Source: Altererythrobacter xiamenensis (lineage in GTDB: Bacteria; Pseudomonadota; Alphaproteobacteria; Sphingomonadales; Sphingomonadaceae). From it: a DNA stretch of 64,000 nucleotides. This document shows positions 1-64,000 of the stretch, one piece after another; the stretch's first letter is position 1; each line of letters starts with the position of its first letter. A model generated the notes under the pieces. It saw only the letters and a list, made by a program, of their open reading frames with translations. It was not told where the DNA came from and ran no database searches. The stretch spans positions 62,001 to 126,000 of the forward strand of contig NZ_FXWG01000003.1 in the NCBI RefSeq assembly GCF_900177715.1, read 5' to 3'. The position numbers and the translations under genes are program-made.

Positions 1-418
1 GTACCTGCTGCGAGAGAATATTGGCGCTGCGCGAGGGCACGAGCCGTCCCCCGGCGCGCTTGGCTTCCTCGGCCTGGAAGTCGATCACGTCGGCCGCGCC
101 CATAACCTCGGGCTTCGACTGGCTCATCGGCTTGCCCATTTCGGCCGTCACGACGCGAGCGATGGTTTCAGCGCGTTCGCGGATGAGATCGGTCGCACGG
201 CGCAATACCTTGTAGCGCTCAATGGCGGGTGTGGCGCTCCACTTGGCAAAACCTGCGTCGGCTGCGGCGAGGGCCGCATCGAGCTGCTCGGTCGAAGCCT
301 TGGGCATCTGGCCCAGAATCTCTTCATTGGCGGGGTTGATCACCGGCATGGAGCCCTCCGCGCCATCGGCGATCCATTCGCCATTGATGAGCATCTTGAG
401 CTGGGGGTAGCTTGCCAT
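1..418 (-). CDS. Aldehyde dehydrogenase family protein, N-terminal part (succinate-semialdehyde dehydrogenase-like)
   Basis: The gene runs off the left edge, so only about 139 N-terminal residues are visible and no stop is seen. Translation starts at the ATG at 418 (MASYPQLKMLINGEW) and gives the usual N-terminal aldehyde dehydrogenase pattern: an INGEW strand, the VINPANEE segment, then helices with KWSATPAIER and ETIARVVTAEMGKP. These match NAD(P)-dependent succinate-semialdehyde dehydrogenase-like enzymes, which oxidise an aldehyde to the acid. The catalytic cysteine and glutamate lie outside the window, so substrate specificity cannot be judged. It is divergent from alanine dehydrogenase across a 154-base gap that holds a dyad. 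The family call is firm and the substrate is a guess. Confidence 0.8.
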   Translation of the reverse strand, partial: MASYPQLKMLINGEWIADGAEGSMPVINPANEEILGQMPKASTEQLDAALAAADAGFAKWSATPAIERYKVLRRATDLIRERAETIARVVTAEMGKPMSQSKPEVMGAADVIDFQAEEAKRAGGRLVPSRSANILSQQV

Positions 419-507
419 GTGGTTCTCCGTGGCACTTTCCGGTGCGATTGGGGTTAGAACTATAGAGACGTCGCAGTGCCGAACCGGCTGATACGATGCA
501 AGTGAAT

Positions 508-523
508 AGTTACCGTTGTAACT
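508..523. promoter_or_regulatory. Perfect dyad AGTTAC-N4-GTAACT between divergent genes
   Basis: Six-base arms AGTTAC (508-513) and GTAACT (518-523) flank a four-base centre. The dyad sits 50 bases before the ald start and about 90 before the divergent aldehyde dehydrogenase start. It looks like an operator for a dimeric regulator. Lrp/AsnC-type proteins often control ald, but nothing here identifies the regulator. Confidence 0.4.
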
Positions 524-572
524 TGTTGCCCGATGACTTAGGGGCGCGGCGATATCCCCCAGGAGAATACAC

Positions 573-1655
573 ATGCTTGTCGGCGTTCCGAAAGAGATCA
601 AGAACCACGAATACCGGGTCGGCCTGACGCCTGAGGCGGTTCGCGAATATTGTGCTGCCGGACACCAGGTCATTGTCGAGACAAATGCTGGCCAGGGGAT
701 CAGCAAGACTGACGATGACTACCGCGCTGGCGGCGCCACGATCGTTGACAGCGCCGAGGAAGTTTTCGCTCGCGCCGACATGATCGTGAAGGTCAAGGAA
801 CCGCAGCCGAACGAGTGGGTGCAACTGCGCGAAGGCCAGATTCTTTTTACCTATCTCCACCTTGCGCCCGATCCCGACCAGGCGAAGGGTCTGATGGACG
901 CAGGCGTTTCTGCGGTTGCTTATGAAACGGTCACGGGGCCGGGCGGCGGATTGCCCTTGCTCGCTCCGATGAGCGAAGTCGCAGGACGTCTTTCGATCGA
1001 GGCAGGCGCGATGGCCCTGCGCGCCCACAACGGCGGGCGCGGCACCTTGATGGGCGGCGTTCCCGGCGTGCTCCCCGCGAAGGTCGTGGTGCTCGGCGGC
1101 GGCGTGGTCGGAACGCAGGCCGCGCGCATGGCCGTGGGGCTGGGCGCCAGCGTCGAGATCTTCGACAAGTCGCTGCCGCGCCTGCGTCAGCTCGACGAGA
1201 TGTTCCAGGGCCGCGCTGTCACACGCTACTCGACCGCTGGCACGATCGAGCAGGCACTGTCCGGAGCCGATGTCGTAATTGGCGCCGTGCTGATCCCGGG
1301 CGCGAGTGCGCCGCACCTCGTCCCGCGCGAAGATCTCAAGTTGATGAAGAACCGCGCGGTGCTCGTCGATGTCGCGATCGACCAGGGGGGCTGTTTCGAA
1401 ACGTCCAAGCCGACCACGCATGAGGACCCGACTTACGAGGTCGATGGCATCATCCACTATTGCGTCGCCAATATGCCCGGAGCGGTCCCGCTCACCTCCA
1501 GCTATGCGCTCAACAATGCGACACTGCCCTATGGCCTCGCACTGGCCGAGCGGGGGATTGCGGCCTGCGAGGAAGACCCGCATCTGCTGCCGGGTCTCAA
1601 TGTCCATCAAGGCAAGATCGTCAATGCGGCGGTCGCGGAGAGCCTGGGTTTCTGA
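573..1655 (+). CDS. ald: Alanine dehydrogenase
   Basis: This 360-residue NAD-dependent enzyme interconverts L-alanine with pyruvate plus ammonium, feeding amino-acid carbon into central metabolism. The N-terminus [20 protein letters not shown] is the family signature. The substrate and catalytic residues fall at the canonical numbers: R15, K75 (KVKEP) and H96. The Rossmann loop GGGVVG is at 175-180, D198 follows, and D270 lies in VDVAIDQGG. The C-terminus is about ten residues shorter than in Bacillus-type enzymes, without loss of a known catalytic residue. AGGAGA about nine bases upstream supports the ATG. A dyad upstream may be its operator. Confidence is high. Confidence 0.96.
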
Positions 1656-1668
1656 TTCTGACCGGATT

Positions 1669-1692
1669 CGCCCCTCGACTAGGGCAGGGGCG
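1669..1692 (+). terminator. Short GC hairpin after ald, possible attenuator or weak terminator
   Basis: CGCCCCT (1669-1675) pairs perfectly with AGGGGCG (1686-1692) around a ten-base loop, 14 bases after the ald stop and 34 bases before the next start. There is no T-run after it, so it is not a textbook intrinsic terminator. It could stabilise the ald 3' end or partly insulate the formaldehyde operon. Confidence 0.3.
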
Positions 1693-1725
1693 ATAGCTAT
1701 CGGGTTGGGCAAGGAGAATTGCCCA

Positions 1726-2832
1726 ATGAAAACACGTGCCGCCGTAGCATTCGAAGCCAAACAGCCGCTCGAGATTGTCGAACTCGATCTGGAGGGGCCG
1801 AAAGCGGGCGAGGTGCTGGTCGAGATCATGGCGACCGGCATCTGTCACACCGATGCCTATACGCTCGACGGTCTCGACAGCGAGGGTATCTTCCCCTCGG
1901 TCCTGGGGCATGAAGGCTGCGGCGTGGTCCGCGAAGTGGGTGCAGGCGTGACCTCTGTCGTGCCGGGCGATCATGTCATTCCGCTCTACACGCCGGAATG
2001 TCGCCAGTGCAAAATGTGCCTGTCGGGCAAGACCAATCTGTGCAGCGCGATCCGCGCGACGCAGGGCCAGGGCCTGATGCCCGATGGCACGAGCCGCTTC
2101 AGCTACAAGGGCGAAACGATCTACCACTACATGGGCTGTTCGACATTCTCGAACTTCACCGTGCTGCCCGAAATCGCCCTCGCCAAGATCCGCGAAGACG
2201 CGCCGTTCGACACCACCTGCTACATCGGTTGCGGCGTGACGACGGGCGTCGGCGCGGTGACCAATACGGCCAAGGTTCAGCCGGGCGACAATGTCGTCGT
2301 CTTCGGTCTCGGCGGGATCGGTCTCAACGTGATCCAGGGCGCGAAGCTCGCAGGGGCAGACCGCATCGTGGGCGTCGACATCAACAATTCCAAGAAGGAA
2401 TGGGGCGAGAAGTTCGGCATGACCGATTTCGTCAACCCGAAGGAAGTCGGCAATGTCGTCGAGACGCTTGTCGAGATGCTCGATGGCGGGGCGGACTACA
2501 GCTTCGATTGCACCGGCAATACCGATGTGATGCGCGACGCACTCGAATGCTGCCACAAGGGGTGGGGTACCTCGATCATCATCGGCGTGGCCGAAGCGGG
2601 CAAGGAAATCAGCACGCGTCCGTTCCAGCTGGTCACAGGGCGCAACTGGCGCGGCACCGCATTTGGCGGCGCCAAGGGCCGGACCGACGTTCCGAAGATC
2701 GTCGACTGGTATATGAACGGCAAGATCGCGATCGACCCGATGATCACGCACCGCCTCAGCCTCGAGGAAATCAACAAGGGCTTCGACCTGATGCACGCCG
2801 GAGAAAGCATCCGCGCAGTGGTGGTCTATTGA
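1726..2832 (+). CDS. frmA: S-(hydroxymethyl)glutathione dehydrogenase / class III alcohol dehydrogenase
   Basis: This 368-residue zinc enzyme oxidises the spontaneous formaldehyde-glutathione adduct to S-formylglutathione. The catalytic zinc ligands C40 and H62 (GHEGCG) are present, as are the structural zinc cysteines C92, C95, C98 and C106. The coenzyme-binding GLGGIGLNV segment follows. AAGGAGAATTGCCC precedes the ATG at 1726. The open frame extends further upstream, but that part overlaps ald and is not protein-like. The stop overlaps the next start (TGATG), and S-formylglutathione hydrolase follows one gene later, so the operon completes the pathway to formate. No FrmR-like regulator is visible. 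The enzyme may also act as S-nitrosoglutathione reductase, as is known for the family. Confidence 0.96.
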
Positions 2833-3200
2833 TGGCTGGCGAGGCGCCAAAGAAGATCAGTCTCGCGGAGAAATTTGCCCTTTTTTCAGACTATTGGGCG
2901 CCGCGGCTCGCAGCCCGTTATAATGGCAATGAGGTCCGTCTCGCGAAGGTCGCGGGCGAATATCATTGGCACCATCATGGCGAGACCGATGAGCTGTTCC
3001 TCGTCATCGAGGGCGAACTCGATATGGAGTTCCGCGATCGAACAGAGCATCTTGCGACGGGCGATCTCATCGTCGTGCCGCGCGGAGTCGAGCATCGCCC
3101 ATGTGCCCGATCGGGAGAAGTAAAGCTGCTCGTGATGGACGCCGATGGGACTCCAAACACGGGCGACGAAGCCACCGCATTCAAACCGGTGGAGATATAG
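2832..3200 (+). CDS. Small cupin-domain protein inside the formaldehyde operon
   Basis: This 122-residue protein is a single cupin barrel. Motif 1 is clear: H47, H49, E54 and G61 in the HxH(x)4E(x)6G arrangement, within a histidine-rich HWHHHGETDE stretch. Motif 2 has a PRGVEH core. Together these suggest one bound metal ion. Its start overlaps the last base of the dehydrogenase stop, and S-formylglutathione hydrolase begins seven bases after its stop, so it is almost certainly co-transcribed with the pathway. Substrate and reaction are unknown. It is not a Gfa-type (CENP-V fold) formaldehyde-activating enzyme. It could be a sensor, an isomerase or an accessory enzyme acting on a glutathione adduct. 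Confidence 0.85.
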   Translation: MAGEAPKKISLAEKFALFSDYWAPRLAARYNGNEVRLAKVAGEYHWHHHGETDELFLVIEGELDMEFRDRTEHLATGDLIVVPRGVEHRPCARSGEVKLLVMDADGTPNTGDEATAFKPVEI

Positions 3201-3207
3201 GATCGAG

Positions 3208-4044
3208 ATGGAGACCGTTTCCGAAAACCGTAGCCATGGCGGCACACAGGGCGTCTATAGCCACTCATCGGGTCAGACGGGCACCGAGATGACCTTCTCC
3301 GTGTTCGTGCCCGACCATGCCGAAGGCGCGAAGCTGCCGGTGCTGTGGTATCTCTCCGGCCTCACGTGCACCCATGCGAACGTGACCGAGAAGGGCGAGT
3401 ATCGCGCGGCCTGCGCAGAGCATGGCGTGATCTTCGTCGCGCCCGATACGTCTCCGCGTGGTGACGATGTGCCCGATGCCGCCGACGAGTATGATTTCGG
3501 CAAGGGCGCGGGATTTTATGTCGATGCGACGCAGCAGCCGTGGTCGAAGCATTACAGGATGCGCAGCTATATCGAGAGCGAGCTGTCCGATCTCATCGCT
3601 TCCAATTTCCCGGTCGATATGGAGCGGCAGGGTATCACCGGCCATTCGATGGGCGGGCACGGCGCGCTGACCATCGGGCTACGCAATGCAGACCGCTTCA
3701 CATCGATCAGCGCGTTCTCGCCCATCGTCGCGCCGAGCCAGGTGCCCTGGGGCGAGAAAGCGCTCGGCCGCTATCTTGGAGACGATCGTTCAGCCTGGCG
3801 CGAATATGACGCCTGCGCCCTGATCGAGGACAGCGCGCGCCATCCGAACATCCTTGTCGATCAGGGAACCGCCGACAACTTCCTCGAGGAACAGCTCCAG
3901 ACGCATCGCTTGGCCGAGGCCTGCAACGCAGCCGGCATCGATGCGACGATCCGCATGCAGGAGGGATATGACCACTCCTACTACTTCATCTCGACCTTCA
4001 TGGCCGAGCATGTCGGCTGGCATGCCGAGCGGCTGAAAGCCTAA
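3208..4044 (+). CDS. fghA: S-formylglutathione hydrolase
   Basis: This 278-residue esterase-D-family alpha/beta hydrolase cleaves S-formylglutathione to formate and glutathione, the second step of glutathione-dependent formaldehyde oxidation. The catalytic triad is readable: S147 in GHSMGGHGAL, D223 in DQGTADNF and H256 in GYDHSYYF. SGLTCTHANVTEKGEYR is the family hallmark and includes the conserved cysteine. The start at 3208 gives a normal family length. It is the last gene of the operon. Its stop interlocks with the stop of fahA on the opposite strand, sharing bases 4041-4044. Confidence 0.96.
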   Translation: METVSENRSHGGTQGVYSHSSGQTGTEMTFSVFVPDHAEGAKLPVLWYLSGLTCTHANVTEKGEYRAACAEHGVIFVAPDTSPRGDDVPDAADEYDFGKGAGFYVDATQQPWSKHYRMRSYIESELSDLIASNFPVDMERQGITGHSMGGHGALTIGLRNADRFTSISAFSPIVAPSQVPWGEKALGRYLGDDRSAWREYDACALIEDSARHPNILVDQGTADNFLEEQLQTHRLAEACNAAGIDATIRMQEGYDHSYYFISTFMAEHVGWHAERLKA

Positions 4045-5051
4045 GCCTGCACCACCGTCTGCTCGATCGCGCCGAAGATCGAGTGGTTGTCCTTGTCCCG
4101 CATTTCGACCCGCACGGTGTCGCCCGGTGCCATGAAGCGCGTCTTGGCTTCACCGTCGTAGATCGTCTCGATCATGCGGATTTCCGCAATGCAGGAATAG
4201 CCGCGGCCACCTTCCGACACCGGCTTGCCCGGGCCGCCGTCCTCGCCCTTGTTCGAGATCGTGCCCGAGCCGATGATCGTGCCGGCACCCAGCGGGCGCG
4301 TCTTGGCGGCGTGGGCGACGAGCTGCGCCATGTTGAAGGTCGCATCGACGCCGACCTCTGCACGGCCGAAAGGCTCGCCATTGTAGTCGACCATCAGCGG
4401 CAGGTGGATGAGGCTGTCATTCCACGCATCGCCCAGCTCGTCGGGCGTGACGCAGACGGGAGAAAACGCGCTCGAAGGCTTGGACTGGAAGAAGCCGAAA
4501 CCCTTGGCCAGTTCGCCCGGAATCAGGCCGCGCAGCGAGACGTCGTTGACCAGCATGATCAGCTTGATGTGACCGGCGGCGTCCTCGACCGACGCACCCA
4601 TCGGCACGTCGTCGGTGATGACCGCGACTTCGCCTTCCATGTCGCAGCCCCAGGCCGTGTCGCCCAGCGGGATGTCGTCACGCGGGGCGAGGAAGTTGTC
4701 GCTGCCGCCCTGATACATCAGCGGATCGTGATAGAAACTGTCGGGCACTTCGGCATCGCGCGCCTTCCGCACCAGTTCGACGTGGTTGATGTAGGCGCTG
4801 CCGTCAGCCCACTGATAGGCGCGGGGGAGGGGCGAGTGCGCTTCCCGCTCGTGGAATCGCTCGCATGGCACCGCCTCGTGTTCGACATCGGTGGCGAGCA
4901 CTTCGAGTTTCGGCGCGACCTCCGCCCAGTTGTCGAGCGCGGCCTGCAACGTCGGTGCGATATTGTCGGCGGCGCAATAGCGGGTCAGGTCCTTGGAGAC
5001 GACGACGAGCTTCCCGTCGCGGGTTCCGTCGTTAAGCGTTGCGAGTTTCAT
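4041..5051 (-). CDS. fahA: Fumarylacetoacetate hydrolase
   Basis: This 336-residue protein belongs to the fumarylacetoacetase family, the last step of tyrosine/homogentisate breakdown, which splits fumarylacetoacetate into fumarate and acetoacetate. An N-terminal domain (MKLATLNDGTRDGKLVVVS) precedes the FAH fold, with metal-site acidic residues in the EGEVAVITDD region and later GFGFFQSKPSSAFSP and GSGTISNKGED motifs. Its ATG overlaps the TGA of maiA (ATGA, 5048-5051), so the two are translationally coupled. maiA makes its substrate, which supports the assignment. Homogentisate dioxygenase is not in the window. Confidence 0.93.
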   Translation of the reverse strand: MKLATLNDGTRDGKLVVVSKDLTRYCAADNIAPTLQAALDNWAEVAPKLEVLATDVEHEAVPCERFHEREAHSPLPRAYQWADGSAYINHVELVRKARDAEVPDSFYHDPLMYQGGSDNFLAPRDDIPLGDTAWGCDMEGEVAVITDDVPMGASVEDAAGHIKLIMLVNDVSLRGLIPGELAKGFGFFQSKPSSAFSPVCVTPDELGDAWNDSLIHLPLMVDYNGEPFGRAEVGVDATFNMAQLVAHAAKTRPLGAGTIIGSGTISNKGEDGGPGKPVSEGGRGYSCIAEIRMIETIYDGEAKTRFMAPGDTVRVEMRDKDNHSIFGAIEQTVVQA

Positions 5052-5692
5052 GTGGACCTCTCGGGGTTGTCTGGTTGGTTATCGGGGTGAGCGCGCTGGA
5101 ATCTGTCCAACGCAAGGCAGGCAGCTTCGATCCGTTCGATATGGGGTTTGTCGCTGAAATCGAATGCGAAGCGCCGCGCGTTGTAGACCTGCGGCAGCAG
5201 GCAGACTTCGAAGAAACCGGGCGCATCGAACAGGAAGTCGCCGGTGCCAAGCTGGGCGAGCCGTGCCTCCAGCGGTTCGAGGGTGCGGGCGAGCCAGTGA
5301 CGATACCAGGTGCCAATCTCGTCCTCCGACTTGCCGTATTCATTGGAGAGATATTTCAGCACCGGAAGGTTGAGCGGCGCGTGCAGTTCGGTTGCGATCG
5401 CATAAGCCAGCTCGCGAGCGGTGTAGCGATCTTCGACACCGGCGGGCAGCAGGGGATTGTCGGGATAGGCCTCGTCCAGCCATTCCAGCTGCGCCATCGA
5501 CTGCACGCGGTCGCGGCCATCGGCTTCGAGCAAGGGCACGCTGCCGAAAGGGTTGCGGCTGGTGAAAGCCTCGAGCTTCTGCTCGGATTCGAGCAGGTTC
5601 ACCGGCACGTATTCGTAGGCGAGTCCCTTCAGCTCGAGCGCGATCCGCAGGCGATAGGACGTCGAACTGCGATAGTAGCCGTAGAGCTTCAT
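5048..5692 (-). CDS. maiA: Maleylacetoacetate isomerase (zeta-class glutathione transferase)
   Basis: This 214-residue glutathione-dependent enzyme isomerises maleylacetoacetate to fumarylacetoacetate. The active-site signature is SSTSYRLRIALELKG near the N-terminus, preceded by MKLYGYYR, which fixes the start at 5692. The thioredoxin-fold half ends around GSVPLLEADG, and a helical C-terminal domain follows. Extending the frame upstream would translate a palindromic repeat, so that extension is rejected. It is coupled to fahA by a four-base overlap, and gcdH lies upstream on the same strand. Confidence 0.94.
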   Translation of the reverse strand: MKLYGYYRSSTSYRLRIALELKGLAYEYVPVNLLESEQKLEAFTSRNPFGSVPLLEADGRDRVQSMAQLEWLDEAYPDNPLLPAGVEDRYTARELAYAIATELHAPLNLPVLKYLSNEYGKSEDEIGTWYRHWLARTLEPLEARLAQLGTGDFLFDAPGFFEVCLLPQVYNARRFAFDFSDKPHIERIEAACLALDRFQRAHPDNQPDNPERST

Positions 5693-5720
5693 GGTTTGCC
5701 TTTTCTCTTGGACCGCGCCA

Positions 5721-5790
5721 CCCGCGCCCTCCACCCTTCCACCCGGGGCCTGCCGGGACACAATCCGGGCGGGAGGGTGGAGGGCGCGGG
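5721..5790. repeat. Large imperfect palindrome between gcdH and maiA (REP-like)
   Basis: The 20-base arms at 5721-5740 and 5771-5790 (outer end CCCGCGCCCTCCACCC) pair with a single mismatch around a 30-base centre. The centre carries a second, smaller complement (CCGGG/CCCGG). It fills most of the 115-base gap between the gcdH stop and the maiA start. There is no T-run, so it is more like a dispersed palindromic element or an mRNA-stabilising hairpin than a terminator. I see no second copy in this window. Confidence 0.6.
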
Positions 5791-5807
5791 AGGTTTGGCC
5801 ATCAGGA

Positions 5808-6992
<1,185 letters not shown>

Positions 6993-7057
6993 GTTGCTAC
7001 TCCTGTTATGCTGTATGCGAGCCGTCTCTCGCAGGAGAATGGCCGGTTTTCAACCGC

Positions 7058-7399
7058 TCAACTGCGCATCGGAAAGCGGCCTTCGATCGCTATGCAATGC
7101 CTGATGTTGCGGCCGCGCGTATCGGGCAGCGCAAAGGTCGTGCGACCGTCGCCCCCGTATTGCGTTCCCAGCAGCGAAAACAGCGCCGTGTTCTTCGATA
7201 TTTCCATCAAGCGTCCATCGGCATGCGTCCATCCGCGCGGGCAGAAATTATAGGGAAATTCGCGGATTTCCCCGATCATTGGTTCAGGATCGCGAGGCTT
7301 GGCGCGGTCGAAAACCGATTGCGCGAGCGTTGCGGTGGACATCGTCAGCGCCCCCGTAACGAGCGCAAGGCGGGCCGCGTCGGACAAGGTCGATTTCAT
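7058..7399 (-). CDS. Secreted phage tail-collar-domain protein (MdpB-like)
   Basis: This 113-residue protein has a signal-peptide-like start (KSTLSDAARLALVTGALT, ending near ATLAQ) followed by one tail-collar domain. Diagnostic segments are IGEIREFPYNFCPRGW, NTALFSLLGTQYGGDGR and TTFALPDTRGR, with the common family ending CIAIEGRFP. The domain is known from phage tail tips and from free-standing 'microcystin-dependent' proteins; its role in the latter is unclear. The ATG at 7399 has AAAGG at a good distance. A GTG at 7414 would overlap the acs stop (GTGA) and is an alternative start. No other phage gene is nearby, so it looks domesticated. Confidence 0.8.
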   Translation of the reverse strand: MKSTLSDAARLALVTGALTMSTATLAQSVFDRAKPRDPEPMIGEIREFPYNFCPRGWTHADGRLMEISKNTALFSLLGTQYGGDGRTTFALPDTRGRNIRHCIAIEGRFPMRS

Positions 7400-7410
7400 A
7401 ACAAGGCCTT

Positions 7411-9351
<1,941 letters not shown>

Positions 9352-9470
9352 TCAACTCTCTCCTCTCGTTGAGAGAAGCGATAGGCGATGGAAGCGGTGG
9401 AGTGAAGCGGTAAGGGGTGGTTAAATCCGCCACCGTCTACGAGAAGCGCGATTTAAGCCCGCAGCTTCTG

Positions 9471-9830
9471 TCAGGCGGCAGCGAGCACCGAATTGACGGT
9501 TTCGATCATCCGCGCCGGCGGACATGGCTTGGTGAGCGTCTTCGCACCGGGAAAACGTGCGCTCACCTCTTCGCTCGAATACCGACCGGAGTGAAAAATG
9601 ATCGGAATGTCCTCGTCGGCTAGCCTTTGCGCGAGCGGAAAGACAATTCCGTCATCGAGCTCGATATCGAGGATCGCAATGTCAGGCTTGTCTTTCTGGA
9701 AGGCAAGCATTGCGGAGGAATTGTCCGCGTGCGGACCTTCGACTGTGTAGCCGGCTTCCTCGACCGTGTCGCAAAGATCGAAGGCGATGATGAACTCGTC
9801 TTCGGCTACCAATACTCGTGCTTGCGTCAT
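9471..9830 (-). CDS. Stand-alone response-regulator receiver protein
   Basis: This 119-residue protein is a single receiver domain with no output domain. The acidic pair is in LVAEDEF, the phospho-acceptor aspartate is in AILDIELDDG, and the switch lysine is in LTKPCPP, so it should be phosphorylatable. Such single-domain regulators usually act as phosphate shuttles or bind a partner protein. No histidine kinase is nearby, so the partner is unknown. GGGAG seven bases before the ATG supports the start. It sits 69 bases after the helix-hairpin-helix gene on the same strand. Confidence 0.88.
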   Translation of the reverse strand: MTQARVLVAEDEFIIAFDLCDTVEEAGYTVEGPHADNSSAMLAFQKDKPDIAILDIELDDGIVFPLAQRLADEDIPIIFHSGRYSSEEVSARFPGAKTLTKPCPPARMIETVNSVLAAA

Positions 9831-9899
9831 GCTGGGTCTCCCGGAATCGGCTTCGCGACACCGAAAATAACACAGAATGCTGCGGAAATGTTCCCAACT

Positions 9900-10469
9900 C
9901 TATCCGTTTTGGCCGTAGCGTTCGGCGAAAGCGTTCTCGTCACCCGCCGCCAGCAGCTTGGCCTGGGTCACCCAGTCGTCGCGCCGAATGCGTCCCTGGA
10001 AGCGGCCAAGCTTCGAATCCACTCGGTCGATTTCGGTGTCGTCCCATGCCGCGATCTGGTCAAATCGGGTGATGCCTATAGTGCCGAGCATGGCGGCCAG
10101 TTTCGGTCCAAGCCCCTTGATCCGGGTCAGGTCGTCTGCGTCGCCGACATCGGTTGAAGAAGACGCGCTTGCCTCCGCCACATTGGGCTTGGAGGGCGTG
10201 ATCGCGGGACCCGCCTCGGCATCCGCCGTCGCTCCTGCGTGGGCAACCTCCTGCGTGTTCGCCACATTCGAGAGTTCGTCTGCACCTGGTGGCGGATCGA
10301 TCAGGGCTTGGTTGCGCTTGGCCTTCTCTGCGCCCTCGTCAAGCACGTCCTTGCGTTCACTGACGACCGACGTCTTGCGATTGGCAACAAGAACGAACCA
10401 GGCGACCGCGAGGCCGATGACGAAAGCGATGAGGATATAAGGCCAGTAAGCCTCGATCAGTTCGGGCAT
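9900..10469 (-). CDS. Membrane-anchored helix-hairpin-helix protein
   Basis: This 189-residue protein has one N-terminal transmembrane helix (PYILIAFVIGLAVAWFVLVA), then a charged, Ala/Pro-rich linker, then a C-terminal helix-hairpin-helix domain. That domain, DLTRIKGLGPKLAAMLGTIG continuing to RDDWVTQAKLL, resembles the predicted HhH module seen in NuoE extensions and ribosomal-protein-like folds. The polarity suggests an inner-membrane anchor with a cytoplasmic domain that may bind nucleic acid or protein. It is the last gene of a coupled set, nine bases after a 34-residue membrane peptide whose 3' end supplies its AAGGAG ribosome site. Function unknown. Confidence 0.82.
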   Translation of the reverse strand: MPELIEAYWPYILIAFVIGLAVAWFVLVANRKTSVVSERKDVLDEGAEKAKRNQALIDPPPGADELSNVANTQEVAHAGATADAEAGPAITPSKPNVAEASASSSTDVGDADDLTRIKGLGPKLAAMLGTIGITRFDQIAAWDDTEIDRVDSKLGRFQGRIRRDDWVTQAKLLAAGDENAFAERYGQNG

Positions 10470-10477
10470 GGGCGATT

Positions 10478-10582
10478 CTACTCCTTGGGCGGGCCTCCGC
10501 GGCCCCAGATTAACAAGCCAAGCGCGAGGCCCATTGCATAGGCCACGAGCGAGAGAGCGAGGACTTCCGACCAGATTGGCAT
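10478..10582 (-). CDS. 34-residue single-pass membrane peptide
   Basis: This short frame starts with ATG at 10582 (MPIWSEVLALSLVAYAMG) and ends with TAG at 10478. It has one hydrophobic helix followed by a WGRGGPPKE tail. It starts two bases after the stop of the OmpA-domain gene, with GAGGT upstream, and is followed nine bases later by the helix-hairpin-helix gene. The spacing, ribosome site and clear transmembrane composition argue that it is real. I do not recognise a family. It may scaffold the two flanking membrane-associated proteins. Confidence 0.6.
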   Translation of the reverse strand: MPIWSEVLALSLVAYAMGLALGLLIWGRGGPPKE

Positions 10583-10584
10583 GA

Positions 10585-11325
10585 TTACCTCGGTCCCGGG
10601 GTGTCAACGGGCGTGGGCTGCAAAGGTTGCGTCGCGATCACGGAGAACTCGATCCTGCGGTTCGCCGGATCCTGCGGAGAGAGGCCGTCGATCGGTGTGG
10701 AAGACCCGACGCCTTCCGCGCGCAAGCCCTCCGCCGGGATGCCACGCTGGACCAGGGCGCGACGGATCGCCGTGGCGCGCGCTCGAGAAAGGTCCAGATT
10801 GGCTTCTTCCGAGCCCGAGGCATCGGTATGACCGGTGATCGCGATCTTCGCGCCGAGGCACGGATTGAGCGCGGCGGCAACCTCGTCGAGCAGCGGCTGG
10901 CTGGCCGCATCGACCACGCTCGAACTTTCTTCGAACCGGATCGTTCGGGCTTCGAGCAGGGCGTTCACATCGTCCTGGCAATGCATCGGGGACACGGGCA
11001 CCAGCCCGCCTTGCGCCTGTATGGTCCCGTCAGACCAGTCGACGCCGCCAACGCCGGGGAGGGCGGCCACCGCTTTCGCCACGCGATCACGCCTGGTCTC
11101 ATCGAGATTTTCGCCACCAGAGAGCGTGGGGTGACGCGTAGGCCAGCCGAGCCCGGTACTGAACCGCGCCGTGACCGGAGCTCCGTCAGCCTCCGCTATC
11201 GCTGCTTCGGTGGCATCCGATAACCTGGCAACAAACTCCTCGTCGCTTGCGGCCCCGCCGAAAAGGCCGGTCGCTCCGGCAACGAGCGCTCCTGCAATGA
11301 TCGGTAACTGCGGACGAACTGACAT
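10585..11325 (-). CDS. OmpA-domain protein with N-terminal signal or anchor helix
   Basis: This 246-residue envelope protein has an N-terminal hydrophobic segment (PIIAGALVAGATGLFGGA), an unassigned region with SON/BON-like character, and a C-terminal OmpA domain. The OmpA part shows ITGHTDASGSEEANLDLS, RARA and GVGSSTPI, the classic peptidoglycan-binding pattern. There is no beta-barrel, so it should sit in the periplasm tethered to peptidoglycan. The start at 11325 is chosen because TAAGGGC is eight bases upstream; the in-frame ATG two codons earlier is too close to it. It lies 48 bases downstream of the flippase gene and is coupled to the 34-residue peptide. Confidence 0.88.
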   Translation of the reverse strand: MSVRPQLPIIAGALVAGATGLFGGAASDEEFVARLSDATEAAIAEADGAPVTARFSTGLGWPTRHPTLSGGENLDETRRDRVAKAVAALPGVGGVDWSDGTIQAQGGLVPVSPMHCQDDVNALLEARTIRFEESSSVVDAASQPLLDEVAAALNPCLGAKIAITGHTDASGSEEANLDLSRARATAIRRALVQRGIPAEGLRAEGVGSSTPIDGLSPQDPANRRIEFSVIATQPLQPTPVDTPGPR

Positions 11326-11373
11326 GACCATGCCCTTAGCCAGCACGTCCGCAGGATTAAAGGCGTAATTGGA

Positions 11374-12903
11374 TCAGTCTGCTTCGGAGCCGACCTGCTT
11401 GCCGCCCATGTTGCGGCGGAAGAGGACGCGATCTTCCGGGCCGAAGCCCTTGTGCCAGATGACCCAGCCATAGGTCAGGAGGATTGCGGGAATCCCGAAA
11501 ATGAGCTCGGCCCATTCCGGGAGAAGGGTGGCGGCGAACCCGACTACGACGGCAGGCGCGGTCGCCCAGACCAGCGCCCAGCGCCAGTTGTTTACCGATG
11601 CCTTGAGGATGCGCGAAAGCAGCCAGGCCTTGACGAGGCTGGCTGCGCCCAGCGAGAGCATCAGCGCGATCGCCGCACCCGCCGCCTTGAACGGCTCGGC
11701 CAGATTGAAATGCTGGACAAGCAGCATCGCGCCGACCGTCAGCAATGCCTGCAGCGCTATGGTGCCAAGCGAGATCATCAGATTCCGCTTGCGCGCGACA
11801 TAGACCAGCGCCGCCTCCGAAACGACGGCGGTCGCGGCGACCACTTCGGCCAACAGCAAGAAGGCGAGCGCGCCGGTGCCGCCGACATAATTGGGCCCGC
11901 CAAGGCCCATCATCGCTTCGCCCGGCACGCCCAGCGCTAGCGCGATGCCCGCCTGTGCGGCTATGATCCAGAAGCCGACCTGGCGCACCTGCTTGGCAAT
12001 CGCGCCGTAGTTTTTTTCCTTGAGGTTGCGCGTGATTACCGGACCCAGGATCGGCTCGAAACTCGTCTTGAGCTTCTGCGGCAGGCTCGCGATCTGCTGG
12101 GCAAAATAGTAGATCCCGACGATCGCCGGGCTCGCGACGAAGAAGCCGAGAATGAAGATGTCGAAACGGCGCGTGCCCCATTCGACCGCGTCCGCCACAG
12201 CCAACGGAAAGGCGCGCGTGCTCATCCGCCACATCTTTACAGGGTGTGGACGCCAGCCCTTGGGAAGGCCGTAGCTGCGCATGAAAGGCCAGGCAGCCGC
12301 TAGCAGGCCCGCGAAGATCGAGACGATATAGGCGAGCGCTAGGCCGGAATCGCGAAATCCGGTGTAAAAGAACACGCCGGCCATGATCGAGATCGTCCAG
12401 GGCTCGACGATGGCGCGGGCGCGGACTGTCGTCGCGATGTCATAGCGATAAGCCTGCGCGGCGAGCAGGATCTCGGTCAGCGCATAGCCCGGGATCGCGA
12501 TCACAAGCCACATGTCGAGCGGCCCGTTCATCCCGTTGGGGAACATCGGTGCCGGGACAGCCCAGAGGAAAGCCGCCGCGATGCACGACAGGATCAGCGC
12601 GAGCAGCAGCCCGTCCAATACGAGATTGACCTGTTCGTCATCGCCCTCGGTCAAACGCTGTGCCAGCCCGCGCTTTTCGCCCATCGAGCATACCAGCGCG
12701 ACAAGCTCGATCACGACCAGTGCCGAGGCAAATCGGCCCATCGCTTCTGCGCCATAGAGACGCGCGGCGATGAACAGGAACGGCAGGCGCGCGGCGAGCC
12801 TCAGAAGGAAGCCGAGGAAATTGGTCTGGCCGCCCTTGGCGAGCGCGGAGATATCGTCCTGCTCGCTAGGGGCAGGAGGGGTGACGGGCGGAGTGGTGCT
12901 CAC
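11374..12903 (-). CDS. Oligosaccharide flippase family membrane protein
   Basis: This 509-residue protein has about twelve to fourteen hydrophobic helices and fits the polysaccharide biosynthesis/MATE-like flippase superfamily. Such proteins move lipid-linked sugars across the inner membrane. Supporting segments are FLGFLLRLAARLPFLFIAARL near the start and a central RRFDIFILGFFVASPAIVGIYYFAQQ. The start is a GTG at 12903 that overlaps the gpsA stop (GTGA), indicating coupled translation. No glycosyltransferase cluster is adjacent, so the transported glycan cannot be named. Confidence 0.82.
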   Translation of the reverse strand: MSTTPPVTPPAPSEQDDISALAKGGQTNFLGFLLRLAARLPFLFIAARLYGAEAMGRFASALVVIELVALVCSMGEKRGLAQRLTEGDDEQVNLVLDGLLLALILSCIAAAFLWAVPAPMFPNGMNGPLDMWLVIAIPGYALTEILLAAQAYRYDIATTVRARAIVEPWTISIMAGVFFYTGFRDSGLALAYIVSIFAGLLAAAWPFMRSYGLPKGWRPHPVKMWRMSTRAFPLAVADAVEWGTRRFDIFILGFFVASPAIVGIYYFAQQIASLPQKLKTSFEPILGPVITRNLKEKNYGAIAKQVRQVGFWIIAAQAGIALALGVPGEAMMGLGGPNYVGGTGALAFLLLAEVVAATAVVSEAALVYVARKRNLMISLGTIALQALLTVGAMLLVQHFNLAEPFKAAGAAIALMLSLGAASLVKAWLLSRILKASVNNWRWALVWATAPAVVVGFAATLLPEWAELIFGIPAILLTYGWVIWHKGFGPEDRVLFRRNMGGKQVGSEAD

Positions 12904-13904
12904 CCGCGCTCGCCGAGTTCTGCGCGCAGCGGACGAGCGAGCAAGTCGGCCACGACCTTGGCGGCATCGGTGCCACCCAGGATGGCGTTGACCGCATCGG
13001 TGATGGGCATCGCGATATCATGCTTGCGGGCGAGTTCCTGCAGTACGGGCGCGGTGTGCGCGCCCTCTGCCACGGTCCGCCGATCCGCCATCAGCGCCTC
13101 GGCCGAACCGCCTTCGCCCAGCGCCTTGCCGAGCGAGAAGTTGCGGCTCGAGGTCGAAGTGCAGGTGAGGACCAGGTCACCGAGACCGCATAGCCCCGCC
13201 AGCGTTTCTGCCTGCGCGCCGAGAGCTTCGCCGAAGCGCAGCATTTCTGCATAACCGCGCGCGATCAGCGCCGCGCGGGCGTTTTGCCCGAGCGCCAAGC
13301 CCTCGACTACGCCGCAGGCGATCGCGAGCACGTTCTTGATCGAGCCGCCGACTTCAGCGCCTGCGACATCGTCGGAATAATAGGGTCGGAATGCCGGGCG
13401 AGCGATGGCGGGTTTGAGCCTCTCCCACTGTGCCTCGCCGCCGCCGCAGGCGAGCGTGACAGCGGTGGGCAGGCCTGCCGCGACTTCATGCGCGAAGGTG
13501 GGGCCTGACAGGACTGCGATATCGCTGTCGGGAGACGCGGCAGCGGCGACTTCGTGCATCATCCGCCCGCTGCTCGCCTCGATCCCCTTGCTGCACAGCA
13601 CGAGGTCGCGCGGTGCCTTCTCAAGCTGGCCCAGAACGCTACCGAGATGCTGTGCGGGCGTAACCGCGAGGATGGTCTCGCAATCGGCCAGATCAGCCAT
13701 CCGGCTTGTGGCGCGGATCGTTTCAGCGAGTGTTGCCGAGGGCAGATAGACGCTGTTGCTATGCCTGGCGTTGATCTCTTCGACCAGTTCGGGTTCGAGC
13801 GCCCAGAGCAGTACGTCGCGCCCGTCGCTCGCCAGCATCTGTGCCAGCGCCGTGCCCCATGCTCCCGCGCCAAGCACGCCGACGGTCGCTCGTTTATCGC
13901 TCAT
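12900..13904 (-). CDS. gpsA: NAD(P)-dependent glycerol-3-phosphate dehydrogenase
   Basis: This 334-residue enzyme reduces dihydroxyacetone phosphate to sn-glycerol-3-phosphate, the backbone for phospholipids. The N-terminal dinucleotide loop [14 protein letters not shown] is present, followed by [19 protein letters not shown] and the catalytic-lysine region [12 protein letters not shown]. The downstream [11 protein letters not shown] segment is diagnostic. The start at 13904 overlaps the tsaD stop (ATGA), and the next gene overlaps its own stop. This is a well-ordered minus-strand operon tsaD-gpsA-flippase. Confidence 0.96.
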
Positions 13905-14935
13905 GCCTTTACTCCTGCGCCGCGCACCGGCTCTGCATCCGGGTCGAGCGGCCAGCGCGGCCGCGCGGCGATATCGAGCGGATCGAATTGCCCGAGGGCG
14001 AGCCGTTCGCAGCCGGCCCAAGCGATCATCGCGGCGTTGTCGGTGCACAGCGCCAAGGGCGGTGCGACAAAACGCATGCCGCGCGATCCGGCGAGATTTT
14101 CGAGTGCGGCGCGAACCTGCTGGTTGGCGGCAACACCGCCAGCCACGACCAGCGCAGGCTTGTCGGGAGCGCGCTTCATCGCGTGTTCGAGCCGATCGAT
14201 CAGGCAATCTATCGCAGCCTGCTGAAAACTCGCCGCAATGTCCGCATCATTGTGCTCGCCGCTTTCATGCGCGCGAAGCACCGCGCTCTTCAGTCCGGCG
14301 AAGGAGAAATGCGGTTCCTTCGAACCCATCAGCGGGCGGGGCAGGGGGACGGCTTGCGGATCGCCCTCTTTGGCAAGGCGCTCGACCGCCGGACCTCCAG
14401 GATAGCCCAGGCCGAGGATCTTGGCCGATTTGTCGAAGGCTTCTCCCAGCGCATCGTCGATCGTGGTCGCGAGACGGCGGTATTCGCCAACGCCTTCGAC
14501 GCTGAGGATCTGGCAATGCCCGCCCGAAACCAGCAGCAACATATAGGGAAAGTCGAGTTCCGGATCGGCGAGGCGCGGGCTCAATGCGTGCCCTTCAAGG
14601 TGGTTGATCGCCAGCAAGGGCACGTCGGAGGCCATCGCCAGCGCCTTTGCGCTTACGAGACCGACCATGACCCCGCCGATCAGTCCCGGTCCGGCAGTCG
14701 CCGCTATCGCGTCGCAATCGGCAAGCTTGGTGCCGTTCTCTGCAAGCACCGCCTCGATCATCGGGGCGAGACGCTCGGCATGGGCGCGTGCTGCGATCTC
14801 CGGAACGACGCCTCCATAGGGAGCGTGTTTGTCATCCTGCGAGGCGATGCGCTGCGCATGGATAACCCTGTCCGTATCGACGAGCGCAACGGCGGTTTCG
14901 TCGCAACTGGATTCTATGCCCAAAACGAGGCCCAT
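13901..14935 (-). CDS. tsaD: tRNA N6-adenosine threonylcarbamoyltransferase
   Basis: This 344-residue protein transfers the threonylcarbamoyl group to A37 of ANN-decoding tRNAs. The N-terminal [14 protein letters not shown] is the ASKHA-fold signature. The metal-binding HAERLAP and INHLEGH histidines, [14 protein letters not shown], and the late [12 protein letters not shown] and [10 protein letters not shown] motifs are all present. GGGGAAG precedes the ATG at 14935. It is divergent from hemC with only 44 bases between them, so the two promoters must be very close. Confidence 0.97.
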
Positions 14936-14979
14936 GGCGCTTCCCCTTAAGCCTTTGCGGGGCTAGGGCAAGCGCTGCG

Positions 14980-15924
14980 ATGACAGACCGTAATCCCGAC
15001 ACACCGATCCTGCGTCTCGGCACCCGCCGCTCTCCGCTTGCGATGGCTCAGGCGGAGGAGACCCGCGCGCGGCTTTGCTCTGCACATGGCTGGGAAGTGA
15101 GTGCCGTCGAATTGGTCCCGGTGCTGGCGAGCGGCGACAAGATCAAGGATCGCCCGCTGGCCGACATCGGCGGCAAGGCCTTGTGGACCAAGGAACTCGA
15201 CGCCTGGCTCGCCGAAGGGCGCATCGATGCCGCAGTGCATTCGATGAAGGATGTCGAGACATTTCGCCCCGCCGAACTGTGCATTGCAGCTATCCTGCCG
15301 CGCGCAGACATTGCCGATGTGCTGGTCGGTGCCTCGAGCATTCGATCGCTCCCGCAAGGCGCGGTAGTGGGTACGAGCGCGCCGCGGCGGGCGGCTCAGC
15401 TTCTCAACGCGCGGCCCGATTGCAAGGCGGTGCCGATCCGCGGCAATGTCGCGACCCGGCTCGCCAAACTTCAGGCGGGGGAGGCCGACGCGACCTTCCT
15501 CGCACGCGCCGGACTGGAACGGCTGGGCGAGACGAGCGTCGGCACACCGCTCGATCCCGAAGAGTGGCTTCCCGCGCCAGCGCAGGCGGCGATCGGTATC
15601 GAGTGCCGCGTCGATGACGAAGAAACGCGCGAATTGCTCGCCGCGATCGACCATCGTGAGAGCCATGAGGCGGTGCTGGCCGAGCGCGCGCTTCTGGCAA
15701 GGCTTTCGGGCGATTGCCACAGTCCGATCGCGATGCTGACGTCGCGCGACGGTGACAGGCTCACTATTCGCTGCGCGCTCTACAGTCCCGATGGAACCCA
15801 GCGTATCGAACGATCCGGGCACGGCACTGCGGACGATCACGGTTGGATCGAAGACTTGGCGCGCGAGCTTTTCGCCAATCTCAAACCCGGAATGACACCC
15901 TATTTCGGCCTGGAGCGCGCGTGA
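14980..15924 (+). CDS. hemC: Hydroxymethylbilane synthase (porphobilinogen deaminase)
   Basis: This 314-residue enzyme joins four porphobilinogen units into hydroxymethylbilane in haem synthesis. LGTRRSPLAMAQ opens the protein. KALWTKELDAWL and AVHSMKDVE carry substrate-binding and catalytic residues, including the aspartate of the KDV motif. C246, in SGDCHSPIAM, is the expected attachment site for the dipyrromethane cofactor. Its stop overlaps the GTG start of hemD (GTGA, 15921-15924), so the two are coupled. Confidence 0.97.
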   Translation: MTDRNPDTPILRLGTRRSPLAMAQAEETRARLCSAHGWEVSAVELVPVLASGDKIKDRPLADIGGKALWTKELDAWLAEGRIDAAVHSMKDVETFRPAELCIAAILPRADIADVLVGASSIRSLPQGAVVGTSAPRRAAQLLNARPDCKAVPIRGNVATRLAKLQAGEADATFLARAGLERLGETSVGTPLDPEEWLPAPAQAAIGIECRVDDEETRELLAAIDHRESHEAVLAERALLARLSGDCHSPIAMLTSRDGDRLTIRCALYSPDGTQRIERSGHGTADDHGWIEDLARELFANLKPGMTPYFGLERA

Positions 15925-16610
15925 CTTCGGCGACGGGTAAAATCATCGCGATCCGACCGGAGCCGGGCCTTTCGAACACGGTCGCGGCAGGACGCGAGCT
16001 TGGCCTCGATATTGCGCCACATCCGCTTTCCCGCGTCGAACCGCTCGCTTGGGACGTACCGCCGGGCGACGCCTTCGACGGGCTGCTGATCGGCAGCGCA
16101 AATGCCGTCCGTCATGCAGGCGAAGGTTTGGCCGCGTTGAAGGCCCTGCCGGTGTTCGCCGTGGGCAAGACGACAGCCGACGCCGCGCAAGCGGCGGGAT
16201 TCACGGTCGAGAAAACCGGGGAGGGCGGCTTGCAATCGCTGCTCGACGGGCTCGAGAGTAAGTCGCTGAAGCTTCTGCGCCTTGCTGGCGAGGACCGAAT
16301 TGTGCTGACCCCGCCAGAGGGCGTGACCATCGCGTCGCGGACCGTGTATCGCGTGGTGCACCTGCCGATCAGTTCGCAACTGGCCTCACAATTATCCGGC
16401 AACCCACTGGTTTTGCTGCATTCGGCGAAATCTGCCGAGCATTTTGCCAGCGAATGCAACCGGCTGGGGATCGATCGCGCCGGGATCGCTCTGGCGGCCA
16501 TCGGCCCTCGCGTTCTCGCGGCGGCAGGACCGGGCTGGAGGGATGCCCGGTCAGCTGACGACCCTAACGATCCCAGCCTATTGGCTTTGGCGCGTTACAT
16601 GTGGCATTAA
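15921..16610 (+). CDS. hemD: Uroporphyrinogen-III synthase
   Basis: This 229-residue protein should cyclise hydroxymethylbilane to uroporphyrinogen III. HemD sequences diverge widely, but the pattern fits. IIAIRPEPGLSNTVAAGREL opens domain one, DGLLIGSANAVRH ends it, and LVLLHSAKSAEHFA is the typical C-terminal domain strand. The start is GTG at 15921, overlapping hemC. The position immediately after hemC supports the call more than any single motif. Confidence 0.9.
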   Translation: MTSATGKIIAIRPEPGLSNTVAAGRELGLDIAPHPLSRVEPLAWDVPPGDAFDGLLIGSANAVRHAGEGLAALKALPVFAVGKTTADAAQAAGFTVEKTGEGGLQSLLDGLESKSLKLLRLAGEDRIVLTPPEGVTIASRTVYRVVHLPISSQLASQLSGNPLVLLHSAKSAEHFASECNRLGIDRAGIALAAIGPRVLAAAGPGWRDARSADDPNDPSLLALARYMWH

Positions 16611-16659
16611 GTTGCTACATCAGCACGTCGGGGGAGCGGCGTGCGGGGTCGCAGAACGG

Positions 16660-17586
16660 ATGAGAATGGAATCGAGATTCGGTAGCAGGCGCAAGAGCGC
16701 CTCGATGACGCCCATTATCGGGGCGGCGGTCGCATCGTTCCTTCTGGGCGCGAGCCTCGTGGGCTATTTCGTATGGCGTTCGGACAATGATGCGACGGAA
16801 GAAGTCTCTGTCGCGGCGCCGCAACTGTCTTCGACCAATGAAGATACGACGGCAACGGCCACGCCTTCGCCGAGCCCTTCGGCAGAAGCGAGCGAGGCGA
16901 GTGACGCTGCTGCGGGCGCGGTCGAGGCGGTCGAGCGGGTTGCAGAGCAGCAGGGCGGGATCGATCAGCGACTGGCGGCGGCCGAACAGCGCCTCGCGCG
17001 GCTCGACCTGCAAGCGCAGGCTGCGGCGGGCAATGCCGCGCGCGCCGAAGGCCTGCTGATCGCCTTTGCCTCGCGCCGGGCGATCGAGCGCGGCGCTGAA
17101 CTAGGCTATCTCGCCGATCAGTTGCGCCTGCGGTTCGGCGATGCGCTGCCCAATGCGGTGCGCACCATCATCAGCTTTTCGCGTGATCCTTTGACCCAGG
17201 ACCAGCTGCTCGCGCGGCTGGAGGGACTTGGCCCTACCTTGACGGAAGGCCAGCGCCAGGCAAGCTGGGAGGAGCTTCGACGCGAGCTGAGCGAGCTTTT
17301 CACCTTCCGCCGTGAAAGCACGCCGTCGCCCGCCCCCGAGCGCCGGCTCGAACGGGCGCGCCAATTCCTCGAAAGCGGCCGCACCGATGCTGCAATTGCC
17401 GAGATCGAGAACATGCCGGGTGCCGAGAGCGCACAAAGCTGGCTTGCCGATGCGCGCCGTTACCGCGATGCGATGGATGCGCTCGAGCGGATCGAAACCG
17501 CGGCGGTGCTTGAACCGCGCCTGCTGCGCGACGGAGCGGGCAATTCGATCGATCAGCTCAGCCCGGCAGACGGCGGCAGCGAATAG
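16660..17586 (+). CDS. Mitofilin/Mic60-like inner-membrane protein (COG4223 type)
   Basis: This 308-residue protein has a basic N-terminus, one transmembrane helix (IGAAVASFLLGASLVGYFVW, around residues 20-40), an Ala/Pro/Ser/Thr-rich linker and an Ala/Glu-rich coiled coil. The C-terminal helical region includes LGYLADQLRLRFGDALPNAV and ESGRTDAAIAEIENMPG. The architecture and the position right after hemC-hemD match alphaproteobacterial Mic60 homologues, which help shape intracytoplasmic membranes and bridge to the outer membrane. The start is uncertain between ATGs at 16660 and 16666. The call rests on layout and context rather than one decisive motif. Confidence 0.75.
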   Translation: MRMESRFGSRRKSASMTPIIGAAVASFLLGASLVGYFVWRSDNDATEEVSVAAPQLSSTNEDTTATATPSPSPSAEASEASDAAAGAVEAVERVAEQQGGIDQRLAAAEQRLARLDLQAQAAAGNAARAEGLLIAFASRRAIERGAELGYLADQLRLRFGDALPNAVRTIISFSRDPLTQDQLLARLEGLGPTLTEGQRQASWEELRRELSELFTFRRESTPSPAPERRLERARQFLESGRTDAAIAEIENMPGAESAQSWLADARRYRDAMDALERIETAAVLEPRLLRDGAGNSIDQLSPADGGSE

Positions 17587-17598
17587 CGAAAGTGCGGA

Positions 17599-18813
17599 TC
17601 AGGCCTTGAGCAGTTCGGGCATGTCACCCGAGACGCCGCGCGCCTCGTTCATGAAGAACTGCTTGAGGATTGGAGTGCGCTGGACGCCGGACATGCCAAG
17701 CCGCCTGATCGCCGATGCTGCCTTGCCCGGTACGCCGAACAGCCGTGTGAGCCCGTCCGTCGCGGCCATGACCATCAGCGAATCGAGCGCGCGCCACTTT
17801 TCATAGCGCTTGAGCACCTCGGCATCGCCAAGATCGAGGCCGAGCCTGCGGCCTTCTTCGAGCACTTCCACCAGTGCACCGACATCGCGCAGACCGAGGT
17901 TGAGGCCCTGGCCCGCGATGGGGTGCATGCCGTGGGCGGAATCGCCAACCAGCACGAGCCGATCGCCGATGATCTTCGCCGTATGCTGGAAGCTGAGCGG
18001 ATAAGACGAGCGCGTGCTGTTGAGGCTCAGCTTGCCGAGCAGATCGCCCATCCGCTTTTCGATTTCCGCGAGGAACGCGCGATCCGACAGTTTGAGAACG
18101 CCGGGCGCGTCTTTCTCGCTGACCGTCCAGACCAGCGCGCTGCGATGCTGCCCTTCGGGGCCATCGAGCATCGGAAGGAGCGCAAAAGGCCCGTCGGGAT
18201 AGAAGATCTCCCAGGCGACATTCTCATGCGGTTTGGTGTGATCGATGCCGACGATCAGCGCGCGGTGGTGATAGTCCCACTGCGCCATCTTGAGGCCCTC
18301 TTCCTCGCGCGTCGGAGACCCGCGACCTTCCGCGCCGACCATCAGGGAGGCTTCGAGCACCGTGCCGTCACCGAGGGTCGCCGAAACGCTGAACTCGCCG
18401 CGATGGCGAGAGGCGACATCGACCGGTGCGTGCCAGTTGATCAGCGGTTCGTTCTTCGCCGCTTCGAAGAGAGCGGTGCGTAGCTGGCGGTTGGCGAACA
18501 TGCGGCCGAGCGAGCCCTCATGCGGCTCGGGCGTGAAGTCGAGCCGGCCGGGCTTCATCTGGTCGAGCACGGCGATCGAGGCGATCGGGCAGGCGTAGGG
18601 CTCAAGCCCTTCGGCGATGCCGATATTCTTGAAGAGGTTCCAGCTCGCCGTCGAGATCGCCGAGGCTCGCCCGTCGAAGCCATCGGCTGTGAGATCGGCG
18701 GGGTCGGCCCGGTCGACGACATGGCTGGAAAAGCCCTTGCGCGCAGCGGCGAGTGCCAGCGCCATTCCGACGAGGCCGCCGCCAATGATCAGTAGGTCTT
18801 GCTTGTCGCTCAT
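17599..18813 (-). CDS. UbiH/UbiF-family FAD-dependent monooxygenase
   Basis: This 404-residue flavoprotein is likely one of the ring hydroxylases of ubiquinone synthesis. The FAD-binding loop GGGLVGMALALAAARKG is at the N-terminus, and the second FAD motif VLVGDSAHGMHPIAGQGLNL is in the C-terminal half. Between them lies the family RQLRTALFEAA segment. Which ring position it hydroxylates (UbiH, UbiF or UbiI role) cannot be told from sequence alone. The ATG at 18813 is 28 bases from the divergent dsbD start, so the two promoters overlap with neighbouring coding sequence. Confidence 0.9.
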   Translation of the reverse strand: MSDKQDLLIIGGGLVGMALALAAARKGFSSHVVDRADPADLTADGFDGRASAISTASWNLFKNIGIAEGLEPYACPIASIAVLDQMKPGRLDFTPEPHEGSLGRMFANRQLRTALFEAAKNEPLINWHAPVDVASRHRGEFSVSATLGDGTVLEASLMVGAEGRGSPTREEEGLKMAQWDYHHRALIVGIDHTKPHENVAWEIFYPDGPFALLPMLDGPEGQHRSALVWTVSEKDAPGVLKLSDRAFLAEIEKRMGDLLGKLSLNSTRSSYPLSFQHTAKIIGDRLVLVGDSAHGMHPIAGQGLNLGLRDVGALVEVLEEGRRLGLDLGDAEVLKRYEKWRALDSLMVMAATDGLTRLFGVPGKAASAIRRLGMSGVQRTPILKQFFMNEARGVSGDMPELLKA

Positions 18814-18841
18814 CGCCAACAGCCCTAGAGCGTGCGCCACC

Positions 18842-20902
18842 ATGCGCGCAAGCATCATACGCACCCTCGCTTCGTTCCTGCTTCTTTTCAGCATGACGCT
18901 GAGCGTTCCGGCGCATACGCAACCGTCCGGTCTGCCCGAGAGCAAGATGGATCGCGGCACGGCGCAGCTGGCAGTAGAGGGCAGCGCCGTGCCGGGCGGC
19001 ACCGTCATGGTCGCGCTCGACTTCGAGCCGGTCGAAGGCTGGCACGGTTATTGGTCGAACCCGGGCGATGCCGGGCAGGGCATCAGGCTGGATTGGCAAT
19101 TGCCCCAAGGCTGGTCCGCGGGCGAGCCGCAATTTCCGGTGCCGCACACGCTCCTGATTTCCGGATTGATGAATCATGTGTTCGAAGGTGAGCACGCGGT
19201 GCTGGTGCCGATTGATGTACCGGAAGACGCCGTGGCCGGGCGCAGCTATCCGATCGCGGTGCGCGGCGAGTGGCTGACCTGCTCGGACACACTTTGCGTC
19301 CCGCAATGGGGGACGCTACGCGGCGAGGTCCGCGTGTCGGAGCAACCGCAGACGAGCGACCCACGCTTTGCCGGGTGGCGCGCATCGATACCGCCGGAGC
19401 TGGATAGCCCCGCGACTTTCGAACTGACCGAGAAGGCGCTGCGGCTGGCGATCCCGATCCCGGCTTCGATGTCCCTCGACACGCCCCATGTCTTCATCGA
19501 GAACACCGGCCTTGTTGCCTATGCCGAACCGCAGGTGTTCCGCCGGAATGGTGACCTGCTGACCGTCGATATCCCGCGAAAAGGGGATGCTAACCCCGAA
19601 GAAATGACCGGGATTCTTGCTCTTGGCGGCGACAACGGAGTGCGCTTCGAAGCGGAGCGGGGCGATGTGCCCACAGGTGGCACGCTGATCGCGGGCGCGG
19701 AAGCTCCTGCGGGAACCCCGCCGATCTGGACACTTCTGCTGGGCGCGCTTGCAGGCGGGCTAATCCTCAACATCATGCCCTGCGTTTTTCCCATTCTCAG
19801 CCTCAAAGCGATCAGCCTGGCGCGCGCAGGCGAAAGTGAGGCGCAGGCGCGGCGCGAAGGCATCGCCTATACGGCAGGCGTCGTGCTGGCCTGTGTGGCG
19901 CTCGGCGCCGTTATGCTGGCGCTGAGGGCAGCGGGCGAGCAGGTCGGTTGGGCCTTCCAGTTACAGAACCCCGCCGTCGTCGTGGTCCTGCTGTTCCTAG
20001 CGGTCGCCATTACCGCCAATTTCGCAGGGCTTTTCGAGCTCCCTTCGATCTCGATCACCCGGAGCGGAGAACCCGCGAGCGCTTTTGCGACCGGTTTGCT
20101 CGCTGCCTTTGCCGCAACGCCCTGCACGGGTCCCTTCATGGCGGCGGCCCTGGGCGCTGCGCTGCTTCTTCCCCCGGCGCCCGCGCTGCTGTTGTTCGCG
20201 GCGCTCGGTCTCGGACTTGCTCTGCCGTTCCTCTTGATCGGTTTCATACCGCGCCTGCGCGCCATGCTGCCCAGGCCCGGCGCGTGGATGGAAAGATTCC
20301 GCCGCATCATGGCGATCCCGATGGGGCTGACCGCGCTCGCGCTCGTCTGGCTTGTCGCGCGGCTCGGCGGGCAGGGCTTTGCGCTGATGGCGATGGTCGT
20401 GATCATCGGTCTGGTGCTCGCATTCGCTGTCACAGGCCGCCTGCAGCGCGCGGGCAAGATGGCGTGGCCCGCCTTCGCCCTGGTCCTCGCGCCTTTTGCG
20501 CTGTTCGGCGCCTTCGCGCTTCCTTCAGCCTATGCCGAGCGCGCAACCGAAGCCGCGCAATCGATCCTCGATCCGCGTCCCTTCAGCGAAGCCGCGCTGG
20601 CGGATGCGCGAGCGAGCGGCCAGCCGGTTTTCCTGTGGTTCACCGCCGACTGGTGCGTCACCTGCAAGGTCAACGAGAGTGTCGCGATCGAACGCGAGAC
20701 AACGAAAGCTGCGTTCGAGGAGGCAGGTGTGATTGCCATGGTCGGCGACTGGACGCGGCCCGATCCGGAGATCACCACCTTCCTCAATGCGCAGGGCGCA
20801 GCGGGCGTGCCGCTCTATCTGTGGTACGAACCCGGCGAGGCACCGGAGCAATTGCCGCAGGTTCTCACTCCGCAGATGCTGGAAGATCGGGCGCGCCGCT
20901 AA
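18842..20902 (+). CDS. dsbD: Thiol:disulfide interchange protein DsbD
   Basis: This 686-residue protein carries reducing power from cytoplasmic thioredoxin to periplasmic proteins. After a signal peptide, the N-terminal domain has the cysteine pair in TCSDTLCVPQWG. The central membrane domain has about eight helices with two conserved cysteines, in NIMPCVFPILSLK and ATPCTGPFMAAALG. The C-terminal thioredoxin domain carries WFTADWCVTCKVNE. All three redox pairs are therefore complete. The N-terminal domain resembles the ScsB-type longer form. Its last 38 bases overlap antisense with a lipoprotein gene. Confidence 0.94.
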   Translation: MRASIIRTLASFLLLFSMTLSVPAHTQPSGLPESKMDRGTAQLAVEGSAVPGGTVMVALDFEPVEGWHGYWSNPGDAGQGIRLDWQLPQGWSAGEPQFPVPHTLLISGLMNHVFEGEHAVLVPIDVPEDAVAGRSYPIAVRGEWLTCSDTLCVPQWGTLRGEVRVSEQPQTSDPRFAGWRASIPPELDSPATFELTEKALRLAIPIPASMSLDTPHVFIENTGLVAYAEPQVFRRNGDLLTVDIPRKGDANPEEMTGILALGGDNGVRFEAERGDVPTGGTLIAGAEAPAGTPPIWTLLLGALAGGLILNIMPCVFPILSLKAISLARAGESEAQARREGIAYTAGVVLACVALGAVMLALRAAGEQVGWAFQLQNPAVVVVLLFLAVAITANFAGLFELPSISITRSGEPASAFATGLLAAFAATPCTGPFMAAALGAALLLPPAPALLLFAALGLGLALPFLLIGFIPRLRAMLPRPGAWMERFRRIMAIPMGLTALALVWLVARLGGQGFALMAMVVIIGLVLAFAVTGRLQRAGKMAWPAFALVLAPFALFGAFALPSAYAERATEAAQSILDPRPFSEAALADARASGQPVFLWFTADWCVTCKVNESVAIERETTKAAFEEAGVIAMVGDWTRPDPEITTFLNAQGAAGVPLYLWYEPGEAPEQLPQVLTPQMLEDRARR

Positions 20903-21473
20903 GCTCTTCGGCGCCATTGTCAGCCGCAACGCCATCTTCATCGAACTGACCGCGACACTGCGCGATCAGGCTGCGCGACTGATCGTCCGGTTCGATGGTC
21001 AGCATGCCGGCACCCGGGATCGTCAGAGTGAACGGGCGGCGGCCCGTCAGCGCCTCGAGATCGGGATCATCGGCGGCAATTTCGCCTTGCCAGACGAAGG
21101 ACTGCCCCACCTCCACCGCGTCGACCGGCATGCGGATGATGTGAAAATTACCCACGATCGCCATGAAGGCGCCCGCACCTTCGTCAGCTTGTGCCATGCG
21201 CGTGAAGCGGATCGAGCCGGGGGTGTTGGCGCCCCCTTCGAGGCACCCCAATGCCAGCAAGGGCCGCTCGCCGGGGTTCCCGTAAAGCAGGCGTCCGGGG
21301 GTCGAACTCGGCGCCCAGAAGGCGGCGGTCGTGTCCGGGGAATCGATCGGTTCGGAAGGCGCATCGGGCGCTTCGGCCAGAGCGCCGCGCGCGCCGGCCT
21401 CATCGGTCGGAGGTGGCTTGCAGGACGCGAGCACCGCTGCTCCTGCGACCGCCAATAGAAGAGCGCTCCGCAT
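20865..21473 (-). CDS. Predicted lipoprotein of unknown function
   Basis: This 202-residue protein has a lipoprotein signal ending in AAVLASC with the lipidated cysteine at 18. A low-complexity, acidic stretch rich in Ala, Glu, Asp and Pro follows, then a compact domain with LLYGNPGERPLLALGCLEGG and a second cysteine near the C-terminus (LIAQCRGQF). I do not recognise the family. It ends inside the dsbD coding region on the other strand. The S10 peptidase stop lies three bases upstream of its start codon, so the two are probably co-transcribed. Confidence 0.75.
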   Translation of the reverse strand: MRSALLLAVAGAAVLASCKPPPTDEAGARGALAEAPDAPSEPIDSPDTTAAFWAPSSTPGRLLYGNPGERPLLALGCLEGGANTPGSIRFTRMAQADEGAGAFMAIVGNFHIIRMPVDAVEVGQSFVWQGEIAADDPDLEALTGRRPFTLTIPGAGMLTIEPDDQSRSLIAQCRGQFDEDGVAADNGAEELSGAPDLPASAE

Positions 21474-21475
21474 GA

Positions 21476-22975
21476 TTAGCGCGCGCGAATGAAGCGGCGG
21501 ATGTCGCCCGAAAGCTTCTGCCGATCCTCGTCACGGATATACATCATGTGACCGGCATCGTAATATTCCAGCGTCACGCGGTCCTGCGGGATACCGATGC
21601 GGTTCAATGAATATTCCGCGCCGAAGAACGGCGTTGCAAAATCGTACCAGCCTTGCGCGTTGAACAGCCGAAGCTGCGAGTTCTGGCGCATCGCCTGCCC
21701 GATATACGGCGCGACGTTGAGATAGGCATTGCGGCCCCAGCCACTGCCGATTTTCCAGTTCCAGTGCTGGCCGACGCTGCCGATCGACTGGTATTCGCGG
21801 TCTGTCTCGAAGCCCAGGGTGTCGCGCGCCCATGAATTGATCGCGGCCGTATAGCCCGCATCGATACCGTAGAAGCTCGGGTCGGCGTCAGGCGTTTCGC
21901 CCGCGCTGTCATAATCCTTGCCGGTATAACGCGCATCGAGCCGCCCGATGGTCAGCCCGCGGTCGCGCAACAATTCCTTGTAGAAACGCTGGCTGGTCAC
22001 GCGCAGCTCGGCATTGTCGAGATAGGTTTCGGACAGGCCGGTCAGGCGTGACAGCTCCGCGCGAACCGCTGCGCGTTCGGCGGCTGGCAGATCCTGTCCT
22101 TTGAGCAGCGCGCTCGCATAGGGACCGATAGCGAACTGGCGGGCTTCCTCGGCAATCGCTTCGACGGACGGAGCTTGCACCTTGCCATGATAATAGGCGG
22201 CGGCTGCCATGTTCGGCAGCGTCGCGACATAGGCCATCTCGTTACCCGGTGTGGGCTCGCGCATGGCGAAATCGAGGATGGTCGAAATCAGGATCAGGCC
22301 GTTGAGGCCGACGTCGTTATAGGTGCCGCCTTCCAGCTCGCGCACCACCATCGCGGTGCGGGTTGTGCCGTAGCTTTCCCCGCCGAGATATTTCGGGCTG
22401 TTCCAGCGACCGTTGTCGTTGATCCAGCGTCGGATGACTTCGGCGACGGCCTTTCCATCTTCCTCGAGCCCGAAATACTTTGTCTTGTCCGTGCCTTCGG
22501 TGAGATAGCTGAAGCCTGTCCCGGGCGGATCGATGAATACCAGGTCGGCAACGTCGAGCAGGCTGTCGGGATTGTCGACGATCGGATAGGGCGGCGCGCC
22601 ATCGTCACGTGCGTCGGAGGGAATCGCGACCCGCTTCGGCCCGAAGGCTCCCATTTGCAGCCAGACCGAGCCTGAACCGGGTCCGCCGTTGTAAATGAAG
22701 AAAACGGGGCGCGAGGCATCGCGCGGCGTTTTCACATAGCTGGTGGTGACGACGACCGCTTCCTGCTTGCCGTCATTCGCGGTGAGGATCGTCTCGCCAA
22801 TCGTTGCGCGATAATTGACGCGCTGCCCACCGAAAGTGCCTGAAAGATCGCGGGTGCGGACCTGCGGTTCGATAGTCTGGGCAGAGGCAGACAGCTTGTC
22901 CGAATGGTCGTCGGCATGGGCGGGCAATGCGGCGGTGAGGGCGGCGAGCGCTACGGCGCTGAGAAGAGCTTTCAT
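21476..22975 (-). CDS. Secreted S10-family serine carboxypeptidase-like peptidase
   Basis: This 499-residue protein has a signal peptide (MKALLSAVALAALTAALPAH, cleavage after AHA). The alpha/beta-hydrolase core shows FFIYNGGPGSGSVWLQMG (oxyanion region), the nucleophile serine in LGGESYGTTR, an aspartate in GWYDFATPF and a histidine in DAGHMMYI. This is the complete S10 triad. It probably trims C-terminal residues from peptides in the periplasm or outside the cell. Its neighbours are a lipoprotein downstream and uvrB upstream, which give no functional hint. Confidence 0.93.
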   Translation of the reverse strand: MKALLSAVALAALTAALPAHADDHSDKLSASAQTIEPQVRTRDLSGTFGGQRVNYRATIGETILTANDGKQEAVVVTTSYVKTPRDASRPVFFIYNGGPGSGSVWLQMGAFGPKRVAIPSDARDDGAPPYPIVDNPDSLLDVADLVFIDPPGTGFSYLTEGTDKTKYFGLEEDGKAVAEVIRRWINDNGRWNSPKYLGGESYGTTRTAMVVRELEGGTYNDVGLNGLILISTILDFAMREPTPGNEMAYVATLPNMAAAAYYHGKVQAPSVEAIAEEARQFAIGPYASALLKGQDLPAAERAAVRAELSRLTGLSETYLDNAELRVTSQRFYKELLRDRGLTIGRLDARYTGKDYDSAGETPDADPSFYGIDAGYTAAINSWARDTLGFETDREYQSIGSVGQHWNWKIGSGWGRNAYLNVAPYIGQAMRQNSQLRLFNAQGWYDFATPFFGAEYSLNRIGIPQDRVTLEYYDAGHMMYIRDEDRQKLSGDIRRFIRAR

Positions 22976-23012
22976 GTTGCATGCCTATGCCAGCGCGCGC
23001 GCGCCCGCGCAA

Positions 23013-25196
<2,184 letters not shown>

Positions 25197-25289
25197 GCGC
25201 GAACATATGGGGCACACATTGTCGCTTCGCAACGGGCACCATCGGCTTACACTTTTCCGTTATTGATCTGCGCCAGGAAGGGGATGGTG

Positions 25290-25793
25290 ATGGCATTGCG
25301 ACATATCGGAACCTGCGCCGTGGCATTTGTCCTTGCAAGCTGCGCGGGCGACAATCCCGAGAATGTCCCGCTCTATGGCGAGTGGCAGCTCGTGACCAAG
25401 GTAGACGAGTTCTCCGTCGATGGCATGTCCTTGCCGGAGAGCAACTGGCCCCGCCAGTTTCACGATTTGGGCAAGACCGAGACAATTTGCGGCGAACCCT
25501 ATTTCCTCGAACCGAAATGGCAGGAGTTCGACATCTTCCGCAATGCTTCGGTTGAGTGCGAGTTCGACCGCTATGACGTGACCCCTCAGAAAGTCACGGC
25601 GCGCGGCGTGTGCCCCGATGCGATCCCCGCAGCGAACTTCAGTCCGAAACTCTCGGTGGACGTGTCCCAGAATCCCGAGCGCTACCGGCTCTTCATCACG
25701 ATGGCGGGCACGGCCACGCTGCCCAGCGGGAACGGTGATCGCTATCTCGAAGTAACGGCCGTCCAGACAGGAACGCGGTTGGGCGAGTGCTGA
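25290..25793 (+). CDS. DUF3617-like lipoprotein (first of a tandem pair)
   Basis: This 167-residue protein has a lipobox AFVLASCAGD with the cysteine at 18. Its C-terminal half has two further cysteines in a C-E-F-D-R-Y-D ... R-G-V-C arrangement. The next gene has an equivalent C-T-F-D-R-W-D ... K-M-T-C stretch, so the two look like diverged paralogues. The start at 25290 puts AGGAAG nine bases upstream; the ATG at 25284 would be only three bases away. Expected location is the periplasmic face of a membrane. Function unknown. Confidence 0.75.
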   Translation: MALRHIGTCAVAFVLASCAGDNPENVPLYGEWQLVTKVDEFSVDGMSLPESNWPRQFHDLGKTETICGEPYFLEPKWQEFDIFRNASVECEFDRYDVTPQKVTARGVCPDAIPAANFSPKLSVDVSQNPERYRLFITMAGTATLPSGNGDRYLEVTAVQTGTRLGEC

Positions 25794-25864
25794 CTATTCC
25801 GGGTGTTTGGCAGCGCCCGGCTCCTGATGTAGGCTTGTGCCGGACAGTTTCAGGAGGACATCTC

Positions 25865-26407
25865 ATGCGTACCATCGCTCTTGCATTGGCATCTTCATCG
25901 CTCGCACTCGCGTCATGTGGAGGTGACGACGGCACCCCGGATTCCGGCCCCAGTGAGAACCTCAGCGCAGAAGAATTTGCCGAGCGCACGCGGGACAGCG
26001 CGATCAAGCCCGAGCCTGGCCAGTACCGCGTGAATATGGAAGTCCTCGAAGTCAGCATCCCCGGGGCACCGCAAGGCGCTGCAGACATGATGCGCGGCAT
26101 GATGGGCGGTCAAACTCACCAATATTGCCTGACACAGGACGAAGTCGACGAGGGCTTCGAAAACATGGCGAAGCAATCGCAGGACGGCGACTGCACCTTC
26201 GATCGGTGGGACATCGACGGCGGCGATTTCGACGGCAAGATGACCTGCAATGTGCCCGGGCAGGGCAAGATGACGATGACGATGACCGGCACCGGCACGC
26301 CCACCCGCTCCGAAGTCAACATGACGATGCAGGGCAATATGGCAGGCATGGGCGATTCAACCATCCGCATGAAGGCAACGCACGAACGCATCGGCGATTG
26401 CGGCTAG
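25865..26407 (+). CDS. DUF3617-like lipoprotein (second of a tandem pair)
   Basis: This 180-residue lipoprotein has SLALASCGGDD with the cysteine at 18 and a perfect AGGAGG seven bases before the ATG. The body fits the DUF3617 pattern: a PGQYRVNMEVLEVS strand, a cysteine in HQYCLTQDEV, then GDCTFDRWDIDGG and MTCN, and a final cysteine near the C-terminus. It is unusually methionine- and threonine-rich in the centre (MTMTMTGTG). It lies 71 bases after its likely paralogue. Function unknown; probably periplasmic. Confidence 0.8.
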   Translation: MRTIALALASSSLALASCGGDDGTPDSGPSENLSAEEFAERTRDSAIKPEPGQYRVNMEVLEVSIPGAPQGAADMMRGMMGGQTHQYCLTQDEVDEGFENMAKQSQDGDCTFDRWDIDGGDFDGKMTCNVPGQGKMTMTMTGTGTPTRSEVNMTMQGNMAGMGDSTIRMKATHERIGDCG

Positions 26408-26497
26408 GTGTCCGGGCTGGTCTGACCGCCATAAGACAAAGCGCGAAACCGATTGCTTCACGGGGCGTTCAGCGCTCGAAGGCAATGTTACGTTTCC

Positions 26498-27271
26498 ATG
26501 GCAACGCGCGCACCTCTTTCGTCTCTCGCACCGTCCCGCTGGGCGGATAGCGAGCTTGCGCGCCGGGTGGCTCTGGCACGCGAGGTGGTCGAGGAGGATG
26601 CCCGGCGACCACGGATGAAGCGCCTCGCAGGTGAACTCGACTGGGTTGCCGAGCCCTTTCGCCGTCCATTCCGCCGGATACCGGTGGCGAAATGCGCCAA
26701 TCCGCAGACGGTGATGGTGCTTCCCGGCTTCGCGACGCATCCCGTCCGGATGCGCTATCTCGCGCGTCAGTTGGAACGCGCCGGTCACCGAGCCAAACGC
26801 TGGGGGCTGGGTATGAATCTCGGTCCGCAGGAAGACACGCTGGACCGGCTGGAATCCCGACTGCTCGAACTGCGGCGGCGCAGCGGCAAACCGGTGGTCC
26901 TGCTCGGATGGAGCCTCGGGGGTATCTTTGCGCGCGAGCTGGCCAAGCGTCAGCCCGACGTGGTTGGCAAGGTCATAACCATGGGCTCGCCTTTCTCCGG
27001 TAGCCCTCGGGCCAATAATGTGTGGCGGATCTACCAGTTCGTCACAGGCCACCGTGTCGATGCCCCTCCCATCGAGGCGGTTCTGGCAGAAAAGCCGCCG
27101 GTTGAAACGGTCGCTTTCTGGAGCCCGCGCGACGGTATAGTCGACCCGCGCAGCGCATGCGGCAGGCCCGGAGAGCGTGATCGCGCGGTCGCCTTGCGCT
27201 GCACCCACATGGGCTTTTCCTATGATCCCGAGGTGGTCGAGGCCGTCCTGCGGGAACTGAATGACGACTAA
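26498..27271 (+). CDS. Alpha/beta hydrolase (lipase/esterase-like)
   Basis: This 257-residue protein has the nucleophile elbow GWSLGGIFARELAK, an early oxyanion strand VMVLPGFATHP, a candidate aspartate in WSPRDGIVDP and a histidine in CTHMGFSYDP. The arrangement fits an alpha/beta hydrolase of the PGAP1/lipase-like type. There is no signal peptide, so it is likely cytoplasmic. The start at 26498 is the first ATG; a TTG at 26453 is a weaker alternative. The ATP-grasp operon begins 64 bases downstream, so a functional link is possible but unproven. Confidence 0.8.
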   Translation: MATRAPLSSLAPSRWADSELARRVALAREVVEEDARRPRMKRLAGELDWVAEPFRRPFRRIPVAKCANPQTVMVLPGFATHPVRMRYLARQLERAGHRAKRWGLGMNLGPQEDTLDRLESRLLELRRRSGKPVVLLGWSLGGIFARELAKRQPDVVGKVITMGSPFSGSPRANNVWRIYQFVTGHRVDAPPIEAVLAEKPPVETVAFWSPRDGIVDPRSACGRPGERDRAVALRCTHMGFSYDPEVVEAVLRELNDD

Positions 27272-27290
27272 CCCTTTCATTATGTAAAGG

Positions 27291-27308
27291 TGCGTCTATC
27301 CTGACGCA
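27291..27308. promoter_or_regulatory. Perfect dyad TGCGTC-N6-GACGCA upstream of the ATP-grasp/Anbu operon
   Basis: Six-base arms at 27291-27296 and 27303-27308 surround TATCCT, 27 bases before the operon start and 19 bases after the preceding stop. A short T-run follows only ten bases later (27320-27324), so it might be a weak terminator of the hydrolase gene. An operator controlling the operon is the alternative. Confidence 0.4.
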
Positions 27309-27335
27309 GGAAATCATGTCGTTTTTCGGGGATCA

Positions 27336-28763
27336 ATGAGCGGTCAGCAGGACCATTTCGATGAAATGCGCAAGCCTGATGGCTCTGTGCGTGCTGGCTA
27401 TGAAGGCTATTGCGAGTGGTTCGACGAACAGGACCCGAAGTTCCTGAAGCGCAAGGACAAGGAAGCTGACGAGAGCTTCCGCCGCACCGGTATTACATTC
27501 AACGTCTATGGCGAAGGAGAGGCCGAAGAACGGCTCATTCCCTTCGACATGGTGCCACGCATCATCACCGCACCCGAATGGCGCAAGCTGACGCGCGGGA
27601 TCGAGCAGCGGGTAAGCGCGCTCAATTCCTTCCTGTTCGATCTCTATCACCGTCAGGAGATCATTCGCGCTGGCCGCGTCCCGCAGCGCTTGTTCCAGAA
27701 CAACGAGGCCTGGCTGCCCGAAATGGTCGGCTTCACGCCGCCGGGCGGCATCTACACCCACATTGTGGGGATCGACCTGGTCCGGACAGGCCCTGACGAT
27801 TTCTTCGTGCTCGAAGACAATGCCCGCACGCCCTCCGGCGTCTCATACATGCTGGAAAACCGCGAGACGATGATGGGGATGTTCCCCGAACTCTTCTCGC
27901 GCGTTGCCGTCGAAACGGTTTCGAACTATCCGCGCCGGCTTGCTCGCAGCCTCGCTGCTTGCGCGCCAGACAGTACCGAGGGCAAGCCCACGGTCGCCGT
28001 GCTGACGCCGGGCATCTACAACTCGGCCTATTTCGAGCATGCGTTTCTCGCCGACCAGATGGGCGCGGAGCTTGTCGAGGCCGGCGACTTGCGAGTCCTT
28101 GGCGGCAAGGTGCAGATGCGGACCACTTCCGGGTTCAAGCCTGTCGACGTACTCTATCGCCGCGTCGACGATGAGTATCTCGATCCGCTGACGTTCAATC
28201 CCGACAGCATGCTCGGCATTCCGGGGATAATGGACGTCTATCGCGCGGGCGGGATCACCATTGCCAATGCACCCGGCACGGGAGTTGCCGACGACAAGGC
28301 TATCTACAGTTTCATGCCGGAAATCGTCGAGTTCTACACGGGGGAGAAGCCGCTTCTGCCCAACGTCGAAACCTGGCGCTGCGCAGATGACGACAGCCTC
28401 GGCTATGTGCTCGACAACCTGGCAGACCTCGTCATCAAGGAGGTCCACGGGTCGGGCGGCTATGGGATGCTGATCGGTCCGACGGCTTCGAGCAAGGAGC
28501 TCAAGGAGTTCCGGGAGAAGCTCGAGGCCAAACCCGAAAACTACATCGCCCAGCCGACGCTTTCGCTCTCGACCTGCCCGATCTTCACCAAGAAGGGGTT
28601 GGCGCCGCGACACGTGGACCTGCGGCCCTTCGTTCTGGTCTCGCCCAATGGCGTCGATATCACTCCCGGAGGCCTTACCCGCGTAGCGCTCAAGAAAGGG
28701 TCGCTTGTCGTCAATTCGAGCCAGGGAGGCGGCACCAAAGACACCTGGGTGCTGAAAGACTGA
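27336..28763 (+). CDS. Circularly permuted type 2 ATP-grasp protein (COG2308)
   Basis: This 475-residue protein belongs to the circularly permuted ATP-grasp group formerly called DUF404/DUF407. Recognisable segments are GITFNVYGEGEAEERLIPFD, ERNNEAW-like LFQNNEAWLPEM, DFFVLEDNARTPSGVSYMLE and VIKEVHGSGGYGMLIGP. The last should hold the nucleotide. ATP-grasp enzymes activate a carboxylate and join it to an amine or thiol, so an amide-forming role on a peptide is expected; no substrate is known. It is the first gene of a tight operon, and its stop overlaps the next start (TGATG). GGGGAT precedes the ATG. Confidence 0.93.
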   Translation: MSGQQDHFDEMRKPDGSVRAGYEGYCEWFDEQDPKFLKRKDKEADESFRRTGITFNVYGEGEAEERLIPFDMVPRIITAPEWRKLTRGIEQRVSALNSFLFDLYHRQEIIRAGRVPQRLFQNNEAWLPEMVGFTPPGGIYTHIVGIDLVRTGPDDFFVLEDNARTPSGVSYMLENRETMMGMFPELFSRVAVETVSNYPRRLARSLAACAPDSTEGKPTVAVLTPGIYNSAYFEHAFLADQMGAELVEAGDLRVLGGKVQMRTTSGFKPVDVLYRRVDDEYLDPLTFNPDSMLGIPGIMDVYRAGGITIANAPGTGVADDKAIYSFMPEIVEFYTGEKPLLPNVETWRCADDDSLGYVLDNLADLVIKEVHGSGGYGMLIGPTASSKELKEFREKLEAKPENYIAQPTLSLSTCPIFTKKGLAPRHVDLRPFVLVSPNGVDITPGGLTRVALKKGSLVVNSSQGGGTKDTWVLKD

Positions 28764-29707
28764 TGCTCGGTAAAACAGCCAACGGACTGTTCTGGATGTT
28801 CCGCTATCTCGAGCGGGCGGAGAATACTGCCCGTCTGCTGGATGCCGGCTTGCGCATGGCGCTCACCCGCGATGTGGATACGGCCGAAGAAGAATGGCGT
28901 TCGGTCGTGGCGACGTCCGGCCAGAAGACGGGATACGAAGCCAAATACGACGATTACATCGGCAGCCAAGTGTGGAATTTCATTCTGCGCGACAAGGACA
29001 ACCCGGCCAGCATTCGCGAAATGTTCGGTTCGGTCAGGACCAATGCCCGGCTAGCCCGCAACGCCATCAGCGGCGAATTATGGGAAGCGGTCAACGAAAG
29101 CTGGATGCGGCTCGAGAAGCTGCTCTCGCGGCCGGTCGGCCAAGGCAGCGTCGGTGAAGTCGTTCGCATGGTCCGTCTCGCCGGAACGCTCGTCCATGGC
29201 GCGATGGCTGGATCGATGCTGCGCAACGAAGGCTATCGCTTCGCGCGTGCAGGCACGTTCATCGAACGCGGTGACAGCACGGCGCGTATTCTCGACATCA
29301 AGTACTACCTGCTGCTTCCCTCATTGTCTTACGTCGGCACGAGCCTCGATACCGGACAATGGGATCAGGTGCTCAGGTCGGTAGCGGGCGACCGTTCCTT
29401 CACCTGGCTCAATGCCGGGCAAATCGATTCGCGCGCCATCGTAGAATTTCTCGTTCTCGACGATCGCTTTCCCCGGTCTCTGGCGTTCTGCCACGGCGCG
29501 CTCCGAGAACAACTGGCGGCTCTGGCAAGGATTCACGGCGGGGAGGGGACGTGCAACGAACTCATGCGCCGGGCTGATCTCGCACTGGCCGACATGGATA
29601 CCGACGCAATTTTCGACGTGGGACTGCACGAGTTCCTTACACGGTTCATGGAGCGCAATGCCGGGATCGCGCATGCCATTGCCGAAGATTACAGGTTTCA
29701 CGCATGA
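28763..29707 (+). CDS. Alpha-E domain protein (COG2307)
   Basis: This 314-residue all-helical protein carries the two signature repeats of the alpha-E family: RYLERAENTAR at residues 14-24 and FIERGDSTAR at 166-175, each with the conserved E-R-x-(E/D/G)-x-T-A-R layout. The family almost always accompanies the circularly permuted ATP-grasp protein and sometimes is fused to it, which suggests a partner subunit or substrate-binding helper. Its reaction, if any, is unknown. It overlaps the ATP-grasp gene by one base and the transglutaminase gene by four. Confidence 0.92.
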   Translation: MLGKTANGLFWMFRYLERAENTARLLDAGLRMALTRDVDTAEEEWRSVVATSGQKTGYEAKYDDYIGSQVWNFILRDKDNPASIREMFGSVRTNARLARNAISGELWEAVNESWMRLEKLLSRPVGQGSVGEVVRMVRLAGTLVHGAMAGSMLRNEGYRFARAGTFIERGDSTARILDIKYYLLLPSLSYVGTSLDTGQWDQVLRSVAGDRSFTWLNAGQIDSRAIVEFLVLDDRFPRSLAFCHGALREQLAALARIHGGEGTCNELMRRADLALADMDTDAIFDVGLHEFLTRFMERNAGIAHAIAEDYRFHA

Positions 29708-30519
29708 GGTTATCGATCCGCCACTCGACCCGCTATTCCTTCGGCGATCCGGTCGTCCATGCGCTGCAACGATTGCGGCTCAAGCCCAAGGAAACGCAGG
29801 GCCAGAAGATCATCGGCTGGGAGATGGAGTACGAAAACGCCGCGGTGGAGCTCGAATATGAAGACCAGCACTATAATACGGTGACGCTCGTTGCGGTCGA
29901 GCCGGGTGCCTGCGAGGTCGGGATAACCTGTCGCGGGATAGTCGATACGGAAGACAATGCAGGAGTCATCGGCAATCACTCGGGACATTTGCCCTTGTGG
30001 AGTTTCCTTGGACAGACCGAGCTCACCAGGCCGGGTCCCGCGATCCGCGATGTGATCAAGCGTTTGCCTCCGCCGGGCGACGGCAAGCTGGATTTTCTCC
30101 ATGAACTTTCGGCGGTCATCCGCGACAAGGTGGATTACGAGGTCGGCAAGACCGGCCCTCGTACGACAGGCGAGGAATCGGCTGCGGCCGGCCATGGAGT
30201 CTGTCAGGACCACGCCCATATCTTCATAGGGGCCGCGCGTGCCGCCGATATCCCGGCGAGATACGTCAGCGGCTATCTGATGATGAACGACCGGATCGAG
30301 CAGGAAGCGACGCACGCTTGGGCGGAAGCGCATATCGACGGGCTCGGCTGGGTCGGCTTCGATATTTCGAATGGCATTAGCCCCGACCCGCGCTATGTGC
30401 GTGTCGCAACGGGGCGGGATTATCGCGACGCTGCTCCGGTGACGGGCATAAGCTTCGGCTCGGGCGAGCAGGTGCTCAATGTCGACGTTGCAGTCGAGCA
30501 GCAACAAGTAGAACAATAA
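29704..30519 (+). CDS. Transglutaminase-like cysteine protease-fold protein
   Basis: This 271-residue protein has an N-terminal beta region (RLSIRHSTRYSFGDPVVHAL) followed by a transglutaminase-like core. The catalytic triad is readable: C167 in AAGHGVCQDHAH, H204 in ATHAWAEAH and D220 in GWVGFDISNG. Such proteins may cleave or transfer peptide bonds. The start overlaps the alpha-E stop (ATGA). The proteasome-type gene begins three bases after its stop. There is no signal peptide, so it acts in the cytoplasm. The substrate is unknown. Confidence 0.92.
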   Translation: MRLSIRHSTRYSFGDPVVHALQRLRLKPKETQGQKIIGWEMEYENAAVELEYEDQHYNTVTLVAVEPGACEVGITCRGIVDTEDNAGVIGNHSGHLPLWSFLGQTELTRPGPAIRDVIKRLPPPGDGKLDFLHELSAVIRDKVDYEVGKTGPRTTGEESAAAGHGVCQDHAHIFIGAARAADIPARYVSGYLMMNDRIEQEATHAWAEAHIDGLGWVGFDISNGISPDPRYVRVATGRDYRDAAPVTGISFGSGEQVLNVDVAVEQQQVEQ

Positions 30520-30521
30520 CA

Positions 30522-31265
30522 ATGACATATTGCGTTGGAATGATGGTTGACCGCGGGCTGGTCCTGATGAGCGACACGCGCACCAATTCGGGTGTCGACA
30601 ACATCTCGGTCTTCAAGAAGATGTTTCACTGGAACGTTCCGGGGGAGCGGATCATCACGGTGATGACCGCCGGAAACCTGGCGACGACCCAAACGGTCGT
30701 GAGCCAGCTGCAGGAGCGGAGCAAGACGCCTGAAGAGCGCGCCAGCTCGGTGTTGAGTGCGCCCACCATGTTCCAGGTCGTCAGCGAAATCGGGGCGCTC
30801 TTACGCACGACTATTGCCGAAAGCCAGGAGGCCAACGCCGCAGGCGGAAAAAGCCGCTTCACGGCCTCGATCATCGTAGCCGGGCAGATCAAGGGGATGG
30901 AGCCCCGCTTGTTCATGGTCTATCCCGAAGGTAACTTCATCGAAGCAAGCACCGACACGCCTTTCTTCCAGATCGGTGAGACGAAGTATGGCCGCCCGAT
31001 CATCCTGCGCGGCTATGACCGGGAAATGAGTTTCGAAGACGCGGTCAAGCTTCTGATGGTGTCGTTCGATTCCACCCTCAAGGCGAACCTCTCGGTAGGC
31101 CTACCGCTGGACGTGATGGTCATTGCCCGTGACGCCTTCGAACCGACCCACCAGCATCGCGTCACTCTGGAAGATCCCTATTTCCAGGCGATCTCGTCAA
31201 GCTGGGGCGACGCGCTCAAAAGCGCCTTTCATTCACTGCCGGATTATAGTTTCTACACCGAGTGA
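30522..31265 (+). CDS. Proteasome-type peptidase, Anbu (ancestral beta subunit)
   Basis: This 247-residue Ntn-hydrolase is related to HslV and proteasome beta subunits. After removal of Met1 the protein begins with threonine (MTYCVGMMVDRGLVLMSDTR), the expected N-terminal nucleophile. In mature numbering, D17 falls in SDTRTN, and lysines at 31/32 (FKKM) lie close to the canonical Lys33. The family is known to form open ring or helical assemblies; peptidase activity is hard to demonstrate and the natural substrate is unknown. It closes the four-gene operon. No ATPase partner such as HslU is adjacent. Confidence 0.94.
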   Translation: MTYCVGMMVDRGLVLMSDTRTNSGVDNISVFKKMFHWNVPGERIITVMTAGNLATTQTVVSQLQERSKTPEERASSVLSAPTMFQVVSEIGALLRTTIAESQEANAAGGKSRFTASIIVAGQIKGMEPRLFMVYPEGNFIEASTDTPFFQIGETKYGRPIILRGYDREMSFEDAVKLLMVSFDSTLKANLSVGLPLDVMVIARDAFEPTHQHRVTLEDPYFQAISSSWGDALKSAFHSLPDYSFYTE

Positions 31266-31443
31266 ATGGTTAACGCCGCTGCCTGAAGTAGAAACCCCGA
31301 GTAGGTTTAACGTAATTTTGCTCCGAAATGGATGATGTTTGGCGGCAGAAATGCTGATGATTGGAGCAAATTGCGTAAAGTTACATCCAATCTGGAATTA
31401 GTCTCGCGTGATTCGTGGTTAATGTCGCGTCAGTTTCGCGGTC

Positions 31444-32061
31444 ATGACGAACAAAGCGACACTCCATTTCATCGACAGCTCGAGCCGGACCCGTGCAGAG
31501 CTTGCCAGGGCTGCCTTTTCACTTGGCCATCATGCCGAGGTCTATGGCGACATCAGCGAACTTTCGATCCATCCGCCCAGGAGCGGGATCGTCGTCGCTC
31601 GCGATAGCGTCGAGGAAGGAGGCGTTGCAGTAACGCTCGAACGCCTCGGCCGGCTCGGTATCTGGCTTCCATTGATCGCCTTCGCAGATCAACCGCGACC
31701 GGGCCGGATTGTCGAGGCCATCAAGGCTGGCGCGCTCGATTATCTCTCGCTCCCACTAGACTCGGTGAAGTTCGAACGCTGCCTCGCGCGCATTCAGGGC
31801 GAGGCGGAAGTCGTCGGGGAATCGCGCAAGCGCATGATCGACGCGCGCAATCGCATCGCCAACCTTTCGCGGCGCGAGCGCGAAGTCCTCGAATGGCTAT
31901 CGGAAGGGAGCAGCAACAAGGCCATCGCGCGCGAACTCGACATCAGCCCTCGCACTGTCGAGATCCACAGAGCAAACATGATGTCGAAGCTTGGTGCGCG
32001 CCATGCGGCAGAAGCTGTCCGCCTCAAGATAGAGGCGCAGCTGGAGAACCGGGCGGTCTGA
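31444..32061 (+). CDS. LuxR/FixJ-type transcriptional regulator with degenerate receiver
   Basis: This 205-residue protein has an N-terminal receiver-like domain (about residues 5-115) and a C-terminal LuxR helix-turn-helix. The latter is LSRREREVLEWLSEGSSNKA followed by LDISPRTVEIHRANMM. The receiver lacks hallmarks: one acidic residue instead of a pair (D11), no clear phospho-acceptor at the expected strand end (VVARDS), alanine in place of the switch Ser/Thr, and no conserved lysine before the SLPLDS proline. It may act without phosphorylation. It is the next gene after the Anbu operon, with 178 bases between. Its own ribosome site is weak. Confidence 0.88.
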   Translation: MTNKATLHFIDSSSRTRAELARAAFSLGHHAEVYGDISELSIHPPRSGIVVARDSVEEGGVAVTLERLGRLGIWLPLIAFADQPRPGRIVEAIKAGALDYLSLPLDSVKFERCLARIQGEAEVVGESRKRMIDARNRIANLSRREREVLEWLSEGSSNKAIARELDISPRTVEIHRANMMSKLGARHAAEAVRLKIEAQLENRAV

Positions 32062-32087
32062 CCGCGGTCGCTAGCAGCCCTTCGGGT

Positions 32088-32765
32088 TTAGCGGCAGAAC
32101 CGCCCGTCTCCTTGCTCGAGATGGAAATGATCGCGGTGAGCGGCATTGTATGCCGGCCCGAGCACGGTGCCGAACCTCTTGCAGGCGCTCTTGTGCACGA
32201 CGCGCAAGAACTCCTGTTCGGCCGCGCTGCCCTGCGACCAGTCATTGAGCACGCTTATCCGACGACCATCGGCCAGAACGAAAGCAGAGACATCGATCGC
32301 GGCGGCTTGCGAGTGGGCGGAGCGCCGATTGGTCCCGGCTACATTGCGGCAGGCATAGCTGCCCATCGTCTCGATACGCTCGACCGGGCTGCCAAGAATC
32401 TGACGGGCCGCGCGGTCGACACCGAAACGGGCCCAGGCGGCAAAGGTCTGTGCTGTGGGGCAAGTGACCGGGCCAATGTTGCTGACACCGAAATGTGCGC
32501 GATCGCCCTGAACTGCCGAAAGCTGCACCGCATTCACCGCCGAACAGCCGCCCCCGTAATAACGGTCGGGAAGGGGGGAGAAGCGCGAGCCGGTCTGACC
32601 CAGGCCCGCAAGACACATCTGCGCGTCTGGTGTACTCGCAACTGGCCGGGGCGCGGATACGGGCGCCTGCGATTGACTGGAGCGTTCAGGCACGGCCCCG
32701 CAAGCGGCGAGAGCAATGGCGCAACCAAGCGCTGGGATGGCGCGAAGAGGAAACATGCAGACCAT
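32088..32765 (-). CDS. Extensin-like C-terminal domain lipoprotein
   Basis: This 225-residue protein has a lipobox CAIALAACG (cysteine at 22 from the first ATG), a Ser/Pro linker, and an extensin-like domain. The domain shows GGGCSAVNAVQL, TCPTAQTFAAWARFGVD, SYACRNVAGTN, SAHSQAAAIDVSAFVLADGR and DHFHLEQGDGRFC. The H-S-x-A-x-A-I-D and H-F-H pattern is similar to the metal site of D-Ala-D-Ala peptidases, so a cell-wall role is plausible but unproven. The start may instead be the ATG at 32756; neither start has a strong ribosome site. Confidence 0.85.
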   Translation of the reverse strand: MVCMFPLRAIPALGCAIALAACGAVPERSSQSQAPVSAPRPVASTPDAQMCLAGLGQTGSRFSPLPDRYYGGGCSAVNAVQLSAVQGDRAHFGVSNIGPVTCPTAQTFAAWARFGVDRAARQILGSPVERIETMGSYACRNVAGTNRRSAHSQAAAIDVSAFVLADGRRISVLNDWSQGSAAEQEFLRVVHKSACKRFGTVLGPAYNAAHRDHFHLEQGDGRFCR

Positions 32766-32909
32766 GATCGGCGAACATGGTTAACGAAACCCTAATCACG
32801 CGGCAGGTGGTGCTGAGCCCGCCACGGTACGATGGCCATGCGCGCCCGGAGCAGAGAAGCTGACGGAACACGCCAGTCGTCCGGCCAGCGATCGCGCCGC
32901 TGTATACGC

Positions 32910-33287
32910 TCAGGACGGCAGCTCTTCTGCCACCTGCTCCCACAGTTCGATCTTCACGCCATCGGGATCAAGCAGCCAGGCGAACTTGCCATACCCCTCG
33001 TCCACACTGTCGATGACGTGGACGTCCTTCTTGTTGAGCTGGGCTATGAAGCCATCGAGGTCATCGACCCTCAGGTTGATCATGAAGGCGCCTTTGCCCG
33101 GCTTGATGTAGGTTTCATCCTTGAAGTGGCTGATCAGCGAATAGGGATTGGACTTGGTCTCTTCGGACCACGCAAGCTGCGGCCCATATTCGCCATCGAT
33201 GCCGAGCACGTCGCGATACCAGGCGCGGGTCGCTTCGGGGTCCTTGACGACATAGAAAACTCCCCCAAGCCCCGTAACCTTTGCCAT
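32910..33287 (-). CDS. Glyoxalase/VOC-fold protein downstream of putP
   Basis: This 125-residue protein has a single vicinal-oxygen-chelate fold. TGLGGVFYVVKDPEATRAWY opens it, LGIDGEYGPQLAW follows, and FAWLLDPDGVKIELWEQ closes it with a typical metal-ligand glutamate. The substrate is unknown. AGGAG overlapping the putP stop serves as its ribosome site; the second of two adjacent ATGs (33287) has the better spacing. It is therefore probably co-expressed with the sodium/proline symporter. Confidence 0.88.
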   Translation of the reverse strand: MAKVTGLGGVFYVVKDPEATRAWYRDVLGIDGEYGPQLAWSEETKSNPYSLISHFKDETYIKPGKGAFMINLRVDDLDGFIAQLNKKDVHVIDSVDEGYGKFAWLLDPDGVKIELWEQVAEELPS

Positions 33288-33298
33288 CATTGCTCTCC

Positions 33299-34774
33299 TC
33301 AGGCGTGTGCTGGTTCCCCGCCAGCGTAGGTCATCCGGCTGACAACGACAATCGCGAGCCATGCGAGGATGAAGCCGGGCACGATTTCATAGAGTCCCTG
33401 TCCGCCGATGAAGTCCGAGTTCCAGCCGAGCGCGATCCAGATCGCGACCGTAGCGGCGCCGGTGACGAGGCCGGCCAGCGCGCCCGCGCCGGTCATGCGA
33501 TCCCAGGTCAGCGACAGGATGATGAGCGGCCCGAATGCCGCGCCGAAACCGGCCCATGCATTGGAGACTAGGCCCAGCACCTCGCTCTCGGGATCGGCTG
33601 CGATTCCGATAGCGGCCAGCGCCACCAGAGCGACGCAGATGCGGCCTACGTTGACCGCTTCACGCTCGCTGGCATTCTTGCGCAGGAACAGACGATAGAA
33701 ATCCTCGGTCAGCGAGCTGGAGGATACCAGCAGCTGCGAACTGATCGTGCTCATGATCGCGGCGAGCAATGCCGCGAACAGGAAGCCTGTGACCAGCGGG
33801 TGGAAGAGCAGGTCGGATAGCACGATGAAGATCGTCTCCGGGTCCTCGACCACGATGCCGTTGCGCTCTGCATAGGCGCGTCCGGCGGCCCCGACACCGA
33901 TGGCACCGATCAGCGCCACACCCATCCAGCCGAGGCCGATATTGCGTGCAGTCGCGACTTCCTTGACGCTGCGCACAGCCATGAAGCGCACGATGATATG
34001 CGGCTGGCCGAAATAGCCCAGCCCCCAGGTCACCGCGCTGATAAAGCCGATGGCAGTCAATCCGTACGACAGGCTGAGGAAGCCCTCCTGCGGAATGGCT
34101 CCAATGGAATCGCCGCCGCTTCCTCCGGGGCCGAACATGACCACAAGCGGCATGACGACGAGAGCCACAACCATGATGCAGCCCTGCACGAAGTCGGTCA
34201 GGCTGACGGCGAGAAAGCCGCCGACCATAGTGTAGGCGAGGACCACTAGCGCGGTGATCCAGATGCCGAGCATGTAATCGCTCATGCCGGTATTGGGGAG
34301 GATTCCCGCAAAGGCGGTTTCGAACAGCTTGCCGCCGCCGACGAGGCCGGCCGCGGTGTAGACAGTGAAGAAGGCAACCACCACGATGGCCGAAACAACC
34401 CGCAGAGAAACGGCGCGTTCGGGGAAACGATTTGCGAGAAACTCCGGGATGGTGAGCGCATTGCCGTAGCTTTCGGTCTGGGCGCGCAGTCGCGGCGCGA
34501 CGACGACCCAGTTGACCACGGCGCCCAGGAAGAGGCCGATACCGATCCATGCTTCGACCAGTCCGCCAGCGTAGAGCGCGCCGGGCAGGCCGAGCAGCAG
34601 CCAGCCTGACATGTCGGATGCACCGGCGCTCAGTGCGGCGACCGATGGGGGCAGGTTGCGTCCCGCCAGCAAATAGCCCTCACTGGTATCGGTGGATCGT
34701 TTCCATGCGAACAAGCCGATCCCGATCATGAGGATGAAATAGAGTGCGAGTGTGATGAGTGTGCCGGTCTGCAT
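33299..34774 (-). CDS. putP: Sodium/proline symporter
   Basis: This 491-residue protein has about thirteen transmembrane helices and belongs to the sodium:solute symporter family. GYLLAGRNLPPSVAALSAGA, SDMSGWLLLGLPGALYAGG, SAVTWGLGYFGQPHIIVRFM and STISSQLLVSSSSLTEDFYR are PutP-type signatures, the last containing the sodium-site serines. It should import proline for use as carbon source or osmoprotectant. No putA is present in the window. It is divergent from the trehalose genes, also linked to osmotic stress, across a 103-base gap containing a dyad. Confidence 0.93.
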   Translation of the reverse strand: MQTGTLITLALYFILMIGIGLFAWKRSTDTSEGYLLAGRNLPPSVAALSAGASDMSGWLLLGLPGALYAGGLVEAWIGIGLFLGAVVNWVVVAPRLRAQTESYGNALTIPEFLANRFPERAVSLRVVSAIVVVAFFTVYTAAGLVGGGKLFETAFAGILPNTGMSDYMLGIWITALVVLAYTMVGGFLAVSLTDFVQGCIMVVALVVMPLVVMFGPGGSGGDSIGAIPQEGFLSLSYGLTAIGFISAVTWGLGYFGQPHIIVRFMAVRSVKEVATARNIGLGWMGVALIGAIGVGAAGRAYAERNGIVVEDPETIFIVLSDLLFHPLVTGFLFAALLAAIMSTISSQLLVSSSSLTEDFYRLFLRKNASEREAVNVGRICVALVALAAIGIAADPESEVLGLVSNAWAGFGAAFGPLIILSLTWDRMTGAGALAGLVTGAATVAIWIALGWNSDFIGGQGLYEIVPGFILAWLAIVVVSRMTYAGGEPAHA

Positions 34775-34810
34775 GTATGGCCGCGTAACAGGACCGAGGG
34801 GAATTGGCCA

Positions 34811-34826
34811 CAGTGTGTCTACACTG
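34811..34826. promoter_or_regulatory. Perfect dyad CAGTGT-N4-ACACTG between divergent putP and otsB
   Basis: Six-base arms (34811-34816 and 34821-34826) surround GTCT, about 37 bases before the putP start and 52 before otsB. Fifteen bases later TTGACC (34842-34847) and TATGCG (34864-34869) could form an otsB promoter with a 16-base spacer. The dyad could be the operator of a shared regulator of proline uptake and trehalose synthesis; no regulator is identified. Confidence 0.4.
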
Positions 34827-34877
34827 CATCATTCTCGGCATTTGACCTCGCGATATGCATCGCTATGCGTTGTTGCA

Positions 34878-35636
34878 ATGCAGCGAAACTTGCTTTCAGG
34901 CTCTCAACTTGCGCCGCCGCCAATGCTCTCGACCCTTTTGCGGGAGCGCAGCGTAGCGCTGTTTCTCGATTTCGACGGGACTTTGGTCGACATTGCGCAA
35001 GGGCCGGATGCGATCATGGTGCCGGAGGGCCTGCGAGACCATTTGTTGCAATTGGATGCAGCGCTCGAAGGTCGATTGGCCTTGGTGTCGGGTCGCTCGC
35101 TTGCCGACCTCGAACGGCACCTTGGACCGGTGCCGATAGCGCGCGCAGGCTCTCACGGCGCCGAATGTGTCCTCGGCGACGGACGGATGATCGGAGAGCC
35201 CCCTGCGCCAGTGCCCCAGGCGCTCAAGGCCGAACTGGCCAAGCTGGAAGAAATGCACTCGGGCCTGGAGATCGAGCACAAGAGCTTCGGTATCGGTATG
35301 CACTATCGTGCTGCGCCCGATCTCGAAGGCACGATTGTCGAACAGGGGCGTATCCTAGCGAGTAGCTATGGCATGACGATCAAGCAGGGAAAATGCGTGG
35401 TGGAATTGATGACGGCCAAAACGGATAAGGGCAGGGCAGTGCGCAGTTTCATGGAAATAGAGCAATTTGCGGGCGCGATGCCGGTATTCGTCGGCGACGA
35501 CATAACCGACGAGGACGGCTTCGCTGCCAGCGGGGAATTCGACGGCTTCGGCATCGCGGTCGGAGAGCGTGAGCCGAAGCTTGCCCGTTACCACCTTGCG
35601 TCAACCGATGCGGTTCGATCATGGATGCAGCTATGA
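34878..35636 (+). CDS. otsB: Trehalose-6-phosphate phosphatase
   Basis: This 252-residue HAD-family phosphatase removes phosphate from trehalose 6-phosphate. FLDFDGTLVDIAQGPDA holds the nucleophile aspartate, LVSGRSLADLERHLG is motif II, and VFVGDDITDEDGF is the metal-binding motif IV. A second ATG at 34923 is possible; neither has a clear ribosome site. If the promoter suggested for this gap is used, transcripts would start almost at 34878 and be nearly leaderless. Its stop overlaps the next start (ATGA, 35633-35636). Confidence 0.94.
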   Translation: MQRNLLSGSQLAPPPMLSTLLRERSVALFLDFDGTLVDIAQGPDAIMVPEGLRDHLLQLDAALEGRLALVSGRSLADLERHLGPVPIARAGSHGAECVLGDGRMIGEPPAPVPQALKAELAKLEEMHSGLEIEHKSFGIGMHYRAAPDLEGTIVEQGRILASSYGMTIKQGKCVVELMTAKTDKGRAVRSFMEIEQFAGAMPVFVGDDITDEDGFAASGEFDGFGIAVGEREPKLARYHLASTDAVRSWMQL

Positions 35637-37438
35637 ACCAGTCCAATCCACCGGCAAGCCTGGAGCTATGGCCCATCGGCAATTGTCAGATGAGCGCCAT
35701 GGTCGACGAGCGCGGCGCCATCACCTGGGGCTGCATTCCCCGTGTCGACGGCGATCCCGTGTTTTGCTCGCTTCTCAATGGCGACCGCAAGGACGACGGG
35801 GTCTGGCGGTTCGAACTGGTCGGACAGGTTTCGGCGCGGCAGGAGTATATTCGCAATACGCCGAACCTCGTCACGACCCTCGAGGCCGAGGACGGCAGCG
35901 CGGTCGAGATCCTCGATTTCTGCCCGCGGTTCGAACGGTCGGGGCGAATGTACCGCCCGGTTGCGGTGGTGCGTATTGTCCGGCCCATCGCCGGAAATCC
36001 GCGCATCAAGGTGCGCTTGCGGCCGATGACGAACTATGGCGCCGAACTGGCGAAGACGACCAACGGCACCAATCATATCCGCTATCTGGTCGGTTCGCAG
36101 GCCCTGCGTCTCTCGACCGATGCTTCTGTCGGCTATGTGCTGGAAGAGCGCGCCTTTCGCGTCGAAGACGACACGCATTTCTTCCTCGGCCCTGACGAAC
36201 CCTTTTCGGGTAACCTGCGCGAGGAAGTGCGCCACATGGAGCAGCTCACTCGCAAGTATTGGCAGCACTGGGTGCGCGGGCTGGCGACACCCTTCGAATG
36301 GCAGGACGAGGTCATTCGCTGCGCGATCACGCTCAAACTGTGCCAGCATGAAGAGACGGGTGCTATTGTCGCCGCGCTGACCACCTCCATTCCCGAAGCG
36401 CCCGGTAGCGAACGCAATTGGGACTACCGGTTCTGCTGGATCCGCGATTCCTATTACACCGTGCAGGCATTGAACCGGCTGGGCGCGCTGGACGTGCTCG
36501 AGAAATATCTCGCCTACCTGCGTAACATCATCGATTCCTGCCAGGGCGGACAGATCCAGCCGCTCTATTCGGTGATGGGCGAAAGCGAGCTCGACGAAAG
36601 GGTCGCCGAAGACCTCGCCGGCTATCGCGGCATGGGACCGGTGCGCGTGGGCAATGCCGCCTACACACAGGTCCAGCACGATTGTTACGGCCAGATCGTG
36701 CTTCCGACGGTTCAGGGATTCTTCGATTTCCGCCTCCTGCGAAGAGCGGACGAGGCAGACTTCGCCAGTCTCGAAGAGGTCGGCGAGATGGCCTGGCGGA
36801 TGCACGACCAGCCAGATGCGGGACTTTGGGAATTCCGGACGCGGCAGGAGGTCCACACCTACTCGGCGGTGATGAGCTGGGCCGCATGTGACAGGCTGGC
36901 GAATGTCGCCGAGTATCTGGGCAAGGCGGATCGCGCGGCGCTGTGGCGCGAAAGGGCCGACGCCATCCGCGAGCGCGTGCTAACGGAAGCATGGAAGGAA
37001 AATGGCGGGGAGGGCCACTTCACCGCATCGTTCGAGAGCGACTACCTCGACGCGAGCCTGCTGCAACTGGTCGAACTACGGTTCGTCGATCCGTCGGATG
37101 AAAAGTTTCTTTCGACCTTCGATCAACTCGAAAAGGCGTTGCGCCGCGGCGAACACATGCTGCGTTATGCTGCCGAAGATGATTTCGGGCTGCCGGAAAC
37201 CGCATTCAACATCTGTACGTTCTGGTTGATAGAGGCGCTGGCTCTCGTCGGACGCAAGGACGAGGCGCGAAAGCTTTTCGAGGCGATGCTTTCGCATCGC
37301 ACCAAGTCGGGCCTCCTGAGCGAAGATCTCGATTTCGAGACGGGCGAACTCTGGGGCAATTTCCCGCAGACCTACTCGCTCGTCGGGATCATCAATTGCG
37401 CAGGACTGTTGTCCAAGAGTTGGAACACAGTGAGATGA
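35633..37438 (+). CDS. Glycoside hydrolase family 15 protein (glucoamylase/trehalase-like)
   Basis: This 601-residue protein has an N-terminal beta region (LELWPIGNCQMSAMVDERGA) and an (alpha/alpha)6 barrel. Typical GH15 segments are SERNWDYRFCWIRDSYYTVQ-like, GLPETAFNICTFW and TGELWGNFPQTYSLVGIINC; acidic residues in the barrel should be catalytic. GH15 includes glucoamylases, dextranases and trehalases. Its position between otsB and otsA suggests it acts on trehalose or a related glucoside. It would let the cell break down what the flanking enzymes make. The start at 35633 is chosen for the ATGA overlap; an ATG four codons earlier is possible. Confidence 0.9.
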   Translation: MNQSNPPASLELWPIGNCQMSAMVDERGAITWGCIPRVDGDPVFCSLLNGDRKDDGVWRFELVGQVSARQEYIRNTPNLVTTLEAEDGSAVEILDFCPRFERSGRMYRPVAVVRIVRPIAGNPRIKVRLRPMTNYGAELAKTTNGTNHIRYLVGSQALRLSTDASVGYVLEERAFRVEDDTHFFLGPDEPFSGNLREEVRHMEQLTRKYWQHWVRGLATPFEWQDEVIRCAITLKLCQHEETGAIVAALTTSIPEAPGSERNWDYRFCWIRDSYYTVQALNRLGALDVLEKYLAYLRNIIDSCQGGQIQPLYSVMGESELDERVAEDLAGYRGMGPVRVGNAAYTQVQHDCYGQIVLPTVQGFFDFRLLRRADEADFASLEEVGEMAWRMHDQPDAGLWEFRTRQEVHTYSAVMSWAACDRLANVAEYLGKADRAALWRERADAIRERVLTEAWKENGGEGHFTASFESDYLDASLLQLVELRFVDPSDEKFLSTFDQLEKALRRGEHMLRYAAEDDFGLPETAFNICTFWLIEALALVGRKDEARKLFEAMLSHRTKSGLLSEDLDFETGELWGNFPQTYSLVGIINCAGLLSKSWNTVR

Positions 37439-37463
37439 GCAGACTATGAGATGAGCAGATTAA
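37432..37463 (+). repeat. 16-base tandem micro-duplication at the GH15-otsA junction
   Basis: Two copies, GAGATGAGCAGACTAT (37432-37447) and GAGATGAGCAGATTAA (37448-37463), are identical for the first 12 bases. The first copy contains an ATG overlapping the GH15 stop (ATGA) but reads only four codons (M-S-R-L) before a stop. The second holds the real otsA start, which also begins M-S-R-L. Confidence 0.85.
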
Positions 37464-38833
37464 TCGTCATTTCGAACCGTGTCGCAGTGCCAAAGGCGCG
37501 CGGTGCGGCGGGTGCACAAGGCGGCCTGGCGGGCGCGCTTCAGGCGGCATTGAAGCGAAACAAGGGTTTGTGGTTCGGTTGGTCGGGCAAGGAGGTCGAA
37601 AACCCTTCCGCAGAGCCTGACGTCCAGACATCCGACGGCGTCACCACCGCAACGATCGACCTCAAGCATCAGGATATCGAGGAATATTATAGCGGTTACG
37701 CCAACTCCACGCTTTGGCCGCTTTTCCACTATCGCATCGACCTGACGGAGTATGAACGCGAAACCGGGATCGGTTACGAGCGGGTCAACGATCTTTTCGC
37801 AAATACCGCCGCCCCGCTGATCGAGCCCGATGACCTCGTCTGGGTGCATGATTATCACTTCGTCCCGCTGGGCGAGCGCCTCCGCCGGCAGGGCATCAAG
37901 AACCGTCTCGGCTTCTTCCTGCATACGCCCTGGCCGCCGACACGCCTGCTGGTGTCGCTGCCCTATCACGAGCGCCTGGTGCGCTCCCTGCTCGAATATG
38001 ACGTGGTCGGTTTCCAGTGCGACGAATGGCTCGAAAGCTTCCTGCATTATTGCCGCAAGGAACTGGGCGCGGATGTAAACGAGGATACGGGCGAGATACG
38101 GCTCGATGATCGCAAGGTGCTCGCCCGGTCCTATCCGATCGGTATCGACTATGCCCATTTCACCGGCTCGGGTGACAGCGGCGAAGCGCGCCAGGCCGAG
38201 CAGCGCGTCATATCGAGTACGCGGCGACGCATTGCGATGATCGGGGTCGACCGGCTCGATTATTCCAAAGGGCTGCCGGAGAAGATGGACGGCTTCGCCC
38301 GTTTTCTCGAGCGTAATCCCGGGCGCAACCAGGACATCGTGTTCATCCAGATCGCCCCGCCGAGCCGCGAAGGTCTCGAATCCTATCAGCAGATCAGGGA
38401 AGAGCTCGAACAGAAAACCGGCCAGATCAACGGCGCGCATTCGCGCATCGATCTCGTGCCCATCCGCTACGTGAACGAGGGGCATTCGATGGCGGAGCTC
38501 TACGGTATCTACCGGGCGTCCAAGATCGGCTTCGTCACTCCGCTGAGAGACGGGATGAACCTCGTCGCGAAAGAGTATGTCGCAGCGCAGGACCCGGAGG
38601 ATCCGGGCGTTTTGATCTTGTCACAGTTCGCCGGGGCGGCCCAGCAGCTCGACGAAGCGGTGATGGTCAATCCACACAGCCCGGACGATATCGCACGGGC
38701 TATCCGCAAGGCACTCGATATGCCTTTGGACGAGCGCAAGCGGCGCTGGGAAAAACTGCATGCCAGCGTGCGCGACGATGACATCGCGAAGTGGACGCAG
38801 AACTTCGTGACCGACCTGGAAAACGCCGGCTAG
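37451..38833 (+). CDS. otsA: Trehalose-6-phosphate synthase
   Basis: This 460-residue GT20 glycosyltransferase joins UDP- or GDP-glucose to glucose 6-phosphate. RLIVISNRVAVPK opens it, GGLAGAL is the donor-loop glycine motif, and VDRLDYSKGLPEK provides phosphate-binding residues. VTPLRDGMNLVAKEYVAAQ is the C-terminal nucleotide-sugar signature. With otsB it forms the complete OtsA-OtsB route to trehalose. The ATG at 37451 lies in the second copy of a 16-base duplication, so reinitiation after the GH15 stop may set its level. Confidence 0.96.
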   Translation: MSRLIVISNRVAVPKARGAAGAQGGLAGALQAALKRNKGLWFGWSGKEVENPSAEPDVQTSDGVTTATIDLKHQDIEEYYSGYANSTLWPLFHYRIDLTEYERETGIGYERVNDLFANTAAPLIEPDDLVWVHDYHFVPLGERLRRQGIKNRLGFFLHTPWPPTRLLVSLPYHERLVRSLLEYDVVGFQCDEWLESFLHYCRKELGADVNEDTGEIRLDDRKVLARSYPIGIDYAHFTGSGDSGEARQAEQRVISSTRRRIAMIGVDRLDYSKGLPEKMDGFARFLERNPGRNQDIVFIQIAPPSREGLESYQQIREELEQKTGQINGAHSRIDLVPIRYVNEGHSMAELYGIYRASKIGFVTPLRDGMNLVAKEYVAAQDPEDPGVLILSQFAGAAQQLDEAVMVNPHSPDDIARAIRKALDMPLDERKRRWEKLHASVRDDDIAKWTQNFVTDLENAG

Positions 38834-38857
38834 GCGGCGATCTTACGCGTCGCCGCC
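38833..38857. terminator. Hairpin between convergent otsA and typA
   Basis: GGCGGCGA (38833-38840) pairs perfectly with TCGCCGCC (38850-38857) around a nine-base loop, starting on the last base of the otsA stop and ending one base from the typA stop. There is no T-run on either side. It may act as a shared 3'-end hairpin for both convergent transcripts. Confidence 0.45.
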
Positions 38858-38858
38858 C

Positions 38859-40682
<1,824 letters not shown>

Positions 40683-40970
40683 GATTGGCCTTGGGTAGAG
40701 GGGTAGGGCGCCTTGTTGCGCCGCACAATTACGGGCGCCGTTAGCGGAAGCAGACACTTACGGCAAGTGGGCTGAGATAAAGAGACCTTCTTCTTCGGGC
40801 CGTCACACTGTGTCCCGCTTGCAACATGACATCAGGTAACCCCCGAAGTCATTGGCTTTCCAACTTGTTTAGCTCCCGCTGTCCCTCTAATCGGGCGCAG
40901 TTCAGACCGATCAACGCGCACTTGGGGATGTGCGTCGGCCCCTGACCCCCCGAGTGAGAGAGGAGTTTTC

Positions 40971-43631
40971 ATGCGTTCGTTTATTTCCGGTTCTGCCGGT
41001 TCCAACCGCTATGCCCTGCTTGCAGGCGCTGCTGCTGTAGCCCTGTCCCTTCCTGGCGCTGCCTTTGCCCAGGATCAGGAACTGGCTGAGCCCGATGCCG
41101 ACGAGATGCCGCTCGAAACCGAAGAGCAGGACCTCGGCAACGTCATCGTCGTCACCGCGACCAAACGTGAGCAGACGCTTCAGGAAACCCCGATTTCGGT
41201 CAGCGTCACCAGCGGCGAAACGCTGCAGCAGGCGCAGATCCGCGACGTGCTCGACCTGCAGACCGTTACCCCGTCGCTGCGCGTCAGCCAGCTGCAGACC
41301 TCGTCGGCCTCGACTTTCATCATTCGCGGCTTCGGCAATGGCGATAACAACTTCGGCATCGAACCGTCGGTCGGTGTCTTCATCGACGGCGTATTCCGCT
41401 CGCGTTCGGCCGCGGCCCTGTCCGACCTTCCCAACGTCCAGCGCATCGAAGTTCTCAACGGTCCGCAATCGACGCTGTTCGGCAAGAACGCTTCGGCTGG
41501 CGTTATCTCGGTCGTGACGCGCGAACCGCAGTTCACTTTCGGCGGAAGCGTCGAAGCGGTTTACGGCAACTACAACACCTTCGTGCTCAAGGGTGACGTA
41601 ACCGGCCCGATTACCGACACGGTCGCCTTCTCGCTCGACGGCAGCTATCAGCGCCGTGACGGCTACGCCAAGATCGTGAACCTCGACGAGGACATCAACG
41701 ATCGCAATCGCTGGTCCACGCGCGCCCAGCTGCTGTTCGAACCGAGCCCCGACCTCAAGATCCGCGCGATCGCCGACTATTCGCGCATTGACGAAGTGTG
41801 CTGCCAGGTCGGCACGCTGATCGCCGGGCCCGCGGCAGGTGCGATCACCGCGTTGGGCGGTCAGTTCAGCCCGCCGAGCGACTTCTTCGAGTACGAAAGC
41901 TATCTCAACCAGGTACCGACCAACGAAGTCGACAATTACGGCGCTTCGATCCAGGCGGACTGGAATATCGGCGCGTTCACGCTGACCTCGATCACGGCCT
42001 ATCGCGAACTCGAAAACTTCTTCGAATCCGATATCGATTTCGCCAGCGTGGACAACTCGACCGAGTTCCGCGACCAGAAGGTCGAGACCTTCACCCAGGA
42101 ATTCCGCCTGACGTCGGACTTCGACGGTCCGCTGAACTTCCTGCTCGGCGGCTTCTATTTCGACGAGACGATCTCGCAGGAAAGCGGCCTTCGTAACGGA
42201 ACGCAGATCCGCGACTTCTTCGAACTCCTTGCCGGAGCCGATCCGGTGGCGGTCCTGACGGGTCAGCCAAGCCTCTTCAACGCGGTTGAAGCAGGTCTCG
42301 GCCTGCCGCAGGAAAGCATCTTCGGCACCGCGCTGCTCAGCGATGAGCGCTTTGGCTTCGACAACACCGCATGGTCGGTCTTCGGCACGATCGATTTCGA
42401 ACCGTTCGACGGTCTCGTTTTCACAGTCGGCGGCAACTATACCGACGACAAGAAGGACTTCGAACTCAGCCAGACGAGCTTCGATCCGCTTGCGAATATC
42501 AATCTGGTCGATGCCTTCATCGTCGGGGGTATCGCCCAGGCGCTCGCCATCCCGCCGAGCCAGGTGACGCCGGATGTCATCAACGGATTTGCGACCAATC
42601 CGGCAACTGCACCGTTCTTTGCAGGAATCGCGGCCGCGGCGGTTGATCCGGCGCAGAACCAGCTGCTGGCGCTCCAGCCGTTCCAGTTCATCCCGCCCTT
42701 CCTCGACGTGCCGAACGCCGTGGAAGACGGGAAGACCCGTGACGACAAGTTCACCTACCTGCTGCGTGCTGCCTATCAGATCTCGAACGAGGTCAATGTG
42801 TACGCAAGCTACGCAACCGGCTTCAAGGCGAGCTCGATCAACCTGTCGCGTGACAGCCGTCCGCTGAACACCGACTACATCGCCGGGCCGCGCGGTTCGA
42901 CGATCCTTGCGCCGTCCTCGCCGATCCGCGACGCAGGTTTGGCAGTTCCTAACCTGTCGACCGGTTCACGCTTTGCCGGACCGGAGGAAACCGAGGTCTA
43001 CGAAGTCGGCCTCAAGGCACAATGGCCGGGCTTCGGTTTCAACCTCGCCCTGTTCGACCAGACGATCGAAGGCTTCCAGAGCTTTGCCTTCACCGGAACG
43101 GGCTTTGCCCTGCGCAACGCGGGTAAGCAGTCGGTCAAGGGCTTCGAGTTTGACGCGACGGCAACGCCGACCGATGGTCTCGTGCTGACCTTCGCGTTGA
43201 CGCACCTCGATCCGCTGTATGACGACTTCCCGGGCAGCGTGCTCGGCGACCTGACCGGTCAGCGTCCGGGTGGCATTCCGTCGTGGGCTATCGCCACCAG
43301 CGCGACCTACACCCACGAGTGGGACAGCGGCACCCGTTTGATCACCCGCGTCGACTACAACCATGAGTCGAACACGGACATCAACAACGGCCTGCCAACC
43401 TATAACGCTCAGCTCGGCAACACCGAGATCTTCCGCCGTGAAGTCAACCTGGTGAACGGGTCGATGACGCTGGCCCTGAACAACGGCCTCGAAGTGGGCG
43501 GTTACGTGCGTAACCTGTTCAACGATCAGTACATTCTGACGGTCTTCGACGGCGTTGCCCAGGCAGGTACGGTTCTCGGCTATCCCAGCCAGCCGCGCAC
43601 CTATGGCGGTGTCGTACGCTTCAAGTTCTGA
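40971..43631 (+). CDS. TonB-dependent outer-membrane receptor
   Basis: This 886-residue protein has a signal peptide ending near GAAFAQ, a TonB-box-like stretch (NVIVVTATKREQTLQETP), a plug domain with IRGFGNGDNNFGIEPSVGVF and VEVLNGPQSTLFGKNASAG-type motifs, and a 22-strand barrel ending in the classic aromatic terminus (VVRFKF). The barrel is large, with long inserted loops. GAGAGGAG precedes the ATG. A small leader hairpin (40916-40935) lies upstream. The 288-base gap before it, shared with divergent typA, shows nothing else clear. The transported compound is unknown; astD lies convergent downstream. Confidence 0.94.
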   Translation: MRSFISGSAGSNRYALLAGAAAVALSLPGAAFAQDQELAEPDADEMPLETEEQDLGNVIVVTATKREQTLQETPISVSVTSGETLQQAQIRDVLDLQTVTPSLRVSQLQTSSASTFIIRGFGNGDNNFGIEPSVGVFIDGVFRSRSAAALSDLPNVQRIEVLNGPQSTLFGKNASAGVISVVTREPQFTFGGSVEAVYGNYNTFVLKGDVTGPITDTVAFSLDGSYQRRDGYAKIVNLDEDINDRNRWSTRAQLLFEPSPDLKIRAIADYSRIDEVCCQVGTLIAGPAAGAITALGGQFSPPSDFFEYESYLNQVPTNEVDNYGASIQADWNIGAFTLTSITAYRELENFFESDIDFASVDNSTEFRDQKVETFTQEFRLTSDFDGPLNFLLGGFYFDETISQESGLRNGTQIRDFFELLAGADPVAVLTGQPSLFNAVEAGLGLPQESIFGTALLSDERFGFDNTAWSVFGTIDFEPFDGLVFTVGGNYTDDKKDFELSQTSFDPLANINLVDAFIVGGIAQALAIPPSQVTPDVINGFATNPATAPFFAGIAAAAVDPAQNQLLALQPFQFIPPFLDVPNAVEDGKTRDDKFTYLLRAAYQISNEVNVYASYATGFKASSINLSRDSRPLNTDYIAGPRGSTILAPSSPIRDAGLAVPNLSTGSRFAGPEETEVYEVGLKAQWPGFGFNLALFDQTIEGFQSFAFTGTGFALRNAGKQSVKGFEFDATATPTDGLVLTFALTHLDPLYDDFPGSVLGDLTGQRPGGIPSWAIATSATYTHEWDSGTRLITRVDYNHESNTDINNGLPTYNAQLGNTEIFRREVNLVNGSMTLALNNGLEVGGYVRNLFNDQYILTVFDGVAQAGTVLGYPSQPRTYGGVVRFKF

Positions 43632-43655
43632 TCCTCACGGATCATCGAAAACAGG

Positions 43656-43684
43656 AAGGGGTCGGTGAAAGCCGGCCCCTTTTT
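43656..43684 (+). terminator. Rho-independent terminator of the TonB receptor gene
   Basis: AAGGGGTCGG (43656-43665) pairs with CCGGCCCCTT (43672-43681), with one G-T pair and a TGAAAG loop, and a T-run follows (43680-43684). It lies 25 bases after the stop codon. This is the best intrinsic terminator in the window. Confidence 0.85.
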
Positions 43685-43744
43685 GCGTCTGCCAGCGGGC
43701 TGGTGATCGAATGATCTCTTTTCGCAGGGGGTCTGCGCCGGCGG

Positions 43745-45160
43745 TTAGTCTTCTGCGAGGCCGACGCCGATTGTGGCGCGGGGCTGGTCCATTTCGGTGC
43801 TGGCGACCGGATAGGCGCAATAGTCCGCCGCATAATAGGCCGCCGGGCGATGGTTGCCCGACAGGCCCACGCCGCCGAACGGTGCCTTTGAAGAGGCGCC
43901 GTTGGTCGGGCGGTTCCAGTTGATGATCCCGGCGCGAACATTGGCCCAGAACCGGTTGTAGTCCTGCGGGCTGCCGCCGATCAGCGAGGCGGAGAGACCG
44001 AAGCGCGTATTGTTCGCCTCGCGGATTGCCGCGTCGAAATCGCTCACCCGAATGACCTGGAGGATCGGTCCGAACAGCTCGACGTCGGGCCGATCCTGCA
44101 TGTTCGTGACGTCGATGATGCCGGGCGTGAGGAAGGGGCGGTGGTTATTCTCGCGCCGCATATGCTTGAGCACCTTGCCGCCATGCGTCAGCAGGTGGAC
44201 GAAGCTCTCCTGAAGGCGTGTCGCAATTTCATTGTCGATCACCGGGCCCATGAATGGCTGCGGCTCGTCGAACGGCGCGCCGACGATCAGCTTGTCCGTC
44301 AGTTTGAGCAGTTCGTCCATCAGCGGGGCGTAGAGATGCTCCAGCACCACCAGACGGCGCGCAGCGGTGCAGCGCTGACCGGCAGAGGTGAAGGCCGATT
44401 GCACGATCAGCACTGCTGCCTCGTGCAGTTTCGGCGTGTCGATCACGACGATCGGGTTGTTGCCACCCATTTCCAGCGCGACGATCTTGGCCGGGTTGCC
44501 CGATAGCGTCTTGTTGATCGCGATGCCGCCCTGGAGCGATCCTGTGAACAGGACACCGTCGATATTCGCGTTGGAGATCAGGCGTTTGCCTTCCTCGACA
44601 CCGCCGACCACCATCTGGATGACATCTTCGGGCACTCCGGCCTTGTGGAACAGCTTCACCAGAAACTCGCCGGTCGCGAGTGTCTTCTCGCTCGGCTTGA
44701 ACAGCACCGTATTGCCGGCGATCAGCGCGGGTACGATGTGGCCGTTGGGAAGGTGCGCCGGGAAGTTGTAGGGGCCCAGCACGACCATCACGCCATGCGG
44801 TTTGTGTCTGACGGCGGCTGTGCCTTGAAGTGCGCTGTCGAGCCGCTTCTTGCCCGTGCGTTCTGCATAGGCACCGACCGAGATTTCGACCTTTCCAATC
44901 ACCGAGTCCACCTCGGTACGGGCTTCCCAGAGCGGTTTGCCCGTTTCGCGCGCGATCAGATTGGCAAACTCGTCGGCTGCGGCGCGCACTTCATTGGCGA
45001 AGCGACGGACGATCTCGATACGGTTGGCAAGCGGTTGAGAAGCCCATTCGGGAAACGCCCTTCGCGCGTTCTGGACGCACAACCCGATGTCACTGACATC
45101 GCCCTGCCAGAATGCCTGCCCTGTCGCGGGCTCGGTAGAAATGAACTCTTTTATTTCCAC
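43745..45160 (-). CDS. astD: N-succinylglutamate 5-semialdehyde dehydrogenase
   Basis: This 471-residue aldehyde dehydrogenase fits AstD of the arginine succinyltransferase pathway, which oxidises succinylglutamate semialdehyde to succinylglutamate. LGPYNFPAHLPNGHIVPAL, the general base in ALEMGGNNP, the nucleophile in SAGQRCTAARRL and ELFGPILQVIRVSDFDAA are AstD-like. The PTNGASSKAPFGGVGLSGNH ending is strongly typical of this subfamily. The other ast genes are not in the window. selO lies upstream on the same strand with 76 bases between. Confidence 0.88.
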   Translation of the reverse strand: MEIKEFISTEPATGQAFWQGDVSDIGLCVQNARRAFPEWASQPLANRIEIVRRFANEVRAAADEFANLIARETGKPLWEARTEVDSVIGKVEISVGAYAERTGKKRLDSALQGTAAVRHKPHGVMVVLGPYNFPAHLPNGHIVPALIAGNTVLFKPSEKTLATGEFLVKLFHKAGVPEDVIQMVVGGVEEGKRLISNANIDGVLFTGSLQGGIAINKTLSGNPAKIVALEMGGNNPIVVIDTPKLHEAAVLIVQSAFTSAGQRCTAARRLVVLEHLYAPLMDELLKLTDKLIVGAPFDEPQPFMGPVIDNEIATRLQESFVHLLTHGGKVLKHMRRENNHRPFLTPGIIDVTNMQDRPDVELFGPILQVIRVSDFDAAIREANNTRFGLSASLIGGSPQDYNRFWANVRAGIINWNRPTNGASSKAPFGGVGLSGNHRPAAYYAADYCAYPVASTEMDQPRATIGVGLAED

Positions 45161-45236
45161 TCCGGGCTTCCCGTCCCTGTTGTTTGTTGCGTTAGTCGCC
45201 TCGACCCGATTTGAAAAGCTCCATGTCCCTCATATG

Positions 45237-46637
45237 TCAGGGCAAATGACCTGCCGGTTCGGGCGGCTCGCCATGCGCTGCACCCATTCGGCGCACCAGC
45301 GCGATCTTTTCCTCCAGTGCGGACCAGTCGTCCCGCTCTGCGATCGCCGACCAGATTGTTTCCATCTCGTCGATCAGCATCGATTGCGGCGCGCCTTCCT
45401 CCCAGTATTCGTGCACGTCTTCTACGGCGCGGTAGTTAGCCAGCGCCTCACCCAACTCACCTGTGGCACGCCGGCCGCCGCGGTGCTCGTAAAAGAATGT
45501 ATCGGGCTGGACCTTGCTCTCGCGCATCGCCTGTTCGCACAGGGAGACGAGCTTTGCATCATCCTCGGCTCCGCGCGGCTCGATGCCCATCCGCCAGCAC
45601 CAGCGCCGGGCGATCGCCTCCATGTAGAGGGGGCCGAACCGGTTCATCGCCGCAAGCAGCGGATCGGCTTCGGTTAGCAGGCGAAGGGCAACAGCGAACT
45701 GACCGCAATTCCAGTGCAGTGCCTCGGGCTGACGGCCGAAGGAATAGAGACCGCTCTGATCGAAATAGGCGGCAGTGAAGCCCGGGTCCCACTCCGGCAA
45801 CCAACGCCATGGGCCATAGTCGAAGCTTTCGCCCGAGATGTTCATGTTGTCGGTGTTGAGCACACCGTGAACGAAACCTGCGACCATGTAGCTGGCAGCG
45901 AGGTCCGCCATCCTCTCGACCACCTGGTGCATCAGGATGACAGCTGGCTCGTCACGGCCCGGCGCGTCCTCTGGTGGCGGAGGACCGGGAAACTGGGTGA
46001 GGCAGTAATCGACCAGCGCCGCCATATGCTCCTGTTCCTGCAGCGCAAGGAGGCGCTGAAAGGTACCTATGCGGATGTGACCGTGGCTGAGGCGAACCAT
46101 GACGGCCGATCGCGCGGGTGAGGGCTCGTCCCCGCGTTCCAGCTCTTCGCCCGTCTCGACGACGGAGAAAGTCTTGGAGGTGTAGACCCCTTGCGCTTCG
46201 AGCATTTCGGTTGCCAGGATTTCGCGCACGGCGCCCTTGAGCGTCAGGCGACCGTCCGCCGTCCGGCTATAGGGCGTGCGACCCGAACCCTTGGTCCCGA
46301 GATCCAGCAGGCGATCCGCTCCATCGCGCATCTGGGCGAACAGAAATCCTCGCCCGTCGCCGATATCTGGATTGTACACGCGGAACTGATGCCCGTGGTA
46401 TTTGAGAGCGAGCGGCTGCGGCAGGTTCGCTTCGAGCGGTTCGAAGCGACCGAAGTGCTGCCGCCATTGGTCGTCGGACAAATCACTCAGCCCGACAGCG
46501 GCGGCCCAGCGATCATTGCGAAAGCGCAGCTGTGTTTCGGGAAAATCGGCTGCGGTCACGGGATCTGCAATCCAGTCGGAAAGCTCCAGCAAGGCAGTGT
46601 CGGGCCGGTAATCGGCGGCTTGCGGTTCGGCGCGCAT
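45237..46637 (-). CDS. selO: Protein adenylyltransferase SelO (YdiU family)
   Basis: This 466-residue pseudokinase-fold enzyme transfers AMP to protein hydroxyls, as shown for family members. LALKYHGHQFRVYNPDIGDG and FAQMRDGADRLLDLGTKGSG contain the nucleotide-binding lysine and glycine-rich region, and VAGFVHGVLNTDNMNISGES holds the catalytic metal-binding residues. The protein ends in GEPPEPAGHLP and has no C-terminal cysteine or selenocysteine, unlike the E. coli protein and eukaryotic homologues, so the redox control of those proteins is probably absent here. The start at 46637 is the first reasonable ATG. Confidence 0.92.
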   Translation of the reverse strand: MRAEPQAADYRPDTALLELSDWIADPVTAADFPETQLRFRNDRWAAAVGLSDLSDDQWRQHFGRFEPLEANLPQPLALKYHGHQFRVYNPDIGDGRGFLFAQMRDGADRLLDLGTKGSGRTPYSRTADGRLTLKGAVREILATEMLEAQGVYTSKTFSVVETGEELERGDEPSPARSAVMVRLSHGHIRIGTFQRLLALQEQEHMAALVDYCLTQFPGPPPPEDAPGRDEPAVILMHQVVERMADLAASYMVAGFVHGVLNTDNMNISGESFDYGPWRWLPEWDPGFTAAYFDQSGLYSFGRQPEALHWNCGQFAVALRLLTEADPLLAAMNRFGPLYMEAIARRWCWRMGIEPRGAEDDAKLVSLCEQAMRESKVQPDTFFYEHRGGRRATGELGEALANYRAVEDVHEYWEEGAPQSMLIDEMETIWSAIAERDDWSALEEKIALVRRMGAAHGEPPEPAGHLP

Positions 46638-46651
46638 GTCGCGATAGTGGG

Positions 46652-46690
46652 GACTGCAGGGGGCAAGCGCAAGCGGGCAAGCCCCCAGTC
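46652..46690. promoter_or_regulatory. Bulged hairpin in the divergent selO/hydrolase gap
   Basis: GACTG (46652-46656) and GGGGC (46660-46664) pair with GCCCCCAGTC (46681-46690), leaving a three-base bulge. It fills much of the 89-base gap between two divergent starts. It could structure the leader of the hydrolase mRNA; no regulator is identified. Confidence 0.3.
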
Positions 46691-46726
46691 GCACATGAAC
46701 GCAATCCGGGAAGGCCCCCAACAAGC

Positions 46727-47605
46727 ATGGAATTGCCATATAGCGACCGTTTCTGGACTTCTCCGGACGGTCTCAAACTTCATTACCGCGAATATCCGGC
46801 AGCGGAGGGCGCCTCCGCTGATCGGCCGCCTGTATTCTGCATGCACGGCCTCACCCGCAACACACGGGACTTCGCCGACCTGGCCGAACATCTCGCAAGC
46901 GCCGGCTGGCGCGTGATCGTTCCCGACATGCGCGGACGCGGCGACAGCGACTATGCCAAGGATAGCGCGAGCTACAATCCGCTGACCTATGTTGCCGATA
47001 TCGAAGCCCTGCTGACAGATCAGGAGATCGAGCGGTTCGTATCAATCGGCACCTCGTTAGGCGGCTTGATGACGATGATGCTCGCGCTGGCGAAGCCCGG
47101 CCGGATCGCAGCCGCCGTCCTCAACGATATTGGCCCGGAGGTCGAGGCGGCAGGGATCGAGCGCATTTCGGGATATGTCGGACAAGGCGGGAGTTTCCCC
47201 ACCTGGATGCATGCCGCACGGCACCTTGCCGATGCCCACGGCGAGGCCTTTCCCGATTTCGCGCTCGAAGACTGGCTCGCCATGGCAAAGCGCACCATGG
47301 TGGTCGGCCAGAACGGGCGTATCGCTTTCGATTATGACATGGCGATTGCCGACCCCTTCAAGGAGGGCGGCGACAATGCCGCACCAGCGAACCTTTGGCC
47401 TGCGTTCGAGGCTCTCAAAGGCATTCCCTTGCTCTTGCTGCGCGGCGGACTCTCCGATCTCATCACGCCTGCGACTGTGGCGCGGATGGAGCAGCTGCAT
47501 GGTGATATGAAGACCGTCACGGTGCCGCGTGTCGGTCATGCACCGACACTCGACGAACCCGAGGCGCGCGAAGCCATTGATGCCTTGCTGGAGCGCGTTG
47601 AATGA
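46727..47605 (+). CDS. Alpha/beta hydrolase
   Basis: This 292-residue protein has FCMHGLTRNTRDFADLAEHL (oxyanion region), VPDMRGRGDSDYAKD, the nucleophile elbow SIGTSLGGLMTMM, an aspartate in RGGLSDLITP and a histidine in RVGHAPTLDEP, the full triad of a soluble alpha/beta hydrolase. There is no signal peptide. The substrate is unknown; esterase, lactonase or dienelactone-type activity are all possible. Its stop overlaps the glycosyltransferase start (ATGA, 47602-47605), so the two are coupled. Confidence 0.88.
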   Translation: MELPYSDRFWTSPDGLKLHYREYPAAEGASADRPPVFCMHGLTRNTRDFADLAEHLASAGWRVIVPDMRGRGDSDYAKDSASYNPLTYVADIEALLTDQEIERFVSIGTSLGGLMTMMLALAKPGRIAAAVLNDIGPEVEAAGIERISGYVGQGGSFPTWMHAARHLADAHGEAFPDFALEDWLAMAKRTMVVGQNGRIAFDYDMAIADPFKEGGDNAAPANLWPAFEALKGIPLLLLRGGLSDLITPATVARMEQLHGDMKTVTVPRVGHAPTLDEPEAREAIDALLERVE

Positions 47606-48747
47606 GCGGGGCCGCCGCTGAAACGCCCCGCGTTCTGCATTGCCATTCCAGTTTCAATCCCGGTGGGAAGGAGCTGCGCTGCGTCCAGCTGATCAATGCG
47701 TTCGGGCGCGGCCTCCGCCACTCGATCGTGTCGGGGATGGCGAATGCCACCGGGGCCGCAAAAGCGATCAAGCCGGGAATGCTGGTCGATTTTCCGGCGG
47801 ATTTTCCCGCGCTGCAGGGCAGACCGACCCCGGGTCGTCTCAAGGCAATCGCGCAGGCTCTGAAGCCCTATGACCTTGTCCTCACGTACAATTGGGGCGC
47901 GATCGACGTCGTCATGGCGCACACGCTGTTCAAGGATGCGCTTGGCCTTCCGCCGCTGATCCATCACGAAGATGGTTTCAACGAGGATGAGACGTCGAAA
48001 CGGAAATGGACGCGCAACTGGTACCGGCGCATCGCACTCGGCAAAGCAGCGGGGCTGGTGGTGCCTTCGGAGGTGCTCGAAGGCATTGCGCTCACCGAAT
48101 GGGAACAGCCCATCGGCAGGATCAAGCATATCCCGAACGGGATCGACACCGCAGCCTTCGCGAAGAAGCCGAAGCCCGACAGCCTGCGCAACCTGATCAA
48201 GCGCGATGGCGAGTGCTGGGTCGGGACAATGGCAGGGCTCAGGCCGGTCAAGCGGCTGCCCGCAATGGTTCGCGCAATCGCCGATCTCCCGCCGCAATGG
48301 CATCTCGTCATCGCGGGCGAAGGGTCGGAAAAGGATGCCATTCGTGCAGAAGCAGAGCGGCTCGAAATCGATCACCGCGTGCACTTGCCCGGACATGTCG
48401 ATGAACCGTCAAAGATCGTCGGCCTGTTCGATGTGTTTGCGCTCAGCTCCGCAAGCGAGCAATTCCCGATTTCGGTCGTCGAAGCGATGGCTGCCGGACT
48501 GCCGGTGGTCGCACCGGCCGTGGGTGACATCACGCAAATGGTCGCACCGGATAATGCGATCTACATCACACCAGCGGGCGACGAAGCTGCTTTTGCCGAT
48601 GCGCTTAGGGACTGCGCGCTGGATCCGGAATCGCGCGAAGCGGTCGGCGCGGCAAATCGCGAGAAGGCGAAGGCGGAGTATGACCAGAAGCGGATGATCG
48701 ATGCCTATCGGCGGCTCTATTCAAGTGCGCTGGGGCGCGAAATCTAA
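47602..48747 (+). CDS. Glycosyltransferase family 4-like protein
   Basis: This 381-residue GT-B enzyme has an N-terminal VLHCHSSFNPGGKELRCVQL acceptor-side region and a C-terminal nucleotide-sugar domain. The latter shows VGTMAGLRPVKRLPAMVRAI, LVIAGEGSEKDAIRAEAE, ASEQFPISVVEAMAAGLPVV and VGDITQMV, which includes the EX7E glutamates. It should add a sugar to a lipid, polysaccharide or small molecule at the cytoplasmic face. Coupling to a hydrolase gene gives no clear pathway. Confidence 0.9.
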   Translation: MSGAAAETPRVLHCHSSFNPGGKELRCVQLINAFGRGLRHSIVSGMANATGAAKAIKPGMLVDFPADFPALQGRPTPGRLKAIAQALKPYDLVLTYNWGAIDVVMAHTLFKDALGLPPLIHHEDGFNEDETSKRKWTRNWYRRIALGKAAGLVVPSEVLEGIALTEWEQPIGRIKHIPNGIDTAAFAKKPKPDSLRNLIKRDGECWVGTMAGLRPVKRLPAMVRAIADLPPQWHLVIAGEGSEKDAIRAEAERLEIDHRVHLPGHVDEPSKIVGLFDVFALSSASEQFPISVVEAMAAGLPVVAPAVGDITQMVAPDNAIYITPAGDEAAFADALRDCALDPESREAVGAANREKAKAEYDQKRMIDAYRRLYSSALGREI

Positions 48748-48881
48748 GAGGATGGAATGGCCCGTTCGCTTCACTTGCGGTTCAACTGACGGGGGACAGG
48801 GTGCCTGCGCCATTGCGGATATCGGCCGCCGTCCCTAAAAGCGGCGCCCGACACCGGACAAGCCTTAAGGAAAGAGCCCAA

Positions 48882-49682
48882 GTGGCGTTGAAACCCTCCA
48901 ACAAGAAAACACCCGAAGAGCAGAAGGCAGACAAGCTGGCCGCGCAGGACGATGTCCTGATGCGCGAGATCGACGATGCCGTGCGCCAGGACGAATTCGC
49001 TCGCCTGGCCAAGACCTGGGGAAAGCCGATCCTTGGTCTGCTGGTCGTCGCGCTGGTCGCGTTCGGCGGCTACCTTTTCTGGGATGCGCGGCAGGAAGCG
49101 GAGATGGAAAAGTCCTCCGAAAATCTCGTCGCGGCGCTCGACCAATATGGTGCTGGCAATCTCGACAGCGCAGCCGAACAGGCTGCGGCACTGGCCGCTG
49201 AAGGCGAGGGCGGGGCTGCCGCCGCAGCGCTGATGCTGCAGGCCGGGATCGCCCTTCAGAACGAGAAGCCGCAGGAGGCCGAGCAATTGTTCGGCCAGGT
49301 TGCCACCAGCGACACGGCTCCTCCGGCGCTGCGCGATCTTGCGCTGATCCGTCAGATAGCCGCCACCTACGATCGCCGCGAGCCCGAAGAAGTAATCGCA
49401 CGACTGGGGCCGCTTGCCGTTCCCGGTAATCCGTTCTTCGGCAGCGCAGGCGAAATGGTCGCAATGGCTTACATGGAGCAAGGCGAACGACAGAAGGCAG
49501 GCACCCTGTTTGGCGAGATCGCCAAGAATGAGGACGTGCCCGAAACCCTGCGCTCGCGCGCGCGCCAGATGGCTGGCCTGCTCGGCGTCGATGCTATCGA
49601 AGATGTCGACGAATTGCTGGAAGAGCAGGGCGTCGCCCCTGACGACGCAGCCTCCGGCGCCGAAGCCGCACCGACCGAATAA
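48882..49682 (+). CDS. YfgM-like TPR membrane protein next to BamB
   Basis: This 266-residue protein has a charged N-terminus (KKTPEEQKADKLAAQDD), one transmembrane helix (PILGLLVVALVAFGGYLFW) and an Ala-rich helical repeat domain of TPR type ending in an acidic tail. Layout and position directly before bamB match YfgM, an ancillary factor at the SecYEG translocon. The start is GTG at 48882 with AAGGAAAGAG upstream; the frame continues upstream without a better start. Its stop is 20 bases before the bamB start. Confidence 0.85.
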   Translation: MALKPSNKKTPEEQKADKLAAQDDVLMREIDDAVRQDEFARLAKTWGKPILGLLVVALVAFGGYLFWDARQEAEMEKSSENLVAALDQYGAGNLDSAAEQAAALAAEGEGGAAAAALMLQAGIALQNEKPQEAEQLFGQVATSDTAPPALRDLALIRQIAATYDRREPEEVIARLGPLAVPGNPFFGSAGEMVAMAYMEQGERQKAGTLFGEIAKNEDVPETLRSRARQMAGLLGVDAIEDVDELLEEQGVAPDDAASGAEAAPTE

Positions 49683-49701
49683 TCACTGGATGACGATGCA
49701 C

Positions 49702-51045
49702 ATGAACAAAGCAATCCGTACCCGTTCGATATTTGCCGCGACACTCGCGGCCATGGTTCTGAGCGGTTGCAGCGGCGGCCTTTTCGGCGGCGGCGACAAG
49801 AAGACCACCCCGACGGTGGGGGAGCGTATTCCGGTCCTCTCGCGCATTGAAACGGGGGCCAAGGTCGATCCCGCACTTGCCGGTGTTTCGGTCGTATTGC
49901 CGCCCGCTCAGGTCAATTCCGAATGGGCGCAGGTGGGTGGCTCGGCCAGCAAGGCCTCGGGCCATCTGGCGCTCGCCGAAAACCCGACACGCGCCTGGAC
50001 TGCGTCCATCAGCGGCTCGACCAATCGTCGACGTCTGGCAGCGGCGCCTGTGGTCGGTGGTGGCAAGCTTGTCGCGGTCGATTCGGATGGCGTTGTCCAC
50101 GCGCTCGACGCGAAAACGGGTGCTCGCCTGTGGACCCATCGGATGGAGCTCGCGGACAATCTCGAGAACTCGGCATTCGGCGGCGGTGCGAGCATTTCGG
50201 GCGACCGTGTGTATGCCACCAATGGCGTCGGCGAGGTTCTGGCGCTGGATGCCAGCAACGGCAGTGTGGTGTGGAAAGTCCAGCCCGCAGGGCCGCTTCG
50301 CGGCTCGCCGACCATCGCGTTCGGGCAGGTCTACGTGATGACGCAGGACAACCAGATCTTCGCGCTCGATGCCACGGACGGTTCGCAGGTCTGGCAGGAA
50401 TCGGGTTCGGCCACGCAGGCCGGCGTCTTTGGCGTGGCAGCGCCTGCTGCAGGGCAGGGCACCGTCATCGCCGGCTATTCCTCGGGCGAACTGTCCGCTT
50501 ATCGCTACGAAAACGGCCGCGTGCTGTGGGCGGACGCTCTGGCACGGACATCGATCTCGACCGAAGTGGGCTCGCTTACCGACATCGATGCCGATCCGAT
50601 CATCGATTCAGGCCGGGTCTATGCACTCGGTCAGGGCGGACGCATGGCCGCTTACGAACTCGTGACGGGCCAGCGTATCTGGGAATTGAACCTTGCCGGG
50701 ATTTCGACGCCTGCGATCGCCGGTGAGTGGATCTTCACCTTGACCGACGACGCGCGTCTGCTGGCCATCGCCCGCTCGAGCGGGCGTGTGCGCTGGATCA
50801 CCCAGCTGCAGCGTTATCGCGACGAGGAGGACAAGGAAGGGCCGATCTTCTGGACCGGCCCGGTCCTCGCCGGCAATCAGCTGTGGGTCGCAAGCTCGCG
50901 CGGGCTCGTGTACCGCGTCAGCGTGGAAGAGGGATCGGCACAGCAATATGTCGATCTTGACCAGCCGGTCAGCCTGCCGCCGATCGTCGCCGACAACATG
51001 ATGTATATCCTCGACGATAGCGGCCGGATCACTGCCTTTCGCTAA
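49702..51045 (+). CDS. bamB: Outer-membrane assembly lipoprotein BamB (PQQ-like beta-propeller)
   Basis: This 447-residue lipoprotein has a signal ending in AAMVLSGC (cysteine 23) and an eight-bladed propeller made of repeats such as GGGKLVAVDSDGVVHALDAK, TGARLWTH, GEVLALDASNGSVVWK and QIFALDATDGSQVWQ. It belongs to the BAM complex that inserts outer-membrane proteins. Three in-frame ATGs (49690, 49696, 49702) are close together; the last gives the cleanest signal peptide and is used here. It pairs with the YfgM-like gene upstream. The usual next gene der is absent. Confidence 0.93.
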   Translation: MNKAIRTRSIFAATLAAMVLSGCSGGLFGGGDKKTTPTVGERIPVLSRIETGAKVDPALAGVSVVLPPAQVNSEWAQVGGSASKASGHLALAENPTRAWTASISGSTNRRRLAAAPVVGGGKLVAVDSDGVVHALDAKTGARLWTHRMELADNLENSAFGGGASISGDRVYATNGVGEVLALDASNGSVVWKVQPAGPLRGSPTIAFGQVYVMTQDNQIFALDATDGSQVWQESGSATQAGVFGVAAPAAGQGTVIAGYSSGELSAYRYENGRVLWADALARTSISTEVGSLTDIDADPIIDSGRVYALGQGGRMAAYELVTGQRIWELNLAGISTPAIAGEWIFTLTDDARLLAIARSSGRVRWITQLQRYRDEEDKEGPIFWTGPVLAGNQLWVASSRGLVYRVSVEEGSAQQYVDLDQPVSLPPIVADNMMYILDDSGRITAFR

Positions 51046-51103
51046 GCGGGAGGGCGTGGTCGGTTTACCGGCGCGTTAACCCTTTCGCGCTAAGGCGCGC
51101 GGG

Positions 51104-52465
51104 ATGGAAAACCGCGCGCATACTCCCGGCCGTTTGCCGAAAAGCGACGTTTCGGCTGGCGTCGGTCTGGCCGGGCTGCTCGGGTTGTTCGGGTGGATCC
51201 TGTTCTGCCGCAACTTTCCGCTGATTGCAGACTGGTTTGCGCTGGATTTGCCGCGTGAGCGGCTTTCGGGGCCCTACGCCGCGCTTGCTGCCATGCTTTT
51301 CACCGCTGGTCCGATGGCGATCTGGTCGCTCTTGGTCGATCGCGTGCACCGCCGCCCGTCGACCGGCATCGACTGGAGCCTGAAGCGTCCGGTCTCATCG
51401 GTGATCGAAACATCGGTGGTCAAGATCGCCGGCCTGTGGGCTACATGGGCGGGTATTGCCGCGCTCTACATGCTATGCCGCTGGTACTGGAATGGGCAGT
51501 ATCTCTTCTCGATGGAGGTGCTGAAAACCGCGGCCATCCCGCTTTTCGTGCTGTCTGTTCCCTACGTCATCTGGCTCGACCGCTACATGGTCGATCCGCG
51601 AGACCACGCCTGGCATTTCGGCGCCATGCTGATCGGGCGAGAGGCGTGGGAGGCCCACGAGGTCAAGAAGCACTGGCGCGCATGGATCATCAAGGCGTTC
51701 TTCGGCGCGTTCATGATCTCGATTCTCCCGCCCGGTTTCCAGACGGTGGTGCAGGCCGACCTGCCTGCGATCATTGCCAATCCGATCGAGCTGGGAATGC
51801 TCCTTATCACTCTGCTGTTCGTCATCGACGTGCAGATCGGGACGGTTGGCTATCTGGTCACCATGCGCCCGCTCGATGCGCATATTCGCAGCGGCAATCC
51901 CTTGCTTGGTGGGTGGCTGGCAGCGCTGATCTGCTACCCGCCCTTCGTCTGGGGGGTGATCGGAAATGGCGACGTCCTGAGCTATGAGCAGAATGTCGCC
52001 AACTGGGGCCATTGGTTCGATGGCAACACGGCGCTGCTTTGGATCTGGGCAGGCTGGCTGGTTTTCCTGACCGCGGTCTATGCCTGGGCAACCGTCGCTT
52101 TCGGCATCCGCTTCTCGAACCTGACCTATCGCGGCGTGCTGACCAACGGGCCGTACCGCTACACCCGGCATCCAGCCTATCTTTCGAAGAACTTGTTCTG
52201 GTGGTGCTCGGTCATGCCGTTTCTGGTTACGAGCGGTTCGCCGGTGGATGCAATCCGCAACACCTTTTTCCTGCTATGCGTCAACGCGATCTATTTCTGG
52301 CGCGCGAAAACGGAAGAGGCGCATCTCCTCGCAGAAGACCCGAAATACCGCGAATATCACGCTTGGATGGGGGAAAACGGCCTCATAACCTCGCGCTTCA
52401 CCCGGATTGCGCGCGCGATAGGAGCAAAACGCGGACCGGCCGCGCTCGCCGAACCGGCGGAATAA
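51104..52465 (+). CDS. ICMT-family membrane methyltransferase
   Basis: This 453-residue polytopic protein has several N-terminal helices of unknown role and a C-terminal isoprenylcysteine-carboxylmethyltransferase-like domain. That domain shows RGVLTNGPYRYTRHPAYLSK, NLFWW, and RAKTEEAHLLAEDPKYREY, the last two containing the SAM- and substrate-site residues. Bacterial members methylate lipids, thiols or other membrane molecules. It is more than twice the length of the minimal family domain. The substrate is unknown. Confidence 0.85.
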   Translation: MENRAHTPGRLPKSDVSAGVGLAGLLGLFGWILFCRNFPLIADWFALDLPRERLSGPYAALAAMLFTAGPMAIWSLLVDRVHRRPSTGIDWSLKRPVSSVIETSVVKIAGLWATWAGIAALYMLCRWYWNGQYLFSMEVLKTAAIPLFVLSVPYVIWLDRYMVDPRDHAWHFGAMLIGREAWEAHEVKKHWRAWIIKAFFGAFMISILPPGFQTVVQADLPAIIANPIELGMLLITLLFVIDVQIGTVGYLVTMRPLDAHIRSGNPLLGGWLAALICYPPFVWGVIGNGDVLSYEQNVANWGHWFDGNTALLWIWAGWLVFLTAVYAWATVAFGIRFSNLTYRGVLTNGPYRYTRHPAYLSKNLFWWCSVMPFLVTSGSPVDAIRNTFFLLCVNAIYFWRAKTEEAHLLAEDPKYREYHAWMGENGLITSRFTRIARAIGAKRGPAALAEPAE

Positions 52466-52474
52466 TCCGCGCTA

Positions 52475-52774
52475 TCAAATCGGCGTGCCTTCATCCGTGT
52501 CGTAGATGCGAAGGTCACGTTCGCTCGCACCGATCGAGGCGATAGCCTTGCCCCATTCCGCCATGTGAGCCGATTTTCCGTGAGCCTTCAGCGCATCCAT
52601 GTCGCGCCATGCTTCTGATACATGCATAACCTGCGGGTCGAGCACGTCGCGCGCATAGGCGTAGCGGATGCAGCCATCCTCGGCGCGCGTGGCCTTGATA
52701 TTTTTCTCCATTGCTTCGGCTGCCTTTTCAAAGCCGCCGTCCGCGATGCGAACCGTTCCAACCACCAGAATCAT
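52475..52774 (-). CDS. Small antibiotic-biosynthesis-monooxygenase (ABM) domain protein
   Basis: This 99-residue protein has the ferredoxin-like ABM fold: ILVVGTVRIADGGFEKAAEA, the ATRAEDGCIRYAYARDV core, and VSEAWRDMDALKAHGKSAHM with a conserved histidine. Family members are quinone or flavin-type monooxygenases or haem-degrading enzymes. GGGAGAG precedes the ATG at 52774. It follows gshA on the same strand by 16 bases and may be co-transcribed. The substrate is unknown. Confidence 0.88.
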   Translation of the reverse strand: MILVVGTVRIADGGFEKAAEAMEKNIKATRAEDGCIRYAYARDVLDPQVMHVSEAWRDMDALKAHGKSAHMAEWGKAIASIGASERDLRIYDTDEGTPI

Positions 52775-52790
52775 TGCTGCTCTCTCCCAA

Positions 52791-54161
52791 TCAGAAACTG
52801 TATTTGTAGACGCGCTTGATATCGCGGCCCCATTCGTTCTCATACATGTCGAGCAGGCGCTGGGCCGGGACCTTGCCGCTGACAACGATTTCGTCGAGCG
52901 TTTCGAGAAAGCCCGTTTCGTTATCGCCGCTGGTGTTGAGCCGGGCGCGTGCGGCCAGGCCAGCGCGGCTGATGGCGAGCACTTCCTTTGCGAGATCGTG
53001 CAGGGTGCGCCCGCCCGGTATCTCGGCATCGAGCGCCAGCCTGGGCACGTCGTTGCGCAGCTTCTCGCGTTCTTCCATCGTCCAGTCTTTCACCAGATCC
53101 CATGCTGCATCGAGCGCGGTGTCGTCATAGAGAATGCCGACCCAGAAGGCGGGAAGAGCGCAGATGCGGCTCCATGGCCCACCATCGGCCCCGCGCATTT
53201 CGAGAAAGCTCTTGAGGCGCACTTCGGGGAAAGCGGTCGAGAGGTGGTCCCACCAGTCGCTTTCCGTCGGTTTTTCGCCGGGGAGGATTTCGAGCTTCCC
53301 CTCCAGAAAATCTCGGAAGCTCAGGCCGGCGGCATCGAGATATTTGCCGTCGCGATAGACGAAGTACATCGGTACATCGAGCATGTAGTCGACGTAGCGT
53401 TCGTAGCCGAAGCCATCCTCGAAAACGAAGGGCAGCATGCCGGTACGATGCGGATCGGTGTCCGACCAGATATGGCTGCGGTAGGAGAGGAAGCCGTTGG
53501 GCTTTCCCTCGGTGAAGGGAGAGTTGGCGAAAAGCGCGGTCGCAAGTGGCTGCAACGCCAATGAGGTGCGGAACTTCTTCGCCATGCAAGCCTCGCTCGC
53601 ATAGTCGAGATTGACCTGGATCGTGCAGGTCCGCAGCATCATGTCGAGGCCGAGGCTGCCGACGCGCGGCATGTGCCGCATCATGATCTCGTAGCGCCCC
53701 TTGGGCATGATGGGCAGCTCTTCGCGGGTCTTGTCCGGCCACATGCCGAGGCCGAGGAAACCGACGCCGCAAGCCTCGCCCACTTCCTTCACCTGTTGCA
53801 GGTGGCGACCGGTCTCGGCGCAGGTCTGGTGCAGGTTTTCGAGCGGGGCGCCCGAGAGTTCGAGTTGTCCGGCAGGCTCGAGGCTGACCGTCCCGTCCTC
53901 GCCGCGCATGGCAATTACCTTGCCGTTTTCCTCGACCGGCTCCCACCCGAACTTGCGCAAACTCAGGAGGATATCGCGGATACCTCCATCTTCCTCATAG
54001 GAAGGCGCGCGGAAATCATCGCGCTTGTAGACGAGCTTTTCATGCTCGGTGCCGATGCGCCAGGCGCTCTTCGGCTTTTCGCCTGCCTGCATCGGCGCGA
54101 CCAGCTGGTCGCGCGATTCGATGACGGGGTCTTCTGCCCCCGAGGTCTCCCGCGTGCTCAT
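52791..54161 (-). CDS. gshA: Glutamate-cysteine ligase (plant/alphaproteobacterial type)
   Basis: This 456-residue ligase makes gamma-glutamylcysteine, the first step of glutathione synthesis. It is of the class shared by plants and alphaproteobacteria. WRIGTEHEKLVYKRDDFRAP, SLEPAGQLELSGAPLENLHQ, MPRVGSLGLDMMLRTCTIQV and SFLEMRGADGGPW are the conserved ATP/glutamate-site stretches. The start is the ATG at 54161. It serves the glutathione-dependent enzymes elsewhere in the window. The ABM protein lies downstream. Confidence 0.95.
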   Translation of the reverse strand: MSTRETSGAEDPVIESRDQLVAPMQAGEKPKSAWRIGTEHEKLVYKRDDFRAPSYEEDGGIRDILLSLRKFGWEPVEENGKVIAMRGEDGTVSLEPAGQLELSGAPLENLHQTCAETGRHLQQVKEVGEACGVGFLGLGMWPDKTREELPIMPKGRYEIMMRHMPRVGSLGLDMMLRTCTIQVNLDYASEACMAKKFRTSLALQPLATALFANSPFTEGKPNGFLSYRSHIWSDTDPHRTGMLPFVFEDGFGYERYVDYMLDVPMYFVYRDGKYLDAAGLSFRDFLEGKLEILPGEKPTESDWWDHLSTAFPEVRLKSFLEMRGADGGPWSRICALPAFWVGILYDDTALDAAWDLVKDWTMEEREKLRNDVPRLALDAEIPGGRTLHDLAKEVLAISRAGLAARARLNTSGDNETGFLETLDEIVVSGKVPAQRLLDMYENEWGRDIKRVYKYSF

Positions 54162-54219
54162 GCGCGTTGCGATAGGCAACCGATTGGCGTGAGGGAAGCG
54201 CTAATTATGCGTCCCTGCG

Positions 54220-54963
54220 CTACCAGTCTCCAGTTGTTCCCATCCAGAGGGCTGTCGCGGCAATCGTCGCAGTCTCGCCGCGAAGGATACGCGGGCCGAG
54301 GGTGATTGCCCGCGCTTCCGACAGGGCGCGAATGTCCGCACGCTCCGCGTCGTCGAAGCCGCCTTCCGGTCCGACCAGCAAGGCCGCCGGCGAAGCATGC
54401 TCGCGGAATTGTTCGGCGGCGGCTTCTCCGCCCTCTTCGTCAGCGAAGAACAGCACGCGCCCCTTCGGCCAGGATTTGAGCAGGGCGTCGAGCTTTACCG
54501 GCTCTGCAACCTCGGGCAGCGCGGTCCGCGCGCATTGTTCGGCGGCTTCGGTCACGATATGGCGCGCGCGGTCCATGTTGAGCTTGTCCGCGACACAGCG
54601 CCGGGTGATCACCGGCTGGATTCGCGCGACGCCCAGCTCGGTCGCCTTTTCGAGCACGAGATCGAAGCGGTCCTTCTTCAGCAAGGCGGCGCAAAGCCAG
54701 AAATCGGGCACATCTTCTCGTGGCCGCAAATGTTCAACCGCTTCGAGAGCGACACTGCGTTTGGCAGCATCGACCACATTGGCAGCCCATTCGCCGGTGA
54801 CGTTGTCGCAGAGCATCACCGTATCGCCCGGGGAGACGCGCATGACTCGCGAAAGGTAGTGCGCCTGATTGCCCTCGATCGTGATGTGGGCATTCGCCGA
54901 GAGTTCCTGTTCGACGAACAGGCGCGGTGCGCTCTTGGGCGGCCAGGCAGGAGTGGCAGGCAT
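54220..54963 (-). CDS. rsmE: 16S rRNA m3U1498 methyltransferase
   Basis: This 247-residue SPOUT-fold enzyme methylates U1498 of 16S rRNA. RLFVEQELSANAHITIEGNQ and AHYLSRVMRVSPGD form the PUA-like start. EKATELGVARIQPVITRRC, LLVGPEGGFDDAERADI and ALTLGPRILRGETA-like LGPRILRGETATIAATAL form the SAM-binding trefoil knot. The start is the ATG at 54963, 39 bases from divergent ubiA; the frame continues upstream but only as antisense of ubiA. Confidence 0.95.
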   Translation of the reverse strand: MPATPAWPPKSAPRLFVEQELSANAHITIEGNQAHYLSRVMRVSPGDTVMLCDNVTGEWAANVVDAAKRSVALEAVEHLRPREDVPDFWLCAALLKKDRFDLVLEKATELGVARIQPVITRRCVADKLNMDRARHIVTEAAEQCARTALPEVAEPVKLDALLKSWPKGRVLFFADEEGGEAAAEQFREHASPAALLVGPEGGFDDAERADIRALSEARAITLGPRILRGETATIAATALWMGTTGDW

Positions 54964-55002
54964 GACTAGGCAGGTGGCACGGGGCGCGTTAGGGGGCAAG
55001 GG

Positions 55003-55905
55003 ATGAACGATACCGTCGTCCCCGATAGCGAACATCGCGGTCTCGTCGCACGGCTGCCGCAATTGCCGCGCGATCTTGCACAACTCGCACGGTTCGACCG
55101 TCCGATCGGCTGGTGGTTGCTGTTCTGGCCCTGCGCCTGGGGCGTGTGGCTGGCGGGAGAGGGCGCACAATGGGCGCTGATCGGCTGGATGCTGCTCGGA
55201 AGCATTGCCATGCGCGGTGCTGGCTGCGTTTATAACGATATCGTCGACGCTGAGCTCGACCGGAAGGTCGCCCGCACTGCCGTGCGTCCTGTTGCAAGCG
55301 GACGGGTCTCCAGGAAACTTGCCTGGGGCTGGCTGCTGGCGCTCTGCGCCATTGGCCTCGTCGTGCTGCTGCAATTGCGTTGGGAAGCGCAACTGGTGGC
55401 GCTCGCCAGCCTGGCGCTGGTTGCAGCCTATCCTTTCATGAAGCGGATCACATGGTGGCCGCAGGCGTGGCTCGGGCTGGTCTTTACCTGGGGCCTGCCG
55501 GTGGGATGGGTGGCCATGCGGAGCGACAATCTCGACGTGCTGGCGGCGGCCTATGCGGGCGCGGCGTGCTGGGTGATCGCCTATGACACGATCTACGCCT
55601 TGCAGGACCGCGAGGATGATGCACTGGTCGGGATCCGCTCCTCCGCCCTGCGCTTGGGAGAGCGGGTGCGCGGCGGGGTGGCTGGTTTCTTCACTGCCGC
55701 GATAGCCTTGTGGGCGCTCGCCTTCTGGCTCTATCGCGAGGATTGGGTCGCTCTGCTCGCGCTGATCCCTGTGGCGCTGCACTTTGTCTGGCAGGTGGCA
55801 ACGCTTGACCCCGAAGACCCGTCCAATCCGCTTGAACGCTTCCGTTCGAACCGCTGGGCGGGCGCGTTGATGGCGGCGGCCTGTTTCATCGTCGGCAACG
55901 CCTGA
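55003..55905 (+). CDS. ubiA: 4-hydroxybenzoate polyprenyltransferase
   Basis: This 300-residue membrane enzyme attaches the polyprenyl tail in ubiquinone synthesis. RPIGWWLLFWPCAWGVWLAG opens it, the first aspartate-rich motif is YNDIVDAELDRKVART, followed by RPVASG, and the second is in YDTIYALQDREDD. About eight helices are visible. It is divergent from rsmE. The SRAP gene starts 12 bases downstream. A UbiH/UbiF-type hydroxylase elsewhere in this window acts in the same pathway. Confidence 0.95.
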   Translation: MNDTVVPDSEHRGLVARLPQLPRDLAQLARFDRPIGWWLLFWPCAWGVWLAGEGAQWALIGWMLLGSIAMRGAGCVYNDIVDAELDRKVARTAVRPVASGRVSRKLAWGWLLALCAIGLVVLLQLRWEAQLVALASLALVAAYPFMKRITWWPQAWLGLVFTWGLPVGWVAMRSDNLDVLAAAYAGAACWVIAYDTIYALQDREDDALVGIRSSALRLGERVRGGVAGFFTAAIALWALAFWLYREDWVALLALIPVALHFVWQVATLDPEDPSNPLERFRSNRWAGALMAAACFIVGNA

Positions 55906-55917
55906 GGAGCCCGCCTG

Positions 55918-56556
55918 ATGTGCAATCTCTACCGCATGACCAAGGGCAAGGACGAGGTCGCCAAATGGTTCGAGGCGATCGAGGAAATGGGCGGCGCGAA
56001 CTTCGGCGAGGAAGTCTATCCCGGATATCCCGGAGCGGTCGTCGCCGAAGGGCGGCTACGGCAGATGAACTGGGGCTTCCCGCTGGTGATGAAGGGCAAG
56101 CAGGGCCAGCCGCTCAAGCCCAAGCCGGTCAACAACACCCGTACCGACAAGCTCGACAGTTTCTTCTGGCGCTACAGTTTCGAGGAGCGCCGCTGCCTCA
56201 TACCGGTGACCGCCTGGGCCGAGGCCGAGGGGCCGAAGGGCTCGAAGACCCGCACCTGGCTCTCATTGCCGGATAGCGAACTGTTCGCCTGTGCAGGAGT
56301 CTGGCGCACGAGCGACGAATGGGGCGATTGCTATTCGATGGTCATGACCGACGCGGGTGGAGCGGCGGCGGAAGTGCACACGCGCATGCCGGTGATCCTT
56401 GGGCGCGAGGACCACGGCACATGGGTTTCGGGCGAACCGGATGCGGCGCGCGCGCTTTGCCAGCCATGGCAGGGCGACATTCTGCTCGACCGCACAGACC
56501 AGCCTTGGGCAAGGGGAAGTGCGAGCAGTGGCGCCTCTCAGAAGAACCTGCTCTAG
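55918..56556 (+). CDS. SRAP (YedK/HMCES) abasic-site-crosslinking protein
   Basis: This 212-residue protein begins MCNLYRMTKG, so removal of Met1 exposes Cys2, the residue that family members link covalently to abasic sites in single-stranded DNA. Other expected active-site residues are visible: N72/N73 in VNNTRTDK, the glutamates in AWAEAEG (102-104) and H154 in EVHTRMPVIL. GAGGAG precedes the ATG. It shields abasic lesions during replication in bacteria and animals. Its stop interlocks with that of the amidohydrolase (CTAG, 56553-56556). Confidence 0.93.
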   Translation: MCNLYRMTKGKDEVAKWFEAIEEMGGANFGEEVYPGYPGAVVAEGRLRQMNWGFPLVMKGKQGQPLKPKPVNNTRTDKLDSFFWRYSFEERRCLIPVTAWAEAEGPKGSKTRTWLSLPDSELFACAGVWRTSDEWGDCYSMVMTDAGGAAAEVHTRMPVILGREDHGTWVSGEPDAARALCQPWQGDILLDRTDQPWARGSASSGASQKNLL

Positions 56557-57830
56557 CGCTGCTGGAAAAGCTCTCCGCCCTTGATCACCGCATCGACATC
56601 GGCGAGTTCCCCTACATCGGCCAGAGGATCGCCATCGACAGCGATCATGTCGGCCCATGCACCCGGCTTGATCACGCCGACCTGACCTTTCTGCCCCAGC
56701 GCCTCGGCTGCGTTGATCGTAGCCGCCTGGATTGCTTCAAGCGGAGTCATTCCGTACTCGACCATCACGCGGAATTGGCCGCCGACATCTTCGTGAGGCA
56801 TCACGCCTGCATCGCTGGCGAACACCATGCGGACGCCGCCCTCGTGCGCGCGGCGGAAATTGTCACGCTGGGCCTGACTTAGCGCGCGTTCCTTGGCGAT
56901 GTTCTCTTCAAGCACGCCGTTAGCCGCGCCCTGGCTCAGCGTGTATTCGGTGTTGAAGATATCCATCGAAAAGAACGTGCCGCGTTCCTTCGCCAGCTTC
57001 ACGGCCTCGTCATCGGCGTAGCTGGCGTGCTCGATCGTGTCGAAACCGGCGCGGATTGCCGCCTTGATTCCCTCTGCGCCATGAGCATGCGCCGCCGCCT
57101 TCAGGCCCCAAAAATGCGCCTCGTCCGCAATCGCGGTGAGCTCTTCCAGCGTGAGCTGCTGGATGCCTGGTGCCGTGTTGCGGCTGAAAACGCCGCCTGT
57201 GGCGCAAGCCTTGATCACTTCGGCACCGAACTTGCGCTGTTCGCGTACGCGCTTGCGCAATTCGTCGGGGCTGTCGCCGATCGCGGGGCTGGGCGTGTTC
57301 ATGCTCGGTGGGAGAAACGTGTTGTCGCAATGCCCACCGGTTGCGCCCAGCGCGTGTGCTGCGGCGACTATGCGCGGGCCCTGCATCCAACCCTCTTCGA
57401 TGACCTGATCGAGGCCGACAACGTTGTAATCGTCAGCGCCGAGATTGCGCACGGTCGTGAAGCCCGCGCCGAGCATCTTCTGCGCGTTCACCGCACCGAT
57501 CACCGTCCAGAAGCGGTCGGTGAACTGCAGGCCGGAGTAGCCGCCGTACTCGGGCCTCCCGTCGAGATGGACGTGCATGTCGATGAGGCCGGGTAGCAAG
57601 GTATGCCCCGAAAGATCGATCACTTCCGCATCGGCAGGCGCAGAGCCGTTAGCTTCGACCGAGACGACCTTGCCATCCGTCACCGTGATAAGCGGAGCGG
57701 TCACATAGCGCCCGCTTTCGACATCGAGCATCCGGTCGGCGCTGACATAGATGGTTTCGGCCGAGGCAGGTGCCGCGGCGAGACCAGTCAGCGAGAAGGC
57801 GAGGGTTGAAGCGATGGCGGCGAAGCGCAT
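56553..57830 (-). CDS. Secreted metal-dependent amidohydrolase (dipeptidase/imidazolonepropionase-like)
   Basis: This 425-residue protein has a signal peptide (MRFAAIASTLAFSLTGLAAA, cut near ASA) and an amidohydrolase TIM barrel. Metal ligands are readable: the HVH pair in GLIDMHVHLDG, the likely carboxylated lysine in EVIKACATGG, histidines in AAAHAHG and TIEHASYAD, and the aspartate in VFASDAGVMPHEDVG. Close relatives include Xaa-Pro dipeptidases and organophosphate-type hydrolases, so a dipeptidase role in the periplasm is plausible. GGGAGA precedes the ATG. Confidence 0.9.
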   Translation of the reverse strand: MRFAAIASTLAFSLTGLAAAPASAETIYVSADRMLDVESGRYVTAPLITVTDGKVVSVEANGSAPADAEVIDLSGHTLLPGLIDMHVHLDGRPEYGGYSGLQFTDRFWTVIGAVNAQKMLGAGFTTVRNLGADDYNVVGLDQVIEEGWMQGPRIVAAAHALGATGGHCDNTFLPPSMNTPSPAIGDSPDELRKRVREQRKFGAEVIKACATGGVFSRNTAPGIQQLTLEELTAIADEAHFWGLKAAAHAHGAEGIKAAIRAGFDTIEHASYADDEAVKLAKERGTFFSMDIFNTEYTLSQGAANGVLEENIAKERALSQAQRDNFRRAHEGGVRMVFASDAGVMPHEDVGGQFRVMVEYGMTPLEAIQAATINAAEALGQKGQVGVIKPGAWADMIAVDGDPLADVGELADVDAVIKGGELFQQR

Positions 57831-57927
57831 GGGCGAGTTTCTCCCTGTTTCGAGTTCCGCTCATGTCTGGCAACTTCGCCATGCTTTGCAAGCGGCTTGA
57901 ACATCGGTTCGCGCAGGATCGGCTCGT

Positions 57928-58317
57928 TCATGAGGCTTCTCCCGATGATGCGTAGCTCACGACCTCGAACTCGATCCCGTCCCAATCGAAGAAATAGAAA
58001 CGCCGGCCGGGTTCATAGTCGTCATGGCCGAAGGGGGCGAGCCCATGGCGCTTTACCACTTCCTCCGCGCCGTCGAGATCGTCGACCGTGAAGGCGAGGT
58101 GGTTGAGTGGATTGCCCTTGCTGTACTCGCCCCTCACATGATCGCCCGTGTAGAGCGCAAGGTAATAATGATCGGTACCGACATGGATTGTCTTGCCACC
58201 GAGCATGGAGGGGCCGCGCCAGCGCTCTGCCCAGCCGAGCAAATCGACCAGCAGGGCGGCGCTGCGTTCGGGATCGGTTACCGAAATATTGGCGTGTTCG
58301 AGGCGTCCTTGAGCCAT
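57928..58317 (-). CDS. Glyoxalase/VOC-fold protein, predicted SoxR target
   Basis: This 129-residue protein has a VOC fold: LEHANISVTDPERSAALLVD, GGKTIHVGTDHYYLALYTGD, NPLNHLAFTVDDLDGAEEVV and YFFDWDGIEFEVVSYA. Histidine and glutamate residues at the expected positions could bind a metal ion. It may act on a redox-active or electrophilic small molecule, such as an antibiotic or quinone; the substrate is unknown. GGAG lies upstream of the ATG at 58317. It is divergent from soxR, and its promoter region has TTGACC with a sox box in the spacer, as in known SoxR-controlled promoters. Confidence 0.9.
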   Translation of the reverse strand: MAQGRLEHANISVTDPERSAALLVDLLGWAERWRGPSMLGGKTIHVGTDHYYLALYTGDHVRGEYSKGNPLNHLAFTVDDLDGAEEVVKRHGLAPFGHDDYEPGRRFYFFDWDGIEFEVVSYASSGEAS

Positions 58318-58380
58318 TGTGCATCTCCTGTTCTGTCTCGCCACGGGGTGCAGCGAACTGCGACGCACACATTGATGCAA

Positions 58381-58398
58381 CCTTAAGCTAAGTTGAGG
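58381..58398. promoter_or_regulatory. Sox box (SoxR operator) between soxR and the VOC gene
   Basis: The 18-base site CCTTAAGCTAAGTTGAGG agrees with the enterobacterial SoxR operator at 15 of 18 positions by my reading. On the minus strand TTGACC (58402-58397) overlaps one end as a -35 element. An 19-20 base spacer runs to a weak -10-like CATCAA/ATCAAT near 58371-58377. This overlong spacer with the operator inside is the known SoxR-controlled promoter layout, and it points at the VOC gene. Confidence 0.8.
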
Positions 58399-58429
58399 TC
58401 AAGGGTTAATTGCTCTATGTCTGTGATCG

Positions 58430-58870
58430 ATGAAACCGAACGACCTTCTGACCATCGGGGAAGTGGCGGGCCGAACCGGTCTCTCCGTTTCCGCCATTCG
58501 CTTCTACGAAGACAAGGGGCTGGTCGAACCGATCAGAACCTCGGGCAACCAGCGGCGCTTTCTGCGCAGCGACATCCGGCGGTTGAGCTTTATCCTGATC
58601 GCGCAGCAGCTTGGATTACCGCTCGCTGAAATCGAGGAGCAGCTGAAGAAGCTGCCCCATGGCCGGACGCCCAATGCGGGTGACTGGCGCCGGATCAGCG
58701 CATCGATCCGTGGTGAGCTCGATCGCCGCATCGCGGAGCTCGAACGGACGCGCGACCGGCTCGACGGGTGTATCGGCTGCGGTTGCCTAAGCCTGAAGAA
58801 GTGCGCGCTCTACAACCCGGATGATCGTCTGGCCGCAGAAGGGCCGGGCCCGCGCCAGGTCCTGCGTTAG
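58430..58870 (+). CDS. soxR: Redox-sensitive transcriptional activator SoxR
   Basis: This 146-residue MerR-family regulator has an N-terminal winged helix-turn-helix (LTIGEVAGRTGLSVSAIRFY, YEDKGLV) and a dimerisation helix. The C-terminal [2Fe-2S] cluster cysteines C114, C117, C119 and C125 lie in CIGCGCLSLKKC, the exact SoxR spacing. Oxidation of the cluster, by redox-cycling compounds or superoxide, untwists the promoter DNA and switches on targets. No soxS is present, as expected outside enteric bacteria. The sox box lies 32 bases upstream. Its stop interlocks with that of the phosphatase gene (58867-58870). Confidence 0.96.
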   Translation: MKPNDLLTIGEVAGRTGLSVSAIRFYEDKGLVEPIRTSGNQRRFLRSDIRRLSFILIAQQLGLPLAEIEEQLKKLPHGRTPNAGDWRRISASIRGELDRRIAELERTRDRLDGCIGCGCLSLKKCALYNPDDRLAAEGPGPRQVLR

Positions 58871-59394
58871 GCCTCCGGCCCGAGCTCGGGGTCGAGATCG
58901 CGCGGGCGCGCGAGATGGACCAGCTTGCCGCAGCCCTTCTTCAGCTGAGACCACTCTTCGATATCGCACTCGAACACACAGAAGGAGGCGGTCGGCAATT
59001 TGGTCGCTGCTTCGTCGAAGAGGGCGTTCTCGTTCTTCGGGTCGACCAGTTCGAACAGCACTTCCTGCAGGCCCGGATTGTGACCGACGACGAGCACGGT
59101 GTCGGCATCGCCTGCATGGTCGATGATGACTTCGAAAATCGTGTCGGCGCTGGCGAGATAGAGCCGCTCGTCCCATTCCACTTCAAGTTCGGGCAGGCCT
59201 GCCAGCACCGTCCGCTTCACGCGCTCGGCAGGGCTGGCAACGACGACGTCCCACTTGATGCCGTGATCGCGCATGTGCTGACCGATGAGCGCGGCACCCT
59301 TCCGTCCGCGCTCATTTAGTCCGCGGTCGAAATCGCGCTTCGAAATATCGTCCCAGTCGGACTTGGCGTGGCGCAAAAGGGCGAGGATTTTCAA
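58867..59394 (-). CDS. SixA-like histidine phosphatase
   Basis: This 175-residue protein of the phosphoglycerate-mutase-like fold starts with LKILALLRHAKSDWDDIS, whose RHAKS motif carries the phospho-acceptor histidine. RGLNERGRKGAALIGQHM, ASPAERVKRT and VVGHNPGLQEVLFELV complete the SixA pattern. Family members dephosphorylate phosphohistidines in signalling proteins or act on small phospho-substrates. The start is a TTG at 59394, chosen because it precedes the motif by the usual distance; it lies two bases after the helicase stop. No ATG is available. Confidence 0.88.
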   Translation of the reverse strand: MKILALLRHAKSDWDDISKRDFDRGLNERGRKGAALIGQHMRDHGIKWDVVVASPAERVKRTVLAGLPELEVEWDERLYLASADTIFEVIIDHAGDADTVLVVGHNPGLQEVLFELVDPKNENALFDEAATKLPTASFCVFECDIEEWSQLKKGCGKLVHLARPRDLDPELGPEA

Positions 59395-59395
59395 T

Positions 59396-62134
59396 TCAGC
59401 TGTCCGACTGTTCGTGCGCGTCTGCCGCGATCTCGTTATCACTCGAAACACCAGCAGCAACGCGTTGTAAAGCCTCCTCCAGCGTCAATCTGATGACAGG
59501 GGTGCCTTCGGGGAAGGCGCTCAGCAGGCGGCTGGGGAAGGCGGGGGAGAGCACGATGAAGTGTCCGGCGTCCTCCTTGGTGCGGATCAACCGGCCGAAA
59601 GCCTGGGCGAGCCGGGCGCGGATTATGCGGTCGTCATAGGCGCTGCCGCCATTGGCCGCGCGCCGTGCCTTATGCAGGATATCGGGGCGCGGCCAAGGGA
59701 CTTGCTCCATGACGACGCAGCGCAGCGAGTGGCCGGGAACGTCGACCCCGTCGCGCAGGGCATCGGTGCCGAGCAGCGAGGCACGCGGATCGTCGCGGAA
59801 GATATCGACCAGCGTTCCGGTATCGATCGGATCGACGTGCTGCGCATAAAGGGGCAGTCCGGCGCGGGCGAGCCGGTCGGCGATGCGACCATGAACCGCG
59901 CGCATCCTTCGGATCGCGGTAAACAGGCCGAGCACGCCGCCGTCCGATGCCTCGATCAGCCGCGCATAAGCGCCGGAGAGCGCGGGCAGGTCACCCTTCT
60001 TGATGTCCGTGACGATCAGCACTTCGGCGCGCGCGGCGTAGTCGAACGGGCTTTCGGCAGATGTCAGATGGGGCTGGCTCTCGACATGCTCAGCGCCGGA
60101 GCGGGCAATGGCGGACTCCCACGGATCGGCTTCTGGGCTACGGTCGGTCAGCGTGGCACTAGTCAGCATCACGCCATGTGCAGGTTCGAGCACGACCTTG
60201 GCGAAGGGCTTCATCGGATCGAGCCAGCGGCGATGGATGCCGACATCGAACTCACGCGCGTCCGATCGTTCGACCGAAAGCCAGTCGACGAACTCCGGGT
60301 CGGCCGGGCCGCCAAGCCGGTCGAGCAGCGCCTCCCATGCCGCGATCAGGTCGATCCGCCATTGCAGCGAGAAGCGCGCACCTTCGATTCGCGCACGGCC
60401 CTGCGCGTCGAGCCAGTCGGGCGCGTCTGCCATGACCGCCTCGAGCCGTGTGCCGAGCTTTATCATCGGGGTGCGGATGGCCGCGAGCGCTTCGGCCGCC
60501 GCGCCCGCAGCCTCGATCAATTCGCCCGGCAGGCCCGAAGCCTCGGTCTCGATGCCATAGCCTGCATCGATGCCGCCCGATTCATCGCGGGCATAGGTGG
60601 CTGTGCGGACCTGGGCGAGAAGCGCTTCGAGCGGGCCATAGGGTTCGCCTTCATTGAGGCGGCCGAGCCAGCCGTCGGAGGGGAGGGCGAGCGCGGCTTC
60701 CAATGCCGCCTCGATCGCATCGCCGCCTTGTTCGTCATAGCTCGCGACATCGGCGAGTCGCGCGGCAAGGCCGCGCCGCCGCCCGCGCGAATTGCGCTCC
60801 GGCCCGATGATCCAGCGGCGCAGCTCGATCGCTTCCTGACCGGAAAGCACTGCGGCGAATGTCGAATCCGCAGCCTCGAAAACGTGATGTCCTTCGTCGA
60901 AGATGATGCGCGTGGGGCGCTGCGCATGGTCGCGGCCGCGCGCGGCGTTGACCATCACCAGCGCATGGTTGGCGATGACGAGATCGGCCTGGGCGGACGC
61001 TCGCGCGGCGCGCTCGATGAAGCATTTGCGGTAATGTGGGCAGCCGGCATAGACGCATTCGCCGCGCTGGTCGGTCAGCGCCGCGATGCCGCGCTTGCGG
61101 AACAGCGTGCCGAGCCAGCCCGGAAGGTCTCCGCCGATCATGTCACCGTCCTGGCTGAAAGCGGCCCAGCGCGCGACCAGTTGCGCCAGGATCGCAGGCC
61201 GCCCGGCAAAGCCGCCCTGCAGCGCGTCCTCCAGATTGAGCAGGCAGAGATAGTTCTCGCGCCCCTTGCGAACCACAACCGGCTTCGATCCGTCGGCGCG
61301 CTCGGCAGGCCAGGCGCGGCGGCTCTCCTGCCTCAGCTGCCGCTGCAGGTTCTTGGTATAGGTCGAAACCCAGGCTGTCCCCTGCGAGGCGTTCGACCAC
61401 AGCGATGCTGGTGCGAGATAGCCCAGCGTCTTGCCGATCCCGGTGCCCGCCTGCGCCAGCAACAGGTGCGGCACTTCACGCCTGTCGCGCGGGGCGAAAA
61501 CCTGCGCCACGTCGCGCGCATAGGCCTGCTGTCCCTCACGTTTCTCCGACCCTTCGCCAGTGAGGTGATCGAGCTGCGCCTGCACGTCTTCGGGCGCGAG
61601 CTGCACTTGCGAAGGGGCGGGGCGCTCGGGCGCTTCCTCCCATTCGGGCAGCTTGGAAAACAGCCATTTCTCCGCCTTTTGTGGCTTGGCGACATGGGGG
61701 CTTAGCACCTGCGCCCAAGGCCACCGCAGCCGCACCAGCGATTGCAGCGTGGACCAGGCGCCTTCGCGCTCGGGCCAGTTCTCGCTCTCGCACATGGCGA
61801 TCAGCGCGCCCGCCGCCTCCTGCAGGAAGGCAGGCACGTGCTCGTCGCCCTCCGGCTCTTCCAGGTCGAGCGCCTGCGCCAATCCCCGCGGTGTGGGCAC
61901 GCAAAACCGCGCCGGATGGACGAAGGCGTAGAGCTCGAGCAGGTCGAGGCCTGACAGGTCGGGATAGCCCAAGCGGCTCGCCACCAAAGGCGCATTAAGC
62001 AGTAGCACCGGCGTGTCGGCCGCCGCCATGATCGCGTCGCCCTTCGACACGGCGCCGGTCGCGGCATTGGGACCCTTCAGCCAGGTACCGGAGTGGCTCG
62101 CGTGGAGTGCGGGGAGGGGAAGCGGGGCGGACAC
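59396..62134 (-). CDS. DinG-family ATP-dependent DNA helicase
   Basis: This 912-residue superfamily 2 helicase has Walker A in LLLAQAGTGIGKTLGYLAPA and the DEAH-type box in RIIFDEGHHVFEAAD. Motif VI-like residues are in RARLAQAFGRLIRTKED. An iron-sulfur cluster domain is suggested by cysteines in ENYLCLLNLE and GECVYAGCPHYRKC. Expected activity is 5'-3' unwinding of damaged or R-loop DNA. The start is a GTG at 62134 giving a plausible N-terminus; an ATG at 62029, with AAGG upstream, is the alternative. The phosphatase gene follows two bases after its stop. Confidence 0.9.
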   Translation of the reverse strand: MSAPLPLPALHASHSGTWLKGPNAATGAVSKGDAIMAAADTPVLLLNAPLVASRLGYPDLSGLDLLELYAFVHPARFCVPTPRGLAQALDLEEPEGDEHVPAFLQEAAGALIAMCESENWPEREGAWSTLQSLVRLRWPWAQVLSPHVAKPQKAEKWLFSKLPEWEEAPERPAPSQVQLAPEDVQAQLDHLTGEGSEKREGQQAYARDVAQVFAPRDRREVPHLLLAQAGTGIGKTLGYLAPASLWSNASQGTAWVSTYTKNLQRQLRQESRRAWPAERADGSKPVVVRKGRENYLCLLNLEDALQGGFAGRPAILAQLVARWAAFSQDGDMIGGDLPGWLGTLFRKRGIAALTDQRGECVYAGCPHYRKCFIERAARASAQADLVIANHALVMVNAARGRDHAQRPTRIIFDEGHHVFEAADSTFAAVLSGQEAIELRRWIIGPERNSRGRRRGLAARLADVASYDEQGGDAIEAALEAALALPSDGWLGRLNEGEPYGPLEALLAQVRTATYARDESGGIDAGYGIETEASGLPGELIEAAGAAAEALAAIRTPMIKLGTRLEAVMADAPDWLDAQGRARIEGARFSLQWRIDLIAAWEALLDRLGGPADPEFVDWLSVERSDAREFDVGIHRRWLDPMKPFAKVVLEPAHGVMLTSATLTDRSPEADPWESAIARSGAEHVESQPHLTSAESPFDYAARAEVLIVTDIKKGDLPALSGAYARLIEASDGGVLGLFTAIRRMRAVHGRIADRLARAGLPLYAQHVDPIDTGTLVDIFRDDPRASLLGTDALRDGVDVPGHSLRCVVMEQVPWPRPDILHKARRAANGGSAYDDRIIRARLAQAFGRLIRTKEDAGHFIVLSPAFPSRLLSAFPEGTPVIRLTLEEALQRVAAGVSSDNEIAADAHEQSDS

Positions 62135-62305
62135 GGTTCAAGCGTTGCAAGAGCGAGAACGAAAAGTAAACGCTCGCAAAGCCAGATTTCCCTCGTTCGG
62201 GTCGCGCTCTTACCGGGCGACGGCAGTTGGCGGTCGCAATCGGGTCTTGGCGGATCGACTCTTCGCGCTTGCAACATGCGCTGCCTTGCGCAAGAGGCGA
62301 TTGCC

Positions 62306-63940
62306 ATGAGCATGGAAGAACTGATCGCCGCTGCACGTGTCAACAAGGCCTGGCCTTTCCAGGAGGCGCAGCGCCTGCTCAAACGCTATCCCGACGGCAC
62401 CAAGCCCGATGGCTCGCCGGTCCTGTTCGAGACGGGCTACGGCCCCTCGGGCCTGCCGCATATCGGTACATTTCAGGAGGTGCTGCGTACCACGCTGGTG
62501 CGCCGCGCCTTCGAAGCGCTGATCGGTGCGAAGCCCGAAGACGGCAAGACGCGCCTCGTCGCCTTCTCCGACGATATGGACGGCCTGCGCAAGGTGCCTG
62601 ACAACGTGCCGAACCAGGCGCTGCTAGAAGCGAATCTGCACAAGCCGCTTAGCCGGGTGCCGGACCCTTTCGAAAAAGGGCATGAGAGCTTTGCCGCGCA
62701 CAACAATGCGAAGCTGCGCGAATTCCTCGACCGCTTCGGTTTCGAATATGAGTTCGTTGCGGCCAACGACATGTACAATTCCGGGCGCTTCGACGATGCG
62801 CTCCGTCAGGTCCTGCGCAAGAACCAGGATATTCTCGACATCATGCTGCCGACCCTGCGCGAAGAGCGGCGGCAGACTTACTCGCCGGTCCTGCCGATCA
62901 GCCCGTCGACCGGCCATGTGCTGCAGGTGCCGGTCGAGGTGGTCGATGCGGAAGCGGGCACTATCCGTTTCACGGACGAAGATGGAACCACGGTCGAGCA
63001 GAGCGCATTGGGCGGCATGTCCAAGCTGCAGTGGAAGGTCGACTGGGCGATGCGCTGGTATGCGCTCGGCGTCGATTACGAAATGTACGGCAAGGATCTG
63101 ACCGACAGCGGCGTGCAGTCGGGCAAGATCGTCAAGGTGTTGGGCGGCCGCAAGCCCGACGGACTGATCTACGAGATGTTCCTCGACCAGAACGGCGAGA
63201 AGATTTCCAAGTCGAAGGGCAATGGCCTCTCGATCGAGGAGTGGCTGACCTATGGTAGCGAGGAAAGCCTCGGCTTTTACGTGTTCCCCAATCCCAAGAG
63301 CGCGAAGCAGCTCCACGTCGGGGTTATCCCGCGCGCGGTCGACGATTACTGGCAGTTCCGTGAAAGGCTCGCCGAGCAGCCGCTCGACAAGCAGCTTGGC
63401 AATCCCGTGTGGCACCTTCAACGCGCCAATGGCGGGTTCGAGGGCAGCGAGGCGCCCGGTGCTGGCGACACCTTGCCAGTGACCTATGGACTGCTGCTAA
63501 ACCTCGTCGGGGTGCTGGGAGCCGAGGCGAGCCACGAGCAGGTCTGGTCCTATCTCGGAAACTATATCCACGATGCCGATCCGGAGCATCACCCCCAACT
63601 GAACGGGCTGGTCGATTGCGCGCTTGCCTACAACCGTGACTTCATCGCCCCCACGCTCAAAAAGCGTGCGCCGAGCGAGAACGAGGCCGCCGCTCTGCGA
63701 GCGCTCGACGAAGTTCTGGCGGGGCTCGATCCGGAAACTCCGGCAGAGGATATCCAGACCGAGGTTTACGAGATCGGCAAGCGCGAGGAGTTCGATTTCG
63801 AATCCCTGCGTGACTGGTTCAAGGCGCTCTACGAGACCTTGCTGGGCAGCGAACAGGGGCCGCGCATGGGCAGCTTCATCGCGCTCTACGGGGTTGAAAA
63901 CTCGCGCCGCCTGATCGCGGAGGCACTGGCAAAGGCCTGA
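62306..63940 (+). CDS. lysS: Class I lysyl-tRNA synthetase
   Basis: This 544-residue enzyme is the class I (archaeal-type) LysRS, common in alphaproteobacteria, and unrelated to the class II enzyme of most bacteria. The HIGH-like motif is in YGPSGLPHIGTFQEVLR, and the KMSKS-like loop is KISKSKGNGLSIEEWL. GVDYEMYGKDLTDSGVQSGK lies in the active site. The C-terminal helical domain is complete. The ATG at 62306 has AGAGG about nine bases upstream; the frame extends further but has no other good start. It is divergent from the helicase. Confidence 0.95.
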   Translation: MSMEELIAAARVNKAWPFQEAQRLLKRYPDGTKPDGSPVLFETGYGPSGLPHIGTFQEVLRTTLVRRAFEALIGAKPEDGKTRLVAFSDDMDGLRKVPDNVPNQALLEANLHKPLSRVPDPFEKGHESFAAHNNAKLREFLDRFGFEYEFVAANDMYNSGRFDDALRQVLRKNQDILDIMLPTLREERRQTYSPVLPISPSTGHVLQVPVEVVDAEAGTIRFTDEDGTTVEQSALGGMSKLQWKVDWAMRWYALGVDYEMYGKDLTDSGVQSGKIVKVLGGRKPDGLIYEMFLDQNGEKISKSKGNGLSIEEWLTYGSEESLGFYVFPNPKSAKQLHVGVIPRAVDDYWQFRERLAEQPLDKQLGNPVWHLQRANGGFEGSEAPGAGDTLPVTYGLLLNLVGVLGAEASHEQVWSYLGNYIHDADPEHHPQLNGLVDCALAYNRDFIAPTLKKRAPSENEAAALRALDEVLAGLDPETPAEDIQTEVYEIGKREEFDFESLRDWFKALYETLLGSEQGPRMGSFIALYGVENSRRLIAEALAKA

Positions 63941-63958
63941 TCTTTCAGGCTTGCCTGC

Positions 63959-64000
63959 TTATTTCCACTTCCGGGTCCGGTACCACTTGGTGAAAACATA
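63959..64000 (-). CDS. Possible 3' end of a gene extending beyond the window
   Basis: Thirteen codons read leftward from the right edge (YVFTKWYRTRKWK) and end at a TAA at 63959-63961. The basic, aromatic tail is plausible as a protein C-terminus and the convergent layout with lysS is reasonable. It is too short to identify. Confidence 0.3.
   Translation of the reverse strand, partial: YVFTKWYRTRKWK

Follow-up and report, generated by a model that had tools for sequence, protein, structure and literature searches.

We found that a gene for a VOC-fold protein lies back to back with soxR in the window (the whole stretch of 64,000 nucleotides of Altererythrobacter xiamenensis DNA that was analysed), and that the promoter facing the VOC gene holds a predicted SoxR operator, or sox box, in its spacer (Table 1). 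Judged from the sequences of the window and its relatives, it is very likely that SoxR controls the VOC gene in the window's genome. The redox trigger and the mode of action through the spacer we infer from established SoxR biology, which also makes it likely that the VOC protein helps to handle a redox-cycling metabolite; that the protein is an enzyme, and what it would act on, we propose less firmly.

Table 1 Features of the divergent soxR–VOC locus, with positions counted from the first letter of the window.
Feature	Positions	Strand	Basis
soxR, redox-sensitive MerR-family activator (146 aa)	58430..58870	+	Open reading frame; NCBIfam TIGR01950; CX2CXCX5C
VOC-fold protein gene (129 aa + stop), proposed SoxR target	57928..58317	-	Open reading frame; PF00903; AlphaFold2 model
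Predicted SoxR operator (sox box), reading CCTCAACTTAGCTTAAGG toward the VOC gene	58381..58398	-	Best genomic match; position shared by most relatives
VOC promoter -35 element, TTGACC, which overlaps the upstream end of the box	58398..58403	-	Sequence; aligned sites
VOC promoter -10 element, CATCAA, weak, 19-base spacer	58372..58377	-	Sequence; aligned sites

The soxR product scored 191.5 bits against the NCBIfam equivalog profile TIGR01950 (cut-off 116.9) and contains the [2Fe-2S] cluster motif CX2CXCX5C as CIGCGCLSLKKC; this motif was present at 95 of 96 SoxR loci, the single miss being a protein cut off by the end of a contig. The product of the divergent gene matched the Pfam VOC profile PF00903 at 40.9 bits (cut-off 20.6). 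In the open-reading-frame listing the VOC frame begins with a TTG at 58380 and its stop ends at 57928; the ATG at 58317, with AGGAG upstream, is the likelier start.

By the mechanism that we favor, SoxR, a MerR-family sensor with a [2Fe-2S] cluster, would sit on the box within the spacer of the divergent VOC promoter, which at 19 bases is overlong. A redox-cycling compound would oxidise the cluster, the spacer would be distorted such that RNA polymerase could use the promoter, and the VOC protein thus made, probably an enzyme, would modify or destroy the redox-cycling compound or its reactive product. Counting against this mechanism, a search for RseC (PF04246), part of the system that reduces SoxR in E. 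coli, gave no match in the window's genome, and the control search matched in E. coli. A search with PHZA_PHZB gave no match in the window's genome or in any of 14 control genomes.

A sequence-only reading of the window had reported a 15-of-18 match to the SoxR operator here, inside an overlong spacer facing the VOC gene and with TTGACC at one end. Our recount gave the same figure: CCTCAACTTAGCTTAAGG differs at 3 of 18 positions from the soxS operator, which we take to be CCTCAAGTTAACTTGAGG. The promoter geometry was likewise as described, with the box, read in the VOC direction, lying between a -35 and a -10 element separated by 19 bases. Less favourable to SoxR control are one half-site mismatch in the box and the poor -10 hexamer, which matches TATAAT at 3 of 6 positions. 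When we searched the 3.08-Mb genome for CCTCAASNNNNSTTGAGG with up to 3 mismatches, the window box was, among the matches listed, the only one with 1 mismatch, and none had 0. Overall the pattern matched no more often than did its reversal used as a control (224 versus 234 matches); the weaker matches, with 2 or 3 mismatches, therefore look like chance, and we rejected them as further sox boxes of this genome. A stricter promoter pattern, TTGAYCTMAANNNNNNTTNAG, which we shaped after the family's own sites, matched the genome once with at most 1 mismatch, at the window box, and its control did not match at all, which raises the possibility that the SoxR regulon of the window's genome consists of the VOC gene plus soxR.

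To place the pair among its relatives we surveyed 199 genomes of the family. The VOC query matched in 88 of these; we discarded those scoring 47 bits or less and kept 79 genomes with matches of at least 100 bits. SoxR was present in all 79, and in 78 the VOC gene was the divergent neighbour of soxR, with 81–608 bases between the matches (544–608 bases in 4 of the 78 pairs). The SoxR query matched in 191 of the 199 genomes; setting aside low-scoring matches to other MerR proteins (up to about 60 bits) left 96 loci, distributed over 94 genomes. These comprised 81 clade-I loci of at least 184 bits, one contig-truncated copy of 116 bits (in genome G082) that we counted with clade I, and 14 loci of a second kind (clade II, 131–157 bits), the cuts being score boundaries of our own and not taken from a tree.

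Scored against CCTCAA-N6-TTGAGG, the box had 0, 1, 2 or 3 mismatches at 36, 33, 6 and 3 of the 78 divergent VOC–soxR loci, respectively, so that a box with at most 2 mismatches was found at 75 of them (the exceptions being genomes G059, G131 and G122); across the 82 clade-I loci the corresponding numbers were 38, 34, 6 and 4. By comparison, 0.4% of 4100 Markov resamples reached 2 mismatches or fewer and 5.9% had 3. Four clade-I soxR genes have no VOC gene adjoining them; the box of three (in G079, G147 and G172) shows no more than 1 mismatch, and that of the fourth (in G115) shows 3. A good box kept in the former three without a VOC gene indicates that the SoxR site has some other use there.

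Alignment of 77 of the 82 clade-I sites (we omitted four with 3 mismatches and one for which the script gave no placement; at 3 of the 77 there is no adjoining VOC gene) revealed a promoter directed toward the VOC gene. In particular, the upstream end of the box carries a -35 element, TTGACC at 61 sites and TTGATC at 13, preceded by an A/T-rich stretch, and position 22 is A at 76 sites; this is the second base of the -10 element, which places that element at a spacing of 19 bases in the VOC direction. No conserved -10 element toward soxR was apparent in the logo of these 77 sites. Consistent with these findings, the promoter pattern occurred at 97 places in 87 of the 199 genomes, and its control at none in any genome. 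Eighty-three of the 97 places were at soxR or the VOC gene; 82 were at soxR, and every one of the 82 pointed away from it.

The other 14 places fall outside the count linked to soxR or the VOC gene. Perfect matches to the pattern with no soxR seen nearby occur at G175:C6:46493-46514 and G174:C30:359579-359600, and the best match to the SoxR query in G174 has an E value of only 4.5e-11, as for other MerR proteins.

Turning to the VOC protein, its AlphaFold2 model (mean pLDDT 92) has the VOC fold, its best structural match being a Frankia VOC protein (Z 14.0 over 121 residues). Other matches included enzymes, namely GloA (1f9z, Z 13.9), FosX (1r9c, Z 12.9) and ChaP-H2 (Z 12.2), as well as the metal-free binders TnmS3 (5w27, Z 11.9) and EhpR (3sk1, Z 11.5). 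Because the differences in Z are small and the metal-free binders score about as well as the enzymes, the fold alone does not single out a function. The conserved residues are more telling: His8, His73 and Glu118 are invariant in all 79 family orthologs and, in a profile alignment, fall on two His residues and a Glu of 1npb, a protein of the FosA type. (E7, N10, W29, R32, W33, H45, Y52, Y101, F107, Y108, F109, E116 and Y122 are also found in 79 of 79.) Such an invariant triad speaks for an enzyme that depends on a metal rather than for a drug binder without one, and we consider it fairly probable, on sequence grounds, that the VOC protein is a 2-His-1-Glu metal-dependent enzyme of a subfamily that has no name. 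As between the two options that the sequence-only reading had offered, an enzyme or a binding protein, the triad thus makes an enzyme likelier.

The possibility that the protein, while under SoxR control, instead sequesters a drug without a metal, as EhpR and the bleomycin-binding proteins do, has in its favor the fold shared with EhpR and TnmS3 and the protection that EhpR gives against a redox-active phenazine, as stated in the excerpt of PMC3175449; a role with a redox-active compound may be common to EhpR and the window protein. According to the same excerpt, however, the residues for FosA activity, the absence of which marks a drug binder of the EhpR type, are not conserved in EhpR, whereas the window protein and its orthologs keep the full triad in 79 of 79 cases. 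We regard such a binder as unlikely.

Improbable to a greater degree is that the protein is a glyoxalase I or a fosfomycin-resistance enzyme and that its control by SoxR reflects a general stress link. GloA and FosX are among its top fold matches, and its triad aligns with that of 1npb, yet the protein falls far below the curated cut-offs both for glyox_I_GloA (22.2 versus 165 bits) and for the fosfomycin-resistance glutathione transferase profile Fos_GSH (21.4 versus 180 bits), and so stands apart from FosX, FosA and FosB, with which it shares the fold. Moreover, the fourth metal ligand of GloA, which we take to be E56, appears by eye to fall at A54 of the VOC protein, a position that is A in 75 and S in 4 of the 79 orthologs. 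The window's genome has 16 matches to PF00903, of which this protein is not the strongest.

Whereas those alternatives concern what the protein does, two others would deny that the box serves the VOC gene. One is that the box exists solely for autoregulation of soxR and that the nearness of the VOC gene is incidental; indeed, 31 bases separate the end of the box from the soxR start, a position from which SoxR could repress or adjust transcription of its own gene, and three of the clade-I soxR genes that lack a VOC neighbour keep it. Against this, the conserved -35 and -10 elements face the VOC gene and none faces soxR, the 82 linked sites all point away from soxR, and the promoter is also kept before VOC genes that have no soxR upstream. 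We identified seven such decoupled genomes. In one genome of the family (G155), which has a SoxR of the second kind, the VOC gene does not adjoin soxR and is preceded by a perfect box, TTGACC and a 19-base spacer. The others came from overlapping samples of 385 genomes of the class and 398 of the phylum, in which 28 genomes outside the family had a strong VOC match (at least 144 bits): the VOC gene was divergent from soxR in 22 of them, had no soxR in the fetched stretch in 5 (G462, G891, G894, G736 and G879) and was convergent with it in 1 (G434). All seven decoupled genomes have a box with 0–2 mismatches in the 19-base geometry before the VOC gene, with TTGACC as the -35 element in five of them and variants in G736 (TTTACC) and G879 (TTGCCC), and each encodes a SoxR of 128–170 bits. 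A promoter kept before the VOC gene when soxR lies elsewhere or is convergent argues that the box serves the VOC gene. Together with the uniform orientation of the 82 linked sites, this comparison of sequences upholds the earlier proposal that the box controls the VOC gene, and we consider autoregulation as its sole purpose highly improbable.

Least probable is that the pair merely reflects an ancient gene order, conserved with no functional connection. Close relatives do share flanking genes (the SixA-like gene, for example, at 23 of 65 full named loci), but the flanks change while the divergent arrangement persists (78 of 79 family genomes; beyond the family, 22 of the 28 with a strong VOC match). 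Moreover, genomes that have lost this order retain the box, and six weak VOC relatives (60–78 bits) have neither a soxR in the fetched stretch nor a box with fewer than 3 mismatches.

The changes in the flanks come from a survey of 99 loci (80 named and 19 from the wider genome samples), in which neighbours were viewed for 2.5 kb on each side; the named set overlaps the 199 family genomes (G059 and G166 appear to be among those shared) and is thus not an independent sample. A divergent soxR was seen at 90 of the 99 loci, and two others (L154 and L161) end before soxR could appear. Named bacteria with the pair include Qipengyuania aquimaris (L148) and Novosphingobium lindaniclasticum (L179). 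At the 65 full-length named loci, soxR adjoined the VOC gene in every case, and the other neighbours found in the window recurred less often: an amidohydrolase at 9, the SixA-like gene at 23, a helicase at 14 and a YedK-like gene at 27. Given its presence at 9 of 65 loci, we rejected the downstream Xaa-Pro dipeptidase-like amidohydrolase gene (56553–57830) as a part of the module.

Also less favourable to SoxR control is that, outside the family, the box of the 22 divergent pairs had at most 2 mismatches in only 12 and 3 or 4 in 10, several of these with altered half-sites, and at one such pair (L256) no box was found. At six loci (L223, L251, L252, L254, L257 and L266, in family f22 and in one genome from beyond the class) the half-sites are changed to CTAAAG/CTTTAG, and the SoxR proteins of these loci may have altered DNA contacts.

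Our findings can be set against SoxR systems described elsewhere. Outside enteric bacteria, according to the excerpt of PMC4146615, the direct targets of SoxR are few and serve to modify or export small molecules; stress-defence genes are not among them. The window pair is very probably one more small non-enteric SoxR regulon, with one target standing out. In its size it resembles the regulons of Pseudomonas aeruginosa (PA2274, PA3718 and PA4205-PA4208) and Streptomyces coelicolor in that excerpt; it differs from them in that its target is a VOC-fold protein, a kind of target that the excerpt does not name, and in the single strict promoter in the genome. SoxR regulons were surveyed in 176 genomes in 2008 (Science 321:1203, as cited in the excerpt of PMC4146615). 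Among the literature matches listed, as excerpted, there was no description of SoxR control of a gene of the VOC or glyoxalase fold; the 2008 survey may list the gene, and we therefore claim no first report. The excerpt of PMC13210998 contained no SoxR–VOC link, and that of PMC4219479 describes a glyoxalase-family gene of Sphingomonas wittichii said to be 43% similar to BphC.

Compared with the soxR–soxS locus of E. coli, as we understand its soxS details, the window has the same divergent pair, with the box in a 19-base spacer and a -35 element overlapping the box, and differs in that the target is a VOC protein and not a regulator. The VOC oxidases ChaP-H1 and ChaP-H2 share the fold, with 27% and 25% identity to the window protein over 112 and 114 residues, respectively. 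ChaP itself, which takes part in the biosynthesis of chartreusin, is a VOC enzyme that employs flavin-activated oxygen, as given in the excerpt of PMC12281474. Unlike the role that we propose for the window protein, those of ChaP, ChaP-H1 and ChaP-H2 are biosynthetic; the likeness observed is one of fold and sequence. It is conceivable, though we hold it as a tentative and rather doubtful suggestion, that in much of this alphaproteobacterial family SoxR has turned into a nearly single-purpose switch for one metal-dependent VOC class, which destroys redox-cycling compounds resembling quinones or phenazines through oxidative attack on their rings; such attack was not seen among SoxR targets in the literature excerpts examined.

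The signal that SoxR senses outside enteric bacteria, and its protective role there, are not settled, and the window pair offers a simple system in which to ask about both: its one clear and widely kept target is a single small protein, amenable to metal tests and substrate screens. Knowing the substrate of the VOC protein would point to a kind of compound with which these bacteria have to cope, and might provide a new detoxifying enzyme.

Several loci depart from the arrangement seen in the window. Among the six long-gap loci listed, four (L014, L194, L196 and L198) have a second VOC-like gene between the box and the VOC gene, and L158 has a shorter open frame there; Pfam confirmed three of these second genes, and the stretch at L019 lies outside the region viewed. 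The former four suggest an operon of two VOC genes in the SoxR-driven position. At L268 (G462:C7:66210-67061), three partial VOC matches directly follow the full VOC gene on the same strand, perhaps as a broken tandem array. At L273 and L274, where the VOC gene is unlinked, soxR is divergent from a small gene resembling a putative antibiotic-biosynthesis-type monooxygenase.

The soxR genes of the second kind (L116–L129) have a perfect box at 9 of 14 loci, with a core that differs from that of the VOC boxes. By eye, an HlyD- or RND-adaptor-like gene lies divergently beside soxR at 7 of the 14, and one adaptor-like piece beside such a soxR scored just under the Pfam cut-offs. In G052 the neighbour is an FMN reductase, clearly above its Pfam cut-off. 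These neighbours resemble the transporters and small-molecule enzymes of other non-enteric SoxR regulons in the excerpt of PMC4146615.

Many of the VOC promoters of the relatives share a further element. GANTC, often as GATTCG, occurs just past the expected start of the VOC transcript, at 28–45, in 51 of 77 relatives (about 2 expected from its density in the loci), and at 34–45 in 49 of 77 of the overlapping named set; such a site, mostly 37–42 bases after the box start in the relatives, is absent from the window. GANTC is the methylation site of CcrM, and a cell-cycle input to the VOC promoters of these relatives is therefore possible.
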